Shown here: positions 1 to 62,534 of the stretch, piece by piece
How the letters are laid out: every line of letters starts with the position of its first letter
Numbering within the stretch: the stretch's first letter is position 1
Assembly (NCBI GenBank): GCA_008363075.1
Contig: RHKK01000014.1
Location: 1 to 62,534 of the forward strand
DNA: 62,534 nucleotides
Source of the DNA: Candidatus Uhrbacteria bacterium
GTDB taxonomy: Bacteria > Patescibacteriota > Patescibacteriia > 2-12-FULL-60-25
Reading direction: 5' to 3'
Notes under the pieces: generated by a model
What the model saw: only the letters and a program-made list of their open reading frames with translations
Told to the model about the DNA's origin: nothing
Database searches by the model: none
Program-made: the position numbers and the translations under genes

Positions 1-12
1 CCGTCGTCGTCC

Positions 13-1038
13 ATGTCGCGCCGAGCCCGGGTGGGGCTCTCGGTGCTGCGGACCAGGCCATCGCGATCCTCGGCGAGGAAACTCTGGACCGTGCGCCAGT
101 CCGCGCCGGCCCCGGCCCCGGCGGATTCCTCCGGTGGGGCAGAGGCGGCCCCGGCCGGCGACGATAAGGCCATGACGCCCCAAAAGGGCGGCAATGCCAT
201 CGTGGTCTACAAGGATGACCTGGCGACGCTCGACCCGGCCATCGGCTACGACATGGCGGGCGTCAAGGTGAAGGTCGCGACGCGTCCCGCGCAGCGCATG
301 GGCCTCGAGTCCAACTGGGACAAGGCCGAGAAGGCGCTGATCGAGGCGAACCTGCGTCTTGTCGTGTCCATCGCGAAAAAGTTCACGGGCAAATCTTTGT
401 CGTTACTCGATCTGATTCAGGAAGGGAATATCGGATTATTTCGCGCGGTGAAGAAATTCGAGTACCGCAAGGGCTTCAAGTTCTCGACGTACGCGACATG
501 GTGGATCCGCCAGGCGATCACGCGCGCGCTCGCGGATCAGAGCCGCACGATCCGCATCCCGGTGCACATGGTCGAGACGATCAATAAGTTCCAGCAGATC
601 GAGCGCGAGTTGATTCAGGAGCTTGGGCGTGAGCCGTTGCCGGAGGAAATCGCGGCTGAAATGGGACAGGAAGTCGAGAAAGTGCGGCACATCATAAAGA
701 TTTCGCAGGATACCGTCTCGCTCGAGACGTCCGTCGGTGATGATGACGAGGACTCGACGCTTGAAGACTTCATCGAGGACGTGAAGAACGTGACGCCCGA
801 TCGTTCGGCGGCGCTTCAGCTCCTGAAGGATTACGTTGATGATATTGTGAAAGACCTCAATCCGCGCGAGCAGAAGATTCTCGAGATGCGTTTCGGCCTG
901 ACCGACGGCGTGAGCCACACGCTCGAAGAAGTCGGCAAGGAGTTCGACGTCACGCGTGAACGCATCCGCCAAATCGAGGCCAAGGCGCTGGAAAAGATCC
1001 AGCAACATCCGTTGATCAAAAAACTGGCAGATTATTGA
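13..1038 (+). CDS. rpoD: RNA polymerase primary sigma factor (sigma-70, RpoD/SigA type)
   Basis: Directs RNA polymerase to housekeeping promoters. Region 2 begins near residue 108 ([15 protein letters not shown]) and runs through the region 2.3/2.4 signature [15 protein letters not shown]. Region 3 follows ([12 protein letters not shown]), and region 4 ends with the helix-turn-helix around [16 protein letters not shown]. No region 1.2 is visible. The first ~95 residues are not sigma-like: an Ala/Pro-rich stretch is followed by [17 protein letters not shown], which reads like the mature N-terminus of a peptide-binding ABC-transporter lipoprotein. The gene starts 13 bases from the window edge, so the 5' part may be chimeric and the true start is uncertain. 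The sigma assignment from about residue 100 onward is secure. Confidence 0.9.
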
Positions 1039-1074
1039 TCTGCGTCCATCGGGCCGCGCATGATTCGTCCCGTC

Positions 1075-2103
1075 TCACGTATTCGATTCCTTGTGTTGGA
1101 TATATTCCAATTGCGTTTCCGAAGGCTGGGACAATAGATTGCGCAGGTTCCAGGTCTTCGTGGTCAGTGTGCTGATTTGTCTTTCAAGTTCCATCTGCTG
1201 TTCGCCGATAGCTCGTAGCTTGTCTTGGGTATCGAACATTGGCTTCAACGGTTCCGACAACTCGTTCCAGCGTTTTGCCATATCGAGCAAGGGTCGGAGC
1301 TTGGGGTTGCGGGATGTGTTCCGCTCGGCTTTATTCAGATCAAAAGTTAATCTTGACTCTTTATACCCATCTCCGGGCCTTTCACCGCTCCCGGCGAGAT
1401 ACTGCATCAGCTGACCATCTACATACGACTGAAGCGCGTCTCTTTTGCCCTCGAACTGCAACAGAGCATTCGACATTTCCTCGCGGAGACCCAAACGTCT
1501 TATCATGAGGTTGTCGTTCTTTTCCTTGAGCTCGCGGAGCATCTTCGATGACTCGTTCTGTTGTGCACGCAGGTCGTCAAGCTGTGCCTGTGCTTCCGCG
1601 ATCTGTTTTTCGGTTTCTTCAAGTTCCGACGTTATTTGTTCTTTCGCGTGTTCAGGCTCACTCCCCCCTTCCAAGACGCCCTCGCTCGCCGGTTCTTCGA
1701 TGACCGCTTCCGCCGGAGGTGTCTCTCTGGGTTGTGCCGTTTCCGCGATCGCCTCGCGCTCGCCGGATTCCAGCGACGCGATTTCCGCGTCGATCCTTTC
1801 CATATCCGCTTTTCGTGCATTAAATTCTGATAGCGTCGCCTCCGCATCCGCTCTGATCTCTGCCAGTTCAGACGCAACGGCTTCATCCAACTCTCCCTGC
1901 GCCTCCATGGTCTCCAGTTCTGCGAGGGCGGTTTTGGCCTCGGCGGCCGCTTGTTCCGTTGCCGCCATTTCTTTCATCACACGTTCACGTTCGGTAAACA
2001 GCTCGTCACGCTTGACTTCTTTTTCCACTCGAGTTTTTCGTTCTTGTTCGGCAGCCTCTTGTTTGGTTTTCGCCGCCGATAGACGGTCCATGAGTCCGGG
2101 CAT
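1075..2103 (-). CDS. Coiled-coil protein of unknown function
   Basis: A 342-residue acidic, Glu/Ala/Lys-rich protein. Long heptad-like helices cover residues ~1-125 and ~150-230. Between them lies a Pro/Glu-rich linker (PRETPPAEAVIEEPASEG), and the C-terminal ~100 residues are a less repetitive helical region. No signal peptide or catalytic motif is visible. I chose the ATG at 2103 because a good promoter (TTGAAC, 18 bases, TATAAT) lies just upstream at 2125-2154; the in-frame TTG at 2154 falls inside its -35 element. The gene is divergent from the 65-residue gene at 2186 and shares its promoter region. It could be a structural or nucleoid-type coiled coil, but I do not recognise a family. 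Confidence 0.75.
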   Translation of the reverse strand: MPGLMDRLSAAKTKQEAAEQERKTRVEKEVKRDELFTERERVMKEMAATEQAAAEAKTALAELETMEAQGELDEAVASELAEIRADAEATLSEFNARKADMERIDAEIASLESGEREAIAETAQPRETPPAEAVIEEPASEGVLEGGSEPEHAKEQITSELEETEKQIAEAQAQLDDLRAQQNESSKMLRELKEKNDNLMIRRLGLREEMSNALLQFEGKRDALQSYVDGQLMQYLAGSGERPGDGYKESRLTFDLNKAERNTSRNPKLRPLLDMAKRWNELSEPLKPMFDTQDKLRAIGEQQMELERQISTLTTKTWNLRNLLSQPSETQLEYIQHKESNT

Positions 2104-2124
2104 AACTCTGTCATTGATAAGAAA

Positions 2125-2154
2125 ATTATACGAGAAGGCTACAGACTTGTTCAA
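2125..2154 (-). promoter_or_regulatory. Promoter of the coiled-coil gene (consensus -10)
   Basis: On the minus strand, TTGAAC is followed after 18 bases by a perfect TATAAT. The predicted transcript starts about 15 bases before the ATG at 2103. The same bases hold the -35 region (TTGTTC) of the divergent promoter reading into the gene at 2186. Confidence 0.6.
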
Positions 2155-2185
2155 CGCTCGGCAAGCAAGCTATGATGAACACGAT

Positions 2186-2383
2186 ATGGCGAACAATACA
2201 TCGAATACTCAAGGACGGAAACGGTTGCGTGCGGACCTCGGACGTCTCGAACGGAGTCTCAAAGATCTGATACGGACGTTTCGAGCATTAACAGCACGGG
2301 CAAAACGTGTCCGTGAAGAGTCCGTTCGGCTCCAGGACGTGAAAAAGGCCGACGAAATGCAGAAACGCATCTCGGCTTTTTGA
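2186..2383 (+). CDS. Small basic helical protein, 65 residues
   Basis: Encodes a 65-residue Arg/Lys-rich, predicted all-helical protein (MANNTSNTQGRKRLRADLG at the start, MQKRISAF at the end). A -10-like TATGAT ends 9 bases before the ATG, so the mRNA would be nearly leaderless; no Shine-Dalgarno site is visible. The charge pattern (RLERSLKDLIRTFRALTARAKR) suggests an amphipathic helix or coiled coil. I do not recognise the family. It converges on the oxygenase gene at 2422. Support comes from its promoter, its compact reading frame and the terminator-like bases just after its stop. Confidence 0.6.
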   Translation: MANNTSNTQGRKRLRADLGRLERSLKDLIRTFRALTARAKRVREESVRLQDVKKADEMQKRISAF

Positions 2384-2398
2384 TCGTTTTTTTCGATC

Positions 2399-2421
2399 AA
2401 AAAATCCCCGAGCATTCGGGG
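2399..2421 (-). terminator. Rho-independent terminator of the oxygenase gene
   Basis: The stem CCCCGA/TCGGGG with a four-base loop is followed on the minus strand by a T run, immediately after the stop codon at 2422. A second inverted repeat (TTGATCG...CGATCAA) lies beside it and may end the convergent small gene. Confidence 0.75.
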
Positions 2422-3270
2422 CTAGAGACGCGGCCGCGTCAAACGGACGAGTTCGGCGAGATAGTCGCCGGCGGTTCGGCCGTCCGCGTTCGGCATGACG
2501 GTGTCGGAGGCGGGCTCCGCGAAGAGCGCGAGCGAGAGACGCTCGCCCACGTCGTGTCGGACGCGATGCGGCACGGCGCCGATGCGGTCCGGATGCGTCG
2601 GTCCGCCGGTCCAGAAGCGCAGCATCCCGCCGGCCATGATCACGATGTCGCCGGGCGGATTCTCGAGGTCGTGCCATTCGCCGTCGATCTCGACCTGGAG
2701 ACCGGCCTCGCTGCCGCCCACGAAGACCGTGAACAAGCTGCGATCGCGGTGACGCGGGAAGCGGAGATCGGCGCCGTTGTCGGCGATCGGATAGTGCGTG
2801 GCGCGGAATCCATGATCGCCGTGCAGGATCACGTGGTACAGCTCGATCCCGAGTCCGGGCAGATGCCGGTCCATGTGATGCATCGCCTGGCAGATCGCGA
2901 GGCTCATGTGTCGCGCCACTTCCTCGAGCGACTGGACGAAGCGTCGGGTGAAGGCGCAGCGTCGGTTGTCCTCCTTGCGGAGTGCGCGGATGTCCCAGAA
3001 GTGGCGTCGCGTATTCGCGGGACCTCCCGCGACGCCTTCGACGCCGGGCGGGGTGTAGCCGGTCTCGCCGTTGCCGCGATGACAGGCGGGATCGATGAGC
3101 TCCGGGTGCCGGAACACTTCAAATCCCGCCTCGCGCGCGGCCTCGACGGACGGCGGATGCGCCGCGCCCCGTATGCGGATCAGTCCGGTACGACGGAATC
3201 CGGCCCAGGGCTCCGGGCCGGCGAGTTGCTTGAAGGTGCAGGGGGGAACGAGGCGTTCGGTTGTCGTCAT
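2422..3270 (-). CDS. 2-oxoglutarate/Fe(II)-dependent oxygenase, isopenicillin-N-synthase-like
   Basis: A 282-residue protein with the C-terminal jelly-roll half of the 2OG-Fe(II) oxygenase superfamily. The iron-binding H-x-D is seen in FPRHRDRSLFTVFVGG, followed by LQVEIDGEWHDLENPPGDIVI, the distal histidine in GAVPHRV and a downstream arginine that would bind the co-substrate. The family oxidises small molecules or peptides using 2-oxoglutarate and O2; the substrate is unknown. The start at 3270 is fixed by a strong GGAGG five bases upstream, unlike most genes here. It is a single gene with its own terminator, with tRNA-Asn oriented away upstream. An oxygenase is unusual for a reduced genome and may be acquired. 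Confidence 0.8.
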   Translation of the reverse strand: MTTTERLVPPCTFKQLAGPEPWAGFRRTGLIRIRGAAHPPSVEAAREAGFEVFRHPELIDPACHRGNGETGYTPPGVEGVAGGPANTRRHFWDIRALRKEDNRRCAFTRRFVQSLEEVARHMSLAICQAMHHMDRHLPGLGIELYHVILHGDHGFRATHYPIADNGADLRFPRHRDRSLFTVFVGGSEAGLQVEIDGEWHDLENPPGDIVIMAGGMLRFWTGGPTHPDRIGAVPHRVRHDVGERLSLALFAEPASDTVMPNADGRTAGDYLAELVRLTRPRL

Positions 3271-3429
3271 GTCAGCCTCCGAAGCCAGGAGTAGCAGATA
3301 TTCCGATTCCGCGCCAGCGCTTGCCAAACCGAAAAACGAATGGTAGATTTCCCGCCACGTTTCCTTGAAGCGCTCCGCTTCGGAGGCGTGCCACGCCTGC
3401 GCGTCGGATAAGCTCCGGCGTGCCTGCAT

Positions 3430-3504
3430 TCCGAGGTAGCTCAGCGGTAGAGCAGTGGACTGTTAATCCATTGGTCGTGGGTTCGAATCCCACCCTCGGA
3501 GCCA
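3430..3504 (+). tRNA. tRNA-Asn(GTT)
   Basis: Full cloverleaf: acceptor TCCGAGG/CCTCGGA, D-arm GCTC/GAGC, anticodon loop CTGTTAA with anticodon GTT, T-arm GTGGG/CCCAC with loop TTCGAAT. The 3' CCA is encoded. Confidence 0.97.
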
Positions 3505-3506
3505 AG

Positions 3507-3534
3507 AAAAAACCCGGTGTTCGCCGGGTTTTTT
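3507..3534 (+). terminator. Terminator after tRNA-Asn
   Basis: The stem AACCCGG/CCGGGTT is followed by a T run directly after the CCA end of the tRNA. The flanking A and T tracts make it potentially bidirectional. Confidence 0.9.
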
Positions 3535-3574
3535 CATTTCGTCAGCTCCTGTATCATGTAATGATCGTCATCAT

Positions 3575-4483
3575 ATGCAAAAAATCGTTCCTCATCTTTG
3601 GTTCGACAAGGAGGCGAAAGAAGCCGCCGCGTTTTATGTCTCTTTATTCCCCGATTCCAAGGTCGAACACACGACCGTCCTTCAGGGCACGCCGTCCGGA
3701 ACGGTGGACGTGGTCACGTTCAAATTAGCCGGTTACTCGTTTCAGGCTATCAGCGCCGGACCGCTGTTCAAACCGAATCCTTCCATTTCATTCATGGTGA
3801 ATTTCGATCCTTCGCGCGACGAGAAAGCCCGTGAACGTCTCGACGAGTTATGGAATGCGCTGGCCGACAGTGGAACGCCGCTCATGCCGATCGGCGAATA
3901 TCCATTCAGCAAGCGCTACGGATGGATTGAGGACAAGTACGGCGTCTCGTGGCAGTTGATCTTGACCGATCCGACGGGAGAGCCGCGGCCGTTCATCATC
4001 CCGTCACTCATGTTCGTCACCGACGCGGGCCATGCGGCGGAAGAGGCGGTGAAGTTTTATGTTTCCGTGTTTAAGGACGCGAAGGTCGGCACGGTCGCGC
4101 GCTACCCCGCGGGCATGGAACCGAACAAGGAGGGGGCGATCATGTTTTCCGATTTCACGCTTGCGGGACAATGGTTTGCGGCGATGGATGCAAGCGCGAG
4201 TCAGCACAAGTTCGCGTTCAACGAAGCGATTTCTTTGATCGTGCATTGTGAGACGCAGGACGAAATCGATTATTACTGGGAGAGACTTTCCGCCGACCCG
4301 AAGGCCGAACAATGCGGATGGTTGAAGGATAAGTACGGCGTTTCGTGGCAGATCGTGCCGTCGGTGATGGATAAGATGATGCGTGAAGGCACGCCGGAAC
4401 AGATCGCGCGTGTTACGCAGGCATTCCTACCGATGAAGAAGTTCGATCTCGCGACACTGCAAAAAGCTTACGATGGCGCGTAG
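3575..4483 (+). CDS. Tandem VOC/PhnB-like (3-dmu-9_3-mt type) protein
   Basis: A 302-residue protein made of two copies of the same VOC-superfamily domain. The first copy covers ~1-150 (MQKIVPHLWFDKEAKEAAAFY at its start) and the second ~155-300 (FVTDAGHAAEEAVKFYVSVF at its start). Each ends in the matching motif KYGVSWQ(L/I)(I/V). The Pfam family is the PhnB/3-demethylubiquinone-methyltransferase-like group, which is mostly uncharacterised and resembles glyoxalase/antibiotic-resistance folds. No pathway partner lies nearby, so no substrate can be assigned. A TATCAT element lies upstream; no clear ribosome-binding site is seen. The next gene is 44 bases downstream with its own promoter. Confidence 0.85.
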   Translation: MQKIVPHLWFDKEAKEAAAFYVSLFPDSKVEHTTVLQGTPSGTVDVVTFKLAGYSFQAISAGPLFKPNPSISFMVNFDPSRDEKARERLDELWNALADSGTPLMPIGEYPFSKRYGWIEDKYGVSWQLILTDPTGEPRPFIIPSLMFVTDAGHAAEEAVKFYVSVFKDAKVGTVARYPAGMEPNKEGAIMFSDFTLAGQWFAAMDASASQHKFAFNEAISLIVHCETQDEIDYYWERLSADPKAEQCGWLKDKYGVSWQIVPSVMDKMMREGTPEQIARVTQAFLPMKKFDLATLQKAYDGA

Positions 4484-4486
4484 CGA

Positions 4487-4515
4487 TTGACAAATCTTAC
4501 ATTATTTGCTAGGTT
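4487..4515 (+). promoter_or_regulatory. Promoter of the M23 peptidase gene
   Basis: TTGACA at 4487, 17 bases, TAGGTT at 4510. The ATG at 4528 lies only 12 bases after the -10, giving a leader of a few bases. Confidence 0.6.
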
Positions 4516-4527
4516 GAGACGTTCCGT

Positions 4528-5232
4528 ATGCGTCCGCATCACTTTATCCATCTGTCCGGCATCGTGGCGATCGTCGCCGTTGCGTCGAGCGCGATGTTTG
4601 CATACGTGGATGTTTCGACGATAGCGGCTGCGCCGAGCTTGACGGAACCCTCGATGATCGAGCTCGAACCCGCGGCCGAACCGCCGATCGAAGCACGGGC
4701 AGTCGAAGCCGACGATAAGCCGATTGCGACGCCGACGCTCGGCCTGCCGATGACGGACGCACTTGCACGCGTAACGAAAAAGCCCTTCGCGCTCCATATC
4801 ACTCCAGAAACCTCCCCGGTCGAGAACGATCGGTTCACCGGGTATCATGTCGGCGTTGACTTCGAGATCTTCGAAGGGGAAGAGGAGACCGACGCCCCCG
4901 TTTCGGCGATCTGCGACGGTCCGTTGAAGGTAAAGGGATTTGCGAAGGGGTACGGCGGATATGCGTTGCAGGCGTGTAACATCGGCGGTGAAGACGTGAT
5001 GGTCGTCTACGGACACTTGCGACTTGAAAGCATCACGATCAAACAGGGCGAGGCGTTATCACGCGGACAAACCGTCGGCGTACTCGGACGCGGACACTCG
5101 CCCGAAACCGACGGCGTACGCAAGCACCTGCATCTCGGCATTCGTCGCGGCACGGACGTGGATATCCGCGGATACACGCGCAACACGGAAGAGATCGATG
5201 ATTGGATCGACCCGCTACCGCTCATGCGTTGA
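4528..5232 (+). CDS. M23 family metallopeptidase (LytM-like), membrane-anchored or secreted
   Basis: Peptidoglycan endopeptidase of the LytM/lysostaphin type. One hydrophobic N-terminal segment (residues ~7-27) acts as a signal peptide or anchor, followed by an acidic Pro/Ala linker to ~75. The catalytic domain shows the three zinc-site motifs: HVGVD (near residue 108), VYGHL (near 162) and the HLHLG box (near 202). All predicted ligands are intact, so an active enzyme is expected. It would cleave peptide cross-bridges outside the membrane during cell-wall growth. The gene stands alone between its own promoter and a strong terminator. Confidence 0.9.
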   Translation: MRPHHFIHLSGIVAIVAVASSAMFAYVDVSTIAAAPSLTEPSMIELEPAAEPPIEARAVEADDKPIATPTLGLPMTDALARVTKKPFALHITPETSPVENDRFTGYHVGVDFEIFEGEEETDAPVSAICDGPLKVKGFAKGYGGYALQACNIGGEDVMVVYGHLRLESITIKQGEALSRGQTVGVLGRGHSPETDGVRKHLHLGIRRGTDVDIRGYTRNTEEIDDWIDPLPLMR

Positions 5233-5235
5233 CGG

Positions 5236-5262
5236 AACGCGACCGAATCGGTCGCGTTTTTC
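5236..5262 (+). terminator. Terminator after the M23 peptidase gene
   Basis: The stem CGCGACC/GGTCGCG with a five-base loop is followed by TTTTT, directly after the stop codon. Confidence 0.88.
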
Positions 5263-5290
5263 GGTCCTAGTCGGTAAGATAACGGCGTCT

Positions 5291-7714
5291 ATGTATCGTC
5301 GAATCTTTTTTTCTTTTCTGTTTGTCAGTGCCGCATTTCTGTCCGGATCGTTCGCGCTCGCACAATCGACGGACCCCGGTCTTATCGACCGCATGCTCGT
5401 GCAGGCGAAGGACGATCCACGCGTCTATTATCTCCAGAATGGCGCGAAACGCTGGATCACGAACGAATCGACGTTCCTGGCACAAGATTTTCGCTGGTCG
5501 GATATCACGAAGGTGGATCGCGCGCGGCTTGATGCGTACCCGGACGGTGCGCCCATTTCCGGAACGGCGTCTCTCGGGCTCGCCGTCGATCGCGCGCTTC
5601 TACCCGACCTTGCGCCCGTCGCGCCGTATGACCTGCGCGTCGTCACGGAGCAGGGCCGTACGCGCCTGCGGTTCACCGCAACGTTCTGGAATCGCGGCAA
5701 GGGCGCGATGGAGCTGAACGCGCTGGGCGCGGCGTCGACGGACGGCGATTATCCCGCATATCAGCGCGTCTTCCGTCCCGACGGTTCATTCACCGAGCGG
5801 TATGTCGGCACGCTGTTCTGGCACGACGTTCATTCGCATTATCATTACGAGGATTTTGGGAATTACACGCTGCGCCTCATCCGTCCGGCGCCGGGCGCGT
5901 TCTGGCATGACTCCGTTGCGACGAACAAGACGACATTCTGCCTGCGCGACGATTTGCAAATCGGCGCGCCGTCCGATGGCCCGAAACAACCTCGGACGTA
6001 TGACGGGTGCCGCGGGCATCGGCAAGGCGTGTCCGTCGGCTGGGCGGATGTGTATCCATCGACGCTGGAAGACCAGTATATCGACGTCACCGGCCTTCCG
6101 GCGGGCGTGTATGCGCTTTCATTCGAAACGGATCCGTACCTGACCTTTGCCGAAAGCAGGCGTGACAACAACGAAAGCGTGACCCTGATCGAGCTTGACC
6201 CCTTTGCCCGGTCCGTCCGCACGATCGCGACCGGTTCGCCGTACGAGGCGGGCAGCAACCGTTTTCCCGACGGGATGTTGATCAAGGCCGAGGGCGACCC
6301 GCGCGTGTACGTCATGCGCAACAACAAAAAACGCTGGCTGCGAAGCGAAGAGGTGTTCCTTTCGTACGGATATTCGTGGGGTGAGATTTACGAACTGCCG
6401 CCGGGCGTGGTGGACGCGTTGCCTTCGGAGCGGCTCGTGCGCGTCCGCGAGACCGGCGCCATTTACGTCCTGAACGAGGCAGGATGGAAGCGACGCATCC
6501 TGAATCCGGACGTGTTCCGGTCCTACGGCTTCATCGACGGCGACATGGGCATCGTCAATCAGGTCGAATTGAACGGTTATCCCGATGCGGATTTGATCGT
6601 CAAGCCGGGGACGGACCGCGTCTTTTCGATCGGTACGCGCCGGGAAGTCGGTCGTCTTGATTCGCTTGGCACACTCGGTCTTGAGCCCGCGTCCATCCAC
6701 GTCGTGAATGAAACGGATTTCCGCGCGTACGCGTTTTCGACGGCGGCGCAGGGATTGGTGATCCCGTGGGACGTCGCGTTTCTGCCGGACGGGGACATGC
6801 TTGTCACCGAACGCACGGGAACGCTCCGGCGGATCGGAGCGCATCCCGCAAGCTTTCCGGTTCCGAATGTGTACACGGGCGGAGAAGGGGGATTGATGGG
6901 CATCGCACTCCATCCGGATTTTATACAAAATACATACGTCTATCTTTATTACACGACGAACGACGGCGGACGGAAAAACCGCGTCGATCGATTCCGATTA
7001 CACTCGGATCGCCTCGTCCACGACCGCGCCATTCTCGAGAACATCCCGGGGGCGCAGTACCACGACGGCGGACAGATCGAGTTCGGTCCTGACGGCAAGC
7101 TCTATATCGCGACGGGAGACGCGACCGATCCCGACTCGGCTCAAGATACGCGTTCCCTTGCCGGGAAGATCCTCCGCGTCAACGATGACGGATCGATCCC
7201 GTCGGACAATCCCTTTGGGAACGCGGTGTGGTCGTACGGGCATCGCAATCCGCAGGGACTTGCGTGGAACGAAGCCGGAACCATGTACGCGGCGGAGCAC
7301 GGACCGACGGGCGAATTCGGTCTGTGTTGTCGCGATGAGATTAATCTCATCGTGAAGGGCGGGAATTACGGCTGGCCCGTGATCACGGGTTTGCAGACCC
7401 GCGACGGGATGATCGCGCCGATCGCAACGTCCGGTGGTTCCGTCACCTGGGCGCCGTCGGGGTTGGCGCACGCCGACGGAAGCCTCTTTTTCTCCGGCCT
7501 GCGAGCCTCGACGCTGTACGAGCTTCCGTTGCGGGAGGACGAGTCCGGCGGCGCGCTGACCGCCCATGTATCAGGCGTCTTCGGTCGCTTGCGTGCGGCC
7601 GTCATCGGTCCGGACGGACATCTCTATCTCACGACATCCAATCGCGACGGACGCGGGACGATGCGAACGGGAGACGATAAAATCATCCGCGTGTTCACTG
7701 ATTTTCTGCGGTAA
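5291..7714 (+). CDS. Secreted fusion: lysyl-oxidase-like domain + surface repeats + PQQ-type sugar dehydrogenase
   Basis: An 807-residue exported protein with a signal peptide ending near AFALAQ (~residue 24). A first surface repeat (DPRVYYLQNGAKRW, ~34) precedes a lysyl-oxidase-like copper domain at ~115-290, with the histidine cluster WHDVHSHYHYEDF and the later motif GVSVGWADVY. Three more repeats of the same type follow (DPRVYVMRNNKKRW ~337, AIYVLNEAGWKRR ~390, DRVFSIGTRREVGR ~441). Residues ~487-807 are a glucose/sorbosone-dehydrogenase beta-propeller (IPWDVAFLPDGDMLVTER, GEGGLMGIALHPDF, YHDGGQIEFGPDGKLYIATGD, WSYGHRNPQGLAW). The repeats resemble YVI-x-NG-x-(K/R)RW units of patescibacterial surface proteins. 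The start at 5291 follows a TAAGAT -10. Product: an extracellular oxidase of unknown substrate. Confidence 0.87.
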   Translation: MYRRIFFSFLFVSAAFLSGSFALAQSTDPGLIDRMLVQAKDDPRVYYLQNGAKRWITNESTFLAQDFRWSDITKVDRARLDAYPDGAPISGTASLGLAVDRALLPDLAPVAPYDLRVVTEQGRTRLRFTATFWNRGKGAMELNALGAASTDGDYPAYQRVFRPDGSFTERYVGTLFWHDVHSHYHYEDFGNYTLRLIRPAPGAFWHDSVATNKTTFCLRDDLQIGAPSDGPKQPRTYDGCRGHRQGVSVGWADVYPSTLEDQYIDVTGLPAGVYALSFETDPYLTFAESRRDNNESVTLIELDPFARSVRTIATGSPYEAGSNRFPDGMLIKAEGDPRVYVMRNNKKRWLRSEEVFLSYGYSWGEIYELPPGVVDALPSERLVRVRETGAIYVLNEAGWKRRILNPDVFRSYGFIDGDMGIVNQVELNGYPDADLIVKPGTDRVFSIGTRREVGRLDSLGTLGLEPASIHVVNETDFRAYAFSTAAQGLVIPWDVAFLPDGDMLVTERTGTLRRIGAHPASFPVPNVYTGGEGGLMGIALHPDFIQNTYVYLYYTTNDGGRKNRVDRFRLHSDRLVHDRAILENIPGAQYHDGGQIEFGPDGKLYIATGDATDPDSAQDTRSLAGKILRVNDDGSIPSDNPFGNAVWSYGHRNPQGLAWNEAGTMYAAEHGPTGEFGLCCRDEINLIVKGGNYGWPVITGLQTRDGMIAPIATSGGSVTWAPSGLAHADGSLFFSGLRASTLYELPLREDESGGALTAHVSGVFGRLRAAVIGPDGHLYLTTSNRDGRGTMRTGDDKIIRVFTDFLR

Positions 7715-7715
7715 C

Positions 7716-7744
7716 AAAAACCCCGCCGATGGCGGGGTTTTTTA
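7716..7744. terminator. Bidirectional terminator between the fusion gene and cspA
   Basis: The stem AACCCCGCC/GGCGGGGTT with a GAT loop is flanked by A and T tracts. It sits between two convergent genes and can serve both. Confidence 0.92.
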
Positions 7745-7752
7745 CGTCGCGA

Positions 7753-7953
7753 TTACGCGGCGCGCTGCACATTGACAGCGTTCGGTCCCTTGTCGGACTG
7801 TTCGATTTCGAACGTGACTGCATCGCCTTCGCGAAGGTCATCGAACTGAACACCGACCAAGGATTTGCCGTGGAAGAAGAGGTCCTTCTCCTGGCCTTCC
7901 GCACCGATGAAGCCGAAGCCGCGATCGGTGAGTTTCTTGATGATACCGTTCAC
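7753..7953 (-). CDS. cspA: Cold-shock protein, CspA family
   Basis: A 66-residue OB-fold RNA chaperone. RNP1-like KLTDRGFGFIGAEG and RNP2-like DLFFHGKSL are both present, and the protein ends QSDKGPNAVNVQRAA. I chose the GTG at 7953 because it gives the usual family length and N-terminus (NGIIKKL); a TTG at 7983 would add ten atypical residues. The promoter lies at 8041-8069, giving an ~80-base leader, which is long for this genome and typical of cold-shock genes. A palindrome, ACAGAACAGTTCTGT, ends at the start codon and could fold over it. The terminator is shared with the convergent gene. Confidence 0.9.
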   Translation of the reverse strand: MNGIIKKLTDRGFGFIGAEGQEKDLFFHGKSLVGVQFDDLREGDAVTFEIEQSDKGPNAVNVQRAA

Positions 7954-8040
7954 AGAACTGTTCTGTTTACGAATAAATGGCAAATTGCATCACTCAAGAA
8001 GCTCGACGACGTTTCTTAAAAGGGAAGAATTTGTCGTATT

Positions 8041-8069
8041 AAAATAGCAGATTTATCGATAAAAGTCAA
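8041..8069 (-). promoter_or_regulatory. Promoter of cspA
   Basis: On the minus strand, TTGACT, 17 bases, TATTTT. The transcript would start near 8034, leaving an ~80-base untranslated leader before the GTG at 7953. Confidence 0.65.
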
Positions 8070-8089
8070 TAGACCTTCATCTTTTTTGG

Positions 8090-8599
8090 CTAAGATGATC
8101 GAATCGCTTTGATTTCCACCAATTCGATCGATCCGCTCGGATTCCGATATTCGAACCGATCGCCGACTCGTTTTCCCATGAGGGCAACGCCGAACGGAGA
8201 GTGGTAGGAGATGTTACCTCGAGACGGATCAGACTCCTGCGACCCCACAATGCGATAGGTTTTCTCCTTTCCGGCCATGAAAAAATCCACGGTGGATCCG
8301 ATACCGATTTCATCGGCTGATCCTCCCTCAATGACGACCGCATTTCGGATGCGCTCCCGCAATCCGAAGATCCGTCCGTCGATGCGCGAAAGACGCGCCT
8401 TCGCGTCCCGGTATTCCGCATTTTCCGAAAAATCGCCTAGCGTAAGCGCATGACTCAAGTCTTCCACGATCTTTGGACGCTCCTGTGTTTGCAGCCGTTC
8501 CAGCGTGCGCTTCAGACGTTCGAGCGCTTCCGGCGTGAGTTCATGGCTTTCCGGGCCGTGATCGCGCATCATCTGCGAACGGCGTTTGGGTAGGCGCAT
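8090..8599 (-). CDS. greA: Transcription elongation factor GreA/GreB
   Basis: Rescues backtracked RNA polymerase by stimulating transcript cleavage. The N-terminal coiled coil spans residues ~20-85 and includes the acidic tip motif DFSENAEYRDAKARL. The C-terminal FKBP-like domain begins near GIGSTVDFF and contains SPFGVALMGKRVGD. Length is about 169 residues, near the family norm of ~158, with a basic N-terminal extension (MRLPKRRSQMMRDHG). The ATG at 8599 follows a GATACT element by six bases; an upstream ATG at 8626 is also possible. Single gene. Confidence 0.9.
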   Translation of the reverse strand: MRLPKRRSQMMRDHGPESHELTPEALERLKRTLERLQTQERPKIVEDLSHALTLGDFSENAEYRDAKARLSRIDGRIFGLRERIRNAVVIEGGSADEIGIGSTVDFFMAGKEKTYRIVGSQESDPSRGNISYHSPFGVALMGKRVGDRFEYRNPSGSIELVEIKAIRSS

Positions 8600-8853
8600 G
8601 GCGGGAGTATCGTGGAAAATTGACAAGTCGACAAGCGGCCTAAGTTATCCACAAGCGTGAATCTTTTGAACGACCCATGAATTATCGCTGGTATTAGCTC
8701 ATATTTTTAGAGTGGTTTGAAATAACGAACGGCGAGAAATACGTATTAAATTATTTTTGTTCGATAAAAGCCGTTTCATCGCTGGCCCTAGCGGTTATTT
8801 TGCTTGTGCATATCCGAACTTTTAGGCCGTTGCGTTCGGCCCGTTCCGGAGCC
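8600..8853. other. AT-rich intergenic stretch with one DnaA-box-like 9-mer
   Basis: No gene is supported in this ~250-base stretch. It holds a perfect TTATCCACA at 8645-8653, several A/T runs around 8700-8770 and possible but weak promoter hexamers (TTGAAA near 8717). One DnaA box alone does not make an origin. The stretch probably carries the promoter for the tiny genes at 8854-9020. Confidence 0.35.
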
Positions 8854-8955
8854 ATGATGGCAGAACCCTATCGACGAGGATCCCAACGTCGATCAGGGGC
8901 GTCGCGACGCACACGTGTTCATTATCTCATTCAGTTAATGAGCCAAATACTATGA
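8854..8955 (+). CDS. Possible 33-residue basic peptide
   Basis: A short frame starting ATGATG two to five bases after GGAG, encoding an Arg/Ser-rich peptide (EPYRRGSQRRSGASRRTR) with a hydrophobic tail (LIQLMSQIL). Its TGA overlaps the next start codon as ATGA, the arrangement used for translational coupling. A strong palindromic terminator follows the second frame. Nothing resembling it is known to me. It may be a real micro-cistron or chance. Confidence 0.3.
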   Translation: MMAEPYRRGSQRRSGASRRTRVHYLIQLMSQIL

Positions 8956-9020
8956 TTGACGACAAGAACAAGCCGCCCAAGCAGATGACGGATGGCAACG
9001 GCGACGGCAAGAAGAAGTAA
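8952..9020 (+). CDS. Possible 22-residue charged peptide
   Basis: Encodes MIDDKNKPPKQMTDGNGDGKKK, a hydrophilic peptide without hydrophobic residues that would fold. It overlaps the upstream 33-residue frame by ATGA and ends 17 bases before a perfect 28-base terminator palindrome. The composition, placement and terminator suggest expression, but coding is unproven. Confidence 0.4.
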   Translation: MIDDKNKPPKQMTDGNGDGKKK

Positions 9021-9036
9021 TTTCGTTCCCCCAGCA

Positions 9037-9064
9037 AAACAAGACTCCGGCCGGAGTCTTGTTT
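9037..9064. terminator. Perfect 28-base palindromic terminator
   Basis: AAACAAGACTCCGG is followed directly by its exact complement. It is flanked by A and T tracts and lies between the tiny plus-strand genes and the convergent minus-strand gene, so it can serve both. Confidence 0.85.
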
Positions 9065-9067
9065 GCG

Positions 9068-9718
9068 TTAATTCGAGATGACCGGTCCGCGGATGCTCTC
9101 ACGCGTCATGGGATCAAAGACAGGGGAGAACTCGATCCAGTCGGTATATTTTTTGAGTGTTTCCAGCGCCTTTTTTTCATCATGGACATGAACGATCATG
9201 ACTTTTTCACGATTATGTAATTCAAAAATCAGGGGTGTGTCTTTCACCTGGCTCCATCCGAGCGCGGACGTCATGGGGTTCCATACGAAGATTTCCGCCG
9301 GACGACGTTCCAGGCTTTTCTCAATCGGCTGATTGGGAGTTGTGTATCGCAAACCAGGATAGTCGACGGTAAAACAACCAGCTTGCCGTCTGGACCTGAC
9401 GTGATAGGGGCCTTTCCATACGCGCTTGATTTCCTTAAATCGGATGACTCTCTTTTTCTTTCCCGTAATCGATTCGACACGATCGGGATAAAAATCAACG
9501 CGATTTTTTAGACTGGAAACAAAAACGAGCGCAAGACCAATGCCGCCGAGTGTCAGGGTTATGGCTAGGGGTAGTCGGATCTCCCAAAGATCGCCTAACA
9601 GCTCGGGCGTGCCCACTTGTAGGAGTATGAGGGCGTATCCGATAAAGGGAACGGCTACGATCCATAGAAGAGACCAGTACGATTTGTGCGTTTCCGTGTA
9701 CAGTGGCTGTTCCGTCAT
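9068..9718 (-). CDS. Two-helix membrane protein of unknown function
   Basis: A 216-residue protein. Two membrane segments (~15-36 and ~48-68) are followed by a soluble domain with a run of beta-like segments (RVDFYPDRVESITGKKKRVIRF and onward). This topology resembles bacterial PH-like membrane proteins (DUF304/YdbT-like), but I cannot confirm the family. TAGCAT ends six bases before the ATG, predicting a leaderless mRNA; there is no ribosome-binding site. It diverges from msrA at 9743, with only 24 bases between the start codons. Confidence 0.75.
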   Translation of the reverse strand: MTEQPLYTETHKSYWSLLWIVAVPFIGYALILLQVGTPELLGDLWEIRLPLAITLTLGGIGLALVFVSSLKNRVDFYPDRVESITGKKKRVIRFKEIKRVWKGPYHVRSRRQAGCFTVDYPGLRYTTPNQPIEKSLERRPAEIFVWNPMTSALGWSQVKDTPLIFELHNREKVMIVHVHDEKKALETLKKYTDWIEFSPVFDPMTRESIRGPVISN

Positions 9719-9742
9719 ATGGATATGCTACCCTGACGAGGT

Positions 9743-10261
9743 ATGAAGACACAAAGCGCGGTGTTCGCCGGCGGATGCTTTTGGGGCATGGAGGAGTTGT
9801 TCCGCAAACAGCCCGGCGTGACCGAGACCGAAGCCGGATACGCCGGGGGAAAAAACGAAAACCCGACGTACGAGCATCACCCAGGTCATGCGGAAGCGTT
9901 AAAGGTTACGTATGATCCGGAGAAAACGAGTTTCCGGAACCTGCTCGATTTCTTTTTCCAGATTCATGACCCCACCACGTTGAATCGGCAGGGGAATGAT
10001 GTCGGGTCTTCCTACCGATCCGCCATTTTTTATGAGAATGAGGAGCAGAAAAAGGAAGCGGAAGCGTTTATCGATCTCGTAAACAAGTCCGGGCGTTGGT
10101 CCGATCCCGTTGTCACGACGGTTGAGCCGCTCACCAACTATACGAAGGCGGAGGAGTATCACCAGAATTATTTGCAGAAGAATCCCGGAGGATACACATG
10201 CCATTTTGTGCGGCCGGGTGGGAGTTATCTGCAGAGCGCAGGGGTGAAGAGTGAAGAGTGA
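9743..10261 (+). CDS. msrA: Peptide-methionine (S)-S-oxide reductase MsrA
   Basis: Repairs oxidised methionine (S-epimer) using a reductant such as thioredoxin. The catalytic motif GGCFWGMEE is near residue 11, and the substrate-binding residues and YHQNYL motif are present. Length is 172 residues, normal for the family. The last residues (GVKSEE) and the stop codon are encoded by a GTGAAGA tandem repeat that runs on past the gene. A GAGG site precedes the ATG. No MsrB is visible nearby. Confidence 0.95.
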   Translation: MKTQSAVFAGGCFWGMEELFRKQPGVTETEAGYAGGKNENPTYEHHPGHAEALKVTYDPEKTSFRNLLDFFFQIHDPTTLNRQGNDVGSSYRSAIFYENEEQKKEAEAFIDLVNKSGRWSDPVVTTVEPLTNYTKAEEYHQNYLQKNPGGYTCHFVRPGGSYLQSAGVKSEE

Positions 10262-10317
10262 AGAGTAAAATACCGATACGTGAAAGCTGGCAACTGGCAA
10301 CTGTCTACTGTAAACTC
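10243..10317 (+). repeat. Word-array repeat (GTGAAGA and CTGGCAA/CTGTAAACT words)
   Basis: Three near-perfect GTGAAGA copies, then CTGGCAACTGGCAACTG and CTGTAAACT. Only one arm is obvious, so this looks like a half-element. It encodes the msrA C-terminus and stop and ends seven bases before the next ATG. Confidence 0.6.
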
Positions 10318-10323
10318 GCTCCT

Positions 10324-11223
10324 ATGCCCGGATACAATCGACCGCTCTATATCCTCGCGTTTGACCATCGATCTTTTTTTGCCAAGAATCTCTTCGGGAA
10401 AAAAGAAGGGCTGACAACAGAGGAGGAGGCGGTCATTATCGACTTCAAAAAGATTATTTACGCGGGTTTTTTGCGCGGTATCGAGCTTGGCGTTCCGCGT
10501 GATGCGGCGGCGATTCTCGTTGATGAGGATTATGGTGTCGGGGTTTTACGCGACGCGCACGACAAGGGATTGATTTCCATCCTGACCACGGAAAAAAGCG
10601 GGAAAGACGTGTTCGAATTCCAATATGGGGAGGAGTTCGCGGCGCATCTTGAGGAGATAGACCCCGTATTTGCGAAGGCGTTGGTGCGCTATCGGCCCGA
10701 CGGGGACGCGCCGCAAAATGCGTTGCAGCTCGAGCGGCTGAAACGGTTAAGCGATTGGTGTCACGCGCATGAACGCGGATTCCTGGTCGAGCCGCTCGTG
10801 CTGCCGACCGACGAAGAGAAGGCGACCATCGGTCAGGACGCGTTCGATCGCGATATTCGGCCCGCGCTTACCGTCGAGATGGTGCGCCAATTCCAGGAAG
10901 CGGGCGTCGAACCGGATATCTGGAAAATCGAGGGCATGGAACGCGCCGGCGATTATCGTCGCGTGGTCGAGCAGGCGCGGATCGACGGACGCGATGACGT
11001 GAGTCTCGTCGTGCTCGGCCGCGCTGAGGACGCGTCAAAGGTCGAAGCGTGGTTGCGCGCCGGACAGGGCGTCGAAGGGGTCGTCGGATTCGCGATCGGT
11101 CGGACGATTTTTTGGGAGGCGTTGCAGTACTATCATCAAGGGAAAGCGACACGCGAAGAGGCGAGCGAAGCGATCGCCCAAAATTACATGCACTTTTACG
11201 AAGTGTTTACGGGGCAGGGATAA
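10324..11223 (+). CDS. IolC-type aldolase-like protein (DUF2090 domain)
   Basis: A 299-residue TIM-barrel-type protein. ILAFDHRSFF near the N-terminus and LVEPLVLPTDEEK, PDIWKIEGME and GFAIGRTIFW further on match the DUF2090 domain found C-terminal in IolC-like proteins. In inositol degradation that domain is the 2-deoxy-5-keto-gluconate-6-phosphate aldolase. No other inositol gene is present, so the true substrate is open; a stand-alone sugar-phosphate aldolase is the best reading. I chose the ATG at 10324 because TAAACT ends seven bases before it and the homologous region begins there. Confidence 0.8.
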   Translation: MPGYNRPLYILAFDHRSFFAKNLFGKKEGLTTEEEAVIIDFKKIIYAGFLRGIELGVPRDAAAILVDEDYGVGVLRDAHDKGLISILTTEKSGKDVFEFQYGEEFAAHLEEIDPVFAKALVRYRPDGDAPQNALQLERLKRLSDWCHAHERGFLVEPLVLPTDEEKATIGQDAFDRDIRPALTVEMVRQFQEAGVEPDIWKIEGMERAGDYRRVVEQARIDGRDDVSLVVLGRAEDASKVEAWLRAGQGVEGVVGFAIGRTIFWEALQYYHQGKATREEASEAIAQNYMHFYEVFTGQG

Positions 11224-11241
11224 GACACCGAGTGAATTATT

Positions 11242-11895
11242 TTATTTTGAAATGACCGTTAGTGCCTCTTGGAGATTTTTTTCGAAATCAATTTCGCTGA
11301 TCTCATAGTAAGGGTAACCATATTTATCAGCCTCTCGCTTAAAGTAATGGCTCATTTTATTTATGAAGTTAGCCATTCCTTCTGTCTTTGCATCGTCGTA
11401 ATTCAGTATCGACATCCAGTCCTTCTCCGGGAATTGCTTCATGTGTCGTTTGATATTTTCTATGTGACTCGGATTGGTATTTCCTAAAAATAAAATATGT
11501 TTTGGTTGATTTTTCATTTTGTGAATCAGGGAAGGCAGAAGTGCGACGCCCTCGACGATGTGGATTTCGTCGTCTTCACTAAAACTGCTACAGAACGAAA
11601 CAATAGACGGCCAGAGCGCGTGTGATTCCTTGTTTTGATACTCAATGACTCGATTGGGTTCCTCAAGGTGCATCTTTATCCATTCTGCTTGAGAGATTGC
11701 ATTTAGTTCGTTGATTGAAAAAAGATCACTATTTTTGTCTGGACAGGCTTTTTTAACCGCATTACGTATACTGTCGGTTGAGACGACATGTCCCCCGTTC
11801 TTTTTGGCAAGTGCATAAGCTAGAGTGGATTTTCCAACTCGCGGGGGACCACCAATAAAATACGTTCGTTCAAGCGAATCATTCTGAGGATCCAT
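11242..11895 (-). CDS. P-loop kinase-like protein
   Basis: A 217-residue nucleotide-binding protein with Walker A GGPPRVGKST near residue 16 and STDSIRNAVKK just after, an arrangement seen in small-molecule and zeta-toxin-like kinases and in 2-phosphoglycerate-kinase-like proteins. DDEIHIVEGVALLP is a plausible Walker B region. The substrate cannot be told. The gene is visibly AT-richer than its neighbours and uses AT-ending codons, suggesting recent transfer. It is co-directional with and 15 bases downstream of xthA. Confidence 0.75.
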   Translation of the reverse strand: MDPQNDSLERTYFIGGPPRVGKSTLAYALAKKNGGHVVSTDSIRNAVKKACPDKNSDLFSINELNAISQAEWIKMHLEEPNRVIEYQNKESHALWPSIVSFCSSFSEDDEIHIVEGVALLPSLIHKMKNQPKHILFLGNTNPSHIENIKRHMKQFPEKDWMSILNYDDAKTEGMANFINKMSHYFKREADKYGYPYYEISEIDFEKNLQEALTVISK

Positions 11896-11910
11896 AGAAA
11901 ATTCCCAGGT

Positions 11911-12684
11911 TTAGAATGACAATTCCAATCCCACAGGACAGTGGTCGGAGCCGTACACGTCGGTTTCGATCCACGCTTTTTTGACGTGTTTTTTTAGCTC
12001 GTCGCTGACGAAAAAATAATCGATTCTCCAGCCGACATTGCGTTCGCGTGCGCGGGATTTCATGTCCCACCAGGAGTAGTGGCCGCCTTCCTTTTCAAAC
12101 ATCCGGAACGTATCGTGATATCCGGCATCGACGAGCTTGTCCATCCACTTGCGTTCGATCGGCAGGAATCCGCTGATGTTGGAGTTTTCTTTTGGGCGAG
12201 CGAGATCAAGTTCCGTGTGCGCCGTATTTACGTCACCGCATACGACAATCGGTTTCTTTTTTCGGAACGATTCCATCAGGTCGAGGAAGCGCTTGTAGAA
12301 TTCCATTTTGAATTTTAGGCGTTCCGGACCCATCTTTCCGTTCGGGAAATACACGTTGAAAAAATAGAACTTGTCGAATTCGAGCAGGACGATGCGACCT
12401 TCACCGTCGAGAAACGGATCGCCGAATGTGGTTTCCGCGAATATGGGCGAAAGTCTCGTATACACGGCCGTGCCGCTGTAGCCGCGTTTGATCGCCGAGC
12501 TCCAATACGATTCATATCCGTCCGGATGCACGAGCTTGGGCGACAGTTGTCCGACTTCGGCCTTGGTTTCCTGCAAGCCGACGACGTGGTATTTGCGAGT
12601 GTGAAACCAGTCAAGAAATCCCTTCTTTTCGGCGGCGCGAATTCCGTTGACGTTCCAGGAAGCAAGCTTGATGGAGGGGGGCAT
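11911..12684 (-). CDS. xth: Exodeoxyribonuclease III (AP endonuclease)
   Basis: Cuts DNA at abasic sites and removes 3' blocks in base-excision repair. EEP-fold motifs are in order: SWNVNGIRA, LQETKA (metal-binding Glu), the YSGTAVYTR segment, VVCGDVNTAH (Asp and Asn), and the C-terminal WRIDYFFVS and GSDHCPV (catalytic Asp-His). Length is 257 residues, normal. TAAACT ends six bases before the ATG, implying a leaderless mRNA. The 3' neighbour is the P-loop kinase. Confidence 0.95.
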   Translation of the reverse strand: MPPSIKLASWNVNGIRAAEKKGFLDWFHTRKYHVVGLQETKAEVGQLSPKLVHPDGYESYWSSAIKRGYSGTAVYTRLSPIFAETTFGDPFLDGEGRIVLLEFDKFYFFNVYFPNGKMGPERLKFKMEFYKRFLDLMESFRKKKPIVVCGDVNTAHTELDLARPKENSNISGFLPIERKWMDKLVDAGYHDTFRMFEKEGGHYSWWDMKSRARERNVGWRIDYFFVSDELKKHVKKAWIETDVYGSDHCPVGLELSF

Positions 12685-12757
12685 GGGGGTAGTTTACACT
12701 TTACGCCTTGCGGACGCCTATTGCGAGGCGTTTTGCATTGTGTGATAGTTGGATTGT

Positions 12758-13213
12758 ATGCGCGTACGAGACGTCATGCAGACGGAGGTCGTCACGATCC
12801 CGGTTGGGACGGCGTACCGGGACGTAGCGGCGCTTTTACGCAAGAAAGGGATTAGCGGGGCGCCGGTCGTGGATAGAGAAAGGGGCGTGGTCGGCGTCGT
12901 GTCCGAAAAGGACCTGTTTCGCGTTTTATACCCCTTTTATCGCAGTTTTTACGAGAATCCGGAGATGTACAGCGATTTGGAGGCGCGAGAAACGAAGGCG
13001 GCCGATATCGCCGACCACCCCGTGGAGCGCTTCATGTCATCCCGGGTCTGGCATATCGAACCGGACGTGCCGCTCATGCGCGCGGGAGCGATCATGCTCG
13101 CGCGCGGCATTCACCGCATGCCCGTCATGGACGGTGGTCGCCTCGTCGGCATCATCACTCGAACGGCCGTGTATCGCGCCGTTTTTGAAATACACTTACC
13201 GAGTAACGAGTAA
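12758..13213 (+). CDS. CBS-pair domain protein
   Basis: A 151-residue protein with two CBS motifs: residues ~1-60 (MRVRDVMQTEVVTIPVGTAYRD...GVVSEKDLFRVL) and ~90-150 (FMSSRVWHIEPDVPLMRAGAIM...LVGIITRTAVYRAV). Stand-alone CBS pairs usually sense adenine nucleotides or act as regulatory subunits; the partner is unknown. The final residues SNE and the stop codon come from the AGTAACGAGTAA word of the palindrome that follows. The same C-terminus and stop are found in ParB. Confidence 0.88.
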   Translation: MRVRDVMQTEVVTIPVGTAYRDVAALLRKKGISGAPVVDRERGVVGVVSEKDLFRVLYPFYRSFYENPEMYSDLEARETKAADIADHPVERFMSSRVWHIEPDVPLMRAGAIMLARGIHRMPVMDGGRLVGIITRTAVYRAVFEIHLPSNE

Positions 13214-13280
13214 CAAGTATCGTCGGACGGTTTCCGACGTTACTCGATACTCGTTATTCGTTGTTTTGTATTCGTTACCC
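13200..13280. repeat. Word-array palindrome, GAGTAAC/GAATAAC/GAGTATC family
   Basis: The left arm (CGAGTAACGAGTAAC...TATCGTCGGA) and right arm (TTCCGACGTTACTCG...TACTCGTTATTCG) are near-complementary, each built of tandem 7-8 base variants. It overlaps the 3' end of the CBS gene and precedes rarA. The same words recur at 39244 and 54179. Confidence 0.8.
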
Positions 13281-13318
13281 GACTTTACCGTTCTATTCCT
13301 GTTCGATAAGGTAACGGC

Positions 13319-14572
13319 ATGGCTGATTTGTTCGATGCCGCCGCGAAAAAGCGGCGCGATGCCTACAAGCCGCTCGCCGACCGCCTGCGACCGTTGACGT
13401 TGGACGAGATCGTCGGGCAGGCCCATTTGATCGGCACGGGCAAGCCGTTGCGGTTGCTGATCGAACGCGACGAAGTGCCGTCGATGATCTTTTGGGGACC
13501 GCCTGGTTCGGGAAAGACGACGCTCGCGAAGGTGATCGCACAACTCACGAAATCGAAGTTCGTGGAATTGTCGGCCGTGATGTCGGGGGTTTCGGACATT
13601 CGTCTGGCCGTGAAAAACGCCGAGGCCGATGAAAAATATCATCAAGTCAGAACGATCCTGTTCATCGACGAAATCCATCGATTCAACAAGGGCCAGCAGG
13701 ACGCGCTTTTGCCGTTCGTCGAAAACGGGACGGTGACACTGATCGGCGCGACGACGGAAAACCCGAGTTTCGAGGTGAATGCCGCGTTGCTGTCGCGTGG
13801 CAAGGTCTTCGTGCTGAACAAGGTTTCAAACGAGGAGGTCGAGCGCGTGCTTCGGCGCGCTTTGCAAGACGAGCGAGGTCTCGCGAAGCGGTACGCGACG
13901 GAGGACGGCGTCATCGAGTCGCTGGCGGCCATGGCGGACGGTGACGTGCGGCATGCGTTGAACGCGCTTGAATTCGCGTCGAAAGCCGCGGCACCGTCAC
14001 GGGGCAAGTATCGTATCACCCTCGCACTCGTGAAAGAGGCGTTGCAGCGCACCCATCTTTTCTACGACAAAAGCGGCGAGGAACATTACAATATTATCTC
14101 TGCGCTTCACAAGTCGATGCGCGGATCCGACCCCGACGCGGCGCTGTATTGGCTCGGTCGCATGCTCGAAGCCGGCGATGACCCGCTGTACGTCGCGCGA
14201 CGGCTCGTGCGGTTCGCGTCCGAGGATGTCGGTCTGGCCGATCCGAATGCGCTCGTGCAGGCCGTGGCGGGATACCAGGCCGCCCATTTCCTCGGGATGC
14301 CTGAATGCAATGTCCATTTGGCGCAGGTGGCCGTCTATCTCGCGCTCGCGCCCAAATCGAACGCGCTCTATGAGGCATATGGCGCGGTGCGCGAGGATAT
14401 CCGGAACGCCCCGAACGAACCGGTACCGCTGCATATCCGTAATGCACCGACCAAGCTCATGAAGGAATTGGGATACGGAAAGGGCTACAAATACAATCCG
14501 GCCTTCGATGGGCCCGTCGATCAGGACTATTTGCCGGAGAAACTGAAGGGGAAGAGGTATTTGCTACAATAA
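13319..14572 (+). CDS. rarA: Replication-associated recombination protein A (RarA/MgsA), AAA+ ATPase
   Basis: A 417-residue AAA+ ATPase acting at stalled replication forks. The N-terminal motif RLRPLTLDEIVGQAHLIG, Walker A GPPGSGKTT (near residue 60), Walker B LFIDEIHRFNKGQQDALLP and sensor ATTENPSFEVN are present. The C-terminal MgsA tetramerisation region ends with KGYKYNP and the conserved DYLPEKLKGKRYL. Full length and complete. The next gene starts seven bases later; its -10 (TACAAT) overlaps the rarA stop. Confidence 0.95.
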   Translation: MADLFDAAAKKRRDAYKPLADRLRPLTLDEIVGQAHLIGTGKPLRLLIERDEVPSMIFWGPPGSGKTTLAKVIAQLTKSKFVELSAVMSGVSDIRLAVKNAEADEKYHQVRTILFIDEIHRFNKGQQDALLPFVENGTVTLIGATTENPSFEVNAALLSRGKVFVLNKVSNEEVERVLRRALQDERGLAKRYATEDGVIESLAAMADGDVRHALNALEFASKAAAPSRGKYRITLALVKEALQRTHLFYDKSGEEHYNIISALHKSMRGSDPDAALYWLGRMLEAGDDPLYVARRLVRFASEDVGLADPNALVQAVAGYQAAHFLGMPECNVHLAQVAVYLALAPKSNALYEAYGAVREDIRNAPNEPVPLHIRNAPTKLMKELGYGKGYKYNPAFDGPVDQDYLPEKLKGKRYLLQ

Positions 14573-14578
14573 GCCGGC

Positions 14579-16402
14579 ATGGTGCGCAGGCCGCTGGGGA
14601 AGCGTTCGAACGAACCCGATATCCGGGGGCGTTTGTGGTTTGTCGGCGGATTGATCACTCTCGGATTTCTTGCCGTCATTGCGCGGTTGTTTCAGCTTCA
14701 AGTGGTCGAGCATGAAACCTACAAGCTCCTCGCTTCGGACCAGCACGGGGCGGCCGCGCAGCTCGTTCCGGAACGCGGATCCGTCCTGCTGAAGGACCGT
14801 TTTGACGGGTCCCTGCGGACGATCGCGGCGGACCGTGAGGTCTGGAACGTGTTTGCGATCCCGCGCGAGATTCGGGATGCGAGCTCCACGGCGCGCATCG
14901 TTTCGGAATTCACGGGCGTTGCGTTTGATGAGCTGTTTCCGTTTTTTTCGATCACGACCGGCACGTATCGCGTCATTGCGCGTGACGTGCCGATGGAGCG
15001 GGCCGAAGCGTTGCGCGATGAGCGGCTTCCCGGGATCGGCGTGTTCAAGGCGCCAAACCGGTTTTATCCGGAGCAGGGGCTTGGCGGACACGTGCTCGGA
15101 TTCGTCGGTCAGAACGAACAGGGCCATCGCGTCGGCCGGTACGGGATCGAGGGTTCGTTGAATGCCGCGCTGGCGGGTACGTACGGGTCCATCCAGATCG
15201 AAACGGACGCCGCCGGCCGCCGTCTCTCCATCGGCACGACGCAGCTGCAGGAGGCGCGAGACGGTTCCGACGTCGTCCTGACGCTCGATCGGACCATCCA
15301 ATACGAGGCATGCCGGCGCATCGCGAACGCGGTGCGGGACTTCGAGGCGGACGGCGGCACGATCATCGTGATGGATCCGGCGACCGGCGCCGTCTGGGCG
15401 ATGTGTTCCGCGCCTGATTTTGATCCGGCTAACTACGGCGACATCTCCTCGGTGGCGGTGCTCAACAATCCCGCCGTGTTCACGCCGTACGAACCGGGCT
15501 CGATCTTCAAGCCGATCACGGTCGCGGCGGCACTCGACGCGCAGCTCATCAACCCGCGGACCACGTATGAAGATAAGGGAGAGGAGCGGATCGATGATTT
15601 CACGATCCGCAACTCGGACAAGAAGGCGCACGGCATCCAGACCATGACGGACGTCCTGCAAAAATCGCTCAATACCGGCACCATTTTCGTCCAGCGCTTG
15701 CTCGGCAAGGAGCGATTTCGGGAGTATGTAAAAAAGTTCGGCATCGGGACGAAAACCGGCATCGAGATCGGACCCGAAGCGCCGGGCGACATCCGTCCGC
15801 TCGACAAGCCGGGGCAGATCTACGCCGCGACGGCATCCTACGGGCAGGGGATTACCGCCACGCCGTTGCAGATGGTTTCCGCTTTCCAGGCGCTCGCCAA
15901 CGGCGGGACGCTCATGCGGCCGTATCTCGTGCAGGAGGTGATCGCGCCGGATGGGACGAAGACGGTGACCGCACCGTCCGTGATCCGTGAAGCCGTCTCC
16001 ACGCGCGCGGCGCGGCTCGTTTCCGGAATGATGGTGAATGTCGTGGAGTACGGGCACGGAAAGCGCGCGGCCGTACCGGGGTATTACGTCGCCGGGAAGA
16101 CGGGGACGGCGCAAATTCCGAACCCGAACGGCCCCGGTTATCTTCAGGACGCGACGATCGGGTCCTTTGCGGGCTTTGCCCCGAGCGACAGTCCGAAGTT
16201 CGTGATGCTCGTCAAGATCGACCGGCCGCGTACGGTACAATACGCCGAGGCGTCGGCCGCGCCGGTGTGGGGCGAGATGGCGGCCTTCCTGCTGAAATAT
16301 CTTCAAGTCCCACCCGAACGTCCGATCACCGATACGCCCGCGCCGCCGCCCCCGTCACCGGCCCCGGAACCACCGACCGCCGCCACGACGACGCCGTCGT
16401 AA
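14579..16402 (+). CDS. ftsI: Penicillin-binding protein 2 / FtsI-type transpeptidase
   Basis: Class B PBP that cross-links peptidoglycan. One membrane anchor spans ~22-42, and the PBP dimerisation domain follows to ~250. The transpeptidase domain has SxxK as SIFK (near residue 308), SxN as SLN (near 363) and KTG as KTGTAQ (near 507). The tail is Pro/Ala-rich (DTPAPPPPSPAPEPP). Length is 607 residues, normal. TACAAT ends eight bases before the ATG, so the mRNA may be leaderless. The downstream murF makes this a remnant division/cell-wall pair. Whether it serves septation or elongation cannot be told. Confidence 0.93.
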   Translation: MVRRPLGKRSNEPDIRGRLWFVGGLITLGFLAVIARLFQLQVVEHETYKLLASDQHGAAAQLVPERGSVLLKDRFDGSLRTIAADREVWNVFAIPREIRDASSTARIVSEFTGVAFDELFPFFSITTGTYRVIARDVPMERAEALRDERLPGIGVFKAPNRFYPEQGLGGHVLGFVGQNEQGHRVGRYGIEGSLNAALAGTYGSIQIETDAAGRRLSIGTTQLQEARDGSDVVLTLDRTIQYEACRRIANAVRDFEADGGTIIVMDPATGAVWAMCSAPDFDPANYGDISSVAVLNNPAVFTPYEPGSIFKPITVAAALDAQLINPRTTYEDKGEERIDDFTIRNSDKKAHGIQTMTDVLQKSLNTGTIFVQRLLGKERFREYVKKFGIGTKTGIEIGPEAPGDIRPLDKPGQIYAATASYGQGITATPLQMVSAFQALANGGTLMRPYLVQEVIAPDGTKTVTAPSVIREAVSTRAARLVSGMMVNVVEYGHGKRAAVPGYYVAGKTGTAQIPNPNGPGYLQDATIGSFAGFAPSDSPKFVMLVKIDRPRTVQYAEASAAPVWGEMAAFLLKYLQVPPERPITDTPAPPPPSPAPEPPTAATTTPS

Positions 16403-16458
16403 GCGCTTGCGCGGCCGCATGTCTCGTGTTCTAGTAGTTATCCCTCTGCGGCCGCGAA

Positions 16459-16479
16459 GACCCTTCGCCGCGAAGGGTC
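16459..16479. promoter_or_regulatory. Perfect hairpin just before the murF start
   Basis: GACCCTTCG/CGAAGGGTC with a three-base loop ends eight bases before the GTG at 16487. Two GCGGCCGC copies lie nearby (around 16410-16455). It could attenuate or expose the start; function unproven. Confidence 0.4.
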
Positions 16480-16486
16480 GGTCGTC

Positions 16487-17758
16487 GTGGCGGTGACGGG
16501 TTCGGTCGGGAAGTCCACGACCAAGCAGGCGATCGGCGCGATGCTCCGGGCCGACCTGCCGGAGCGCCGCGTGCGCGTGCCGGAGGCGAGTTACAACAAC
16601 GAGCTTGGCGTGCCGCTCACGGTGTTCGGACATGCGGCACCGGGGCGGAACGCGGGAGCGTGGATCGCGCTGCTTGCGGATGCGTGGTTGATCTCGACCG
16701 GACTGAAGAAGACGGGTATCACGACGTTCGTGCTTGAGATGGGTGCGGACAAACCTGGTGATCTCGTGCATTTGACGTCCGTGGCGCCGCCGGATGTCGC
16801 GGTCGTGACGGCGATCACGTCAAATGACGATTCGCTCGCGCCGGTGCATCTTGGGAATTACGGATCCCTGGACGAACTGATCGAGGAAAAGTCCACGCTC
16901 GTGAAGGCGCTCAAGCCGGGCGGAGATGCGGTCCTGAACGCGGATGACAAGAAAGTGTTCGCGATGCGCCATCTTACGCATGAACATGTCCTGACGTTTG
17001 GCGAAGCGGACGGGTCGGACGTGCGGATCGTGCGATCGAACATCGTCACGGAAGACGGACCGCACGGAAAGACGCCGACCGGACTGGCCGTGACGCTCGA
17101 AAATTACCATCGTTCCTATCAGACGTTCCTGCCCGGCGTCTACGGCACGTCGGTCGCGTATGCGTACGCGGCGGCGACGGCGGTGGCGGAGGCGTTGGAT
17201 GTCCCGCCGGAGCAGATCAACGAATTCGCCGAGCATTTCCGTCCGGTACGCGGACGCACGCGGATCATCCCGGGCATCAAACGCACGACGTTATTCGATG
17301 ATTCGTATAACGCATCACCCGCCTCCGTTTTGCAGTCGCTGAAAGATCTCGCGTCGTTGAACCTCGACCCCGGTCAACGGAAAATCGCCTGTTTGGGCGA
17401 GATGCGCGAACTCGGCGAGAAGGCGGAGGAGATGCATCGGCGCGTCGGTGCGGAAGCGGCGAAGCTGGGGATTGACGTCTTGGTTTGTTGTGGTATATTC
17501 GGCCGCGCCATGGCGGAAGGCGCGACCGCAAAAGGACTTTCGTCCGAACGCGTGTACGTCATCGATGATACGCCGGAAGCAGGACTCCTCCTGCAGGACC
17601 TGATCCGTCCCGGAGACGTCATCCTGGCGAAGGCGTCGCAAGGTGCGCTCGAGACGAAAGGCGTGCGCATGGAGCGCGTCATGAAAGAACTGATGGCCGA
17701 GCCGATGCGCGCAAGCGAGCTGCTCGTCCGTCAGGAACCGGCATGGCAGAGGAAGTAA
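16487..17758 (+). CDS. murF: UDP-MurNAc-tripeptide--D-alanyl-D-alanine ligase (MurF), N-terminally short form
   Basis: Adds D-Ala-D-Ala to the peptidoglycan precursor. It starts directly in the ATP-binding domain (VTGSVGKSTTKQAI), then VLEMGADKPGDL, the central DDSYNASP motif near residue 267, and a C-terminal Mur-ligase domain with GEMRELGEKAEE and KASQGALETKGV. The usual ~90-residue N-terminal substrate domain is missing, as in many patescibacterial MurF-like proteins. The reading frame is open back to the ftsI stop but has no ATG. The GTG at 16487 is the only usable start I see, and an ATG at 16420 lies in another frame, so a frameshift or non-standard start is possible. Confidence 0.88.
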   Translation: MAVTGSVGKSTTKQAIGAMLRADLPERRVRVPEASYNNELGVPLTVFGHAAPGRNAGAWIALLADAWLISTGLKKTGITTFVLEMGADKPGDLVHLTSVAPPDVAVVTAITSNDDSLAPVHLGNYGSLDELIEEKSTLVKALKPGGDAVLNADDKKVFAMRHLTHEHVLTFGEADGSDVRIVRSNIVTEDGPHGKTPTGLAVTLENYHRSYQTFLPGVYGTSVAYAYAAATAVAEALDVPPEQINEFAEHFRPVRGRTRIIPGIKRTTLFDDSYNASPASVLQSLKDLASLNLDPGQRKIACLGEMRELGEKAEEMHRRVGAEAAKLGIDVLVCCGIFGRAMAEGATAKGLSSERVYVIDDTPEAGLLLQDLIRPGDVILAKASQGALETKGVRMERVMKELMAEPMRASELLVRQEPAWQRK

Positions 17759-17760
17759 AC

Positions 17761-17824
17761 TCAGGTTTCAGGTTGTAGGTTTCAGCTCCGAAGCTAACAC
17801 CTAAAACCTAATACCTAACACCTG
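17761..17824. repeat. Word-array palindrome, CAGGTTT/TAGGT family
   Basis: Left arm TCAGGTTTCAGGTTGTAGG and right arm CCTAATACCTAACACCTG are tandem words and mutually near-complementary around AGCTCCGAAGCT. It lies between murF and tRNA-Glu. The words overlap those at 46423. Confidence 0.75.
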
Positions 17825-17831
17825 CCCAAAC

Positions 17832-17906
17832 GGCCCGTTCGTTTAATGGCTAGGACATCCCCCTCTCACGGGGAAAATAGGGGTTCGATTCCCCTACGGG
17901 CTACCA
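17832..17906 (+). tRNA. tRNA-Glu(CTC)
   Basis: Acceptor GGCCCGT/ACGGGCT, anticodon stem TCCCC/GGGGA with loop CTCTCAC (anticodon CTC), T-arm AGGGG/CCCCT with loop TTCGATT, encoded CCA. Confidence 0.93.
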
Positions 17907-17910
17907 AAGA

Positions 17911-17942
17911 AGAAGACTCCGGCATCGGGGTCTTTTTCTTTT
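17911..17942 (+). terminator. Terminator after tRNA-Glu
   Basis: The stem AGACTCCG/CGGGGTCT (one G-T) is followed by TTTTTC immediately after the CCA. Confidence 0.8.
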
Positions 17943-17953
17943 CTAATTGGCGA

Positions 17954-17982
17954 TTGACAACCTTCCAAAAAAACCCTACCCT
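17954..17982 (+). promoter_or_regulatory. Promoter of the unknown gene at 18024
   Basis: TTGACA at 17954, 17 bases, TACCCT at 17977. It gives a ~35-base leader with a Shine-Dalgarno site, in contrast to the near-leaderless core genes. Confidence 0.65.
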
Positions 17983-18023
17983 GAAGCGGCTCGAGATTTG
18001 ACAAATAAGCCCGGGAGATAGGC

Positions 18024-18467
18024 ATGGAGCTCATGAAGGCGCCAGTCGAATACCGCAGACCTACGTTCGAAGAGTTGTGCAGGCAGTTCGATTGCGTACA
18101 TCCGTCTTATCAATGGATAGCGTTCGAATCGGTTGTGACCGTTCGAGCTCCCGTCGGAGGTTCGCAGGAGCGGGTGTTTTCGCTCGTGATGCCCTGGGAT
18201 AACCGCGATATCCGAACCACTCTCATTGCGCTTTGGAAGCGAGGTCAGCGACCAGGTACATATGAGGAACTCTTATCTTTCGACCGGGTGTTCCGTGCCG
18301 CTGCCGGCGGCTACCCCGTCGTCGCGCTTGGATCCCTGGGTAGCCGGGGGAGGAAGGCTCCCATGATCTATGTGCCGAACGGAAAATACACTCTTGATTT
18401 CACGTGGGTGGGGCATGATACCCACGAGTTGTGTCGGATCCTGGTTGTCCATGACCATGCACGCTAA
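18024..18467 (+). CDS. Unknown protein, 147 residues
   Basis: No family recognised. It is a soluble protein of mixed alpha/beta character (RVFSLVMPWDNRDIRTTL, GGYPVVALGSLGSRG, YTLDFTWVGHDTHELCRILV) with no signal peptide and only two cysteines. It has its own TTGACA/TACCCT promoter, a GGGAG ribosome-binding site seven to nine bases before the ATG, and its own terminator, so it is an independently regulated single gene. It belongs to the minority of strong-SD unknown genes in this window. Confidence 0.75.
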   Translation: MELMKAPVEYRRPTFEELCRQFDCVHPSYQWIAFESVVTVRAPVGGSQERVFSLVMPWDNRDIRTTLIALWKRGQRPGTYEELLSFDRVFRAAAGGYPVVALGSLGSRGRKAPMIYVPNGKYTLDFTWVGHDTHELCRILVVHDHAR

Positions 18468-18503
18468 ACGGTCTCCAGATTCGTTCGGAGCCGTTCTTTT
18501 TTT
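18467..18503 (+). terminator. Terminator after the unknown gene at 18024
   Basis: The stem AACGG(T)CTCC/GGAGCCGTT is followed by a seven-base T run, directly after the stop codon. Confidence 0.75.
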
Positions 18504-18658
18504 ACCGTCTGTAATTCTTCTTGTGATCGTCCGTAATAATATCCACAGGTAATAAAAATCTTTTGAAGAATAAGACTTATTTTTATTTTTGTAACGTTAT
18601 GAACCTCCTTATGGTAAACTAGATATAGTCGCTTTCGACTCGGAAGGGAGGTGTTACT

Positions 18659-18790
18659 ATGTTGAAGTCCCCTTTGGAAAAAGCCATTCTGACGCTGTCA
18701 GCCGTCGCGGCCTCGGCCCCGAGCAAAGATGTGCAGGTGAAGTTGCATGAAGTCATTCAGACTCTCACCGACATCGCCATCCCTTCTTGA
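18659..18790 (+). CDS. Small protein, 43 residues
   Basis: A 43-residue frame with a strong GGGAGG site seven bases before the ATG. It encodes MLKSPLEKAILTLSAVAASA followed by a charged amphipathic helix (KDVQVKLHEVIQTLTDIAIPS). The first half is an Ala-rich helix that could contact a membrane. The AT-rich upstream region (18540-18625) carries promoter-like bases. No family known. The ribosome-binding site and following terminator make it a credible gene. Confidence 0.55.
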   Translation: MLKSPLEKAILTLSAVAASAPSKDVQVKLHEVIQTLTDIAIPS

Positions 18791-18833
18791 TTTGATAAAG
18801 CTCCCGGGTTTTTGGAAAACAAATACCCTATAC

Positions 18834-18860
18834 AAAAAGCCTGCTCATAAGCGGGTTTTT
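18834..18860 (+). terminator. Terminator after the 43-residue gene
   Basis: The stem GCCTGCT/AGCGGGT with a CATA loop and flanking A and T tracts ends 19 bases before the ABC transporter ATG. Confidence 0.7.
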
Positions 18861-18878
18861 TGATGTACACTCCGAGAC

Positions 18879-20537
18879 ATGACGCTTACCGGAATACTAG
18901 AACACAAAGACAGGGTTCGTTTATGGGTCCTGATGTTGCTATCGCTTATCGCGACGGCCTCCAGCTTGCTGGATCCGCTCATTTTAAAATTTATCATCGA
19001 CGACGTTTTAAGCTCCCGACGTTTTCATCTTCTTCTGCCGGCCATCGTTTTTTTGCTTTTGGCGAAGCTTATCAGCCTGCTACTCGTGTATGTGTACGGA
19101 ATGGCGTTCGAACGGTTGATTCAAAGCGTGACGTTGTCTCTCCGACATCGGCTGTTTGAGCGCATCACGTTCATGACGTACCAGGCGTTCAGGCGATATG
19201 ATCGAGGAGACCTGATCCGGCTCTTGACGACGGATGTATCAAATATCCGATCGTTGTTATCCGCCGCACAACGTGTGTTCGTCCATAGCGCCCGTTTGTG
19301 CGTAATTCTCATTTTTGTTGCCAGTTTGAACGCGACGGTCGTCGGCTTCCTGATCCTGGTCATGCCGCTCTATGCGTTTGTGCAACGCCGATATCAGCGA
19401 ACGTTGAGAACTCAAGCGGAAAGCATGGCGCATGCCGATATCGGAGTGTTGAATTTTTTTACGACGCGATTACCGAATTATCTCCTCGTGAAAACATCGG
19501 TGCAAGAAAAGCGGGAACTTGATTCGCAGGATCGGTTGACGCGCAAACAGAGCGAACTCACGATTCATTACCTGTCCAAGGTATTGCGCTCGTTGGGATT
19601 GATAGGCGCCATCACGGCCCTGACGATTGCCGGGTTGTTTTTCGGAGGGGGGATCGCGGTTGCCGGAGGCGCGATGACTATCGGCACGCTTGTCGCTCTG
19701 TTTGGATATACGATTCAGCTGTTTGAACCGCTTTCGGGTCTTGTATCCATCCCCCTGGGATTGCAGGATGCTTGGGTTTCGTCGGACCGCGTGAAGACGG
19801 TCTTGTCGCACCCGGATCAAGAACCACGAGGAGAACACGTCCGATGCTTTCCTCTTCAAGGCACGATTGAGTTTGATCGTGTGTCGTTCGCCTATCCCGA
19901 TCAACCGGACAGGCTTGTGCTTGATGATGTTTCTTTTCGTATCAATGCCGGTGAAACGGTGGCCGTGATCGGTGAAACCGGTGGCGGAAAATCCAGCATC
20001 GCGCTGCTGTTGCTGCGATTCTATGAGCCTACTGCGGGCTCTATTCTGTTCGACGGCAGACCCCTCACTGATTATTCTCCAGGCTATCTTCGCTCACGCA
20101 TCGGATTCATGTCCCAGAGAAACGTGCTTTTGCCGGAAACGATCATGGAAAATATCCTCTACGCGGCACCTGAAGGCGGATGCGCTCGCGCGGAAGACGC
20201 CGCTCGCAAAGCGGCCATTCATGATCGAATCCTCCGGTTACCTCAGGGGTATGATACGATGGTCGGAACCGACGGGGGCGCGTTTTCAGAAGGAGAAAAA
20301 CAACGCCTCTCGCTTGCAAGAGTTCTGGCGCAGGATCCCGACCTCTTCCTGTTCGACGAGCCGACCGCGTCTTTGGACGCAAAAACAGGAACAGAGGTGA
20401 TGCAAGCCGTGCGACGGGCCGCTCAAGGGAAAACAACCATCATCGTCACGCATCGTCCCTCGGAAGTTCCGTTTGCGGACAAGGTGCTTAGGTTGGAGGG
20501 CGGACGCGCCAATTTCCTTTCACGGAGCCCGTTGTGA
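18879..20537 (+). CDS. ABC exporter, fused permease and ATPase (MsbA/lipid-exporter type)
   Basis: A 552-residue half-transporter that would work as a homodimer. Six membrane helices span ~15-300. The nucleotide-binding domain has Walker A GETGGGKSS (near 366), Q-loop GFMSQRNVLLPETIMENI, the signature FSEGEKQRLSLARVL (SEGEK in place of LSGGQ), Walker B DLFLFDEPTASLD and the H-loop VTHRP. The substrate is unknown; lipids, peptides or drugs are usual. TACACT ends seven bases before the ATG. Its last 50 bases overlap the convergent capA-like gene, and no terminator is visible between them. Confidence 0.92.
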   Translation: MTLTGILEHKDRVRLWVLMLLSLIATASSLLDPLILKFIIDDVLSSRRFHLLLPAIVFLLLAKLISLLLVYVYGMAFERLIQSVTLSLRHRLFERITFMTYQAFRRYDRGDLIRLLTTDVSNIRSLLSAAQRVFVHSARLCVILIFVASLNATVVGFLILVMPLYAFVQRRYQRTLRTQAESMAHADIGVLNFFTTRLPNYLLVKTSVQEKRELDSQDRLTRKQSELTIHYLSKVLRSLGLIGAITALTIAGLFFGGGIAVAGGAMTIGTLVALFGYTIQLFEPLSGLVSIPLGLQDAWVSSDRVKTVLSHPDQEPRGEHVRCFPLQGTIEFDRVSFAYPDQPDRLVLDDVSFRINAGETVAVIGETGGGKSSIALLLLRFYEPTAGSILFDGRPLTDYSPGYLRSRIGFMSQRNVLLPETIMENILYAAPEGGCARAEDAARKAAIHDRILRLPQGYDTMVGTDGGAFSEGEKQRLSLARVLAQDPDLFLFDEPTASLDAKTGTEVMQAVRRAAQGKTTIIVTHRPSEVPFADKVLRLEGGRANFLSRSPL

Positions 20538-21477
20538 CGCTTTGGGCAAGATCATCATCCGAGATTTGGCCGAGTCGCCTCAGCCTATGTTCGCGTTCCA
20601 TGTTGACGAGCAGTCGCGGTTGGCAGGTTTCAATGGTGTATGGGATCGGCTCGAGCATCCATCCTTGTCGATCCACGGTGACGGCGAGCGCGAATCCTTG
20701 GCACGTGTTCTCGGACCACTCCTGATCGAAAATGAAATTTCCGAGCGACCAAGCGACGGGCACGCCGCCGATGAGCGAGAACCCTTGCTCCACATGCGGA
20801 TGTCCGCCAATGATCAAATCCGCGCCGTTCGACACGAGCCAGTGTGCGAATTCACGCTCCCGTGGGCCGGGATGGTCTTGGAAATCCGGCCCCCAGTGCG
20901 GTAGGACGATCAGGATGTCGACCTCCGCACGAACTCGTGCCAGCGTCTCCGCGGCGCTCGATCGATCAAGCTCGTTTCCGATGAGGTTGAAGCCGCAAAG
21001 TCCGAACGACGTGCCGTTTATGGATACGGCCCGGTAGGCAATCGCATCCGCTCGTTTCGGATGTCCGAAGACGACGAAGCCCTGTTCCCGTAACCGACGA
21101 ACGGATTCCTCAAAACCGGCCTTTCCTTGATCGAGGGTGTGGTTATTCGCATGCGAAAACGCGCGAAAGCCCTGATCGCGAAGAACGGGCAGCACGGAAG
21201 GATCAAAGCCCATCTTGAGGTCGATCCCGATGGCATGCAGACGGATCAGAAGCTCCGGGTCGAACGTGACAAGATTTCTGTCGACTTCTTCGGTGGGCGG
21301 AAGTCGGATGTTCGTTACAGGTCCCTCAAGATTTCCCACGGAGTAATCAAAAGATGAAATCCAGCCTTCAGGCAATCTTCGGAACGCAAACGTCGGGTCG
21401 CCGGAAGCGATCGTCCGCGTTGCGACCTTGCGACCCAGCATGATATCGCCGACAAACAGAATACGAATTCCTGTCAC
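20488..21477 (-). CDS. CapA/PgsA-family metallophosphatase-like protein
   Basis: A 329-residue protein of the poly-gamma-glutamate CapA family, a calcineurin-like metallophosphoesterase fold. Motifs in order: FVGDIMLGRKV (metal-binding Asp), NLEGPVTN, FSHANNHTLDQG (Asn-His), VLPHWGPDF and GGHPHVEQGF (His-x-His), then SLGNFIFDQEW. No signal peptide is evident. CapA homologues act in polymer synthesis or as phosphatases; no capB/capC partner is present, so the function is only a family guess. It overlaps the ABC gene tail to tail by 50 bases. Confidence 0.88.
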   Translation of the reverse strand: MTGIRILFVGDIMLGRKVATRTIASGDPTFAFRRLPEGWISSFDYSVGNLEGPVTNIRLPPTEEVDRNLVTFDPELLIRLHAIGIDLKMGFDPSVLPVLRDQGFRAFSHANNHTLDQGKAGFEESVRRLREQGFVVFGHPKRADAIAYRAVSINGTSFGLCGFNLIGNELDRSSAAETLARVRAEVDILIVLPHWGPDFQDHPGPREREFAHWLVSNGADLIIGGHPHVEQGFSLIGGVPVAWSLGNFIFDQEWSENTCQGFALAVTVDRQGWMLEPIPYTIETCQPRLLVNMEREHRLRRLGQISDDDLAQSVTTGSVKGNWRVRPPT

Positions 21478-21557
21478 GTCGCCATCCTATCCTACGCGAA
21501 GACATGGGGACAGGAGCTCAGAAATTATTCAAAAGAAAAAACCCGCGGAATGCGGGA

Positions 21558-21980
21558 TCAGGCACCGGCCCCGGACTGTTGGGCTCGGAAGGTATCGATC
21601 AGCTTGCTCGCCTCGCTCGCGTCTTTCACGGACTTGAGCGGGACGTTGCCCGCCTTGTAGGCGCAGGTCTGGAAGGCCGAGCCGACAAAGCCATCCGGCG
21701 CGCCGATGACGACGATCAGGATGCCGCCGTGTGCACGGAACTCGTTGAAGAGCTCGACGAGCGGCTCGCGGGCCTCGCGACTGATCCGCTTGAGGCCCGA
21801 CGCGCCGATCGACCAGACCATCTTGTGGTTGAATCGCAGACGCGCCTGCGCGGCGAGGACGCCGACGCCGACCGGCGTCAGTTCCTCCGTCGTGATCAGG
21901 CTGAACATCTCGTACTTCAGGAGGTCCAGTTTGGTCGAGCTCACCGTGCCGGCCGGCGTCGGATCGCGGCGCGACGTCAT
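21558..21980 (-). CDS. STAS-like protein, second of a pair
   Basis: A 140-residue protein of the same layout as its upstream neighbour: beta strands, then SIGASGLKRISREAREPLVELFNEFRAHGG and ILIVVIGAPDG, as in STAS/SpoIIAA anti-sigma-antagonist domains. The usual phosphorylatable D-S-S/T-G-L segment is replaced by SREAR. It starts at an ATG preceded by AGGAGG and overlapping the upstream stop as ATGA, so the two are translated together. It could be a scaffold or sensor; no kinase, phosphatase or sigma partner lies near. Confidence 0.6.
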   Translation of the reverse strand: MTSRRDPTPAGTVSSTKLDLLKYEMFSLITTEELTPVGVGVLAAQARLRFNHKMVWSIGASGLKRISREAREPLVELFNEFRAHGGILIVVIGAPDGFVGSAFQTCAYKAGNVPLKSVKDASEASKLIDTFRAQQSGAGA

Positions 21981-22432
21981 CGCGCCTCCTCGACGGATAC
22001 CCGAAGACGGATGTTCGCGGCGCGGAGGCTCTCCACGCACTCGAGCGGCAGGCCGCCGGACGGGACGGACTGCATGCTCACGGACGAGAGCATCATGCGG
22101 ACGCTCGGATCGGAGACGATGACGACGGCGCGGAGGCCGCCCCGCGCCTTGAGGTTGATGAGGAGTTCGACGAGGGGCTCGACGGCCTCGCGGTCGAACT
22201 TCTTGAGGCGGCTCGCGTCGAGCAACCAGCACGCGGGCCGGCCGTCGAGCTCGGTCATGACGCGGTGGCGGACGCCCTCGAAGGACGAGGGATCGGCCTC
22301 ACCGGACACCGTGGTGACGATGACGCCGTCTTCGCGTCGAACGGTCTCGACAATATTCGGGTCGCCGAGGTCGGTCGAGCGCGTGACGATCGGGTTGTTC
22401 GTCGAGGACTTACGATCGGATCGATCGGTCAT
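21977..22432 (-). CDS. STAS-like protein, first of a pair
   Basis: A 151-residue protein. A polar N-terminal tail (~30 residues) precedes a STAS-like domain with LLDASRLKKFDREAVEPLVELL and NLKARGGLRAVVIV, parallel to the downstream paralogue. In SpoIIAA the Ser phosphorylated by its kinase sits where this protein has FDREA, so classical partner-switching is unlikely. The start at 22432 follows AGGAGG. A TTGACA promoter with a perfect 18-base palindrome in its spacer lies at 22488-22516, pointing to repressor control of the pair. Confidence 0.62.
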   Translation of the reverse strand: MTDRSDRKSSTNNPIVTRSTDLGDPNIVETVRREDGVIVTTVSGEADPSSFEGVRHRVMTELDGRPACWLLDASRLKKFDREAVEPLVELLINLKARGGLRAVVIVSDPSVRMMLSSVSMQSVPSGGLPLECVESLRAANIRLRVSVEEAR

Positions 22433-22487
22433 GAGAGACCTCCTGTGGGGTTCAGTCAGTCGAAAAAGATGTGAGGGAGCTTGTGCG

Positions 22488-22516
22488 TGTGTACGGGACA
22501 AAACCGGTTTTGTCAA
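22488..22516 (-). promoter_or_regulatory. Promoter of the STAS-like pair
   Basis: On the minus strand, TTGACA, 17 bases, TACACA. The TTGACA also contains the TGA stop of rnhB. The spacer is filled by the palindrome at 22497-22514. Confidence 0.55.
22497..22514. promoter_or_regulatory. Palindromic operator candidate GACAAAACCGGTTTTGTC
   Basis: A perfect 9+9 inverted repeat without a loop, lying exactly between the -35 and -10 of the STAS-pair promoter. Its 14-base core CAAAACCGGTTTTG recurs upstream of the DUF1428 gene at 61508-61521. This is what a dimeric repressor site would look like. Confidence 0.55.
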
Positions 22517-23130
22517 GCCGCGACGAGGCGTTTCAGCGGCGCATAGCTCATCCGATGGATCGGAGACGGACCCAGTCTTTTCAAGGCGTCTTGATGTTTT
22601 TTGGTGCCATATCCCTTGTGATCGGCGAACCCGTATCCGGGATAGTCTCCGTCAAGTTTCTCAAGCTCCGCGTCGCGAGCGGTTTTCGCGAGGATGGACG
22701 CGGCCGCGATGGACTTGGCGTATTTGTCGCCTTGCACGACGCGGTGGCAGGGGATCGTGAGGTTCGGAATCATGAATCCGTCGCAGAGGACGGCTTGCGG
22801 TTGCGTCGCAAGCGTCTCGATCGCGCGCTTCATTGCAAGAAAAGCGGCTTGTCTGATGTTCAGCGCATCTACTTCTTGCGCGGATGCCGTGCCGATCGAC
22901 CACGCCGTGGCTTTTATTTTGATTTGTTCGACGAGTCTCAAGCGCTGCGCATCGTTCAATGTTTTCGAGTCCCGGATCATGCCGATGCGCGAATCCAGCG
23001 GCAGGATCACGGCGGCGGCGTACACGGGACCGGCCCAGCACCCGCATCCCGCTTCATCCACGCCGGCGAGAAGCGAAACGCCCCGCGCGATCAATTCGCG
23101 TTCGTGCTTGAACGAAGGATAGACGACCAT
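22513..23130 (-). CDS. rnhB: Ribonuclease HII
   Basis: Removes RNA primers and misinserted ribonucleotides from DNA. The active-site motif AGVDEAGCGCWAGPV (Asp-Glu) is near residue 24, DSKTLND (Asp) follows, VLCDGFMIPNL carries the next acidic residue, and KSIAAASILAKTARDAEL is conserved. Length is 205 residues, normal. The ATG at 23130 directly follows a CTGTAAAACTG word of the adjacent palindrome; the open frame continues 19 residues upstream only by reading that repeat. Its stop overlaps the promoter of the next gene. Confidence 0.95.
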   Translation of the reverse strand: MVVYPSFKHERELIARGVSLLAGVDEAGCGCWAGPVYAAAVILPLDSRIGMIRDSKTLNDAQRLRLVEQIKIKATAWSIGTASAQEVDALNIRQAAFLAMKRAIETLATQPQAVLCDGFMIPNLTIPCHRVVQGDKYAKSIAAASILAKTARDAELEKLDGDYPGYGFADHKGYGTKKHQDALKRLGPSPIHRMSYAPLKRLVAA

Positions 23131-23134
23131 GGGG

Positions 23135-23244
23135 GCAGTTTTACAGATGACAGTTAACAGTTGACAGATAACAGAGAAATAGTTCATCTATAACCTGTTC
23201 CAGTTCGGATACTGTAAACTGATAACTGTCAATTGTTAACTGTC
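23135..23244. repeat. Word-array palindrome, ACAGTTGACAG/ACAGATAACAG family
   Basis: The left arm (ACAGATGACAGTTAACAG, then TTGACAGATAACAG) and the right arm (ACTGTAAACTGATAACTG, then TCAATTGTTAACTG) are near-complementary tandem words around a ~45-base centre. It lies between two divergent genes, so it is not simply a terminator. The same words recur at 26761 and 57383. Confidence 0.8.
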
Positions 23245-23258
23245 GAGGAGGAGGAAGC

Positions 23259-23462
23259 ATGGGAAGGATTCCCGACGATTGGGACGGTGAGACGTTTTCC
23301 CCGGGCTACGGTCCGGCCGACCCGCCGACGCGCAGGATCAAGCCTCCGCTGCCGCAGACCGACCTTCGGCTGGCGCGTCCGCCCGGTACCCTGCTCGATC
23401 TCGAGCGCGTCGAGAACGCGATGTTCTCCGACATCCCGGACGGAACGTCCGGCCCCGACTGA
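23259..23462 (+). CDS. Small Pro-rich protein, 67 residues
   Basis: No family recognised. It is hydrophilic and proline-rich (SPGYGPADPPTRRIKPPLPQ) with one possible helix (LDLERVENAMF), probably disordered. A long GGAGGAGGA purine run supplies a strong ribosome-binding site, and a clean terminator follows, so this is a credible single gene despite its size. Confidence 0.6.
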   Translation: MGRIPDDWDGETFSPGYGPADPPTRRIKPPLPQTDLRLARPPGTLLDLERVENAMFSDIPDGTSGPD

Positions 23463-23484
23463 TCCGCCTAAGGCGGATTTTTTG
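23460..23484 (+). terminator. Terminator after the 67-residue gene
   Basis: The stem ATCCGCC/GGCGGAT with a TAA loop is followed by TTTTTT, overlapping the stop codon region. Confidence 0.88.
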
Positions 23485-23487
23485 CAG

Positions 23488-23515
23488 CGACTAGCTACTA
23501 GCTACTAGCTGCGCT
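23488..23515. repeat. Short CTAGCTA tandem repeat
   Basis: Three CTAGCTA/CTAGCTG units in a row (ACTAGCTACTAGCTACTAGC), self-complementary through AGCT. It sits 13 bases before the ruvX start and has the look of a minimal word-array element. TAGACT just after it may be the ruvX -10. Confidence 0.5.
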
Positions 23516-23528
23516 AGACTTTCCCAAT

Positions 23529-23930
23529 ATGAGACTCCTCGGCCTGGATTACGGCTCCTCGCGCATCGGCGTGGCGTTGGGTGACGACGTGACGAAAGTG
23601 GCGACGCCATGGAACGTCATTGTCAACGAGGACATGGAGGACGTGTTTTTGCGATTGCACGAACTGGCGGCCCGCGAGGGCGCGGAACGCATCGTTGTTG
23701 GCATTCCGCGGCCGCTGGCCGACCAGGCGCGGGAGACGGCGCAAGCAAAGGAGATCCGGCAATTCATCCAGCGGTTAAGGCTGGACGGCTTTGACGTGGT
23801 CGAGCAGAACGAGACGCTGACGTCCAAAATCGCCGCCGACCAGGTAAAGGAAATGGGCGGCAGGGGAAAGCGCGATGATTTGGCCGCGGCCGCGATTTTG
23901 CAGGCGTATCTCGATGCCTTACCTGCGTGA
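23529..23930 (+). CDS. ruvX: Putative pre-16S rRNA nuclease / Holliday junction resolvase YqgF
   Basis: A 133-residue RNase-H-fold nuclease. MRLLGLDYGSSRIGVALGDD carries the first catalytic Asp, ERIVVGIPRPL the middle strand, VVEQNETLTSKIA the Glu-Thr motif, and KRDDLAAAAILQAYL the last Asp pair. It matures 16S rRNA ends in E. coli. Its 3' end overlaps recO by 17 bases, so the two are co-translated. TAGACT lies eight bases before the ATG. Confidence 0.92.
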   Translation: MRLLGLDYGSSRIGVALGDDVTKVATPWNVIVNEDMEDVFLRLHELAAREGAERIVVGIPRPLADQARETAQAKEIRQFIQRLRLDGFDVVEQNETLTSKIAADQVKEMGGRGKRDDLAAAAILQAYLDALPA

Positions 23931-24579
23931 CACGGCCTATGTGCTGAAATCGGAACCGTATCGCGAACACGATGCGTGGATTACGTTCTTCGGTCGAGCA
24001 CACGGAAAACTCGAGGCGGTGGCGCGCGGGGTGCGTTCGTGGAAAGCGAAGCAACGAGGGCATCTCGAGCCGCTCACCAAGGCAGATGTGATGATCGCGA
24101 TCGGGGCGTCGTTCGACAAGCTCGCCGTCGCGCATGCCGATGGCGCGCAGACGGATCTTCGATTGCGGTTGGGCGCGATCGCCACGTTCGGAGCCTTCGC
24201 GAATCTCGTCGATCGTCTGACACGACCGGGTGTGGCCGACCAAGCCGTATTTGACTTGCTCGAAGAGCTGGCGACGACGTGGCGTCGGGCCGTGCGCGAA
24301 CCGAGTCCGGAGCGCGCGCGCTTCCTGTATGCGGCCGCGGCCCTGCGCTTGATGCGTGATCTCGGGTATGCGCCCGCGTGCGAGCGCGCGGCCGTCGGCA
24401 ACGAGGCGGAAAAACTGTTGCGTGTGTTGCCGGACGCGCCGCTCGCCTTCTCGCTTTCGGTAACGGCATCCGGTCTCGCGTTTCGCGAGGTTGCATCCAT
24501 CGTCGAAGCCGCGCTTGCGGAAACGCCGTTGACAGAGCGTCCGCACGGACCGGCGACCATTGTCGCGATTTTGACGTAG
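23914..24579 (+). CDS. recO: DNA repair protein RecO
   Basis: Loads RecA with RecR during gap repair. The N-terminal OB fold (residues ~1-80) begins with DTAYVLKSEPYREHDAWITFFGRAHGKLEAVARGVR; a helical domain follows. Length is 221 residues. The C-terminal cysteine zinc motif of many RecO proteins is not visible. The start at 23914 lies inside ruvX. A GTTCC/GGAAC hairpin follows the stop but lacks a convincing T run. Confidence 0.87.
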   Translation: MPYLRDTAYVLKSEPYREHDAWITFFGRAHGKLEAVARGVRSWKAKQRGHLEPLTKADVMIAIGASFDKLAVAHADGAQTDLRLRLGAIATFGAFANLVDRLTRPGVADQAVFDLLEELATTWRRAVREPSPERARFLYAAAALRLMRDLGYAPACERAAVGNEAEKLLRVLPDAPLAFSLSVTASGLAFREVASIVEAALAETPLTERPHGPATIVAILT

Positions 24580-24655
24580 CGCGTTCCGCGTGGAACGCTT
24601 GGGTCGTTCCTTTTGCTTCCTTTCGGAACGGCACACCCATTCCAGAGGTTCATAG

Positions 24656-25426
24656 ATGCACCATCATGCGCAAGCGCGCATCCGTCCGTCCCACTTCGTC
24701 CTGCATGATTCGTCCCGCGAACGCCCGAGGCTCCGCATGCTTCACGGGCCGCGTTCGCCGAGAAAGGAAGAGGCGCACGATCCGTTGGCCTTGCTCGTGT
24801 TCCTGTACGTCGTCACCGCGCGCGCCCGTTTGAAGGACGCCACGACCCCGTTCGCCGAGGGACCGGTCACGGAGGTTCGGCCGAAGCGTCGTCCCAAGCG
24901 GCCCGAGCCGTCCGTCGAGGAGCTGCGCGCGCTCATGCGCCAGGTGTTGCTCTTCGAGTCCGGCTCGGTCGCGCCGCGCGTACTGAACCAGTTCGTACGT
25001 CATGCGCTCGGATGCGCGGAGGGTCTCCAAGACTACCTCCGACAAGCGGCGCAGGCGCGCGTTCGCGAACACGATCGTCGCATGAAGGCCTGGGTTCGGG
25101 ATCGTTCCGAACCGCGACCTTTTCCGCTCGACTTCGCCGGCGCCTGGCGCAATGAGTTCCGGCGACTCATCGAGCGCGTGCGCGCGTACGTCGCCGAGGC
25201 CGGCGATACCGGAGAGCGGACCCGCAAGGGGTATTTCATTCTCCGGAGCGCGGACGAGCGCGGACGGCCGATCTTTCTCACGGTTCACGACCAGAAGAAC
25301 CGCGTCGTCGGGATCTACACCGGTGCGCAGTTCAATCGGAAGCGGGCCAATCGCCGCCGGAGGTCCGAGTCGCACCGAAGGGCGATCGACTTCCGCCGAT
25401 CCAAGGCCCGGCTTACGCCCCGCTAG
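24656..25426 (+). CDS. Unknown protein, 256 residues, basic
   Basis: No family recognised. The protein is strongly Arg-rich. It has an N-terminal hydrophobic helix inside a basic context (PLALLVFLYVVTARARL, ~44-60), a helical middle (VEELRALMRQVLLFE, LIERVRAYVAEAG) and a C-terminal beta-like motif (GYFILRSADERGRPIFLTVHD, then VVGIYTGAQF) ending in a basic tail. An AGAGG site precedes the ATG, so it belongs to the SD-led group of unknown single genes. Nucleic-acid binding is a possibility from composition only. Confidence 0.65.
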   Translation: MHHHAQARIRPSHFVLHDSSRERPRLRMLHGPRSPRKEEAHDPLALLVFLYVVTARARLKDATTPFAEGPVTEVRPKRRPKRPEPSVEELRALMRQVLLFESGSVAPRVLNQFVRHALGCAEGLQDYLRQAAQARVREHDRRMKAWVRDRSEPRPFPLDFAGAWRNEFRRLIERVRAYVAEAGDTGERTRKGYFILRSADERGRPIFLTVHDQKNRVVGIYTGAQFNRKRANRRRRSESHRRAIDFRRSKARLTPR

Positions 25427-25445
25427 ACGCGCGGGCTCTTTTTAT
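25417..25445 (+). terminator. Probable weak terminator before asnS
   Basis: An imperfect stem (GCCCCGC/GCGCGGGC) spanning the stop codon is followed by CTTTTTATTTT. Confidence 0.45.
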
Positions 25446-25463
25446 TTTATGCTCGAGCCCTCT

Positions 25464-26756
25464 ATGGACGTCTTTATCAAGGACTTCGCCACCCATGTCG
25501 GCGAGACGGTGACGATCAAGGGGTGGGCGCATAACGCACGCTCCAGCGGCTCGATCGCGTTTTTGCAGATGCGCGACGGCTCCGGCTTCGCGCAGGCCGT
25601 GATCGCCAAAAACGGCGTGGACGAGGCGAGCTGGAGCGCGGCCGTCGAAGCGACGATCGAATCGTCGGTGATCGTCACGGGGGTCGTCTCCAAACATCCG
25701 AAACAGGAAGGCGTGTACGAGTTGCAGGCGACGAATGTCGTGCTGATACAAAAGGCGGAAGAATATCCGATCGGGAAAAAGGAGCACGGCCCGGATTTCC
25801 TGCTCGATCAGAGGCATTTGTGGCTGCGATCTCCCGCGCAATGGGCGATCCAAAAAATCCGCGACGAGGTCATCCACGCCACGTACGACTGGATGCGTGA
25901 CAACGGCTTTACGAAAATCGACTCGCCGATTTTCACGCCCAACGCCTGCGAGGGTACGACCGAGCTGTTTGAAATAGATTATTTCGGCGAACGGAAGGCC
26001 TATCTTTCGCAATCCGGTCAGCTGTATCTCGAAGCCGCGATCGCGTCCGTCGGACGCTGTTTCGATTTCGGTCCCGTGTTCCGAGCGGAAAAATCAAAAA
26101 CGCGACGTCATCTCATCGAATTTTGGATGATGGATGCGGAAGCGGCGTTCCTCGAACACGAAGAGAACCTCAAGATCCAGGAATCGCTCATCTCGTTCAT
26201 CGTGCGACGCGTGCTCGAGAACCGGCAGACGGAATTGAAGATCCTGGAACGCGACCAGGAGCCGCTCAAGAAGGTGCAGGCGCCGTTTATTCGCATGACG
26301 CATGCCGAGGCGATCAAGGCATTGCGCGAGATGGGTTCGGATATCGGCGACATGGACGATTTGGGCGCGGACGATGAAACCATGCTGACCAAGAAGTACG
26401 ACAAGCCGATCTTCGTCGAGAAATATCCGGCGGCCGTGAAGGCGTTTTACATGAAGCGCGATCCGTCCGATCCGACGCGCGTGCTGAACGCCGACCTGCT
26501 CGCGCCGGAAGGATATGGCGAGATCATCGGCGGTTCGCAGCGTGAGGACGATCACGACGAACTGCTCAAACGTATTCGCGAGCACCGTCTGCCGGAAGAG
26601 GCGTTCAAGTGGTACCTCGATTTGCGGAAATACGGTTCGGTACCACATTCAGGTTTCGGGTTCGGCCTCGAGCGGATCGTGACGTGGATCTGCGGTATCC
26701 ACCATGTTCGCGAAACCATTCCGTTCCCGCGGTTACTGAACAGGCTGGAACCATAG
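25464..26756 (+). CDS. asnS: Asparaginyl-tRNA synthetase
   Basis: Class II synthetase charging tRNA-Asn. The N-terminal OB anticodon-binding domain covers ~1-100 (VTIKGWAHNARSSGSIAFLQMRDG). The catalytic core has motif 2 FRAEKSKTRRHLIEFWMMDAEAAF and motif 3 FGFGLERIVTWICGI. EFWMMDAE is the AsnRS rather than AspRS version, and a separate AspRS lies at 28412. Length is 430 residues. I chose the ATG at 25464 (MDVFIKDF) because it matches family N-termini; an in-frame ATG at 25449 adds five residues. Confidence 0.94.
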   Translation: MDVFIKDFATHVGETVTIKGWAHNARSSGSIAFLQMRDGSGFAQAVIAKNGVDEASWSAAVEATIESSVIVTGVVSKHPKQEGVYELQATNVVLIQKAEEYPIGKKEHGPDFLLDQRHLWLRSPAQWAIQKIRDEVIHATYDWMRDNGFTKIDSPIFTPNACEGTTELFEIDYFGERKAYLSQSGQLYLEAAIASVGRCFDFGPVFRAEKSKTRRHLIEFWMMDAEAAFLEHEENLKIQESLISFIVRRVLENRQTELKILERDQEPLKKVQAPFIRMTHAEAIKALREMGSDIGDMDDLGADDETMLTKKYDKPIFVEKYPAAVKAFYMKRDPSDPTRVLNADLLAPEGYGEIIGGSQREDDHDELLKRIREHRLPEEAFKWYLDLRKYGSVPHSGFGFGLERIVTWICGIHHVRETIPFPRLLNRLEP

Positions 26757-26760
26757 AAGA

Positions 26761-26836
26761 GTTTACGGGTGACGGTTTACAGTTGACAGTGAACAGATCG
26801 CCGTTCTGTCATCTGTCAACTGTTTTCTGTAAACTG
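26761..26836. repeat. Word-array palindrome, ACAGTTGACAG family
   Basis: GGTTTACAGTTGACAGTGAAC pairs with CTGTCATCTGTCAACTG and CTGTAAACTG across a short centre. It fills the gap between asnS and the next gene, and its last word (CTGTAAACT) doubles as the -10 element of that gene. Confidence 0.8.
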
Positions 26837-26841
26837 GCTCT

Positions 26842-27768
26842 ATGTCCCGACGACGGAGGCGCGGAGGCCGTGCGACAAGCTGGGTTGGCGCGATCGTTGC
26901 CACCGTGCTGGTCGCCGGAGTCGCGTATACCCTCAACCAGCCCGCCCCCGCGGCCGACGCGTCCCCGTCGGCGACGACGCCCGTGATCGCGGCGGACGAA
27001 GTACCGAGACGCGTGCTCGTCGGCGTGCGTCTTGCGAACGCGGACCGAGACGGCCTGTACGCCGTCGATTTGCGCGACGGCGAGGCGACGGCCGTGGAGG
27101 TCGCAAAAGGATGGCGCGTGGAATCCATGCACGAGGCGTCGGCGCTGCGACTTGTCCCGAACGACGACCGCGGCGTGACGTTGACGGACGGCGGCGACTG
27201 GAACGTCGTCCTGCGCGCGCCGACGGGGGAAGCGTACGCGGAGCCGCGACTGCTCGGAATGTTCGACGAGCGCCACGCCGCGGTCGTCGCGCGGACGGAT
27301 CGCGTCCGAGTGTTGAACGTATCGCGCGCGGGACAGATCACCTCTATCGCCGACATACCGGAGTTTGCGAATGTCCTCGGTTTCTCGGGAGGCGCAGTTT
27401 GGTTTTCCACATTCACACCGGGCGAGGGGATCGAGTCCGGTCCGTCAGGACCCTCGGGGCTATATAAAATTTCGGCTCATGGGGACAAGGATTTGGTGAG
27501 TGGCAGCAAGGACTCGGTCTTTGTCGGCGTTCTTTCGATCGATGAGCGTGTTGCCACATGGATGCAAAACGGGTCCTTTACGGCTACCGCTTCAGACGGG
27601 TTCGGATTGAGCGGGCTCGGTATGCCGCTACTTTGGATTGAGGATCGTCTCTTGGTGGCTGACGGTCCCGACCTTCTTCTTTATGGATCAACGGCCGAAG
27701 GACATGAACCGGTCGACCTTCGCGTGCATCTCACGGGATCTCCCGCCGTCGCAAAGATGGCCGAGTAG
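26842..27768 (+). CDS. Membrane-anchored protein of unknown function with beta-propeller-like strands
   Basis: A 308-residue protein. A basic N-terminus and one membrane segment (~14-33) are followed by an outside-facing domain with repeated strand pairs containing YAVDLRDGEAT, VRVLNVSRAGQITSIADIP and GLYKISAHGDKDLVSG. These suggest a beta-propeller or WD40-like fold, but no family can be named. TAAACT, part of the preceding repeat, ends six bases before the ATG. The next gene starts 21 bases downstream and is likewise a single-anchor protein, so they may form a small envelope operon. Confidence 0.75.
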   Translation: MSRRRRRGGRATSWVGAIVATVLVAGVAYTLNQPAPAADASPSATTPVIAADEVPRRVLVGVRLANADRDGLYAVDLRDGEATAVEVAKGWRVESMHEASALRLVPNDDRGVTLTDGGDWNVVLRAPTGEAYAEPRLLGMFDERHAAVVARTDRVRVLNVSRAGQITSIADIPEFANVLGFSGGAVWFSTFTPGEGIESGPSGPSGLYKISAHGDKDLVSGSKDSVFVGVLSIDERVATWMQNGSFTATASDGFGLSGLGMPLLWIEDRLLVADGPDLLLYGSTAEGHEPVDLRVHLTGSPAVAKMAE

Positions 27769-27788
27769 TGTGTTATCATGTGCCAGGT

Positions 27789-28388
27789 ATGACGAAAACC
27801 GCGTTGAAGGTGTGGATCGGCATCGGCACGGTGTCGCTTCTCGCGCTCCTGATCCTGCCTCCGATCCTGGCACGGATGGCATCGGAGGACATCAAGCGCT
27901 ATCGAGAGTGCATCGCCGGCACGAGAAGCGACTGTGATCGCAGCATGGTCTGGAATCTCGCGGATGCAATCGTCCTGCTTCAAATCCAAACCGGCGGATC
28001 GCTTGCCGGTACGCCGTACGAAGGCCTCGAGCAAGGGTCGCCGTCCGGCGCGACGCGAACCTCCGAAAAAGCGCCGTTTATCATCAAAGTGGAGCCGCGC
28101 GGCATGTCCAACGCAAACGGAACCTATTTCGCGCCCGCCGGAACCAGAGTCACATTCCTTGCGACCATGACGGGCATGATCACAAACGCCGATCTTTACG
28201 TGGTCCAAGTGGTGGACAGCGAAATCAAGCGCCCAGAAAAGGTTGCTCCGTTTGAAAAAAAAGAGGGTGACTCGTGGGAGGCGGTCTATACGATTCCGCC
28301 CGGATTTGACGGGAGCGTGGAGGTGCGTGCCTACGGTGTCGACCCGAAGGATTTGGCCGTTCTCGCCCTGCCGGTTGCGGCCCGTTAG
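27789..28388 (+). CDS. Single-pass membrane protein of unknown function
   Basis: A 199-residue protein. One N-terminal membrane helix (~7-28, VWIGIGTVSLLALLILPPIL) is followed by an extracytoplasmic domain with two cysteines (CIAGTRSDC). A C-terminal Ig-like beta region (TYFAPAGTRVTFLATMTG, DSWEAVYTIPPGFDGSVEVRAY) resembles a carbohydrate- or filament-binding fold, though I cannot assign a family. The ATG at 27789 lies nine bases after TATCAT. It sits between an anchored propeller-like protein and aspS. Confidence 0.75.
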   Translation: MTKTALKVWIGIGTVSLLALLILPPILARMASEDIKRYRECIAGTRSDCDRSMVWNLADAIVLLQIQTGGSLAGTPYEGLEQGSPSGATRTSEKAPFIIKVEPRGMSNANGTYFAPAGTRVTFLATMTGMITNADLYVVQVVDSEIKRPEKVAPFEKKEGDSWEAVYTIPPGFDGSVEVRAYGVDPKDLAVLALPVAAR

Positions 28389-28411
28389 CGTTTTTGGTGA
28401 GATAGCCGTCT

Positions 28412-29824
28412 ATGCAACGGACGATGATCCGCGACACGGTCGCGCAGATTGGGGAGGAAGTGCTCCTTCAGGGATGGGTTCATGTCCGGCGCGACATGGG
28501 GAAACTCGCGTTTTTGGATCTGCGCGACCGTTCGGGCATCGCGCAGGTCGTCCTCGTGCCGGCCGAGTTGAGCGAACGGGGCAAGGCGGCGATGAAGGAG
28601 CTGCGCCCGGAGTTTTGCGTGACCGTAACAGGTGTCATTCAGAAGCGCGGCGAGATGCAGGTAAATCCGAACGTGCCGACGGGCGGCATCGAAATCCTCG
28701 CCAAGGACGTGGAGATTCTGAACGCGGCAAAAACACCGCCGTTCGAACTGGAAGACACGTCCGGCATCAGCGAGGAATTGCGATTAAAATACCGCTATCT
28801 CGATCTGCGTTCGTCGCGCATGCTCCGTAATCTCGAATTACGCGACAAGGTCATCACCTTTTTTCGGTCCTATTTGCACGCCCGTGGCTTTTTGGAGGTT
28901 GAGACCCCGAACCTCACCAAAGGGACGCCGGAGGGATCGCGCGAGTATCTCGTGCCGTCGCGTTTGCATCCGGGACGGTTTTACGTGCTTCCGCAATCGC
29001 CGCAGCAGTTCAAACAGTTGCTGATGGTTGGCGGCATCGAGCGATACTTCCAGATCGCGCGATGCTTCCGCGACGAGGACCAGCGCGGGGATCGTCAGCC
29101 CGAATTCACGCAACTCGACATAGAGCTTTCGTTCGTCGATCGTGAAGACGTCCTTTCGCTCATCGAGGGCATGATGATCGAGCTCGTGAAAGCCGTGACG
29201 CTGAACAAACGGATTTCACAGGTTCCGTTCCCGCGTCTTTCATACGCGGAAACAATGGAGAAATACGGGTCGGACAAGCCCGATTTGCGTAAAGACAAAA
29301 ACGATCCGGACGAGCTTGCGTTCGCGTGGATCGTGGACTTTCCGATGTTCGAAAAGAGCGATGCAGGCGGCATCCAAGCGGTACACCACCCGTTCACGTC
29401 GCCGCTGCCAGAGGATCGCGACGTTCTCGATCGCGATCCGCTCAAGACGCGCGCGAACGCGTATGATCTCGTCCTGAACGGCTACGAGATTTTCGGCGGA
29501 TCGATCCGCATCCATCAACGCGAGTTGCAGAACCGCGTCTTCGAGTTGCTCGGACTGGATGCGGACACGATCGAAGAGCGGTTCGGCCACATGCTGGAGG
29601 CGTTCGAATACGGGGCGCCGCCGCATGGCGGGATCGCGTCGGGGCTGGACCGCATCGTGATGATCCTCGCGAACGAGCCCAACATCCGCGAAGTCATCCC
29701 GTTCCCGAAGACGGGGGACGCGCGCGACCTCCTGATGGGCGCACCGAGCGAGATCGAGGAGACGCGGTTGAAGGAGGCACACATCCAAATCCGCAAACCG
29801 CAAATCGCAAACCGCAAAACTTGA
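28412..29824 (+). CDS. aspS: Aspartyl-tRNA synthetase, GAD-less form
   Basis: Class II synthetase. The OB domain begins VLLQGWVHVRRDMGKLAFLDLRD, motif 2 is FRDEDQRGDRQPEFTQLDIEL and motif 3 GIASGLDRIVMILA. Bacterial AspRS is usually near 590 residues because of the GAD insertion; here DKPDLRKDKND runs within ~10 residues into AFAWIVDFPMFE, so the insertion is absent and the length is 470. GQxQ-type specificity determinants (QSPQQFKQLLM) are intact. The last ~12 residues (IQIRKPQIANRKT) are encoded by a CCGCAAA tandem repeat, an apparent late extension. Confidence 0.94.
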   Translation: MQRTMIRDTVAQIGEEVLLQGWVHVRRDMGKLAFLDLRDRSGIAQVVLVPAELSERGKAAMKELRPEFCVTVTGVIQKRGEMQVNPNVPTGGIEILAKDVEILNAAKTPPFELEDTSGISEELRLKYRYLDLRSSRMLRNLELRDKVITFFRSYLHARGFLEVETPNLTKGTPEGSREYLVPSRLHPGRFYVLPQSPQQFKQLLMVGGIERYFQIARCFRDEDQRGDRQPEFTQLDIELSFVDREDVLSLIEGMMIELVKAVTLNKRISQVPFPRLSYAETMEKYGSDKPDLRKDKNDPDELAFAWIVDFPMFEKSDAGGIQAVHHPFTSPLPEDRDVLDRDPLKTRANAYDLVLNGYEIFGGSIRIHQRELQNRVFELLGLDADTIEERFGHMLEAFEYGAPPHGGIASGLDRIVMILANEPNIREVIPFPKTGDARDLLMGAPSEIEETRLKEAHIQIRKPQIANRKT

Positions 29825-29866
29825 TACAAGTATTTTTTTGCGACTTACGACTTACGATCTACGACG
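29793..29866. repeat. Word-array repeat, CCGCAAA and CGACTTA words
   Basis: The aspS end carries four CGCAAA(C/T)-type words, then (after a T run) CGACTTACGACTTACGATC follows. The two arms are only partly complementary. It encodes the aspS C-terminus and runs up to the scpA ATG. Confidence 0.6.
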
Positions 29867-29868
29867 TC

Positions 29869-30582
29869 ATGGCTTACTCCGTTCGTATCGAGCAGTTCGA
29901 GGGGCCGTTGGACCTCCTGCTTCAGCTCGTCGAATCGGAGAAGATGGAGATCACGAACGTGTCACTCATGGAAGTGACGGAGCCGTTCGTAACGCATGTA
30001 CGCGAGAATCACGGAAAAATCCCGCCGGAAGATCTTGCCGACTTTCTCGTCGTGGCGGCGAAGCTTGTGTATCTTAAATCGAAAGCGATTTTGCCGACAT
30101 TGGTCGATCCGTCGCTGGAAGAAGGTCCCGATCTTGAAACGCAGCTGCGCTTATACAAAGCCTTCGCAGAGGCGGCCGCGAAGATCGCGGAGCTCGCGAA
30201 CGCGGGCCGTTCGTCCTACGCGCGAACGCACCGGGCCCTCAAGCCCACGGAGCCGACGTTTACGCCTCCCGAGGGCGTAACCTCGACGATGTTGCGCGAT
30301 CTCTATCGCCAGGCTGTCCGACGACTTGAACCGCTCATCGCTTTGCCCAAAGCCTCGGTGGAGCGCGCGATCACGATCGAGGAGAAAATCGAGGCGTTGC
30401 GTGACCGTGTGGCGAAACTCATGCATTCCTCCTTTCACCGCTTCCTTTCGGAATCGCGCGATAAGCACGAGATGGTTGTTTCGTTCCTCGCTCTTCTTGA
30501 ACTGATCAAGCAGCGGATCGTGCACGTAGAACAGGAAGGACATTTTTCCGACATCAAACTTCGCATGACCCATCCCGTATGA
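29869..30582 (+). CDS. scpA: Segregation and condensation protein A
   Basis: Kleisin subunit of the SMC-ScpAB condensin. The N-terminal SMC-binding motif is FEGPLDLLLQLVESEKMEI; LADFLVVAAKLVYLKSKAILP is the conserved helix; the C-terminal winged helix spans ~175-237 (VVSFLALLELIKQRIVHVEQEG). Length is 237 residues, normal. The start at 29869 immediately follows the word repeat. scpB overlaps by four bases (ATGA), a translationally coupled pair. Confidence 0.94.
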   Translation: MAYSVRIEQFEGPLDLLLQLVESEKMEITNVSLMEVTEPFVTHVRENHGKIPPEDLADFLVVAAKLVYLKSKAILPTLVDPSLEEGPDLETQLRLYKAFAEAAAKIAELANAGRSSYARTHRALKPTEPTFTPPEGVTSTMLRDLYRQAVRRLEPLIALPKASVERAITIEEKIEALRDRVAKLMHSSFHRFLSESRDKHEMVVSFLALLELIKQRIVHVEQEGHFSDIKLRMTHPV

Positions 30583-31139
30583 CTCTCGATGCCCTGATCG
30601 AAGCGCTGTTGTTTGCCACGGCGCAGCCCATGTCCGCACGCAAGATCGCGGAAGCCGTCTCACATTCGCCGAAGGATGTGGACGACGCGCTGAACGCGTT
30701 GCATGAACGGCTCGAATCTTCCGGCTCGGGCACGCGGCTCGTGCGCAGCGGCCAGACGGTGGAACTCGTCACGCATCCGGACGCGGCGGGCGTGGTACGC
30801 TCCGCACTCAAGCAGGAGCTGCATGGCGAGCTCACCAAACCCTCGCTCGAGACGCTCTCCATCCTGGCGTACCGCGGGCCGATGACGCGTCCGGAACTCG
30901 AACAGATCCGCGGCGTGCAATCCTCGCTCATCCTGCGCAATCTCATGCTACGCGGCTTGGTCGAACAGAAGGAGGACGTGCGGCTCGGCCAGCCGACGTT
31001 TGGCGTCACCGTCGCGTTCTTCAAGCATATCGGACTCGCGGGCGCGGAAGACTTGCCGGACTACGCGGAGCTGCGTGGGCATTCCGCGGTCGAACAGGCA
31101 CTGCAGGAACTGGTTGCCTCGGATGAAAAATCCGCGTAA
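30579..31139 (+). CDS. scpB: Segregation and condensation protein B
   Basis: Dimeric winged-helix partner of ScpA in the condensin complex. IEALLFATAQPMSARKIAEAV opens the first winged helix; KPSLETLSILAYRGPMTRPELEQIRGV is the hallmark of the second. Length is 186 residues. It overlaps scpA by ATGA. The downstream carboxypeptidase gene has its own TAAAAT six bases before its ATG, formed by the scpB stop region. Confidence 0.94.
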   Translation: MTLDALIEALLFATAQPMSARKIAEAVSHSPKDVDDALNALHERLESSGSGTRLVRSGQTVELVTHPDAAGVVRSALKQELHGELTKPSLETLSILAYRGPMTRPELEQIRGVQSSLILRNLMLRGLVEQKEDVRLGQPTFGVTVAFFKHIGLAGAEDLPDYAELRGHSAVEQALQELVASDEKSA

Positions 31140-31148
31140 AATCCGGCC

Positions 31149-32078
31149 ATGGATTCAAACGCCCTGCTTGCGATTTTAAGCGCGTTTACGCTCAAGACGG
31201 TCCAGGAGCCCACGTTGCGCGCCTACGCGTGGAATCCGTTGCCGGTCTCGAGACCGGCGGTTTTGAACGTGCCGGTGAAGCGTAAGCAGACATCGCTTGG
31301 CATTGATATTTCCGCACCGTCCGCGATTGTCATGGACGCGGAGACCGGGGCGGTGCTGTTCGAAAAAAACGCGGACGACGTACGACCGGTTGCGAGCCTC
31401 ACCAAACTCGTCGCCGCCATGACATATCTCGACACCAAGCCCGACTTTGCCGCGAACGTCGAGATTCGACCTGCGGACGGGCCGAGCGTCGGTCGCACCA
31501 TCTTGCCGACCAACGAGCGATTCACCGCGGAAGACGTGTTCGAAGGGATGCTGGTCGGCTCGATCAACGAGTCGGCGAAAGCGCTCGCGCGTTCGAGCCT
31601 CGGCACGGAGGATTTCGTGAAGCGGATGAATGAGAAAGCGGAGGAGGTCGGCATGAAACGAGCCACGTTCGTGGATGCGTCCGGTGAAGACGCGCGCAAC
31701 CGGGCGACCGCGCGCGATATCGCCCTCGCCTTGCGTGCGGCCGCCGCGTATCCGGAGATTACGGAAGCGATGTCGCGATCGTCTGTGACGCTTTCCGGCG
31801 TCAAAAAACCGTATCTCATCAAGACGACGAATCTGCTTCTGTCTTCGGAGTTGAACCGCGAGCCGTACAAGATCATCGCCGCAAAGACCGGGACGCTGCC
31901 GGAAGCCGGGCATAATTATGCGCTCATGACGGAAGGGAAAGACGGACAAAAGCTCCTGGTCGTCCTGCTTGGCGGCGAAACGCATTACTCGCGTTTCCAG
32001 GACGTGAAGGCGCTCACGTATTGGGCGTTTGACGCCTACGAGTGGCCGCGCGCCACCGCGCGAACCGCCGCTCAATGA
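31149..32078 (+). CDS. D-alanyl-D-alanine carboxypeptidase (S11, DacA/PBP5-like)
   Basis: Trims the terminal D-Ala of peptidoglycan side chains. The serine SxxK motif is SLTK (in RPVASLTKLVAAM), SxN is SIN (in LVGSINESAKALA), and KTG is in AAKTGTLPEAGHNYAL. Length is 309 residues. A hydrophobic N-terminus (ALLAILSAFTLKTV) is a poor signal peptide, so export is likely but not certain. No C-terminal amphipathic anchor is seen. TAAAAT ends six bases before the ATG. The next gene overlaps by ATGA. Confidence 0.9.
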   Translation: MDSNALLAILSAFTLKTVQEPTLRAYAWNPLPVSRPAVLNVPVKRKQTSLGIDISAPSAIVMDAETGAVLFEKNADDVRPVASLTKLVAAMTYLDTKPDFAANVEIRPADGPSVGRTILPTNERFTAEDVFEGMLVGSINESAKALARSSLGTEDFVKRMNEKAEEVGMKRATFVDASGEDARNRATARDIALALRAAAAYPEITEAMSRSSVTLSGVKKPYLIKTTNLLLSSELNREPYKIIAAKTGTLPEAGHNYALMTEGKDGQKLLVVLLGGETHYSRFQDVKALTYWAFDAYEWPRATARTAAQ

Positions 32079-33064
32079 TCCGTCTCGGCATCGATTTGAG
32101 ACATGTGCCGACGGACGGAACCGCCGGCGCGGGCGTCCCGCATGCGTCAAGAGAGCTGGCGGATGCTTTCCGTGAACACGCGGGCGGCTACGGCATGGAG
32201 ACGATCGGGTTTCGAGGACGCATGCGGTCGTGGGAACTCGCGACGCGTTGCAGGCGTGAGCGCCTGGACGTGCTCTTCGCGGCATCCGGCGCCGTGGCGC
32301 CTTTCCTGCCAGTGCCCGCGTTTCCGTGGGTGCATGATGTCGCGATTTTCCGCCATCCGGAATGGTTTCCGCAATCGAGCATCAAGCGGCTCGTTACGAC
32401 GCGTTTGTTTCTCCGCGGCGTGCGAAATGCGCCGCACGTATTCGCCGTGAGCGAAGATACGAAGCGGACGCTCGTCGAAGTCGCGGGGATTGATCCGCAA
32501 CGCGTCACGGTGACGTATCAAGGGGTGGAAGCGTCGAGCGCGGATCCGGAAACACGGTATGACGAATACGCCTTGATCGTGGGAACGATCGAACCGAGAA
32601 AGAACATTCCGTTTATCATCGAACTGTGGGATGACGTGCAAAGGGCTCTGGCGGCCGATGTGAAACTCGTGATCGCGGGACGGACGGGTTGGGGGAATGT
32701 GGAGATTCCGAAACGGGATTGGATCATCCGCGTTGATCATCCGGACGACGAGGCGCGTGACCGCTTATATGCCGGTGCGCGCGTATTGCTGATGCCGTCG
32801 CTGTACGAAGGGTTCGGACGTATGGCGCTGGAGGCCATGTCGGCCGGCGTGCCGGTGATCGCATCAAGCCGCGGGGCGATTCCGGAGGTGATCGGAGACG
32901 CGGGTGTCCTGCTTGACCCGACGGACAGGTTCTCGTGGATCCGGGAAATCGTGCACGGGTTTGAGGGACGGTTGGACGGGAAGCGCGGGATGGCGAGAGC
33001 GTCGAACTTTTCTTGGGAGAAAACGGCCCGTATCATCCTTGCCAAGGTCAAAGAATATTGCTAG
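32075..33064 (+). CDS. Glycosyltransferase, GT4 family
   Basis: A 329-residue GT-B-fold transferase. The N-terminal half includes PWVHDVAIFRHPEWFP; the C-terminal half has the nucleotide-sugar motifs VGTIEPRKNIPF, VIAGRTGWG and the E-x7-E motif LYEGFGRMALEAMSAGVPVIAS. These match GT4 mannosyl/glucosyltransferases acting on polyprenyl or cell-surface glycans; donor and acceptor are unknown. It overlaps the carboxypeptidase gene by ATGA, tying it to envelope synthesis. Confidence 0.9.
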   Translation: MIRLGIDLRHVPTDGTAGAGVPHASRELADAFREHAGGYGMETIGFRGRMRSWELATRCRRERLDVLFAASGAVAPFLPVPAFPWVHDVAIFRHPEWFPQSSIKRLVTTRLFLRGVRNAPHVFAVSEDTKRTLVEVAGIDPQRVTVTYQGVEASSADPETRYDEYALIVGTIEPRKNIPFIIELWDDVQRALAADVKLVIAGRTGWGNVEIPKRDWIIRVDHPDDEARDRLYAGARVLLMPSLYEGFGRMALEAMSAGVPVIASSRGAIPEVIGDAGVLLDPTDRFSWIREIVHGFEGRLDGKRGMARASNFSWEKTARIILAKVKEYC

Positions 33065-33079
33065 ACTTCGGCCGCACAT

Positions 33080-33127
33080 TCATGTCAGATAACAGATGTT
33101 AGATGCAAAACGTTCCCACATCTGACA
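33080..33127. repeat. Word-array half-palindrome, GTCAGAT/GTTAGAT words
   Basis: ATGTCAGATAACAGATG and GTTAGATG face CACATCTGACATCAC across a short centre. It lies eight bases upstream of tRNA-Met and is related to the ACAGATAACAG family. Confidence 0.55.
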
Positions 33128-33134
33128 TCACCCC

Positions 33135-33211
33135 GGCGGGGTAGCTCAGCTGGTTAGAGCGTGGGACTCATAAGCCCGAGGTCGGCGGTTCGATTCCGCC
33201 CCCCGCTACCA
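33135..33211 (+). tRNA. tRNA-Met(CAT), elongator or Ile2 type
   Basis: Acceptor GGCGGGG/CCCCGCT, D-arm GCTC/GAGC, anticodon loop CTCATAA, T-arm GGCGG/CCGCC with loop TTCGATT, encoded CCA. The paired first base excludes initiator type. With a CAT anticodon the choice between Met and lysidine-modified Ile cannot be made from sequence alone. Confidence 0.92.
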
Positions 33212-33214
33212 TGA

Positions 33215-33241
33215 AAAAACGCACCTTGTGTGCGTTTTTTC
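33215..33241 (+). terminator. Terminator after tRNA-Met
   Basis: The stem AACGCAC/GTGCGTT is followed by a T run. Confidence 0.88.
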
Positions 33242-33278
33242 ATATCTCGTGCTATCCTGTTCGGCAGCGCAACGACGT

Positions 33279-33743
33279 ATGTTTCTGACCACGCACGCCG
33301 CCATCGGCGCGTTGATCGCTCAACAAATCCCTGGACAACATTTTCTCGCCTTCACGCTGGGCATCGTGTCGCATTTTTTGAGCGACGTCGTTCCGCATGG
33401 AGACACCAAGCAGTACAAAGATTACGTCTCCGGTCGCGGAGTCAAGAAGGCGCTCGCCTACGTGATCATCGACGCCGCCATCGCCATTTATTTCATCCTT
33501 TTTCTCTTCAATGCCGACATCCCGACGAATCGACTCACGGTGAGTCTCGGTATCGCGGGTGGCATTCTTCCAGACCTGCTTGTTGCGGTGTATGAAGTAT
33601 GGCGCGTGAGGGGATTGCGATGGTTCCATCGTCTGCATTTCTTCTTCCATAATCTCATCAGCGAAAAGAAAGACATGACGCTTGCATCGGGATTCGCCAT
33701 GCAGGTAATGTTCCTTGCGGCCCTCTTGAACCTGATCGTGTAA
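33279..33743 (+). CDS. Membrane protein, YdjM/DUF457-like metal-dependent hydrolase type
   Basis: A 154-residue integral membrane protein. MFLTTHAAIGALIAQQ and LGIVSHFLSDVVPHGD carry the His and His/Asp positions typical of the membrane-bound metal-dependent hydrolase group. Membrane segments lie at about 5-20, 25-40, 64-82, 90-105 and 135-153. Function is unknown beyond the family; phospholipase-like activity has been proposed for relatives. It is convergent with the lipoprotein gene, the stops being two bases apart. Confidence 0.75.
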   Translation: MFLTTHAAIGALIAQQIPGQHFLAFTLGIVSHFLSDVVPHGDTKQYKDYVSGRGVKKALAYVIIDAAIAIYFILFLFNADIPTNRLTVSLGIAGGILPDLLVAVYEVWRVRGLRWFHRLHFFFHNLISEKKDMTLASGFAMQVMFLAALLNLIV

Positions 33744-33744
33744 C

Positions 33745-34344
33745 TTACTCGATCTTGATCGAGGAAAGGAACGCTTCGTAGGCTCGAAGCTCCAGATCGG
33801 GGCTTTTTGCGATCACATAGTATCGACCGTATCCGTCAGACGAGCGTATATCCGTGACGATGTGGCGTGCGTTCCGCCAGGGCGGCTGGTTTGGAAAATC
33901 AGAGACGCCACGTTTCTTTTCGATCTCATATCGGCGTGCCGTGTATTTTTCCGTTCCAATCGTCAGATCGCTTGTTTCGTGGATGTTCACGGTGGAGAGC
34001 GTCAGGAAACGGTTTGCGTCGAAATAGCGAATGAAGATTTTGGAGCGGTCGATGGTGGAACCGCCGCCTTCATGTTCGTATAGGTTTAGGGATTGAATCG
34101 AAGAGACGTACTCGACCGACATTCCGTCGGGAAGAACGAAAAAGAGATTTGTAAATTCCGTTCCCGGAGCGCGTGTTCTGTCCAGCGCCTGTTCGTCATC
34201 CTGAACATCGTGAAGGATCTCACTCGGAGGGGGATCCTTCGTTCCGTCCAGAACGACGGGGTCGGGTGGTCGATGCGTTGCGACCGATGCACCGCATCCG
34301 GAAAGGAGCGGAAGGATCAACCATGGTAGAAGCTGCTTCTTCAT
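33745..34344 (-). CDS. Lipoprotein of unknown function with an in-frame palindromic insert
   Basis: A 199-residue protein with a lipobox (LPLLSGCG) cleaved near residue 17. Residues ~30-51 (DGTKDPPPSEILHDVQDDEQ) are encoded by a TCATCCTGA-type palindrome, the same class as at 49482 and 59471. The rest is a globular domain (TEFTNLFFVLPDGMSVEYV, KYTARRYEIEKKRGVSD) resembling PsbP-like or DUF-type surface domains; no family is assigned. TATGCT ends seven bases before the ATG, predicting a leaderless mRNA. Confidence 0.8.
   Translation of the reverse strand: MKKQLLPWLILPLLSGCGASVATHRPPDPVVLDGTKDPPPSEILHDVQDDEQALDRTRAPGTEFTNLFFVLPDGMSVEYVSSIQSLNLYEHEGGGSTIDRSKIFIRYFDANRFLTLSTVNIHETSDLTIGTEKYTARRYEIEKKRGVSDFPNQPPWRNARHIVTDIRSSDGYGRYYVIAKSPDLELRAYEAFLSSIKIE
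34194..34258. repeat. TCATCCYGA-type palindrome inside the lipoprotein gene
   Basis: CGTCATCCTGAAC...GAAGGATC faces GATCCTTCGTTC...CCAGAACGACG. The arms are near-complementary and lie in frame within the coding sequence, translated as the linker after the lipobox. Confidence 0.75.
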
Positions 34345-34357
34345 GCGTTGAAGCATA

Positions 34358-34381
34358 ACAAAAACCCCGCCGTTGCGGGAT
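34358..34381 (-). terminator. Terminator after tRNA-Leu
   Basis: On the minus strand, CCCGC/GCGGG followed by TTTTTG, a few bases beyond the tRNA 3' end. Confidence 0.75.
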
Positions 34382-34388
34382 TCTTACG

Positions 34389-34475
34389 TGGTGCCGCGGG
34401 AGAGAATCGAACTCTCATGACCTTGCGATCGCAGGATTTTGAGTCCTGTGCGTCTACCAATTCCGCCACCGCGGC
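34389..34475 (-). tRNA. tRNA-Leu(CAA)
   Basis: Acceptor GCCGCGG/CCGCGGC, anticodon stem CAGGA/TCCTG with loop CTCAAAA (anticodon CAA), a long class-II variable arm, T-loop TTCGATT, encoded CCA. Confidence 0.95.
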
Positions 34476-34505
34476 AAGGATTGACGAGCGAAGATTAGCG
34501 TAATC

Positions 34506-34534
34506 TTGACGGAATGACAAGATGCGCGTATGGT
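34506..34534 (+). promoter_or_regulatory. Promoter-like element overlapping the tRNA-fMet-like gene
   Basis: TTGACG at 34506, 17 bases, TATGGT at 34529. Its predicted start (~34541) lies inside the tRNA-like sequence, after the defective 5' half. Confidence 0.45.
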
Positions 34535-34595
34535 CTGGCAGCTCGCTGGGCCCATAACCCAGAGGTCGCGGGTTCAAATCCCGCCCCCGCAACCA
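34523..34595 (+). tRNA. tRNA-fMet(CAT)-like, 5' part degenerate
   Basis: The 3' two thirds are canonical initiator type: anticodon stem CTGGG/CCCAG with the three G-C pairs, loop CCCATAA (anticodon CAT, C at position 33), T-arm GCGGG/CCCGC with loop TTCAAAT, and CCCCGCA-A-CCA. The 5' part (TGCGCGTATGGTC) does not pair fully with the acceptor and lacks the GAGC half of the D-stem; the total is ~4 bases shorter than a normal initiator. Probably a pseudogene or a 5'-truncated RNA with its own promoter. Confidence 0.5.
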
Positions 34596-34597
34596 AG

Positions 34598-34630
34598 AAA
34601 ACATCCGCCACACCGGCGGGTGTTTTGATA
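34598..34630 (+). terminator. Terminator after the tRNA-fMet-like gene
   Basis: The stem AAAACATCCGCC/GGCGGGTGTTTT directly follows the CCA, so whatever is transcribed here ends cleanly. Confidence 0.8.
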
Positions 34631-34634
34631 TGAG

Positions 34635-34669
34635 CAAAAAGAAAGACCCGCTCCGGGTAGGAGCGGGCA
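34635..34669 (-). terminator. Terminator of the HExxH-protein gene
   Basis: On the minus strand, GCCCGCTCC/GGAGCGGGT followed by CTTTCTTTTT, 16 bases after the stop. Confidence 0.8.
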
Positions 34670-34684
34670 GTCGGGCCGGTCGAC

Positions 34685-35647
34685 TCATGCGGAATCGGTA
34701 AGCCCGGCCGTGGCCACGAACTCGTCGAAATCGACCACCCGGATCTCCGTCGTCGCGCCGTTGGCCCCCCGAGGTACGAAGACCGATCCCTTCGTTTCGG
34801 GGCGCCACGCGCGCGTCCGGCGGACCGGAGCGCTCGACGCGCGCAGGTCGAACGGCGCCGGACGCGCGTCTCGACGGACCGTGTCCGCGACGAGTTCCCG
34901 GCGCAACGGGCTGAGGCGCGCGGGATCGAAGACGTGGCAGACCACGGATTCCGCCCGATCGTCGTCTTGGCCGAAGGCCGCATATGACGTCGGGAGTTCG
35001 TCCGTGAGAATGTTGACGCGTGTCGTCTCGCTCCCCCCGGGAAGCCGAACAACCGTTCCGGGCTCGGTCGTGCGCCAGCCGAGCGCGTGGAGATGCGGTG
35101 CCCACCTGCTTGAGAGCGGTTGCTCGAGGCAGAGATGCACCGACTCGTGGAAGATCGAGCCGATGAGCTCGTCGCACTGAACCAAGCCGCGATAGCGGCC
35201 GGGAGCGAACGAGGCCGGGAAGAGCCGGAACGAGCGTGATGCGACGGACTCCAGCCCTCGGTAGCGCTCACCGTTTTTGGTGTTCGTGAGGTCGTCCGGC
35301 ATCAGCAGAACCGCCTCGACGTTCCAGCGTCCCGGGTCTCGCAGGCACGCGTAGAATGCCGCCAGCCCCTCGACGACCTCGGACATCCGAGTGGAGGCGG
35401 GTGCGCAGCCGAAATCGAGGATCTCGCAGACGGCTGTCGGGAGCTCCAAGAGGTATCGGGCTCGGAGCGGCGGTAGGTCGGCCGCACCGTGCCAGAGCGT
35501 CCCTAGCAAGGGCTGGATGAGCCGCTCCTGCGCCCGGTCCGCGACCTCCAGGGAATCGGGATCGGATGAGAGGGTCAGATCGGCGACTTCCGCGCCGACC
35601 GCGAGGCGGATATCGATGATCGAAGAACCGATTTGTACTGTGTACAT
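34685..35647 (-). CDS. Unknown protein with a HExxH zinc-protease motif
   Basis: A 320-residue cytoplasmic protein without a signal peptide. The only recognisable motif is IFHESVHLCLEQ near residue 167, a HExxH zincin helix; a glutamate or histidine third ligand downstream cannot be assigned with confidence. N-terminal residues 1-60 are beta-like (YTVQIGSSIIDIRLAVGAEV), and the C-terminal third is Arg/Pro-rich. It is a single gene with its own TTGACA promoter, GAGG site and terminator. Plausibly a zinc metallopeptidase, but unassigned. Confidence 0.7.
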   Translation of the reverse strand: MYTVQIGSSIIDIRLAVGAEVADLTLSSDPDSLEVADRAQERLIQPLLGTLWHGAADLPPLRARYLLELPTAVCEILDFGCAPASTRMSEVVEGLAAFYACLRDPGRWNVEAVLLMPDDLTNTKNGERYRGLESVASRSFRLFPASFAPGRYRGLVQCDELIGSIFHESVHLCLEQPLSSRWAPHLHALGWRTTEPGTVVRLPGGSETTRVNILTDELPTSYAAFGQDDDRAESVVCHVFDPARLSPLRRELVADTVRRDARPAPFDLRASSAPVRRTRAWRPETKGSVFVPRGANGATTEIRVVDFDEFVATAGLTDSA

Positions 35648-35696
35648 GCTCGTACCTCGGTGGAAGGTGCGCTCCGCGACACGGCGGAACCGAAGA

Positions 35697-35724
35697 CCCT
35701 ACCTGACCGAAGGAATTTGTCAAG
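35697..35724 (-). promoter_or_regulatory. Promoter of the HExxH-protein gene
   Basis: On the minus strand, TTGACA, 16 bases, TAAGGG. It leaves a leader of about 45 bases with a GAGG site. Confidence 0.5.
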
Positions 35725-35795
35725 CGACCGCGAATACGGCACGTATCCGGGCCCTTTGTTTTTTTTGTTATACTAGTGACAAGTCCAACACCAAA

Positions 35796-37493
35796 ATGGA
35801 AACGTTCATTGAGTTAAGTATCGTCTTCGCAGCCGCGACGGGCGTCGCGTGGATCATGCAGAGGCTTCGGCTGCCTCTGTTGCTTGGGCATATTCTCACC
35901 GGCATGCTCGTCGGACCGCTCGTATTTGGCTGGCTTGGAGATCCCGGATCGATCGCCGTGTTTTCGAAGCTCGGCATCACCGCGCTGTTGTTCATCGTCG
36001 GTTTAAGCCTCAATCCGATCGCGCTCCGCGACGTCGGCCGCGTCTCCGTTGCGTCCGGTATCGGACAAATCGTCTTTACCTGCTCGATCGGCTTCCTGAT
36101 CGCGCTCGGCTTCGGCTATCACTGGGTGCCGGCGCTGTACATCGCCATCGCGCTGACGTTCAGCAGCACCATCATCGTGCTGAAGATCCTCCAGGACAAG
36201 CGCGACTTGGGAAAATTGTACGGCCGGATCGCGATCGGGCTTCTCCTTGTGCAGGACCTCGCGGCCACGGTGATTCTGCTGCTTGTCTCCACGTCGGCGG
36301 CCGGGGCGAGCCTCCTCGCCATCACGCAAGCCGTCATTACGCTGACCGCGCTCGTGGCGGGACTCTGGTTCGCGGCACGCTTCGTTCTGCCTTGGTTGAC
36401 GCCGATCTTTGCGACGTCGCAGGAGTTTCTCCTGCTGTTTTCGGTGGCCTGGGGCATGGGGGTGGCTTCTTTGTTCCATCTGCTGGGGTTCTCGATCGAG
36501 ATCGGCGCACTGGCGGCCGGCGTCGCGCTTGCCACGTCGCCGTATCATCATGAAATCAGCGCGAAGATGAAGTTGCTGCGTGACTTTTTCCTCGTGATGT
36601 TCTTCGTCATCCTGGGTGCGGAGCTGGCGTTCGGCAACGTCGGGTCGCTGTGGCCGGCCATCGTCGTCTTCTCGCTCTTCGTTCTCGTCGGCAACCCGGT
36701 GATCGTCATGGCTATTCTTGGATTCATGGGGTATCGCCGGAAGACATCGTTTCTCGTGGGGCTGACGGTCGCGCAAATCAGCGAATTCTCCCTCGTCCTC
36801 ATTCTGCTCGCGCGATCCCTCGGCCATGTGGACGATTCGGTCGTCACGCTCGTGACCGTGATCGGCCTCGTCACGTTCACGGGCTCGAGCCTCGTCATGA
36901 ACGCGTCGGACCGCTGGTTCAAGCTCCTGAAACCGCGACTCGGCATCTTTGAACGCAAGACGACGATCACGGAGCGACAACACGCCGTTCGGCCGGAGGC
37001 GCTGCTCTTCGGGTTCCATCGCCTCGGGCAGGATTTCCTGCCGTTGCTTGAACGCGGCGGCAAACCGTTCCTCGTGATCGATTTCGACCCGGCCGTCATC
37101 GACGGACTGCAGGCACGGGGCATTCCGTGCCTGTACGGTGATGCGGCGGACAACGAGCTGCTCGACGAGTTCGATCTCAAAAAAGTTTCGATGCTGGTTT
37201 CAACCGTGCCCGATTTCGAGACGAACCTCTTTCTGCTCAACAAACTTCGAAGGCGGAACAAGCAGGCGCTGTTTATCTCGATGTCGCAATCGCCGGACGA
37301 GGCCATGCTTCTCTATCGCGGAGGGGCGGACTATGTCATCCTCCCGCATTACCTCGGCGGCAACTATGCGGCGCTCGTCCTGGACAAATACGGGTTTGAC
37401 GCTTCCCGGCTCGAACAGGAAAAAGAGAAGCATATCAAGCATCTGGAAAAACGGCTCAATCTTGCGCCGGCACGGGCGGTTTCCGGGCTTTGA
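35796..37493 (+). CDS. CPA2-family cation:proton antiporter with TrkA-N (RCK) domain
   Basis: A 565-residue KefB/YbaL-type transporter exchanging K+ or Na+ for H+. About 12 membrane helices span 5-390, starting LSIVFAAATGVAWIMQRLRLP, with the family GHILTGMLVGP and GALAAGVALA segments. A cytoplasmic RCK domain covers ~410-540 (LLFGFHRLGQDFLPLLER, LVIDFDPAVIDGLQARGIPCLYGDA), a Rossmann fold binding nucleotides. The start at 35796 follows an extended -10 (TGTTATACT). parA begins 45 bases downstream. Confidence 0.9.
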   Translation: METFIELSIVFAAATGVAWIMQRLRLPLLLGHILTGMLVGPLVFGWLGDPGSIAVFSKLGITALLFIVGLSLNPIALRDVGRVSVASGIGQIVFTCSIGFLIALGFGYHWVPALYIAIALTFSSTIIVLKILQDKRDLGKLYGRIAIGLLLVQDLAATVILLLVSTSAAGASLLAITQAVITLTALVAGLWFAARFVLPWLTPIFATSQEFLLLFSVAWGMGVASLFHLLGFSIEIGALAAGVALATSPYHHEISAKMKLLRDFFLVMFFVILGAELAFGNVGSLWPAIVVFSLFVLVGNPVIVMAILGFMGYRRKTSFLVGLTVAQISEFSLVLILLARSLGHVDDSVVTLVTVIGLVTFTGSSLVMNASDRWFKLLKPRLGIFERKTTITERQHAVRPEALLFGFHRLGQDFLPLLERGGKPFLVIDFDPAVIDGLQARGIPCLYGDAADNELLDEFDLKKVSMLVSTVPDFETNLFLLNKLRRRNKQALFISMSQSPDEAMLLYRGGADYVILPHYLGGNYAALVLDKYGFDASRLEQEKEKHIKHLEKRLNLAPARAVSGL

Positions 37494-37538
37494 CTTCCGA
37501 GCCTCACGCCCGTAAGATAGGGCGCGTAGCAAAAGCCT

Positions 37539-38327
37539 ATGGCCCGCATCATTTCGATCGTCAATCAAAAGGGGGGCGTCGGAAAAACGACGACGGCGAT
37601 CAACCTCGGCGCGTATTTGGCCGAGATGGGAAAATTCGTGCTCATTATCGATCTTGACCCGCAGGCGAACGCGACCTCGGGCATCGGCATCGACCATCGC
37701 ACGCTGAACGGTGGCGTGTATGAGGCGATTCTCGGGCAGCGAGCGATGCGGGCCGTGGCACAACCGACGGCGCATGAGGGATTGCATATTGCGCCGGCCA
37801 CGACCGCGCTGGCGGGCTTGAACGTCGAGCTTGTGGAGATGGAACGCCGAGAGTTCAAGCTGCGCGAGGCGCTGCTCGAGATCCGGAACGACTACGATTT
37901 CATTTTGATCGACTGTCCGCCGACGCTTGGGATGATTACGCTGAACGGCATCGTCGCCGCGGACGAAATCCTGATTCCCGTCCAAGCCGAGTACTATGCG
38001 TTGGAGGGTCTCGGACAGCTGCTCGAAACGGTGAATCTCGTGAAAGAGAATATCCGTCCGGAAATTGACGTCCTGGGGGCCGTTATCACCATGTACAACC
38101 CGACGACGCGCCTTTCGGACGACGTGGTACAGGAGCTCTACAAATATTTTCCGAACAATATTTTCAAAGCGATCATCCCGCGCAACGTTCGCCTGGCGGA
38201 AGCGCCGTCGTTCGGTCGTTCCATCGCGCATTTTGACAAGCTCTCCAAGGGGGCGAAGGCGTATGAGTACCTCGCGCAGGAGATTCTCGAACGCGAAGCC
38301 GGCGGCTACGCCATCCGGAGCGTTTAA
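37539..38327 (+). CDS. parA: Chromosome-partitioning ATPase ParA (Soj)
   Basis: Walker-type ATPase that moves the ParB-parS complex. The deviant Walker A KGGVGKTTT is near residue 10, DLDPQANATSGIG follows, FILIDCPPTLG is the Walker B strand, and the C-terminal IPRNVRLAEAPSFGRSI is the chromosomal Soj signature. Length is 262 residues, complete. It is followed by parB after 14 bases. The chromosomal rather than plasmid type is inferred from the short N-terminus. Confidence 0.95.
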   Translation: MARIISIVNQKGGVGKTTTAINLGAYLAEMGKFVLIIDLDPQANATSGIGIDHRTLNGGVYEAILGQRAMRAVAQPTAHEGLHIAPATTALAGLNVELVEMERREFKLREALLEIRNDYDFILIDCPPTLGMITLNGIVAADEILIPVQAEYYALEGLGQLLETVNLVKENIRPEIDVLGAVITMYNPTTRLSDDVVQELYKYFPNNIFKAIIPRNVRLAEAPSFGRSIAHFDKLSKGAKAYEYLAQEILEREAGGYAIRSV

Positions 38328-38341
38328 ACATCACGTCGAGT

Positions 38342-39265
38342 ATGATCCTTCAAAGACAATCGGGATTGGGTAGGGGACTGGGAGCGATTATCCCGCAGAA
38401 GCCCGCGCCTTCGGCGAGTGTAGAGCGTAGCGCGAAGAGCGTAGAGCCGGAAGCTTCCGACGCTACACGCAACGCTCTACGCGATGCGCAGGTCGGGCAG
38501 CGCGTAATTGATATTCCGATCGCGAGCATCGAGCGCAATCCGCACCAGCCTCGCGTCCACTTTGATCACGGAGATCTCGAGGATTTGATTTCGAGCATCC
38601 GTGAACACGGGGTTTTGCAGCCGATCATCGTCACACCCAAGTCGGACGGGACGTATCAGCTGATCGCGGGCGAGCGTCGTTTGCGCGCCTCGACGATTGC
38701 GGGATTGAAAACGATTCCGGCGTTGGTGCGAGAGGCGACCGAGCTACAAAAACTCGAGCTTGCCATCATCGAAAACGTCCAGCGGGCGGATTTGAATCCG
38801 GTCGAAGAAGCAAAGGCGTACATGCGTCTCATGGACGAGTTCGGTATGACGCAGGAAGACATCGGCCGGAAAATCGGCAAGAGCCGCCCGCAAGTCGCGA
38901 ACATTGTGCGCCTGTTGCAACTCCCCGATGAAATACAGCAGGCCTTGGTCGAGGGCAAGATCTCGGCATCCAACGCGCGTACGCTCCTGTCGCTTCCGAC
39001 GGACAAGGAGCGTATAGATCTATTCCGCGCCATGCTCGCGGGCCACTTCACCGTGCGCCAGACGGAAACGCAGGTCTCCGTGCGCAAGCGCATTCCCGGT
39101 ACGAAGGATCCGAATATCGCCGAGGCCGAATCGCGTTTGCGTGAAGCCTTGAAAACAAAGGTTAGCATCAACCGATCCGCGCGCGGGACGGGCGATATCA
39201 AAATCCGGTTCGACTCGGATGAGGAGCTTCAGACGCTGATTCAGCGAATAACAAGTAACGAGTAA
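38342..39265 (+). CDS. parB: Chromosome-partitioning protein ParB (Spo0J) with in-frame repeat insert
   Basis: Binds parS and spreads as a CTP clamp. The N-terminal GLGRGLGAIIP (ParA-contact region) is followed by residues ~26-47 encoded by a palindromic repeat, then the ParB core: IASIERNPHQPR, the CTP-box region LIAGERRLRASTIAG, and the helix-turn-helix around TQEDIGRKIGKSRPQVANIVRL. The last residues (RITSNE) and stop come from another repeat word. Length is 307 residues. Without the insert the N-terminal linker would be about 20 residues shorter, near the family norm. Confidence 0.94.
   Translation: MILQRQSGLGRGLGAIIPQKPAPSASVERSAKSVEPEASDATRNALRDAQVGQRVIDIPIASIERNPHQPRVHFDHGDLEDLISSIREHGVLQPIIVTPKSDGTYQLIAGERRLRASTIAGLKTIPALVREATELQKLELAIIENVQRADLNPVEEAKAYMRLMDEFGMTQEDIGRKIGKSRPQVANIVRLLQLPDEIQQALVEGKISASNARTLLSLPTDKERIDLFRAMLAGHFTVRQTETQVSVRKRIPGTKDPNIAEAESRLREALKTKVSINRSARGTGDIKIRFDSDEELQTLIQRITSNE
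38418..38483. repeat. In-frame word-array palindrome inside parB
   Basis: GTGTAGAGCGTAGC...AGAGCGTAGAG faces CGCTACACGC..AACGCTCTACGC around the centre GGAAGCTTCC. The span is 66 bases (22 codons), keeps the frame open and lies in the linker between the ParA-contact peptide and the ParB core. Confidence 0.8.
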
Positions 39266-39313
39266 CGTCGTGCAAGATTTCTTCCGACGATACTCGCTAT
39301 TCGTTACTCGATT
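39244..39313. repeat. Word-array palindrome, GAGTAAC/GAATAAC family
   Basis: CGAATAACAAGTAACGAG and TAACGTCG face CGACGATACTCGCTATTCG and TTACTCG. It is the same family as 13200 and 54179. It encodes the ParB C-terminus and stop and reaches the stop of the convergent rel gene. Confidence 0.8.
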
Positions 39314-40829
39314 ATTTTCCGGGTAGCATCCCTTTGATCCAGGAACTCAAGCTAGATTTTGCGGTTTGCCGGATTTTGGATTTGGCGTTTCGCGTTTTGA
39401 CGAATTTTTCCCAATCGGGATTTGGTCCCTTGCGGGATTTATCGACCAAGATTTCGACCATGTCGCCGTTTTTGAGGATGCGGTCGAGCGTGGCGACTTC
39501 TTCGTTCACTTTTGCGCCGACCGTCGTATTTCCGATTTCCGTGTGGATTGCGTACGCGAAGTCCACGCAGGTACTGTCTTCCGGCAAGTCGATGACGTCT
39601 CCCTTTGGCGTGAATACGAAGATGCGGTCCTTGAACACGTCGATCTTCAAATCCTCCAACGACTTGATGTACGCCTTACGGTCCTCCATTTCGCGCTGGA
39701 TCTCCGCGAGTTCACGCACCCACTCCGGCGGCCGACCCTTCGGACCGACACCCATGTTGATCTTGCCGCCTTCGTCATACGACCAATGCGCGGCGATACC
39801 GTACTCGTTCATCGCATGCATTTCCTTGGTGCGGATCTGGAACTCGACGATTTCGCCGTCTTCGCAGAAGACCGTCGTGTGCAGCGAGCGGTAGCCGTTC
39901 GGTTTTGGCTGGGCGATGTAATCCTTGATACGGCCTTTGAGCGGCGTCCATTCCGCATGGATGATGCCGAGGGCGGCATAGCAATCCGCAAGCGAATCGA
40001 CGATGACGCGGACGGCGATCAGATCGTAAATCCTGGCGATATTCCTTTCATTCTTGAGCAATTTGCGGTAGAGCGAATAGAGGTGCTTGTTCCGTCCCTG
40101 CACCTCGAGATCCTTGAGACCGGCATCGCGAAGCACGTGCTCGGTTTTTTCCATGATGCGAGTCAGGTAGGCCTCTTTTTCCGCACGTCCGGACGCGGCG
40201 ATTTCCTTGACCCACGCGTATTCCTTGGGCAGCACGTACTTGAACGAGGCGTCTTCGAGCCGGCCTTTCATCTCGCCCATCCCGAGACGGTTGGCGATCG
40301 GCGCGTAAATTTCAAGCGATTCCAAGGCGATGCGGTACTGTTTTTTCGGAGGGATGGAATCGAGCGTTTCGAGGTTATGCAGCCGGTCGGCGAACTTGAT
40401 GAAGACGACACGTACATCGGCTGCCATCGCGAGGAACATCTTGCGAAGGTTTTCGATATATCGCTCCATGCCGCGGTATTTGATTTTCCCAAGCTTGGTG
40501 ATGCCCGCGACCATGTTCGCGACATCCTCTCCGAACGCGTTGCGCACGTCTTCGAGCGTGCGCGGCGTATCCTCCGGGACGTCGTGCAACAAACCCGCGA
40601 TGATGATCGGGGCGGGCAGCCGCATTTCGGCCAGGTTCATGGCCGTCGCGAGCGGATGGATGATGTACGGTTCTCCGGTGGCGCGTTTCTGCTCCTTATG
40701 GGCTTCTTTGGCGAAATCGTATGCCAGGCGAATGGTATCGGCATCGGCGTTCGCGTCATACGCACGTACGCGCTCGACAAGCGCGTCCACGGTGTGTGCG
40801 GGGGCCTTGGGGGACATACGCCCAAGCAT
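39312..40829 (-). CDS. rel: RelA/SpoT-type (p)ppGpp synthetase/hydrolase
   Basis: A 505-residue stringent-response enzyme. The HD hydrolase domain covers ~40-190 with HPLATAMNLAEM and AGLLHDVPEDT, keeping the HD pair and later KFADRLHNLETLD. The synthetase domain has RIYDLIAVRVIV, PKPNGYRSLHTTV and the FQIRTKEMHAMNEYGIAAHW motif. A TGS domain follows (IFVFTPKGDVIDLPEDSTCVDFAYAIH). The C-terminal helical/ACT region of long Rel proteins is absent, so ribosome-linked regulation may differ. The start is either 40829 or 40817; both ATGs are close to TopA's convergent partner promoter. Confidence 0.93.
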   Translation of the reverse strand: MLGRMSPKAPAHTVDALVERVRAYDANADADTIRLAYDFAKEAHKEQKRATGEPYIIHPLATAMNLAEMRLPAPIIIAGLLHDVPEDTPRTLEDVRNAFGEDVANMVAGITKLGKIKYRGMERYIENLRKMFLAMAADVRVVFIKFADRLHNLETLDSIPPKKQYRIALESLEIYAPIANRLGMGEMKGRLEDASFKYVLPKEYAWVKEIAASGRAEKEAYLTRIMEKTEHVLRDAGLKDLEVQGRNKHLYSLYRKLLKNERNIARIYDLIAVRVIVDSLADCYAALGIIHAEWTPLKGRIKDYIAQPKPNGYRSLHTTVFCEDGEIVEFQIRTKEMHAMNEYGIAAHWSYDEGGKINMGVGPKGRPPEWVRELAEIQREMEDRKAYIKSLEDLKIDVFKDRIFVFTPKGDVIDLPEDSTCVDFAYAIHTEIGNTTVGAKVNEEVATLDRILKNGDMVEILVDKSRKGPNPDWEKFVKTRNAKSKIRQTAKSSLSSWIKGMLPGK

Positions 40830-40882
40830 AGAAGGCTCGGTGGCAAAGGTCAAAGAACCTGCTATCATACGGCCATTACCGT

Positions 40883-42079
40883 ATGGCACTTCCCGCACAA
40901 GCCCTCCCGGAGGAACAGGCGCCGCAAGAACGTCGCGAGGCGCTCCCGATACCCGAAACGCGAATCGAGAGCCCCGTGGAACAAGCGGCGGGAGAAGGTC
41001 GCGAAAAAGTCATCAGCATCTTCAAAGGCCGCGCCCAGGAGGAAAAGCAGGCGCTGGAACGACTCGGCGTTCTTGAGACGCAAGAGGCGGAGTCCGTCCC
41101 GGAAGCGACCGGAAAGATTGAAGCGGCCAATCAAAAAATGTCGCAGGAAATCGCCGCGGCGGAACAGACCGCATTGATGCGTGTCGAGGGACTGCTCGGC
41201 GTGCCTCCCGTGCCGGCGAATGACGTAACACCGGAGACGGTGCAAGCGCAATCCGAAGTGGCGCAAGCGGTGGAGATGCAACCGATCATTGCCGTGGGTG
41301 AGCAAGTATCCGCAACCGAAGCGAAGGCGGTCGAAACGCGTCCGGTCATTGCGGTCGGTGAAGTTGCGTCAACGGCGGAAACCGCCGTGGAGAAATCGGA
41401 AGAGGTTCTGGAAGCGGAAGAGCAACGTGACGTCGCGGCCGAAGTGATCAAGGAGAACTACGAGGCGCTTTCCGGGTTTGCCAAGGAACACGGGCTTACG
41501 TTCGACGTTACAACCGCGCAGGTTCCGGAGGTGCAGCTTGCAAAGCTGACGCAGCCCGAACGGATGTATGTGCAAGTGCTCATGGGCAAGCACGCAGCCG
41601 GACGATCTTCCATGCTCCACGCCGAGAAGCTGCTGCAGGCCTCGGAATTTCCGCAGGGAGATCCGAAGCGTCTTGAGCTCATGCGTGAAGCGGAATCGTT
41701 GGCGGCGGATGCCGCATTGAAGGAGACGGCCGCGCAAGCAATGCAACAGAATTACTTGAACTTGCCGGAAATCGCGGCGCTTGCCGGCGGAGGAGGTACC
41801 GGAGGATCGGTCGGCGGGGCGGATTTCGAGGCACAGCGATCGCCATTCGGCGGCGAGCCGGAAGGTCCGAACATTCCCTCCGGCGGCGCGGGAGGGTTAT
41901 ACGACGGCGGCGGTGGGGCTCCGGGCCACGGAGTGGCCGAGATCAAGTCCTATAAAACCCCGGATGCGAAAGCAGACAAGCCCAAACCGAGTCTTGTTGA
42001 CCGTTTCGTGAAAGGAAACGTCGGGAAGATCAAAGACTGGTTCGGTCAATTCGGCCCGGAAGAGAAGGGGAGGGAGTAG
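40883..42079 (+). CDS. Acidic coiled-coil protein with Gly-rich segment, unknown function
   Basis: A 398-residue soluble protein. It has a Pro/Glu-rich N-terminus and helical segments at ~40-95 and 160-290. A direct repeat lies at ~130-165 (AVEMQPIIAVGEQVSATEAK and AVETRPVIAVGEVASTAET). A Gly-rich linker (~296-345) precedes a basic C-terminal tail (SLVDRFVKGNVGKIKDWFGQF). No signal peptide. TATCAT lies 13 bases before the ATG. The last 50 bases overlap topA tail to tail. I do not recognise the family. Confidence 0.75.
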   Translation: MALPAQALPEEQAPQERREALPIPETRIESPVEQAAGEGREKVISIFKGRAQEEKQALERLGVLETQEAESVPEATGKIEAANQKMSQEIAAAEQTALMRVEGLLGVPPVPANDVTPETVQAQSEVAQAVEMQPIIAVGEQVSATEAKAVETRPVIAVGEVASTAETAVEKSEEVLEAEEQRDVAAEVIKENYEALSGFAKEHGLTFDVTTAQVPEVQLAKLTQPERMYVQVLMGKHAAGRSSMLHAEKLLQASEFPQGDPKRLELMREAESLAADAALKETAAQAMQQNYLNLPEIAALAGGGGTGGSVGGADFEAQRSPFGGEPEGPNIPSGGAGGLYDGGGGAPGHGVAEIKSYKTPDAKADKPKPSLVDRFVKGNVGKIKDWFGQFGPEEKGRE

Positions 42080-44621
42080 TCGCCTTTTTCTTCGCGAGAA
42101 CGTCAAGCGCGACTTCCAGCGTCACATCGTCAGGTTTCAACTCTTTCGGGAGCGTCGCGTTCACAGAACCGTGCTTGACGTACGGGCCGAATTTTCCGTT
42201 GTGCAACGTGACGGGTTTTCCATCATCCGGATGTTTGCCGACCTCTTTCCCGGAAGACGGACGGCCGCGGCCGCCTTTGGGCATCGCGAGCAGCTCAAGG
42301 GCGCGGTCGAGGCCGATCTCCAGTACGTCATCGTCTTTCTTGAGCGAACGGAAATCCCCGTCATGAACGATATACGGACCGAACCGGCCGAGTCCCGCGC
42401 GGATCTCCTTGCCGGTACCGGGATGCGAGCCGAGCAGGCGCGGGAGCGAGAGGATTTTGAGCGCCTTTTCCCGGTCCAGCGTCTCCAGAGGAATGTGTTT
42501 CGGGATACTCACGCGCTTGGGCTTGATTTTCGTAGGCTTTTTCTTCCCTGCGGCGGGCGGGATCTCCTCCTCTTCACCAAGTTGCAGGTACGGTCCGTAC
42601 GACCCCGTTCGCAGGAAGATCGGTTTCCCCGTTTCCGGGTCTTCACCAAGCGTCGTCGGACCTTTTTGCGCCTCGTCAAGGACGCGTTTCACCGCCTCCT
42701 CGTCCATGTCGCCGGGCGCGATCGTGTCCGGGAGCGACGCTTTGATTTCCGTGCCGGTGATCGGCAACGACGACTCGACATACGGTCCGAATTTACCGAC
42801 TTTTACGCGATAGTTTTGAAGCGTCGGGATGTCCAGCGTCTTCGCCTCTTCCGGCGAGATCTTTTCCAGTTCCCGTGCGATCTTTTCACGAAGCCCGTCA
42901 TGTCCGAGAAAAAACGTGCGTAAATAGGGCAACCATTCTTCCTTGCCTTCGGCGATCTTGTCGAGCGCCTGTTCCATTTTTGACGTGAACCTGACGTCCA
43001 CCAAGTCGCCGAAGTGGCGCTCGAGCAACTGTGTGACCGCCATGGCGGTAAACGTCGGGATGAGCGTGTTCCCCGCCTTACGAACGTAACCGCGATCAAG
43101 CAGCGTGCTGATCGTGGATGCGTACGTACTCGGGCGGCCGATGCCTTCCTTTTCCATGTATTGGATGAGCGCGGCTTCCGTGAAACGCGCCGGCGGCTTG
43201 GTCTCGTGTCCCAGCGGCTCCGTCGAAAGACATTCCGGCACGTCGCCTTTCGCGAGCATAGGCAGCGGCCGTTCCTTTTCTTCCAGCGCCTGCTCGGCAT
43301 TGTCCGCGCCCTCGACGTACGCGCGCAAAAAACCCGGGAACACGATGCGCATACCCGTGGCATGGAACGTCGCGTTCGCAGCGTCGAGGACAATGGTCAC
43401 CTGGAGCTGTTCGGCATCCTTCATCTGCGAGGCGATCGTCCGCATCCAGATCAATTCGTAGAGATTCTTTTCCGCACCCGCGAGATCAAGGTCCTGCGGA
43501 GGGGTAAACGCGAGCGACGGACGGATTGCCTCATGCGCTTCCTGCGCGCCGGCCTGTGTCGAAAACGAGCGCGTCGGGCCGAGATACTCGGCGCCGTACT
43601 TGTTCGCGACAAGACCACGGATGTTTTTCACCGCTTCGGCCGAAAGGTTCACCGAATCGGTACGCATGTACGTGATATAGCCGCGTTCGTACAACGATTG
43701 CGCCACACGCATCGTTTCACGCGAAGACAGACCGAGCTTGCGGTTGGACTCCTGTTGCAATGTGGAGGTCGTGAACGGGGCGGGCGCTTTGCGGCGGGTC
43801 TCCTTCTCGTTCACCTCACGCACGGTCCATTCGGCCGCCTTCGCGCGCTCGGCGATCTCTTTCGCTGACGCTTCGTCAAGCAATTTTACCTCGCTGCCCG
43901 ACTTCAGCGCGCCTGTGTTTTCATCAAAATCCTTGCCGCTCGCGATCCGCGTTCCGTCAACGGTGACCAGCTTCGCTTCGAATTCGACGTCCTTCTTCAG
44001 ATGAGCAAGCACGTCCCAATACGCGCCTTTCTTGAACGTGAGGCGCAACCGTTCCCGATCGACCAGCGCTTTCAGCGCGGAGGATTGTACTCGTCCGGCC
44101 GAGAGCCCGTACGCGATCTTCTTCCAGAGGACGGGGGAGACGGAGTAGCCGACGAGACGATCGAGGATGCGCCGCGTTTCCTGTGCACGCACGAGCTTCT
44201 CATCGATCCCGCGCGGATGTTTTAACGCGCCCTCGATCGCGGACTTCGTAATTTCATGAAACACCATTCGTTTGACCGGCACCTTTGGCTTCAGAATCTG
44301 TAAGAGGTGCCAGCTGATGCTTTCTCCTTCGCGGTCTTCGTCGGTCGCCAGATAGATGTCCTCCGTATCCTTCATCAGCTTTTTGAGCTCCGTGATGACT
44401 TTTGTTTTGCCGCGGGAAGTGATGTAAAGCGGCTCAAAATTCGCATCGACGTTTACGCCCAAGTTCGCCCAAGGTTCCTTGCGGAATTTCTCCGGGATCT
44501 CTTCCGACGACGCGGGCAAATCGCGCACATGTCCCATGGATGCGACCACATGATAGTCGGGACCGAGGAATTTACGGATCGTTTTCGCCTTCGTGGGTGA
44601 TTCGACGATGACCAAATGCAT
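42030..44621 (-). CDS. topA: DNA topoisomerase I
   Basis: Relaxes negative supercoils. The Toprim domain begins MHLVIVESPTKAKTIRKFLG and carries TDEDREGESISWHL. The catalytic tyrosine is in GYITYMRTDSVNLSAEAV near residue 318. The C-terminal tail has topoisomerase repeats (TGKPIFLRTGSYGPYLQLG, TGKEIRAGLGRFGPYIVHDG, DGKPVTLHNGKFGPYVKHG) instead of zinc fingers. Length is 863 residues. TATTCT ends five bases before the ATG. The word-array repeat at 44630 lies upstream, and the 3' end overlaps the convergent gene by 50 bases. Confidence 0.96.
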   Translation of the reverse strand: MHLVIVESPTKAKTIRKFLGPDYHVVASMGHVRDLPASSEEIPEKFRKEPWANLGVNVDANFEPLYITSRGKTKVITELKKLMKDTEDIYLATDEDREGESISWHLLQILKPKVPVKRMVFHEITKSAIEGALKHPRGIDEKLVRAQETRRILDRLVGYSVSPVLWKKIAYGLSAGRVQSSALKALVDRERLRLTFKKGAYWDVLAHLKKDVEFEAKLVTVDGTRIASGKDFDENTGALKSGSEVKLLDEASAKEIAERAKAAEWTVREVNEKETRRKAPAPFTTSTLQQESNRKLGLSSRETMRVAQSLYERGYITYMRTDSVNLSAEAVKNIRGLVANKYGAEYLGPTRSFSTQAGAQEAHEAIRPSLAFTPPQDLDLAGAEKNLYELIWMRTIASQMKDAEQLQVTIVLDAANATFHATGMRIVFPGFLRAYVEGADNAEQALEEKERPLPMLAKGDVPECLSTEPLGHETKPPARFTEAALIQYMEKEGIGRPSTYASTISTLLDRGYVRKAGNTLIPTFTAMAVTQLLERHFGDLVDVRFTSKMEQALDKIAEGKEEWLPYLRTFFLGHDGLREKIARELEKISPEEAKTLDIPTLQNYRVKVGKFGPYVESSLPITGTEIKASLPDTIAPGDMDEEAVKRVLDEAQKGPTTLGEDPETGKPIFLRTGSYGPYLQLGEEEEIPPAAGKKKPTKIKPKRVSIPKHIPLETLDREKALKILSLPRLLGSHPGTGKEIRAGLGRFGPYIVHDGDFRSLKKDDDVLEIGLDRALELLAMPKGGRGRPSSGKEVGKHPDDGKPVTLHNGKFGPYVKHGSVNATLPKELKPDDVTLEVALDVLAKKKATTPSPSLPGRIDRTSL

Positions 44622-44629
44622 AGAAGAGA

Positions 44630-44720
44630 ATAACCGCTAACCTTTAACCATGAACCTTTACTGCCGCTAATGTATGAGGTTATCGGTTAGAGGTTAAAGG
44701 TTAGCGGTTATAGGTTAACT
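44630..44720. repeat. Word-array palindrome, AACCTTTAACC/GCTAACC family
   Basis: ATAACCGCTAACCTTTAACC faces GGTTAGAGGTTAAAGG and TTAGCGGTTATAGG, near-perfect arms of tandem 7-8 base words. It lies between dprA (upstream) and topA (downstream) on the minus strand and ends a few bases from both. Confidence 0.82.
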
Positions 44721-44726
44721 TATATA

Positions 44727-45623
44727 TCATTTTGGATTCAATTTGGCTAAAACCCCTTTCTTTAGCCAAATTTGGCCGCCCAAATGTTGGACATATCCCT
44801 TTAATTCCAACAGCGACAAGCTCGAGCCTATTTCGGCGGCGGGACGGGCCGATTGCAACGAAAGTTGGTCGATATGAAGCGGCTCGGTCAGGAGAGAGAG
44901 CAGACGGCTTTCTTCCTCGGTTAACGGTAACGCGGCACGGGCTTCGGCCATGAGTTCCGGCCGGTCCAGCTTGAGCGCCCGGATGACATCCTCGGCCGAC
45001 GTGCACGGCTTCGCGCCGAGCTTGAGGAGCGCGTGGCATCCCTCCGAGGCGCGGCTCCATATCGGGCCGGGCACGGCAAGGACTTCGCGGTTTTCGTCGA
45101 GCGCGAGACGCGCGGTGATAAGCGAACCGCTGTTCAGACTCGCCTCGACCACGACCGTTGCGGCCGTCATGCCGGCGATCAGACGATTGCGGCGCGGAAA
45201 CGCGAACTTGAACGACGGCGAGCCGGGCGGGTTCTCGGAGATGAGCGCACCGCCCGCCTCAAGGATGCGATGCGCGAGTTTCACATGTTCGCGGGGATAC
45301 AGCGTTGCATCATCAATGCCCGTCGCGAGCACGGCGATCGTGTAGGCGCCGGCGTCCAACGCGGCTTTGTGCGCTTCCCCGTCGATCCCGAGCGCGAGTC
45401 CCGACACGATCGCGCATCCGCCTGATGCGAGCTCCTGCACGATCGCCTGCGTCGCGCGACGGCCGTATGTCGTGAGGCGCCTCGTCCCGACGACGGAAAT
45501 CGCCGGAACGTCTTTCAGCGTTCCGCGCACATACAATCCTTCCGGTGGATCGGAAATCTGACGCAGGAGCGGCGGAAAGCTCGCGTCATCTTGCGAAATG
45601 AATTTGATGGGATGATTAGTCAC
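44727..45623 (-). CDS. dprA: DNA-processing protein DprA
   Basis: Binds incoming single-stranded DNA and loads RecA during transformation. The Rossmann core carries SVVGTRRLTTYGRRA, SGLALGIDGEAHKAALD, LATGID, YPREH, FPRRNRLIAGM and VVVEASLNSGSLITARLAL, all typical. A C-terminal winged helix spans ~235-295. Length is 298 residues. The start is GTG at 45623, preceded by GGTAGAGG. Together with ComF and the VirB-type cluster it suggests natural DNA uptake. Confidence 0.94.
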   Translation of the reverse strand: MTNHPIKFISQDDASFPPLLRQISDPPEGLYVRGTLKDVPAISVVGTRRLTTYGRRATQAIVQELASGGCAIVSGLALGIDGEAHKAALDAGAYTIAVLATGIDDATLYPREHVKLAHRILEAGGALISENPPGSPSFKFAFPRRNRLIAGMTAATVVVEASLNSGSLITARLALDENREVLAVPGPIWSRASEGCHALLKLGAKPCTSAEDVIRALKLDRPELMAEARAALPLTEEESRLLSLLTEPLHIDQLSLQSARPAAEIGSSLSLLELKGYVQHLGGQIWLKKGVLAKLNPK

Positions 45624-45663
45624 CCTCTACCACGTTCCATGTATCGATCATTCTGTCAAGACC

Positions 45664-45694
45664 AAAAACAAAACTCCCGGGTAGGGAGTTTGTT
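45664..45694 (-). terminator. Terminator between the sRNA candidate and dprA
   Basis: On the minus strand, AAACTCCC/GGGAGTTT followed by TGTTTTT. It ends the short transcript predicted from the promoter at 45732-45760 and isolates dprA from the tRNA/pth transcript. Confidence 0.8.
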
Positions 45695-45725
45695 TGATGA
45701 GCCTGATGCACGCGGACTTGGTAAT
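45664..45725 (-). ncRNA. Candidate ~60-nt small RNA, antisense to the tRNA-Thr-like anticodon arm
   Basis: A consensus promoter (45732-45760) and a strong terminator (45664-45694) bracket about 60 bases without an open frame. The RNA would begin near AUCAUUACCAAGUCCG, whose AUUACCAAGUCCG is the exact 13-base complement of the anticodon arm of the tRNA-like gene 50 bases upstream. Further GUGC and CAGGC stretches pair with its 5' part. It could sequester that tRNA, or be a by-product of an inverted partial duplication. Expression is inferred. Confidence 0.4.
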
Positions 45726-45731
45726 GATCCA

Positions 45732-45760
45732 AATTTACCCCGAGTAACATTCTCTGTCAA
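45732..45760 (-). promoter_or_regulatory. Promoter of the sRNA candidate
   Basis: On the minus strand, TTGACA, 17 bases, TAAATT: one of the best promoter matches in the window. The predicted start lies near 45725. Confidence 0.6.
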
Positions 45761-45775
45761 GCGTATTTTCTGCGA

Positions 45776-45844
45776 AGCCGCCGAGGGGAATCAAACCCCT
45801 ACATCACGAATTACCAAGTCCGTGTGTGCGCTCAGGCCGGCGGC
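45776..45844 (-). tRNA. tRNA-Thr(GGT)-like, aberrant D-arm
   Basis: Perfect acceptor GCCGCCG/CGGCGGC, T-arm AGGGG/CCCCT with loop TTTGATT, and an anticodon hairpin CACGGA/TTCGTG whose loop CTTGGTAA contains GGT (Thr) preceded by T and followed by AA. The loop counts eight bases. The segment between acceptor and anticodon arm (GCCTGAGCGCACA) has no D-arm and no T at position 8, and no CCA is encoded. It starts seven bases after the pth stop. Either a degenerate tRNA-Thr gene or an unusual D-armless one. Confidence 0.5.
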
Positions 45845-45850
45845 CTGCGC

Positions 45851-46420
45851 TTACACCGCGTTCCACGTTCCCATCGCTTTGTCAATACCCGACTTGATCC
45901 AGTCGTAGGCAGCTTCCACGGCGCGTTCTTCCGCCAACTCCATGTTCGGGAGCTCATCTTTCTCAAACGGCATGAGCACGTAGTCTTCTTTTTTTACGGG
46001 CGGTTTCGGCCGGTCGATGCCGATGCGCAGTCGACAAAACGCGTCCGTGCCGAGCGACCCGATGACCGACGCGACGCCGTTATGTCCCGCGTCTCCGCCA
46101 CGTGCCGCAAATGCCAGGCGCCCCACCGGGTAATCCATCTCATCGTGGATGATGAGAATATCCGTGGGTTCGATCTTATAGAAACGTGCGAGGTCATTCA
46201 CCGCTGCGCCGGAGAGATTCATGAACGTGAGCGGTTTTGCCATGATGACGCGATCGCCATTAACGCGCGCTTCAGCGATTTCCGCATTGAATTTCTCGTT
46301 GGCGACCGGGAGACCGGCATCGAGATGCAATGAAAGATGATCTAGTATGCGAAAACCCACGTTATGCCGCGTGTTTTTATATTTCTTGCCCGGATTTCCG
46401 AGTCCGACGATCAGTTTCAT
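45851..46420 (-). CDS. pth: Peptidyl-tRNA hydrolase
   Basis: Releases tRNA from prematurely dropped peptidyl-tRNA. It begins MKLIVGLGNPGKKYKNTRHNVG (Asn and the catalytic His20 equivalent), has KPLTFMNLSGAAV (substrate Asn) and ILIIHDEMDYPVGRLAFAARGGDAGHNGVASV (catalytic Asp and Gly-His-Asn-Gly). Length is 189 residues. It lies downstream of der, the two being separated by a word-array palindrome that ends at the pth ATG. The tRNA-Thr-like gene follows immediately. Confidence 0.95.
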   Translation of the reverse strand: MKLIVGLGNPGKKYKNTRHNVGFRILDHLSLHLDAGLPVANEKFNAEIAEARVNGDRVIMAKPLTFMNLSGAAVNDLARFYKIEPTDILIIHDEMDYPVGRLAFAARGGDAGHNGVASVIGSLGTDAFCRLRIGIDRPKPPVKKEDYVLMPFEKDELPNMELAEERAVEAAYDWIKSGIDKAMGTWNAV

Positions 46421-46422
46421 AT

Positions 46423-46494
46423 AGCTTCCAGCTTTCAGGTTCCCGCTTTCAGCCTGATACTAACACCTGAAAGCTGGAAGCTGAAAGCTAATAT
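46423..46494. repeat. Word-array palindrome, AGCTTTCAGGT/AGCTTCC family
   Basis: TAGCTTCCAGCTTTCAGG faces CCTGAAAGCTGGAAGCTG and AAAGCTA. Tandem 8-9 base words form both arms. It supplies the TAG stop of der and ends at the pth start. Confidence 0.8.
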
Positions 46495-47969
46495 CTTCTT
46501 CCTCCGTGTTTCTGTCGCCGCCTTGTGAGGTTCACGAGCCGCTTTTTCTCGCGGATTTTGCCCGCAACGGCTTCCATCCCCGGCCCCTGGACATTGCGCG
46601 CCTTGGACGTTTTAGCGATGGGCAAGTGCCGTACTTTGACGACGATCGGCGTGCCGATGAAGCCGAATTTTTCACGCAGACGCTTCTCGAAAAACTTGAG
46701 CCAATTCGGATGCAGGTTTTCCTTATCGCCGTGGACGGTAATCAAGAATGTCGGAGGGGCGTGACCGACTTGGGCCGCGTCATAAATGCGCGGTGATTTG
46801 GGCCCGTAGCTCGCGAGCGGCTTCATCTTCTTGATCGTGGCCTTGAGCAAGCGGTTCACGGCATTGTAATCAATGTGGCGATAACGCTCCTCCTGGACCT
46901 CCAACGCACGCTCGACGAGCTTGGTCGTTCGTTGTCCCGTTTTTGCGCTGACGAATACCATCGGTGCCCAATTGAGGAAGGGGAACAGCTGGCGGATGAG
47001 CGCCTCATACTCCTTCGGCGTCCCCGTTTCCTTTTGCGGCACGAGATCCCACTTGTTCGCGACGAGAATGAGGCCTTTGCTCGCCTCCTGCAGCATGCCC
47101 GCGAGATGGCGATCCTGCGAGGTCGGGTCCTGCGTCGCGTCAAAGACGAGCAGCGCGACGTCCGCGCGCTCGACCGCCTCGAGATTGCGCTCGACGCCGG
47201 CGCGTTCCACGCCTTTTTCGATCTTGGAACGCGTGCGCATCCCGGCCGTGTCCACGATCGTGACGGGCTTGCCGTCGAATTCGAACTCCGTGTCCTGCGG
47301 TTCGCGCGTCGTGTGGGCGATCGGGGAGACGATCACGCGCTCTTCGCCCAGGATGGCGTTTACGAGCGACGACTTGCCCACGTTCGGACGGCCCACGAGC
47401 ACGAGTCGGAGAGACGGATGTTCCTCGACCGGTACGGGCGGCTTGCCGAGACGGTCAAGCTCGACCGTAACCTCGTCGAGGAGATCGCCGACGCCGAGTC
47501 CCGTGGCCGCGCTCACCGGATGAGGCATGCCCATCGCGAGCGAATACAGCTCTTCATCGGTGCCTTGCGGGAAGTATTTGAGGGTGTCGACCTTGTTCGA
47601 CACGAGCCAGACCGGTTTTTTGGATTTCAACACCTCGCGCGCGAGCTTCCGATCCTGTGGCAGGATGCCCGCACGCGCATCCACGACGAACAGTACGAGA
47701 TCCGCGTCCTTGATCGCGAGCTCCGCCTGGCGGCGGATCCCGATACCGATCTCGTCCGCCTCCGTATCCATCCCGCCCGTGTCGACGAGGCCGAATGTCC
47801 CCGCGCGCCAAAGCACGCGACCGAAATTGCGGTCGCGTGTCGTATGCTCTTCTTCGCTGACCACGGCGCGGCCGCTTTCGGTCAGACGATTCCAGAGCGT
47901 CGATTTTCCGACGTTCGTGCGTCCGACAAGGGCGACGACGGGGAGGTTAGGGTTGCGTTTTCGTGGCAT
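46488..47969 (-). CDS. der: Ribosome-associated GTPase Der (EngA)
   Basis: Two tandem Era-like GTPase domains needed for 50S assembly. G1 motifs are GRTNVGKST (near 16) and GRPNVGKSS (near 192); G3 motifs are DTGGM and DTAGM; NKVD and NKWD supply G4. The C-terminal KH-like domain spans ~380-470, followed by a basic tail (RRRQKHGGRRY). Length is 493 residues. It overlaps the upstream LCP gene by 23 bases, implying co-translation. Confidence 0.96.
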   Translation of the reverse strand: MPRKRNPNLPVVALVGRTNVGKSTLWNRLTESGRAVVSEEEHTTRDRNFGRVLWRAGTFGLVDTGGMDTEADEIGIGIRRQAELAIKDADLVLFVVDARAGILPQDRKLAREVLKSKKPVWLVSNKVDTLKYFPQGTDEELYSLAMGMPHPVSAATGLGVGDLLDEVTVELDRLGKPPVPVEEHPSLRLVLVGRPNVGKSSLVNAILGEERVIVSPIAHTTREPQDTEFEFDGKPVTIVDTAGMRTRSKIEKGVERAGVERNLEAVERADVALLVFDATQDPTSQDRHLAGMLQEASKGLILVANKWDLVPQKETGTPKEYEALIRQLFPFLNWAPMVFVSAKTGQRTTKLVERALEVQEERYRHIDYNAVNRLLKATIKKMKPLASYGPKSPRIYDAAQVGHAPPTFLITVHGDKENLHPNWLKFFEKRLREKFGFIGTPIVVKVRHLPIAKTSKARNVQGPGMEAVAGKIREKKRLVNLTRRRQKHGGRRY

Positions 47970-49425
47970 AAGTCTGATCCACGAACGAAAAGGCGGATTC
48001 GCCGAGAATCACGAGAAAATCCGTCTGCGCGTCTTGCACCGTCTCTTTGCTAAGATTCTCCGCGTACACGAAGCGCGTGGAGGATCCCTGCGACGATTCC
48101 GGGGCCGTGAGGGACACGTCCGCGTCCAAGGCGAGGCGCAAGGCTTCCAGTTCGGCAGGTTTTTTGCCCTCGGTCAAGTCGAAGATCATGCTGCGCTTGT
48201 AGGCGCGCCGGACGGCGTTTCCCGCGTTCGTCGCTTCGTAGCCGCGCAGCGAGAGCGCGTTGGCCACCTCGAACGCGAGTCCGGTACGCAACGTACCGTT
48301 CTTGATCTCCACCTTGGCAAGGCTCGGCGTCGCGGCATCGAGGTCCTCGTTCGATTGCAACGGATCGGCGATGAGCGTTTTGATGCGCGTCCAGTCTCCT
48401 CCTTTCGGGAACAGGAGAAAATTGTTGTTCAGGTTCGTCGCGACGAGTTCGCCGTCCGGCGCGTCGGTCAACACGCGACTCACGATCTTGTCGCGGCCGA
48501 AATCCTCGATCATCGGCGCGAGCCGAAACGCATCCCACGGCGAAAGATCGGTCTGGATGTGGCGCGTGACGGCGGAATAGAGATTCGCGAGCTTGGCAGG
48601 GTCGGTGAGGGTGTCGAGGGAGAGGAGCCGGTCGCGGATCGCCATGAGAACGATCTGTTGGCGTCGCGCGCGGGCAAAGTCGCCGCCTTCGCCGTTATTA
48701 CCGTGGCGCGAGCGTGCGTAGATAAGCGCCATGCGCCCATCCATGCGTTGCGGACCCTTTTTAAACGAAACGGTCTGCCACAAATCGTCGGGTGCGGGAT
48801 ACTCCGCATCGGTGAATGAACGCTCGACGTTCACGTCGATGCCGCCGAGCGCGTCCACGAGCGCGACGAAACCGCGGAAGTCGATGCGCAGGACGTGATC
48901 GATATGCACCCCGAACGCTTCGGAAAACTTCTCCGCCGTGCGGATCGCGCCGCGTCCGGGCTCCGCTTGTTCCGCCCACGCGTGTACGGCGTTGATCTTT
49001 TCATACGCCCCGTCTTCGCGTCGCCAGGCGAGGTCGCGGGGAATCGAGACCATGCCGACGCGCTTTTCCTTGAGATCCACGGACGCGAAGATGATCGAGT
49101 CGGTGAGAAGCGACCCGTCATGGCCCGCGCCGCCGATACCGAGGAGCAGGATATTCATGCGGTTCTCGTCGCGCTTCACGCCCGGGACGGAGATCTCGCC
49201 GGGTTCTTCACCGAACACGAAGCCGCGGATGTCGTCGATCACGGGCAGACGCGAAAACTCATCAAACAGGCCCTGACCCGAATGGACGGATCGATAGGAT
49301 GCCGCCGCGCCCGCGGCCGACACGAGCGTCACGGCCATCGAAAAAACCGCGACCAGGAGCCAGGTTTTTCGGCGGGCGGATCGGTCGTGGTTCGGTCCTA
49401 AAAAATTGACGGAGGGAGTCGTCAT
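47947..49425 (-). CDS. LytR-CpsA-Psr (LCP) family envelope glycopolymer ligase
   Basis: A 492-residue membrane protein that would attach glycopolymers to peptidoglycan or S-layer-associated material. One N-terminal membrane helix (~20-42). The LCP catalytic domain covers ~95-320 with MNILLLGIGG, LLTDSIIFASVD, VGMVSIPRDLAW (catalytic Arg/Asp), FRGFVALVDALGGIDV and YARSRHG. The LytR_C domain follows (VEIKNGTLRTGLAFEVANAL). The start at 49425 is the first ATG with the typical basic N-terminus. The 3' end overlaps der. Confidence 0.92.
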   Translation of the reverse strand: MTTPSVNFLGPNHDRSARRKTWLLVAVFSMAVTLVSAAGAAASYRSVHSGQGLFDEFSRLPVIDDIRGFVFGEEPGEISVPGVKRDENRMNILLLGIGGAGHDGSLLTDSIIFASVDLKEKRVGMVSIPRDLAWRREDGAYEKINAVHAWAEQAEPGRGAIRTAEKFSEAFGVHIDHVLRIDFRGFVALVDALGGIDVNVERSFTDAEYPAPDDLWQTVSFKKGPQRMDGRMALIYARSRHGNNGEGGDFARARRQQIVLMAIRDRLLSLDTLTDPAKLANLYSAVTRHIQTDLSPWDAFRLAPMIEDFGRDKIVSRVLTDAPDGELVATNLNNNFLLFPKGGDWTRIKTLIADPLQSNEDLDAATPSLAKVEIKNGTLRTGLAFEVANALSLRGYEATNAGNAVRRAYKRSMIFDLTEGKKPAELEALRLALDADVSLTAPESSQGSSTRFVYAENLSKETVQDAQTDFLVILGESAFSFVDQTYATKTQP

Positions 49426-49481
49426 GGTACTACGGAAATCGAAAGTGAATGTAACACGGAAATGATGATGTATCAACAACG

Positions 49482-49620
49482 CCATCATCCCGAGCGGAAC
49501 GATTCCTTTTCATCATCCCGAGCGAGTCCGACGAGCCGAGGGATCGCTTCACGGTTCCCCGGTCGCTGCGCGAAGGGATCCCTCCGCTCGTCGCTTCGCT
49601 TCTCGGTCGGGATGATGAAA
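49482..49620. repeat. TCATCCYGA-type palindrome, intergenic, with a partial tandem copy
   Basis: CATCATCCCGAGCGAG...GAGGGATCGCTTC faces GAAGGGATCCCTC...TCTCGGTCGGGATGATG. A partial copy (CATCATCCCGAGCGGAACG) precedes it. It occupies the gap between the divergent LCP and virB6-like genes and is the same class as 34194 and 59471. Confidence 0.8.
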
Positions 49621-49651
49621 ATGCACATCCCAAAATAAGGGTTCGTGTGCT

Positions 49652-52609
49652 ATGATGTTATCGAATATGCCATCTGCGCATACGCACCGTTTTTCGTGGC
49701 GGCGATACAAGCCGGTCCTCGCGATCACGCTGTTGCTCGGGATCGGTCTCGCGACCGTTGCGCCGGTGGCGGCTCCTGTCGCGTATGCGGTCCACGAAGG
49801 AGGCGCGCCGCATGCGGACGCGCCCGAGACGCCGCCGCAGGTCCAGCCGGCAAGTCCGCTTTGCTCGAATGCCGGTGACACGTTTGATCAGGCGCGCTGC
49901 CTCTTCTTCCAGATCATCGCGGAAGTTCTGTTGATCATCGCGAGCCTGCTTGGACGCATCCTCGTGTTCATGGTGGACATCCTGATCTCGTTCGCGAGTT
50001 ATAACGACTTCGGGAATACCATCGTCGTCGATCGCGGCTGGGTCGTGGTCCGCGACCTGGTGAACATGTTCTTCATCGTGATCCTGCTCGTGTCGGCCTT
50101 TGCGTCAATCATCGGGTATGACGAGGGAAGCTTTCACTACAAGCGCGTGCTCCCGAAGCTGCTCCTCATGGCAGTACTCATCAACTTCTCGAGAACGCTC
50201 ATCCTGCTGCTGGTGGACTTCTCGCAAGTGATGATGCTCACGTTTGTAAACGCGTTCCAGCAAGCGGGACCGGGGAACCTTGTCGCCGCGCTCAAGATCG
50301 ACTCCGTGTTGAAGATGGCCCCGCCGACCGCGGGCGCGGGCACGGACGCGATCGGGACCGCACAAGCCCAAGTCGGCACGGTGGACCAGACGAACCTGAT
50401 CCTCGCGATCATGCTTGCGATCTTCATGCTCTCCATTTCGCTCGGTATCGTCGTGATCATGGTCGGGTACCTGATTTTCCGCATCGTCGGCCTGTGGATC
50501 GCGCTGATTCTTTCGCCGATCGCCCTTTTCGCCACAGCGCTTCCGGGACGTTTGCAGCGCGGCATGGATAACTTCACCGGAAAATATTGGTCTCGATTGT
50601 CGGCGCTGCTTGTGGGTGGCCCCGTGATGGCGTTTTTCCTGTGGCTCACCTTTGCCGTAACGCAGGCATCCGTCGGGGAAGGCGGAGGGCTTGCGCCGGC
50701 GTTGAATTTCAAGGTAAACAACCCGGCCGTGACGTTTTTGACGACGATCGGCAACAGCCAGGACATCGCGTCGTTTATCGTCGGCATCACGCTGATGCTT
50801 ATGGGCTTGGACGCCGCGGTGAGTTCGGCCCAAGCGATTAGCGAGACGCTCGGGTCATTCGCGAAGAAGACGGCATCGGCGTCCAAGGCGCTCGGCAAAC
50901 TCGCCGCGACCGCGCCGTATCTCGGCGCGTACTACGCCGGTCGCGGGGCCTACCGCGCGGCGGACCGCCGACTCGACATCACGGGCAAGGCGGCGACGGC
51001 CGCGGCCGCGACGGTGGGCCAGATCCCGATCCTGCGCACGGCGCTGCGTAAGCCGCTCACCGAGGCGATGACCAAGCGTCGCCGCGAAGAGCTTGCGAGA
51101 GCCAAGGAGCTACAGGAGGGCCTGGAGCACATGACGCCCGCGCAGCGCGCCGTCATGGCCGCGGCCACGCCGGCAGGCCTGCTCGCGACCAAGGGTGAGA
51201 AGATGGCGTACGCGCAGCAGATGATGGAACGGGCCGCACCGAAGAACGCGCAGGCGATCAAGGACGAGCTCATCCAGACATATCGCGAGCAGATGACGTC
51301 GCAAAAGAAGAAGGAACTACAGGCACAAGATCCAACTCTTTCAGGAGCGGCGCTACAGGCGAAGCTTGGAGAATCACAACGCGAGATTGAAAACCGTGCG
51401 CAACAGTACGCGGACCGCGACGTAGCCGCGCGTCAGTCATACTTCCTCGACAAGGCCTATCACGCGGCGAAACGTGCCGGCGATGACGACCAGGTCCGTG
51501 CGATCGAAGAACAGCTAAAGAAGAACCCGCATCTCGCGAAAAACAAGCAAGACGTCGCGAAAGAGCTTCTTGCGGACAAGACCGCACTCAACGGCATGTC
51601 GGCGCAGGCGAAGGGAGACGTCGCGACGCTCGGGGCGTTGATGGTCGAAAGCAAGGCGATCACCGTTGACAAGGATGGCAACGTGGGGCCGATCGATCGC
51701 GCGAAGATGGATGCCTTGAAGGATAAAATCACGGACAAAGGACTGCTGGACAATTTGGAAATGACGGAGAAGTTCATCAACGGGCAGCAGGCGGCGGGCA
51801 AAGACGTCAGCGTTGACGAGCTTAAGAGCATGATGATCGGCAAAAACGAGAAAGGAAAGGCGCGCATGTTCAAAATGCCGGTCAAGGATGCGAGCAAGGG
51901 GGCGGAAGCTGCCACGCAAGTCGAACGCGCCATCTCCGCGCTTCCGTTGGGCGAGAAAGTCACCGGCAAGAAGTACGGCCCGTCGGCGACGTTGGCGGAT
52001 TTCTCACAGGCCCAGCTCGCCCCCGTCATGACGGAAAGCGCGAAGCAGGCCGCGGCCGCGTTCGAGGCCGATCCTCGCGACGTCGACAATATCCAGCGTA
52101 TGATCGACCAGGTGGATGCGGAAAAAGTATTCCAGACGCAACCGGCTTGGACGGTATACACGAGCTTCGCGGAAGCGGACGTGGATCGGGTTGACGCGGA
52201 TACATGGGATGCGAGTGCCGTCGCGGGTGCGGCGGGTCATCGAACAAAAGACCAGATCGATGCGGGCTTGAAAAAGTTCGAGACGCTCGCTTCAAAGGTT
52301 TCGGATATGACATCGCAGCAACAGGCCGCCTTTGCCGCGTCGATGGCGGACGCCAAGATCGCCAAGATCATCGTCAACACGAAAAAAGCCGGATACACGG
52401 ATACCGGACGCGACAAGAGTTTCAAGAAATTCATGGATACGCTCGTCAAAATCGAAGCGGACATCAAGCGCACCGGTCGTAGGGCGAGTACCGAGGAGCA
52501 GAAGGCGCTCAAAGCGCTCGCGGATATCCGTGCCGAACTTCAGAAGCCGGGAAATCGCGGCGTCGCGAACGCGTATCGCAAGACGGTTGAGCCGGAAGAG
52601 CTGACATAA
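49652..52609 (+). CDS. VirB6/TrbL-like membrane channel protein of the T4SS-type cluster
   Basis: A 985-residue protein. The signal-like first segment spans ~21-45. Membrane helices at ~89-115, 131-151, 160-190, 245-295 (two), 310-332 and 370-390 form a TrbL/VirB6-like core. A ~590-residue soluble, mostly helical C-terminal region (Ala/Lys/Glu-rich, e.g. KRRREELARAKELQEGLEHM) is far longer than in classical VirB6 and is probably cytoplasmic. TATGAT lies just before the ATG; a second ATG at 49667 is possible. It is the first gene of the cluster; the next gene starts six bases downstream. Confidence 0.82.
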   Translation: MMLSNMPSAHTHRFSWRRYKPVLAITLLLGIGLATVAPVAAPVAYAVHEGGAPHADAPETPPQVQPASPLCSNAGDTFDQARCLFFQIIAEVLLIIASLLGRILVFMVDILISFASYNDFGNTIVVDRGWVVVRDLVNMFFIVILLVSAFASIIGYDEGSFHYKRVLPKLLLMAVLINFSRTLILLLVDFSQVMMLTFVNAFQQAGPGNLVAALKIDSVLKMAPPTAGAGTDAIGTAQAQVGTVDQTNLILAIMLAIFMLSISLGIVVIMVGYLIFRIVGLWIALILSPIALFATALPGRLQRGMDNFTGKYWSRLSALLVGGPVMAFFLWLTFAVTQASVGEGGGLAPALNFKVNNPAVTFLTTIGNSQDIASFIVGITLMLMGLDAAVSSAQAISETLGSFAKKTASASKALGKLAATAPYLGAYYAGRGAYRAADRRLDITGKAATAAAATVGQIPILRTALRKPLTEAMTKRRREELARAKELQEGLEHMTPAQRAVMAAATPAGLLATKGEKMAYAQQMMERAAPKNAQAIKDELIQTYREQMTSQKKKELQAQDPTLSGAALQAKLGESQREIENRAQQYADRDVAARQSYFLDKAYHAAKRAGDDDQVRAIEEQLKKNPHLAKNKQDVAKELLADKTALNGMSAQAKGDVATLGALMVESKAITVDKDGNVGPIDRAKMDALKDKITDKGLLDNLEMTEKFINGQQAAGKDVSVDELKSMMIGKNEKGKARMFKMPVKDASKGAEAATQVERAISALPLGEKVTGKKYGPSATLADFSQAQLAPVMTESAKQAAAAFEADPRDVDNIQRMIDQVDAEKVFQTQPAWTVYTSFAEADVDRVDADTWDASAVAGAAGHRTKDQIDAGLKKFETLASKVSDMTSQQQAAFAASMADAKIAKIIVNTKKAGYTDTGRDKSFKKFMDTLVKIEADIKRTGRRASTEEQKALKALADIRAELQKPGNRGVANAYRKTVEPEELT

Positions 52610-52615
52610 TTCCGT

Positions 52616-54178
52616 ATGCGACGAGACCAATGGCTGCAGTTCTTTGACGCACAGCCCGGCTCGGTCCAGGGGTATTTATTGAGCAACGAGGCGGGGGAGC
52701 GGGAAGCGAAAGCGCAAGACAAACTCGCCTATGATAACGACGCGTGGGACCGTGTGATGGACGTCGTGTGGGATTTGTTGTTCCTCAAAACGTCGCGCGG
52801 CGAGTTCACGAACCGCATCCGCAAGCTCGCGGGCGACCGGAAGCCCGAGGAGGTTGAACGAGCCGTCCTGCAATGGGTCGTCCTGCCGCTTGCGGATCTC
52901 GTGGTGTGGGACGTAGAGACGCGTCTCATGGACCTCGGCGTTCCGGCAAGCGAGCTCCAGGCCGTCAACCGGATTTCGCTGCGTCCCGTTTCGTACGGCG
53001 TCGCGGCGAGGCGCATCGCAAGCGCGGCGAGTATCAGCCTGCTCGGCGAGGATTCCGTGAACCGTCTACGCGACGTGCTGGTCTCCTTTATCAAGGGCGT
53101 GCGGACGGAAGAACAGGTCCTGGAAATCCTGCAACGCAAGCAGGCCGAGGGCGGACTCGGATTCGCGAAACCGCAAGCGGACGCGTTCGTCGCGCGGATG
53201 AAGGAGTTCCTCGCGACGACGGAAGTGATGTCCGAAACGGCATTCGCGGAATGGTTGCAAAATTTCCAGCGCGAAGCCGAGGCGGAGCAGGCGCACATCG
53301 CGTCTCAAGCCGCGAAAACGGGAGACAAAAAAACCGAGGGGATGATCGGCGAGACACGGACGAGAAAATTCGATCCCGTTCTCGAACAAACCGTCGATCA
53401 GGCCGTGCAAAACATCAATCTAAAGGAACCGCTCGAAGAGCATCTGCTGACGCGGTTGCGAAACCTGATCTCGTCGCGGCTTCGCGACGTCAGGAATCGC
53501 GAACAGATCCTCACCGTACTTCAGCGCGAACAAAAAGTCGGCGGGATGGGATTCGATCCGGCGGAAGCGGACCGTGTCACGCAGGTGATCGAGCAAGTCT
53601 ACAAGGACAAGCGGACGGCGGTGGAAGAGGAAGCGAGGGCCAAAATCCAACGCATCCAGGAGGAGCAGAAGCAAAAGGTCGAGGAACGCAAAAAACGCGA
53701 AAGCGAGGAGCATGCCGCGTGGTATCGTGAAAAGGTCGCGCCCGCCAAAGGGGAGGAGGCGTTGCGGCACCTCATCATTGAGGGAAGCAAACAACCGCTT
53801 GCGCAGACGGGACGACCGACAAGCTTGGACGGCATCACGGGACCGGGGTCCAGGTTGACGGGTTTGGCGGACGAGCTGCGGAACATGGACATCGAGGCGT
53901 ATCGACGGCTGTCGCGTGATCCGCAACAAGCGGCCGACCGCGTTATGGAAAAACTTGACACATTGAAGAGGGAGTCGTTTGACCGGTGGACGGAAGGCGT
54001 TGAAGCGTGGCGTCAAAGCCCGCTTCAACAACAGTATCTGAAACTCGTGACGGAGAGCTTCTCCTCCGGCAAACCCGTCGCGCAGCTTGTCGAGGAAAAA
54101 CGCAAAGCCGATCCGAGGCTCCCGAGCGCGGAGGAGTTGGGATCGATCATTGCGTTGAATGGAAGAATCCAGTTCTAA
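52616..54178 (+). CDS. T4SS-cluster protein of unknown function with a duplicated domain
   Basis: A 520-residue soluble helical protein with no signal peptide. It contains two copies of one module: ~160-205 (RLRDVLVSFIKGVRTEEQVL, GGLGFAKPQADAFV) and ~282-330 (RLRNLISSRLRDVRNREQIL, GGMGFDPAEADRV). A Lys/Glu coiled coil follows at ~335-370. The fixed position between VirB6-like and PrgI genes suggests a cytoplasmic accessory of the machine. CATAAT lies five bases before the ATG. No family recognised. Confidence 0.75.
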   Translation: MRRDQWLQFFDAQPGSVQGYLLSNEAGEREAKAQDKLAYDNDAWDRVMDVVWDLLFLKTSRGEFTNRIRKLAGDRKPEEVERAVLQWVVLPLADLVVWDVETRLMDLGVPASELQAVNRISLRPVSYGVAARRIASAASISLLGEDSVNRLRDVLVSFIKGVRTEEQVLEILQRKQAEGGLGFAKPQADAFVARMKEFLATTEVMSETAFAEWLQNFQREAEAEQAHIASQAAKTGDKKTEGMIGETRTRKFDPVLEQTVDQAVQNINLKEPLEEHLLTRLRNLISSRLRDVRNREQILTVLQREQKVGGMGFDPAEADRVTQVIEQVYKDKRTAVEEEARAKIQRIQEEQKQKVEERKKRESEEHAAWYREKVAPAKGEEALRHLIIEGSKQPLAQTGRPTSLDGITGPGSRLTGLADELRNMDIEAYRRLSRDPQQAADRVMEKLDTLKRESFDRWTEGVEAWRQSPLQQQYLKLVTESFSSGKPVAQLVEEKRKADPRLPSAEELGSIIALNGRIQF

Positions 54179-54237
54179 TCGAATAATGAATATCGAGTAA
54201 CGTCCGACGATACCCGCTACTCGTTATTCGTGGTATT
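54179..54237. repeat. Word-array palindrome, GAATAAT/GAGTAAC family
   Basis: TCGAATAATGAATATCGAG and TAACGTC face GACGATACCCGCTACTCG and TTATTCG. It is the third member of the family seen at 13200 and 39244, here inside the T4SS-type cluster before the PrgI gene. Confidence 0.78.
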
Positions 54238-54245
54238 CTTTAGCC

Positions 54246-54689
54246 ATGCCCGAGAAATTCGTCGTTCCGCAATTTATCGATAACGAAGACAAGATTCTCG
54301 GCCCGATCACGGTCCGCCAGTTTTTAATTTGCCTCGGCGCGACGCTCTTCATCTTCATCGCCTACCGTCTGCTCACGTTGCCGTACTTCATCTTCGCAAC
54401 GGTCATCATTTCCGCATTCGCCGGCACGTTCGCCTTCCTCAAAATCAACGGCCAGCCGTTCCACCTCTTTTTCGTGAACTTCCTGCAAACGCAGACCCGA
54501 CCGAATAAGCGCGTGTGGAACAAGGACCTGGACAATGCCCAGCTCAAGGCGTTGATCGCCAAACCTCCGGAGGCGCCCAAACCCGTGACGGCCCGGAAGT
54601 CGAGGCCCGAATCCACGCGGCTACGCGATCTCGCCCTCACCGTCAACACGGGCGGGGTGTATAATCCGGAGGAAGATGTTGGAGCTTAG
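54246..54689 (+). CDS. PrgI family membrane protein
   Basis: A 147-residue protein. FVVPQFIDNEDKILGPITVRQF is the PrgI-family opening, followed by a membrane hairpin (~28-45 and ~48-66) and a cytoplasmic tail with WNKDLDNAQLKAL. PrgI proteins take the VirB3-like place beside VirB4 in Gram-positive and patescibacterial T4SS-type clusters. TATTCT ends six bases before the ATG. It is separated from the next gene by a word-array palindrome. Confidence 0.88.
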   Translation: MPEKFVVPQFIDNEDKILGPITVRQFLICLGATLFIFIAYRLLTLPYFIFATVIISAFAGTFAFLKINGQPFHLFFVNFLQTQTRPNKRVWNKDLDNAQLKALIAKPPEAPKPVTARKSRPESTRLRDLALTVNTGGVYNPEEDVGA

Positions 54690-54776
54690 AACTTCTAACT
54701 TAGAACCAAGAAATATGAAACGATTAACCATCCCAATCAGTTCAAGGTTATAAGTTCTTGGTTCTAAGTTCTCGAA
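54687..54776. repeat. Word-array palindrome, AACTTAGAACCAAG family
   Basis: TAGAACTTCTAACTTAGAACC and AAGAA face TTATAAGTTCTTGG and TTCTAAGTTCTCG, with a ~40-base centre. It fills the gap between the PrgI gene and the VirB4 N-terminal-like gene and ends two bases from the ATG. Confidence 0.78.
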
Positions 54777-54777
54777 C

Positions 54778-55473
54778 ATGCAAAGCAAAAAACTGGCCGG
54801 TGCCAAACCCGGCGTTCCCTCGCAGAAGTTCCTCGACATTGCGGAGATCCGCGACGATCTTGTGATTTTGCGCGACGGAACGATCCGCTCCGTGCTGCTT
54901 GTTTCGAGCATCAATTTTGCCCTCAAGTCCATCGACGAACAAAACGCCATCGTGCAGGCGTACATGCAATTCCTGAACGCGCTCGAATTCCCGATCCAGG
55001 TCTCGATCCAATCGAGGCGCATGAACATCGACAGCTACATGCGACAGTTGGACGAGAACGAAAAAATGCTTACGAACGATTTGTTGAAACGTCAGATCCG
55101 GGACTATCGCGATTTCGTGAACCAGCTCATCAAGCTCGGTGACATCATGCAAAAACGGTTTTACGTGGTCGTCCCGTACAATCCGCTCGATAAAAGCGGG
55201 GGAGGGAGTACGCAACGCGGATTTTTCCAACGGCTCGGCGACGTACTCTCGCCCACGATCGCCGGCAAGATTTCCGAAGAGAAGTTCCAGAAGATGAAAT
55301 TCGAAATGGGACTGCGCGTGAACCAGATGATCGGCGGGCTCTCATCGATGTCGCTCAATGCGGTGCAACTCGATACGCAAAGTCTGATCGAGCTCTACTA
55401 TACGGTCTATAACCCGCAACTCTTCGAGACCCAACGCATGACCGATTTGGACAGATTGCAGATTGAAGGATAA
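54778..55473 (+). CDS. VirB4/TraC N-terminal-domain-like protein
   Basis: A 231-residue soluble protein resembling the N-terminal domain of TraC/VirB4 ATPases, split off as a separate gene: FLDIAEIRDDLVILRDGTIRSVLLV, then FLNALEFPIQVSIQSRRMNID and a helical middle, LPY-like VVPYNP and a C-terminal LIELYYTVYNPQLFE. It carries no ATPase motif. The VirB4 ATPase gene begins five bases downstream, so the pair probably works as one unit on the inner face of the membrane. Confidence 0.82.
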   Translation: MQSKKLAGAKPGVPSQKFLDIAEIRDDLVILRDGTIRSVLLVSSINFALKSIDEQNAIVQAYMQFLNALEFPIQVSIQSRRMNIDSYMRQLDENEKMLTNDLLKRQIRDYRDFVNQLIKLGDIMQKRFYVVVPYNPLDKSGGGSTQRGFFQRLGDVLSPTIAGKISEEKFQKMKFEMGLRVNQMIGGLSSMSLNAVQLDTQSLIELYYTVYNPQLFETQRMTDLDRLQIEG

Positions 55474-55477
55474 TCCT

Positions 55478-57388
55478 ATGGCTTTCCAACCGACACATAA
55501 GCAGGCTATCGACGCCGAACAGATCGCCAAGGACGGTGTAAAGCTGAAGAAGGGTCCGTCCAAGGAAGAGCTGAAACGCCAACAGGAGGAGCAACGCGTC
55601 GCGCTTGAAGAAGAACGGATTTACCGGCGAGGCGTCGCGTCGATCAAGGACCTGATCGCGCCTGCGGCCATAAACGTCGAGCCGTCGTTCGTGCGGCTTG
55701 GCGACGTGTTCTGCCGCACGCTCTTCGTCGTGACGTACCCGCGTTACGTGACGGTCGGATGGGCCTCGCCGATCATCAACCTCTCGGCCCAGCTCGATAT
55801 CGCGATGTATTTCTATCCGATCAAGGCGGATATCATCCTGAAGCAGCTCAAGAAAAAGGTCGGCGTGCTGGAAGCGCAAATCTCATCCGACGCCGAGTCC
55901 GGCAAGCCGCGCGACCCGATCGCGGAGACGGCGCTGCGCGACATCGAGCAGTTGCGCGACGACCTCACGCAGGGGATCGAACACTTTTTCCAATTCGCGT
56001 TTTATTGCACGTTCTACTCGACCGACAAGGACGAGCTGGAACGGCTCACGAGCCAGGTGGAAAGCACGTTCGCGTCGATGCTGATTTATACTCGCCGCGC
56101 GTATTTCCAGGCCGAGCAGGGGTTCAACTCGACGCTGCCGCTCGGGAACGACGAGCTCCAGATCACGTTCAACATGAGCACGTCGCCGATCGCGTCGTCG
56201 TTCCCGTTCACGTCGGCGGAACTCACGAGCGACAACGGCATCCTGTACGGCGTGAACCGCCACAATAACTCGCTCATCATCTTCGACCGGTTCTCGCTGC
56301 AAAACGCGAACGCGATCATCTTCGCGACGTCCGGCGCCGGGAAGTCATACGCGGTCAAACTCGAGATCATCCGGTCGATGATGCTCGGCGTGGAAGTGAT
56401 CGTCATCGACCCGGAAATGGAATACAAGGCGCTTTCGGACGCCGTCGGCGGGACGTACATCAATATTTCGCTCGCGTCGCGATCGAAAATCAATCCGTTT
56501 GACCTGCCACGTCCGACCGGCGAGGCGTTTTCCGTCGAGGACATCATCCGGAGCGCGGTCATCACCATCAAGGGTCTCTTGCGCATCATGCTCGGCAAGA
56601 TCACGACGGCGGAAGACTCGATTTTGGACCGCGCGCTGCTTGAGACGTATGCGAAGAAGGACATCGTGCCGGGCGTGGAGCTTTCTACGGTTGAACCGCC
56701 GGTGCTGCAGGATTTTCAGGATATTCTCGAGGGCATGGAAGGCACGACGGACCTGATCGTGAAACTGCGCAAGTTTACGGAAGGCACGTTTGCGGGCCTC
56801 CTAAACTCGCCGACCACGGTGCAAATGAACAATCAGCTCGTCACGTTCTCCGTGCGCGACCTCGAAGACGAGCTGCGCCCGATGGCGATCTATACCATCA
56901 TCAACTATATCTGGAACGTCGTGCGCTCAGAGCGCAAGAAGCGCATCCTCGTGATCGACGAAGCCTGGTGGCTCATGCAGCACGAGGATTCGGCCAAGTT
57001 CATCTTCGCGCTCGTCAAGCGCTGCCGCAAATACTTCCTCGGTATCACGACCATCACGCAGGACGTGAACGACTTTTTGACCTCGCCGTACGGTCAGGCC
57101 ATCGTCACCAACAGCTCGATGCAGCTCCTGCTCAAGCAGTCGCCTGCGTCGATCGATCTCGTGGCACGCACGTTCCTGCTCACGCAGTCCGAAAAGTATC
57201 TCCTGCTCGAATCCGGCGTGGGCGAAGGGATTTTCTTTGCGGGGGCGAAACACGCCGCGATCCAGGTCGTGGCCTCATATACGGAAGACCAGATCGTCAC
57301 GACTAATCCGGAACAACTGCTCAAGATCGAGCAGCAAAAAAAGGAGTTTGAAGCCGCCCAACGCGGCGAAGCGCCGACGGCGAGTTAA
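55478..57388 (+). CDS. VirB4-like ATPase of the T4SS-type cluster
   Basis: A 636-residue motor protein. A charged N-terminal tail and a CagE/TrbE-like domain (~50-260) precede the ATPase domain with Walker A ATSGAGKSYAVK (near 290), IVIDPEMEYKALSDAVGG, Walker B ILVIDEAWWLM (near 490) and TQDVNDFL. The C-terminal LLLESGVGEGIFFAG is typical of VirB4/TraC. The start at 55478 is the first ATG after the upstream stop. The stop codon is made by the adjoining repeat (AGTTAACAG). No relaxase or coupling protein lies in the window. Confidence 0.93.
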   Translation: MAFQPTHKQAIDAEQIAKDGVKLKKGPSKEELKRQQEEQRVALEEERIYRRGVASIKDLIAPAAINVEPSFVRLGDVFCRTLFVVTYPRYVTVGWASPIINLSAQLDIAMYFYPIKADIILKQLKKKVGVLEAQISSDAESGKPRDPIAETALRDIEQLRDDLTQGIEHFFQFAFYCTFYSTDKDELERLTSQVESTFASMLIYTRRAYFQAEQGFNSTLPLGNDELQITFNMSTSPIASSFPFTSAELTSDNGILYGVNRHNNSLIIFDRFSLQNANAIIFATSGAGKSYAVKLEIIRSMMLGVEVIVIDPEMEYKALSDAVGGTYINISLASRSKINPFDLPRPTGEAFSVEDIIRSAVITIKGLLRIMLGKITTAEDSILDRALLETYAKKDIVPGVELSTVEPPVLQDFQDILEGMEGTTDLIVKLRKFTEGTFAGLLNSPTTVQMNNQLVTFSVRDLEDELRPMAIYTIINYIWNVVRSERKKRILVIDEAWWLMQHEDSAKFIFALVKRCRKYFLGITTITQDVNDFLTSPYGQAIVTNSSMQLLLKQSPASIDLVARTFLLTQSEKYLLLESGVGEGIFFAGAKHAAIQVVASYTEDQIVTTNPEQLLKIEQQKKEFEAAQRGEAPTAS

Positions 57389-57454
57389 CAGAAACGGTTC
57401 ACAGTTGACAGTGCGCGGGCCACATTCTGTTAACCGTCGTCTGTAAACTGTACA
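57383..57454. repeat. Word-array palindrome, ACAGTTGACAG family
   Basis: GTTAACAGAAACGGTTCACAG and TTGACAGTG face ATTCTGTTAACCGTCGTCTG and TAAACTGTAC. It is the third full member of the family at 23135 and 26761, located between the virB4-like gene and the next gene. Confidence 0.78.
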
Positions 57455-57462
57455 CTACCCCT

Positions 57463-58098
57463 ATGAACAAACGCTTTCTCTTCATCCTTCTCGCCATTGT
57501 CGGCGGCATCGCGATTGTCCTCGTGCTCTGGTTCATCTTGCGACCGGCACTACCGTTCGTGCGACAACCGGCGCAACAGCCTCCCGCGCTGCCTCCACGC
57601 GTGGAAACGCCGTTTGATCCAAGCAGGGCCGTCCCGACGCCTCCGCCACCCAGCGACGTCCCCGTGGATGCGACGAGCCCGGAAGAACGAGAACGTCAGG
57701 CGCAGGAAGCGCTGAAACGTCAAACGATGGATTTCGCGGCTCGACAAGGGACGTACGGCAGCGCGGACGGGTTTGACAGCCTGCGAGAATTGTATCCGCT
57801 CGTGACGACCGACCTTCGCGCCAAGCTCGAAGATCGCCGCGCACAACTGCTGCGCGATCATCCGACGTTCGGTGCGGCGTGGTCGCAGAGCATCCGTTCG
57901 CTTTCCGCGACGATCGAACGCGCAAGCCTGCCGCTGGACGATCGGACGAATGCGACCGTCGTCGTGGAGGCGCAACAAATCACCGACGACGCGCAAACCG
58001 GCCGCACGACGGCGCTCGTCGAGGTGCGCGTGAGCTTCGTCAAGGTGAACGGCGTCTGGATCCCATCGGATGTCACGCTTGTTCCGCTCAATCCTTGA
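57463..58098 (+). CDS. Membrane-anchored protein, possibly VirB8-like
   Basis: A 211-residue protein. One membrane helix (~5-28), a long Pro-rich linker (~30-75, PAQQPPALPPRVETP) and a C-terminal domain of alpha then beta character (GFDSLRELYPLVTTDLRAKLEDRR, TTALVEVRVSFVKVNGVWIPSDVTL). This layout resembles the NTF2-like periplasmic domain of VirB8, but the similarity is structural guesswork. TACACT ends six bases before the ATG. Its 3' end overlaps comF by 29 bases. Confidence 0.65.
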   Translation: MNKRFLFILLAIVGGIAIVLVLWFILRPALPFVRQPAQQPPALPPRVETPFDPSRAVPTPPPPSDVPVDATSPEERERQAQEALKRQTMDFAARQGTYGSADGFDSLRELYPLVTTDLRAKLEDRRAQLLRDHPTFGAAWSQSIRSLSATIERASLPLDDRTNATVVVEAQQITDDAQTGRTTALVEVRVSFVKVNGVWIPSDVTLVPLNP

Positions 58099-58705
58099 TC
58101 TCGTCTTCCCGCCCGCGTGTATCGCCTGTCGAGCATGCGGGTTTTGGGTATGTCCTGACTGTCTCAATTCGGTCCACATCGAAAATATCCGGCGTGAACT
58201 TCCGCATCTCGATCAAGTCACCAGTCTCGGCTCGTATGCAAACCCCGTCCTGCGCAGGATGATCACGGGTTTCAAATACCAAAGCGCGACATGTCTCGAG
58301 CCGGCGCTTGTCGAGCTTTTGCGGCGTCATAGGGCTGCATACGGACAAATTGACGCGTTAACGATCCTTCCCGTCCCTTCATCGAATGAACGCATCCTGG
58401 AGAGGGGATTTGATCACGTCTCGAGACTCGCAAAATTGATTCACGACGAGCTCGCGCCGAGTGCGGAGATTCGAACCGTCCTGCATCGAACGAAACAGTC
58501 TTTATCAAACGCGGACTTGGAGGATCGTGCCGCGAGGCGAGGGAATGTGATGGGGTCGTTTGAAATCGTCAGCGACGTTCCCGAACGTGTTTTATTGATC
58601 GACGATGTCGTAACGAGCGGAGCCACGGCGGAAGCATGCGCAAAGTTGTTGCGAACGCACGGAGCGAAAGAGGTGAGGTTGTTCACGATGGCGAGCGGGG
58701 GATAA
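58070..58705 (+). CDS. comF: ComF family protein (phosphoribosyltransferase-like)
   Basis: A 211-residue competence-associated protein. A cysteine zinc site lies at the N-terminus (CIACRACGFWVCPDC), followed by ILPVPSSNERILERGFDHVSRLAK and the PRPP-binding motif VLLIDDVVTSGATAEAC. Known ComF proteins aid DNA uptake, with a proposed role at the inner membrane. It overlaps the upstream anchored protein and closes the T4SS-type cluster, linking that cluster with transformation rather than conjugation. Confidence 0.93.
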   Translation: MSRLFRSILDLVFPPACIACRACGFWVCPDCLNSVHIENIRRELPHLDQVTSLGSYANPVLRRMITGFKYQSATCLEPALVELLRRHRAAYGQIDALTILPVPSSNERILERGFDHVSRLAKLIHDELAPSAEIRTVLHRTKQSLSNADLEDRAARRGNVMGSFEIVSDVPERVLLIDDVVTSGATAEACAKLLRTHGAKEVRLFTMASGG

Positions 58706-58729
58706 GACCTCACCTTGCCTCACACCATC

Positions 58730-59176
58730 TCACCCGTCCCGCTTAGCGGGATACCCTCTCTTCGTAAGACCCCAATACACTTTCAGCGCATTGTGACAAT
58801 TTGGATAGATTTCATACTTCGGCAGCTCATCCTTGCTGATCCAGCGCATCTCGGCGACTTCGCCGGGATCGGGACGGAATTCCGCGTCCGTATCGCATAG
58901 CTCGGCTTCGTACGCGAGCAGCAGATGCGCCGATCCTTCTTGCCCGTGAATAAACTGCTGCGAGTGCACCATCCGGCGCACCCGGATAGAAACACCGAGC
59001 TCTTCTTGCACTTCGCGGATCAGGGCATCCTCGGGGCTTGGTTCATCCGCATCCAGGCGGCCGCCCGGAATCTCCCAAAGGTTCTCATCCTGCGAATCGC
59101 GCGTGATCAAAACTTTGCCGTCTTTGACGAGTATCGCTTTCACGGCGACTTTTCCGAAGAAGTGGTCTTGCTGCAT
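58730..59176 (-). CDS. NUDIX hydrolase
   Basis: A 148-residue hydrolase of nucleoside-diphosphate-X compounds. The Nudix box is GGRLDADEPSPEDALIREVQ followed by EELG, with all catalytic Glu residues present. FFGKVAVKAILVKDGKVLITR opens the fold. The substrate is unknown (8-oxo-dGTP and NDP-sugars are common). TAAGCA ends six bases before the ATG. Downstream of the DUF5652-type gene on the same strand. Confidence 0.9.
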   Translation of the reverse strand: MQQDHFFGKVAVKAILVKDGKVLITRDSQDENLWEIPGGRLDADEPSPEDALIREVQEELGVSIRVRRMVHSQQFIHGQEGSAHLLLAYEAELCDTDAEFRPDPGEVAEMRWISKDELPKYEIYPNCHNALKVYWGLTKRGYPAKRDG

Positions 59177-59196
59177 GCACCATGCTTACACCAATC

Positions 59197-59430
59197 CTAC
59201 TTACTAAACAACTTGTCCGCTTTCACTTTGGCGACCGCAAAGAGATAGATGATCTCAAGAATGCCGATCGTATTCACAAAGAGCAGGATCACGAACCACC
59301 AGCCCTGGCCTCGGCGAGCGGAATGCCACAGCGCGAGACCTTTCCAGAAGAAGCTCCAGAGCAAGAGCAGGGGAAGGGCAAAGAGGATCCAACCAAGCGG
59401 GCCGAGTAATTCGACGGGGAATTCGTTCAT
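59197..59430 (-). CDS. Small two-helix membrane protein, DUF5652-like
   Basis: A 77-residue protein with two membrane helices (~10-28 and ~44-66) joined by KGLALWHSARRGQGWWF, ending KVKADKLFSK. The arrangement W-K-G-x-A-L-W then a hydrophobic helix with NTIGILEIIYLF matches DUF5652, common in Patescibacteria and of unknown function. TAAACT precedes the ATG by nine bases. Confidence 0.8.
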   Translation of the reverse strand: MNEFPVELLGPLGWILFALPLLLLWSFFWKGLALWHSARRGQGWWFVILLFVNTIGILEIIYLFAVAKVKADKLFSK

Positions 59431-59470
59431 ATAGGAGGTAGTTTACAGGAAACAGAACTTAGTAAAAAGC

Positions 59471-59544
59471 TGTCATCCCGAGCGTAACGAAGTGAAACCG
59501 AGGGATCTCTTCGAAGGGATTCCTCGGCTTCGCGCGGAATGACG
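59471..59544. repeat. TCATCCYGA-type palindrome, intergenic
   Basis: TGTCATCCCGAGCG...GAGGGATCTC faces GAAGGGATTCCTC...CGCGGAATGACG. It lies between two minus-strand genes, the third member of this class in the window. Confidence 0.8.
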
Positions 59545-59565
59545 CAACTATATACTGACGAAGGC

Positions 59566-60069
59566 CTACTCAATCGGAGGAGGCGAGGAGAGACATGAAG
59601 CGAACTCGGCGGTTTGCGTCCAGCCGCATCGGCCCGTGGCCTGGCGTTCGCATTTGGTTAAGCCGTAGCAAGCGTACTCGGCACGATATTCGCAAGTCGT
59701 GACGATATTCGCCGCTTCGCTCAACTCGGCACAAATCGTACCGCTACATCCGGCCGGTACGCATCCCGTGGCACCGTCGCCGATGCTGCCGTCCGGTTCG
59801 ACGGGCATCGGACGATCGTCCGGAGGAATGATTGGTTCGTCGATCTCTTCCACGAACAGCTGCCCATCCGCGCGGCATTGGCGCGGATACGACTCCATGA
59901 CCGGATTTCCGGCCGCGGCGCATTCCTCGAAGCTCGTTATGCGCTGCGTCGGCCGATCTCCAAGTCTGGCCGACCAACCCGTGTCAAAACCGATGGCATA
60001 GCCAATGACGGCTCCGACCGCAAGACAAAGTACCGCGGCGACGGTGACATGAAGGAATGTGAATTTCAT
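59566..60069 (-). CDS. Secreted eight-cysteine-cluster protein
   Basis: A 167-residue exported protein. An N-terminal membrane or signal segment (~5-27), a spacer with a small disulphide-type pair (SFEECAAAGNPVMESYPRQC), an acidic Pro linker, and then the eight-cysteine cluster: CVPAGCSGTICAE, TTCEYRAEYACYGLTKCERQ and GRCGWTQTAEFASCL. This domain is known from secreted proteins of several bacteria without an assigned role. TATCAT ends seven bases before the ATG at 60069. Confidence 0.83.
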   Translation of the reverse strand: MKFTFLHVTVAAVLCLAVGAVIGYAIGFDTGWSARLGDRPTQRITSFEECAAAGNPVMESYPRQCRADGQLFVEEIDEPIIPPDDRPMPVEPDGSIGDGATGCVPAGCSGTICAELSEAANIVTTCEYRAEYACYGLTKCERQATGRCGWTQTAEFASCLSSPPPIE

Positions 60070-60092
60070 AGTTGTCATGATAGCACACGGGA

Positions 60093-60121
60093 TTGACATT
60101 TGAATAAATATCGTATTACAT
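60093..60121 (+). promoter_or_regulatory. Promoter of the unknown gene at 60153
   Basis: TTGACA, 17 bases, TTACAT. It gives a ~25-base leader with a GGGAGG site. Confidence 0.65.
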
Positions 60122-60152
60122 CCGTCCACGGACCTGTTCACCGGGAGGAAAC

Positions 60153-60479
60153 ATGGAAGAGCCCACGGACCCCGAGGATCTCATGCGCGTCGTGCTCGTG
60201 TACTACTTCGTCCGGGACCGCTCGGTCATCGCGGAGTGGATCGACGGGGAGGGGAGAAGCCGCAACGTGATCTGGCGCATGGGGGTGCGCCCGGACCGGA
60301 AGCTGATCTTCCGCTCCTACGACGACTTCGTCACCACCGTCATCCCCATGCTTTCGACGGTGACGGGTAAGCGCTTCAAGCTGTGCGAGAGGCTCGGCAC
60401 CGATGGATCGATGGCCTGGGTGCGTGAGGACTTCTCCATCGACCCGCCCCTGCTTCGCGTGCGTGCGGACTGCTGCTGA
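60153..60479 (+). CDS. Unknown protein, 108 residues
   Basis: No family recognised. It is a small soluble alpha/beta protein (MRVVLVYYFVRDRSVIAEWID, KLIFRSYDDFVTTVIPML, GKRFKLCERLGTDGSMAWV) ending in a Cys pair (ADCC). Strong promoter, a GGGAGG site six bases before the ATG, and a terminator: an independently expressed single gene of the SD-led group. Confidence 0.7.
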   Translation: MEEPTDPEDLMRVVLVYYFVRDRSVIAEWIDGEGRSRNVIWRMGVRPDRKLIFRSYDDFVTTVIPMLSTVTGKRFKLCERLGTDGSMAWVREDFSIDPPLLRVRADCC

Positions 60480-60486
60480 TGCTCGC

Positions 60487-60512
60487 GCTCCCGGCTATGC
60501 CCGGAGCTTTTT
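60487..60512 (+). terminator. Terminator after the 108-residue gene
   Basis: The stem GCTCCCGG/CCCGGAGC (with a slip) is followed by TTTTTATAT. It overlaps the last codons of the convergent tag gene. Confidence 0.7.
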
Positions 60513-61073
60513 ATATCTGAAACAATCCACCGTGTGGTCGTTCACCATGCCGACGGCCTGCATATGCGCGTACACGACGGTCGGGCCGAGGAACTTGAAT
60601 CCGCGCTTTTTGAGATCCTTGGCCCATGCGAGAGCCTCCTCCGTATACGCCGGGTAATCTTTCAGGTCGTTGAAACGATGATGGATCGGCTTGCCGTCCA
60701 CCCATGACCACATATATTTCGAGAACGTCCCGAACTCCTTCTGCACCTCGAGAAAACGTTTCGCATTGTTTATCGCGGCTTCGATTTTTTGGCGGTTCCG
60801 AACAATGCCTGCATCGTTCATCAACCGCCGCACGTCGCGAGCGGTGTAACGCGCCACCTTCCGAGCATCGAAGTTGTCGAATGCGTCACGGAAGTTGTCG
60901 CGCTTGGCGAGAATGGTCCGCCACGAAAGCCCGGCCTGGAACGATTCAAGGACGAGAAACTCGTAGATTTTTCGATCATCATGCACGGGTACGCCCCATT
61001 CCTCGTCGTGGTATTTGAGATAGAGCGGATCGTGCTCGATCGGCCATGGACAACGGCGTAGGACTTTGGACAT
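60495..61073 (-). CDS. tag: DNA-3-methyladenine glycosylase I (Tag)
   Basis: Excises 3-methyladenine from alkylated DNA. It begins RRCPWPIEHDPLYLKYHDEEWGVP (metal-site Cys and His), has FQAGLSWRTILAKRDNFRDAF with the conserved WxxIL segment, and ends KFLGPTVVYAHMQAVGMVNDH with the second His pair. Length is 192 residues from the ATG at 61073, normal. The upstream neighbour on the same strand is the DUF1428 gene, 11 bases away. Confidence 0.94.
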   Translation of the reverse strand: MSKVLRRCPWPIEHDPLYLKYHDEEWGVPVHDDRKIYEFLVLESFQAGLSWRTILAKRDNFRDAFDNFDARKVARYTARDVRRLMNDAGIVRNRQKIEAAINNAKRFLEVQKEFGTFSKYMWSWVDGKPIHHRFNDLKDYPAYTEEALAWAKDLKKRGFKFLGPTVVYAHMQAVGMVNDHTVDCFRYKKLRA

Positions 61074-61084
61074 CGTCAATCGAC

Positions 61085-61471
61085 TTACGGCTTCGTCACG
61101 ATCGCCTTGAATCCGCCGTACGCCATGCGCCTCATGTCGAACGGCATCTTCATGTCCTTATATTTTTCGGCATCCTTGCTCATCTGGGCCATGACTTTTT
61201 TGTTGACCTGATCACGATGCTTTTTTGATTTGTACACGATGAACGAAAACCAAACCGTTTCGTTTTTCTTTAATTTCGTCATCTGCGGAAATGTCAGGGC
61301 CTTCATGCCGCCCATGTCCGTATTCGGATTCAGGTCGTCGCCCTGACACTCGAAATACTCGAGTGCGCCGTACTTCATCCACATTTTTGCGCCTTCCGTA
61401 GCCATTTTTCGATAGGCTGCGACGTTCTTCTTTGGGACCACGAGCACGAATCCATCGACGTATTTGGGCAT
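61085..61471 (-). CDS. DUF1428 (YbaA-like) protein
   Basis: A 128-residue alpha/beta-barrel-type protein. YVDGFVLVVPKKNVAAYRKMA, WMKYGALEYFECQGDDL and MPFDMRRMAYGGFKAIV match the DUF1428 family (YbaA), dimeric ferredoxin-like proteins of unknown function. The start at 61471 is the family start. A CAAAACCGGTTTTG palindrome lies ~40 bases upstream within the likely promoter, shared with the STAS-like pair. Confidence 0.9.
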   Translation of the reverse strand: MPKYVDGFVLVVPKKNVAAYRKMATEGAKMWMKYGALEYFECQGDDLNPNTDMGGMKALTFPQMTKLKKNETVWFSFIVYKSKKHRDQVNKKVMAQMSKDAEKYKDMKMPFDMRRMAYGGFKAIVTKP

Positions 61472-61507
61472 AGTTTGTATGCAAAGAATGATGCGCCGAT
61501 GATAACA

Positions 61508-61521
61508 CAAAACCGGTTTTG
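61508..61521. promoter_or_regulatory. Palindromic operator candidate CAAAACCGGTTTTG
   Basis: A perfect 7+7 inverted repeat upstream of the DUF1428 gene, between TTGAAA and the TATCAT/TTGTGT -10 candidates on the minus strand. The identical core lies in the STAS-pair promoter at 22499-22512. Confidence 0.5.
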
Positions 61522-61554
61522 CGATCTTTTCAACTTTGAATTCTCGACATGACG

Positions 61555-62534
61555 TCAACGAACTAACACAACACCGCTGCCTCTTTCGAGTTTTTTAAAC
61601 AACACGTATTTTTTACCTGAACGAATACGCACAAATCCGTTCTCGACAATTTCCGCTGGCGGAATACGCCTTATATCGCCATGCCGATCACGGAGTTCTT
61701 CTCCCTGCTTAAGAATCTGCTGCTCTTCTACATAGGCTTCACGATCTTCTTCGTTAAGGTGGATGGGCAAGAGCCTGCCATTAAATTCAACTCCGGTCAG
61801 AATGCGCCTTGAATCCTTGAGACGACCCTTAATCTCTTTAAACTTCAACCCATCCCTCATCTCCTTGCTCATTCGTATATTTATTTCGTCAACCGTCAAA
61901 TTCGGGTCTAAATCCCGTTTCTTTTCCAGGGTAATGATATATGAGCGAAAGAAGCTGCCACTCGTGCTCTCTCCGGTCGAAGCTTCTCTTACCTCGAATC
62001 CAAGCTCCTTTACGGACTCTCGAAATAGTTCCGGGTGCTTCAATCCATAGCTATAAATTAGACTTATCACGGCTCTGCCGCCAATCTTTAGAACCCGGTT
62101 CATCTCGCTCAAAACTTTCACACGCTCTAATTTTCCTTTACTCGGGATATAACTTGTATAGTGCAGAGAAAGGCTCAAATTGAGATAATCAAATGTACCC
62201 TGCTTAAAAGGCATATTCAGCCAACTCCCTGAAACGGATGGACCCTTTGATTTTTTGAAATGCTCGGGATTCAAGTCCATGCTGATGATTTGATCACGAT
62301 ATATTTTAGATCCATGTCTTCGAAGCATCTCCGGACCTGATGCTATATCCAACACTCGTAACGACGTCGGGATAGCCTTCGAATCCGATATAAATCCCTC
62401 AATCAAAGCCGAGGCAAGTCTGTTAGCGTTTGCCTGGTAACTTCTATTGCCTAGTTCACGATATCCCTCCGCATAATCGGAGCCATGCTCTTTCAAAAAC
62501 TCCTGAAACCGCTTCTCGCCTAACTCCTTTACAT
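61555..62534 (-). CDS. Class I SAM-dependent methyltransferase, 5'-partial
   Basis: The gene runs off the window; at least 326 residues are present, reading in frame to the edge (KELGEKRFQEFLKEHG). The Rossmann motif I is LRVLDIASGPEML, with ISMDLNPEHF as the acidic second motif, FDYLNLSLSLHY and a following LKIGGRAVISLIY, as in small-molecule methyltransferases. A C-terminal ~110-residue extension (LTGVEFNGRLLPIHLNEEDRE onward) has no recognised family. The gene is AT-richer than its neighbours, a hint of transfer. Confidence 0.82.
   Translation of the reverse strand, partial: VKELGEKRFQEFLKEHGSDYAEGYRELGNRSYQANANRLASALIEGFISDSKAIPTSLRVLDIASGPEMLRRHGSKIYRDQIISMDLNPEHFKKSKGPSVSGSWLNMPFKQGTFDYLNLSLSLHYTSYIPSKGKLERVKVLSEMNRVLKIGGRAVISLIYSYGLKHPELFRESVKELGFEVREASTGESTSGSFFRSYIITLEKKRDLDPNLTVDEINIRMSKEMRDGLKFKEIKGRLKDSRRILTGVEFNGRLLPIHLNEEDREAYVEEQQILKQGEELRDRHGDIRRIPPAEIVENGFVRIRSGKKYVLFKKLERGSGVVLVR

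Follow-up and report, generated by a model that had tools for sequence, protein, structure and literature searches.

The window (the whole stretch of DNA that was analysed, 62,534 nucleotides of contig RHKK01000014.1 from a Candidatus Uhrbacteria bacterium) carries a CBS-domain gene, parB, msrA, aspS, der and a virB4/TraG-like ATPase gene, whose 3' ends lie in or at arrays of tandem 7-nt words (heptads), and further heptad palindromes are found between other genes (Table 1). It had been proposed in the initial annotation that such words write the C-termini and stop codons of these proteins, the elements having landed on or grown into gene 3' ends and replaced the original termini.

Table 1. 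Genes and heptad features of the window (positions counted from its first letter; z, folding score)
Feature	Position	Strand	Remark
msrA	9743..10261	+	MsrA by Pfam; native GSYL followed by QSAG (non-heptad) and VKSEE-stop (repeat)
GTGAAGA array followed by CTGGCAA array	10238..10316	.	no stable hairpin; z +0.94
CBS-domain gene	12749..13213	+	PF00571; tail about 5 aa longer
3' end of the CBS gene, TTACCGAGTAACGAGTAA	13196..13213	+	codes LPSNE-stop; left arm of the GAGTAAC palindrome
GAGTAAC-family palindrome at the CBS 3' end	13200..13260	.	28-nt arms, 86% complementary; more heptads to 13281
TCAGGTT / CTAACAC heptad palindrome	17761..17823	.	3' of a Mur ligase gene
AACAGT-family heptad palindrome	23143..23250	.	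on the 5' side of a gene
AACAGT-family heptad palindrome	26765..26830	.	between genes
aspS (AspRS)	28412..29824	+	class II tRNA synthetase by Pfam; native HIQIRK kept, PQIANRKT added
CGCAAA / TTTGCGACTTACGA heptad pair	29786..29865	.	fills the aspS-scpA junction
parB	38342..39265	+	ParB domains by Pfam; native tail displaced
Heptad array and inverted partner within parB	38416..38498	.	11 residues extra relative to G018
66-nt GAGTAAC-family palindrome	39245..39310	.	z -5.40; inserted at the ParB/RelA end overlap of G018
Displaced native parB tail, TTATTTTCCGGGTAG (LFSG-stop)	39312..39326	+	from flank joining
TAACCTT / GGTTA heptad palindrome	44631..44718	.	intergenic; the gap measures 105 nt, in G018 -4
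AGCTTTC / CTGAAAG palindrome	46424..46490	.	outermost edge is the der stop TAG; -32.3 kcal/mol, z -5.05
der (GTPase)	46488..47969	-	Der-type GTPase by Pfam; C-terminus unchanged
Short GAGTAAC-family palindrome	54180..54230	.	51 nt, 2 nt past a stop
virB4/TraG-like ATPase gene	55463..57388	+	TraG/VirB4-like by Pfam; tail variable
AACAG-family heptads	57383..57462	.	from the virB4-like stop (TAA) to the next start; z -1.31, not significant

Gene ends carrying heptad repeats

The CBS-domain protein ends PSNE-stop and ParB ends RITSNE-stop, and both ends had been ascribed to one palindrome family. This was borne out: the 12-mer AGTAACGAGTAA was found in two exact copies in the window (13202-13213 and 39254-39265), both coding SNE-stop, and both elements are GAGTAAC copies. 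Relatives of the CBS protein end FEIH-stop or FEIE-stop, and in the window FEIH is followed by LPSNE-stop; the element at this end folded into a hairpin of -33.6 kcal/mol (z -6.45).

The final codons of parB (CGA ATA ACA AGT AAC GAG TAA) fall inside its element. In the closest relative compared (G018; 72% identity in ParB), the stops of ParB and RelA overlap by 12 nt, and the displaced parB codons of the window persist as the 3' end of RelA on the minus strand. When the flanks were joined without the element, the protein read LIQRLFSG-stop in place of LIQRITSNE-stop, the corresponding end in G018 being LLDRLDR-stop. Judged from these joined flanks, the ParB tail is a replacement at similar length. 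The site shows a 3-nt CGA repeat, which may be a target duplication of the sort expected of a MITE but can also belong to the element ends. The element at 38416-38498 is a second heptad insert of parB, near the N-terminus. In another genus (G022; L072), ParB ends KITSN-stop from TTACTAGTAACTAATTACTAG, like the ITSNE tail of the window.

Two further ends agreed with the initial reading, in which AspRS owes its tail to CGCAAA words and MsrA its KSEE-stop to GTGAAGA words. Relatives of AspRS end HIxIKK-stop, and the end in the window, KPQIANRKT-stop, is written by CGCAAA words at a junction with ScpA that in G018 is a 4-nt stop/start overlap; KPQIANRK(PQ) recurs inside a large alpha-2-macroglobulin-like protein on contig C12. 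MsrA of relatives ends GSYL-stop or GSYLA-stop, and VKSEE-stop of the window comes from GTGAAGA words, the preceding QSAG being non-heptad. By sequence comparison, AspRS, CBS and MsrA have 5-9 residues added and the native end kept. AspRS tails of three relatives (G001, G003 and G022) show heptad-like arrays; the AspRS end of G021 (L102), KKSIKSIKSIKSVRSVK, looks like tandem 9-nt units and not 7-nt ones.

The stops of der (TAG) and of the virB4-like gene (TAA) were also said to be repeat-made; they do lie at repeat edges, but that the repeats made them was not demonstrable. Replacement of the original termini held for ParB with its joined flanks and not for AspRS, CBS and MsrA, where residues were added to native ends, and it failed for Der, which has the same end (RRQKHGGRRY-stop) in the window and in G018.

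These tails might be ordinary variable C-termini that merely resemble repeat words, as is true of Der and possible for VirB4, whose tails differ in every relative compared; ParB tails, too, vary in length and sequence among all relatives. We consider this explanation highly improbable for the set, as chance would yield just 0.06 matches to the shared 12-mer even with 1 mismatch allowed, AspRS, CBS and MsrA extend past conserved ends, and similarity drops at the repeat edge.

Arrays across the genome and their empty sites

The genome was scanned over 1,099,144 bases in 25 contigs, with genes called by a simple codon-based script. Approximately 190 arrays of period 7 were obtained, against 1-5 for periods 4, 5, 8, 10, 11 and 13 at the same threshold. 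The words were varied (105 types among 196 arrays), and arrays at unlinked loci grouped into sequence families of 31, 28, 21, 12, 7 and 7. Adjacent arrays formed 42 pairs, 28 inverted and 1 direct, and just one detectable array was seen in 165 of 204 clusters; 157 of 246 array midpoints lay between genes. The elements span a median of 70 nt and carry no GTAG/CGTC end tag. Dispersed short palindromes of several families occur in the genome, roughly 55-95 nt in length and with arms made of tandem 7-nt words.

The GAGTAAC family is built of four heptads, a loop of about 10 nt and four more heptads, with CGTCGGA/TCCGACG as the loop-proximal heptads; CGTC is located within the arms. Eight of the 14 copies measured 66 nt, the lengths ranged from 51 to 88 nt, and the arms varied in length. 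Folding of six elements gave three strongly significant hairpins (z -5 to -6.5), and no significant hairpin was obtained for the repeats at the msrA, aspS and virB4-like junctions. A search of the window with Rfam returned four tRNAs and nothing else. At 23483-23514, a self-complementary AGCTACT heptad array lies between two small ORFs.

In G018, whose proteins are about 70-75% identical to those of this genome, just 10 arrays were found in 1.0 Mb at the same threshold. Other relatives (G006, G013, G022, G030 and G033) were rich in arrays when counted by loci. Syntenic gene pairs with an array here (n=74) had a median gap of 80 nt, against 12.5 nt in G018, while pairs with no array (n=267) had medians of 20 and 9 nt, respectively (p=1.4e-14 for the array contrast). 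Because of this difference in the array-bearing gaps, the arrays are, as far as synteny can tell, insertions of about 50 nt, although at such a distance from the nearest relative the gaps could have widened by other means. Several junctions of G018 are 4-nt stop/start overlaps, where an insertion can hardly avoid altering the upstream end. That elements landed on gene 3' ends, as had been claimed, is supported by these empty sites together with the copies of the 66-nt palindrome at unlinked sites.

The arrays may otherwise have grown in place by 7-nt polymerase slippage into 3' ends, with no copied element landing. Such growth would suit the many different heptad words, the native edge codons that match the word (CGC AAA in AspRS, CGA in ParB) and the variable arms of GAGTAAC, and slippage has been proposed for heptamers, which outnumber every other class among the longer simple repeats (PMC4679880). 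It does not fit the sequence families at unlinked loci, the constant 66-nt architecture with its loop-proximal heptads, the pairing of arms as inverted copies or the empty site of ParB, and we regard slippage in place as improbable. The elements have probably been copied to many sites after the split from the G018 lineage.

Furthermore, arrays were found within genes. Among 46 arrays in aligned coding sequence, 20 (17 genes) fell where the protein has 4 or more residues that G018 lacks; positions drawn at random from these genes gave a rate of 8%, and control-period arrays gave 0 of 21 (p=8e-11). Of the five internal GAGTAAC copies, four used frame 0 and the fifth a different frame. Within LeuRS and a RecJ-like protein, the 66-nt palindrome is read as [RV]TSNEYRR...DTRYS, the editing region of LeuRS carrying RITSNEYRRTGSDSTIPDTRYS and the DHH/RecJ-like protein RVTNSEYRRMGTGSTIFDTRYS; these insertions were checked against about 20 and 16 relatives, respectively. 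With the RecJ-like protein as query, the peptide was matched at 62-76% identity in two unrelated proteins, one of them LeuRS. On the reading of the codons, RITSNE-stop of ParB and RVTSNE-stop of another gene are this internal-copy peptide, cut by TAA in the third heptad. In other genera (L398, L409, L414 and L427), the same loops of LeuRS and the RecJ-like protein hold different, repeat-looking extra peptides. The RecJ-like ORF (L021:2235-3443) is 402 aa long in an open frame of 440 aa, and most relatives have frames of about 600 aa.

Stops, starts and C-termini

More arrays lay on 3' ends than on 5' ends of genes (41 vs 13). Under random placement of each array within its own gap, 24.9±4.1 contacts with a stop were expected and 29 were observed, whereas start codons were contacted by 9 arrays against 26.0±4.4. 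With stop contact at chance and starts avoided, the 3' excess is better read as avoidance of starts than as attraction to stop codons, and the latter was rejected.

The initial annotation expected a sharp loss of similarity at the repeat edge, and 33 orthologues with a 3'-end array were compared, one case with very long unaligned tails being left out. The unaligned tail grew with the overlap of the array (Spearman 0.58, p=0.0004); where the overlap was at least 10 nt, its median was 6 residues, compared with 1 residue for genes lacking an array (p=0.003). The loss of similarity was hence confirmed for these overlaps, but the net change in length was small (median +2, p=0.08), and with all overlaps pooled genome-wide no significant length shift was obtained (p=0.18). 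At gene ends, the repeats mostly lengthen the protein or leave its end unchanged.

Elements whose stops face inward outnumbered those facing outward (45 vs 13, p=3e-5). This bias, the strong folding of three of the six elements, and the suggestion that STRR (short tandemly repeated repetitive) hairpins near 3' ends act as terminators (PMC2670836) would all suit a selected function, with hairpins recruited to 3' ends and retained because they terminate transcription or stop translation. Against it, arrays occurred equally often whether the flanking genes converge, run in tandem or diverge (16%, 20% and 16%), stop contact was at the level of chance, copies also lie within genes, and the inward bias was not significant in relatives, nor in other phyla with GAGTAAC words excluded. 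A role as intrinsic terminators was rejected on the equal convergent and divergent shares (3' ends were not favoured over 5'-5' gaps), and a selected function in general appears very improbable to us. The inward bias was likewise rejected as a general rule, being significant in this genome alone; it may reflect survivorship or family history.

Likeness to known repeats and a proposed mechanism

Rickettsia palindromic elements (RPEs) are short dispersed palindromes in several families, placed between genes and in frame within them, each with an open frame for a recurring peptide (PMC10969869), and they carry CGTC at one end (PMC3733652). The palindromes described here resemble them in their many loci, their place in frame inside protein genes and their recurring encoded peptide. 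They differ in length (55-95 nt, against about 150 nt), in having arms of tandem heptamers, in sequence and lineage, and in their ends, where no CGTC tag was found. Judged by the published descriptions of RPEs, the elements seem to work like RPEs and are not members.

The cyanobacterial STRR sequences usually have 7-bp units and form hairpins between genes (PMC2670836). The excess of tandem 7-nt words here, mainly intergenic and with significant hairpins in three of six elements, is alike; in-frame peptides common to several proteins and a 66-nt palindrome are not part of the STRR description. In Beggiatoaceae, MacGregor (2015) described direct repeats of the heptamer TAACTGA, mostly intergenic, which overlap ORF ends by no more than 18 nt because forward repeats stop all three frames (PMC4679880); stops overlapping heptamer repeats are thus already published. 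The heptamer arrays are mostly intergenic in both cases, and the related words AACTGNC and AACAGTT occur here. However, the Beggiatoaceae repeats are one word in direct repeats, mostly just upstream of starts, whereas this genome has many words, inverted pairs and avoided starts. REP/REPIN sequences are likewise dispersed intergenic palindromes, but of 20-40 bp and with a GTAG or CGTC tag on one end, while the units here are larger (median 70 nt), untagged and have heptad arms. No match to the Y1 (RAYT-type) transposase, PF01797, was found in this genome (G000, 99.9% complete), although it is present in 17 of the 38 genomes searched, and no reverse transcriptase was found in it either; origins through REP/RAYT or reverse transcriptase were rejected, as no such gene was found. 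No combination of this kind, coding palindromes having arms of heptads in such a genome, was found in the open-access literature searched.

Together with the period-7 excess, the sequence families, the inverted arms and the hairpins, the empty sites and the in-frame copies make it likely that the arrays are dispersed coding palindromes, RPE-like and made from STRR-type heptamers, inserted between and inside genes. Copies would arrive by a transposition-like process in trans, and those that break a gene would be lost, so that placement would reflect survivorship. The short junctions of a packed genome would receive the elements, and sometimes gene interiors would too. Between genes, the outcome would be a wider gap; at a 3' end, a word bearing TAA, TGA or TAG would give a new stop and a few tail residues; inside a gene, a copy with one stop-free frame would add approximately 10-22 in-frame residues in tolerant loops. 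Tolerant protein sites appear to have been hit repeatedly, and arms may later have been altered by slippage. The diversity of words weighs against the insertion of dispersed palindromes, since plain copying of one element leaves it unexplained, and so do the many single-array clusters, the non-folding repeats at msrA, aspS and virB4, and the fact that neither a Y1 transposase nor a reverse transcriptase was found as a mobilizer.

Insertion of coding palindromes would link the literature on heptamer repeats (STRR, TAACTGA) with that on protein-coding palindromes, bringing RPE behaviour into a 1.1-Mb genome. Since G018 is nearly free of repeats, a comparison can ask at which sites proteins tolerate such peptides and if these are of any consequence. 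As a caution, unusual tails or loops of such proteins may have come from repeats. A bolder reading, which we put forward tentatively and hold to be rather doubtful, is that these are new mobile coding palindromes of 7-nt words whose host has none of the transposase kinds searched; inward stop-bearing arms would be harmless at gene ends, stop-free copies would spread in frame into essential genes, and a similar process would lie behind scattered heptamer repeats in many phyla.

The word AGTAACGAGTAACGAGTAAC, (GAGTAAC)n, was found in at least 118 stretches from many phyla, mostly as plain arrays, including Chloroflexota, Planctomycetota, Cyanobacteria, Nitrospirota and Gemmatimonadota. Among the matches listed, the CGTCGGA core of the 66-nt element was not recognised in the GAGTAAC stretches of other phyla, a core-like string lying nearby at four loci and a facing arm at six. 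The 66-nt element as one shared with other phyla was rejected, the word being widespread but its core not recognised there. Some of the AGTAACGAGTAACGAGTAAC stretches adjoin other heptad words that are also present in this genome.

Follow-up and report, generated by a model that had tools for sequence, protein, structure and literature searches.

A heptamer-array palindrome in frame within parB of a Candidatus Uhrbacteria genome and its probable link to S23-associated hairpin elements

The window, i.e. the whole stretch of DNA analysed, comprises 62,534 nucleotides of contig RHKK01000014.1 from a Candidatus Uhrbacteria genome (1.1 Mb, 25 contigs). The parB gene occupies positions 38342-39265 (+ strand) as an ORF that encodes ParB_N, HTH_ParB and ParB_C in one frame. 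Its 307 aa product carries the peptide GLGRGLGAIIP, followed by a linker, ParB_N, the HTH and the dimerisation domain (ParB_C); among named relatives, the best ParB identity (69%) was with a Candidatus Uhrbacteria MAG.

An in-frame palindrome built of heptamer words (GYGTAGM) lies at 38418-38483 (+ strand), encodes about SVERSAKSVEPEASDATRNALR and was characterised by repeat, folding and chance tests. The left arm (38418-38446, +) reads GTGTAGA GCGTAGC GCGAAGA GCGTAGA, the core CCGGAAGCTTCCGACG (38447-38462, +) resembles the CGTCGGAAG core of the GAGTAAC family described below, and the right arm (38463-38482, -) consists of inverted words. GTGTAGAG is found at 38418-38425 and GCGTAGAG at 38439-38446, the latter again in inverted orientation at 38475-38482; the repeat unit is 7 nt and not 8. 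The preliminary description of this DNA had reported a 66-nt palindrome in frame in parB, and its coordinates and frame were correct; the structure is an imperfect inverted repeat with 33-nt arms that are 79% complementary, and it tops the list of inverted repeats in the window (arms less than 200 nt apart). The third word of the left arm carries A instead of T (AAG) at the place where TAG would be an in-frame stop. The palindrome is flanked by a direct repeat of GCGA (38414-38417 and 38481-38484), which was considered as a target duplication and rejected because its 67-nt spacing would break the frame.

Among 2000 synonymous recodings of this peptide, 2 attained the palindrome score of 23, as did 3 of 4184 coding windows from the genome; none of 2000 base shuffles and none of 2000 codon shuffles attained it. 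Folded as RNA, the palindrome gave z = -3.3 (0/200 shuffles equally stable); folding with DNA parameters gave z = -1.5, which is not significant. The parB words were not enriched across the window (4 matches against 2 expected, too few alone for significance). Genome-wide, exact two-word matches were limited to parB and smc, with several looser arrays elsewhere.

The only exact GYGTAGAGYGTAG arrays of the genome are those of smc (L135:16549-16572) and parB (window 38418-38446). Both are chromosome-segregation genes and carry their arrays in the same frame, which is possibly a coincidence. The GCGTAGA words of both genes are read in this common frame (SVER); the third word, in which TAG would be in frame, is changed in each of them, to AAG in parB and to CAG in smc. 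When the parB element was used as BLAST query, the smc array was the sole relative matched, and the match was weak.

Among the 41 genomes of the family, parB was matched in 39. Heptamer arrays were present in 4 of 38 parB linkers, those of the source genome, G033, G035 and G039, and their words differ (CGAATCC in G033, TCGAAGC in G035); all four genomes also carry PF05635 (S23) genes. Over 25-33 nt, the G035 array shares 90-96% identity with the arrays that flank S23 in the same genome. The palindrome score of the source genome was matched by 1 of the 34 other scored linkers, that of G039, which is likewise heptamer-periodic. No heptamer arrays were found in the parB linkers of the sister genus g7 (G012-G014). 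The preliminary description had considered that all relatives might carry the same residues, which would have spoken against its reading; this is not so, as 3 of the 37 other linkers contain arrays of different words and the rest contain none. The linker could not be aligned between the source genome and its relatives, none of which is close to this species, and the internal copy has no empty site among them. It measures 47 aa here against 34-40 aa in g7 (net +7 to +13), and 30-71 aa across the family (median 44 aa); because of these lengths, a clean 66-nt insertion in parB is unsupported, and the earlier figure of about 22 added residues was replaced by a difference of 7-13 aa from the sister genus.

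Period-7 arrays were counted in a sample of about 404 kb, composed of the window and L121-L140 with the masked contig excluded (L127, G000:C7, is all N). About 76 arrays were obtained (18.8 per 100 kb); the same sample gave 2, 12, 2, 8 and 0 arrays at the control periods of 5, 6, 8, 9 and 10, respectively, and the counts at periods 6 and 9 reflect codon structure. The arrays use many different words, are often paired as inverted arms, and form dispersed families whose word variants follow the same order even in widely separated copies (97% identity over 39 nt in one case). Inside called genes there were 19 of the 76 arrays, although about 87% of the sample was called coding by a simple hexamer model that was built for this analysis in place of a published gene finder. 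Most arrays are intergenic and occupy gaps of the tandem, convergent and divergent types; stable folds were obtained for those tested. Within the window, intergenic hairpins have GGTTANN words (44630-44718, family copies at L137:15101 and L128:17556), ACAGTTN words (23140-23244) and ACAGTNN words (26763-26823), and a further hairpin has AGCTTCC/GAAAGCT words (46423-46496). Paired arrays of CGCAAAN and CGACTTA words were located at 29784-29868, intergenic arrays of GTGAAGA and CAACTGN words at 10236-10317, and an intergenic array of CACCTAA words at 17790-17827. A 79-nt repeat (L128:19108-19186 and L135:3510-3588, 94% identical) contains GATCC words like those flanking the C10 S23 gene.

A second hairpin, which belongs to the GAGTAAC family, spans the parB stop codon (39242-39311, -). 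Four relatives lack it at the orthologous junction, which is bare (in L004: TTGTAATCGATTATTTTCC), and here a segment of about 60 nt at the 3' junction supplies the last ParB residues and the stop. The hairpin is 88% identical over 57 nt to a distant copy, with word order conserved. Other members of the family are found at 13200-13276 (-, intergenic), at 54175-54242 (-) and at L134:10840. GAGTAAC arrays with a CGTCGGAA core, of the same family as the hairpin at the parB 3' end, also flank the S23 gene at C15:21601.

Array copies were also found within parB, dnaG (three arrays), tsaD (two), argS, radA, smc, and the GAPDH, pirin, phosphomannomutase and glycosyltransferase genes; the ORFs of parB, dnaG, tsaD, argS, radA, smc and GAPDH are intact despite the arrays. 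At dnaG site 1, 10 aa are added to a loop that has 8 aa in most relatives shown, and other extra residues occupy the same loop in L176, L177, L187, L185 and L186; judged from these sequences, the loop appears to be a recurrent in-frame insertion site. The orthologs L176, L177 and L187 have repeat-like peptides (APSTSSGH, NPSTGSGR and VIPTEAQRSGGI) in this loop. The product of tsaD is 5 to 6 aa longer at site 1 than in the sister genus; in radA there is a gain of 2 aa. No length change was seen at tsaD site 2, where almost four GATCCTT copies (L135:4157-4197) fill a conserved region of the same length as in most relatives shown, or in argS compared with L205. Because length is unchanged relative to relatives, these two cases are not explicable by simple insertion: some of the arrays in coding regions either took the place of sequence already there or offset each gain by an equal loss. 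Another, unlike palindromic element, GGGCGAATAACCATTCGCCC, was present at L121:1673-1724 and L137:5901-5952, its two copies sharing 92% identity across 52 nt; it lies in frame in dnaG, and beside or inside the N-terminal region of radA.

In three cases, a pair of inverted arrays spaced by about 400 nt encloses a gene. In the family search, the enclosed genes were PF05635 (23S_rRNA_IVP), of which the source genome has five copies. An S23 ORF between inverted repeats was found in the source genome and at many other S23 loci; the parB copy contains no such ORF. Arrays stood on both sides of 15 of the 30 PF05635 loci of the family (L285-L314), against 1 of 150 control-gene loci, and arm complementarity exceeded the 99th percentile of mismatched pairs at 19 of the 30. 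In a sample of 22 loci from across the phylum (Patescibacteria), 11 had arrays on both sides and 10 had arm scores above the 99th percentile. Among 14 named plasmid loci, 12 (Cyanobacteria, Azospirillum) also had arrays next to S23. The nearest arrays of the Pseudanabaena plasmid locus have the same direction and are not inverted, and the Gemmatirosa and Picosynechococcus loci have heptamer-like runs that are visible by eye and fall below the array threshold. GCGTAGA words were found beside none of the five source-genome S23 elements, nor beside any other S23 locus examined. The annotated S23 plasmid loci adjoin protein genes; in Anabaena and Pseudanabaena plasmids S23 genes lie between cas6 and cas4, and in Picosynechococcus an S23 gene lies between cas10/cmr2 and cmr3 (among L395, L396 and L405). 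S23 is the only protein linked to the arrays, and we know of no enzyme or catalytic activity for it. The protein resembles PDB 2gsc, and the Xanthomonas S23p structure has been described as a pentamer (PMC4990558).

Array density is lineage-specific. In sampled sequence of 5-60 kb per relative, it was 0-3.4 per 100 kb in g7, compared with 18.8 in the source genome. Across the 41 family genomes, density correlated with the number of PF05635 genes (Spearman 0.63, p about 1e-5, the genomes not being independent), with means of 15.4 arrays per 100 kb in genomes that have two or more copies and 1.0 in those with none. In G007, G011, G030 and G035, the sampled sequence contained no arrays despite several S23 genes per genome; G024 has many arrays and one S23 gene.

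Empty sites were found in cyanobacterial plasmids. In Trichormus and Scytonema plasmids, the sequence AAGTAAT/TAACAAAT is split by an insertion of 428 nt (by span difference) in which heptamer arms enclose S23; GTAAT stands at each end of the insertion (L400/L401 compared with L409/L411/L414). Plasmids of Nostoc linckia, N. carneum and Aulosira do not have the insertion and are 97-98% identical outside it. A Brasilonema plasmid carries a gene-less heptamer hairpin at the identical insertion site (L412, a solo hairpin in another plasmid), Nostoc C052 has a truncated copy at the same plasmid site, and a ribonucleotide-reductase junction is a second case of insertion. The arrays therefore belong to what is inserted and did not serve as a target already in place. 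The suggestion made earlier for the parB palindrome, that such elements move, agrees with the dispersal of the heptamer hairpins and with these insertions at other sites.

We consider it likely that the parB palindrome is a solo, non-autonomous, MITE-like copy of an S23/heptamer element, kept in frame, the ends of the element being inverted heptamer arrays. The complete form measures about 400-430 nt and consists of an array, an S23/PF05635 gene encoding a four-helix bundle, and an inverted array. Its insertion at a new site, with a short apparent target duplication, was seen in the cyanobacterial plasmids, and short hairpins of this type that lack the gene exist as well. A hairpin that lands in a disordered linker or surface loop could survive if the net length keeps the frame and if word variants remove in-frame stops, as is the case in parB, whose third word has AAG in place of TAG. 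We infer that the parB copy arrived by insertion, and the S23 protein may help to move or copy the hairpins.

Arrays might instead grow in place by replication slippage or hairpin-templated repair, with nothing moving and the parB palindrome a local product; this proposal has been made for the cyanobacterial STRRs. Such growth would suit the tsaD site 2 and argS arrays, which show no length change relative to some relatives, and heptamer copy number does vary among Coxiella IVS strains (PMC4990558). We judge it unlikely, given that unlinked copies conserve word order, that empty sites have perfect flanks, and that array density follows lineage and S23 genes. Selection of the hairpins as regulatory signals (terminators, RNase III or protein-binding sites), with the coding copies as by-products or translational regulators, is quite improbable. 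The arrays are mostly intergenic, with stable folds where tested, MacGregor suggested that TAACTGA repeats control translation (PMC4679880), and in Coxiella the first heptamer is where RNase III cleaves the IVS (PMC4990558), but the arrays are spread through gaps of the tandem, convergent and divergent types and also lie within genes. Nor are the hairpins required, because they are near-absent in the sister genus.

It is hardly credible that the palindrome is ordinary coding sequence for a Ser/Ala/Glu-rich linker, made palindromic by chance or codon bias. Linkers of parB are variable and of low complexity, and two synonymous recodings did reach the score; against this stand the shuffles, none of which did so, the joint occurrence of periodicity and inversion, and the dozens of similar arrays in the genome.

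S23 or 'four helix bundle' genes are common and unexplained, and are treated as ribosomal or IVS proteins. Array-bounded S23 genes, empty sites and gene-less copies together give S23 a setting as an insertable element, make its role directly testable, and offer an origin for the heptamer repeats of Cyanobacteria and Beggiatoaceae. We regard it as evenly balanced whether S23 genes and the inverted heptamer arrays at their ends constitute a single, hitherto unrecognised class of mobile element that is widespread across phyla and dispenses with any known transposase and any fixed end sequence. Such a class would unite rRNA IVSs, the heptamer repeats of cyanobacteria and Beggiatoa, and the in-frame palindromes of Patescibacteria. 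Very small, reduced genomes take up sequences of this kind within essential proteins.

The nearest relatives of the parB palindrome are the 23S-rRNA IVS/S23 element and, among heptanucleotide repeats, those of cyanobacteria and Beggiatoa. The cyanobacterial STRR heptanucleotide repeats comprise several heptamer families, some of them hairpin-forming, and to our knowledge no association with S23 is known for them. Solo hairpins are like MITEs in being terminal inverted repeats without a transposase ORF; an apparent target-site duplication (GTAAT) accompanies the full cyanobacterial elements, and none is credible at parB. The Coxiella burnetii IVS has 428 nt, an S23p ORF and tandem heptamers (GACAGAT) beside the ORF (PMC4990558). 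The full S23 elements share with 23S IVSs the S23/PF05635 gene bounded by inverted repeats, the length of about 430 nt and the heptamers beside the ORF. The copies located here differ in lying between or inside protein genes, whereas known IVSs lie in 23S rRNA and are excised by RNase III, and in having different words per family and gene-less solo derivatives. The TAACTGA repeats of Beggiatoaceae, Cyanobacteria and Bacteroidetes are alike in period 7, mostly intergenic position, occasional presence in ORFs and patchy distribution, but have one fixed word and one reported indirect repeat (PMC4679880, which does not mention S23), in place of the diverse words, inverted arms and S23 link seen here. 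We found no paper that joins the heptamers beside S23p (PMC4990558) with those inside ORFs (PMC4679880); in a search with most subscription journals outside reach, only PMC4990558 linked S23 and heptamers, and an earlier description is possible. Rickettsia palindromic elements (RPEs) are likewise palindromic repeats in frame in unrelated, often metabolic genes, but form families of about 150 bp with a conserved peptide (PMC10969869), whereas the present copies measure 30-80 nt, have variable heptamer words and peptides, and are S23-linked. The RPE comparison of the preliminary description stands for a repetitive palindrome held in frame within an essential gene, at a linker that is permissive, and does not stand as the nearest parallel: it holds for behaviour, not for membership.
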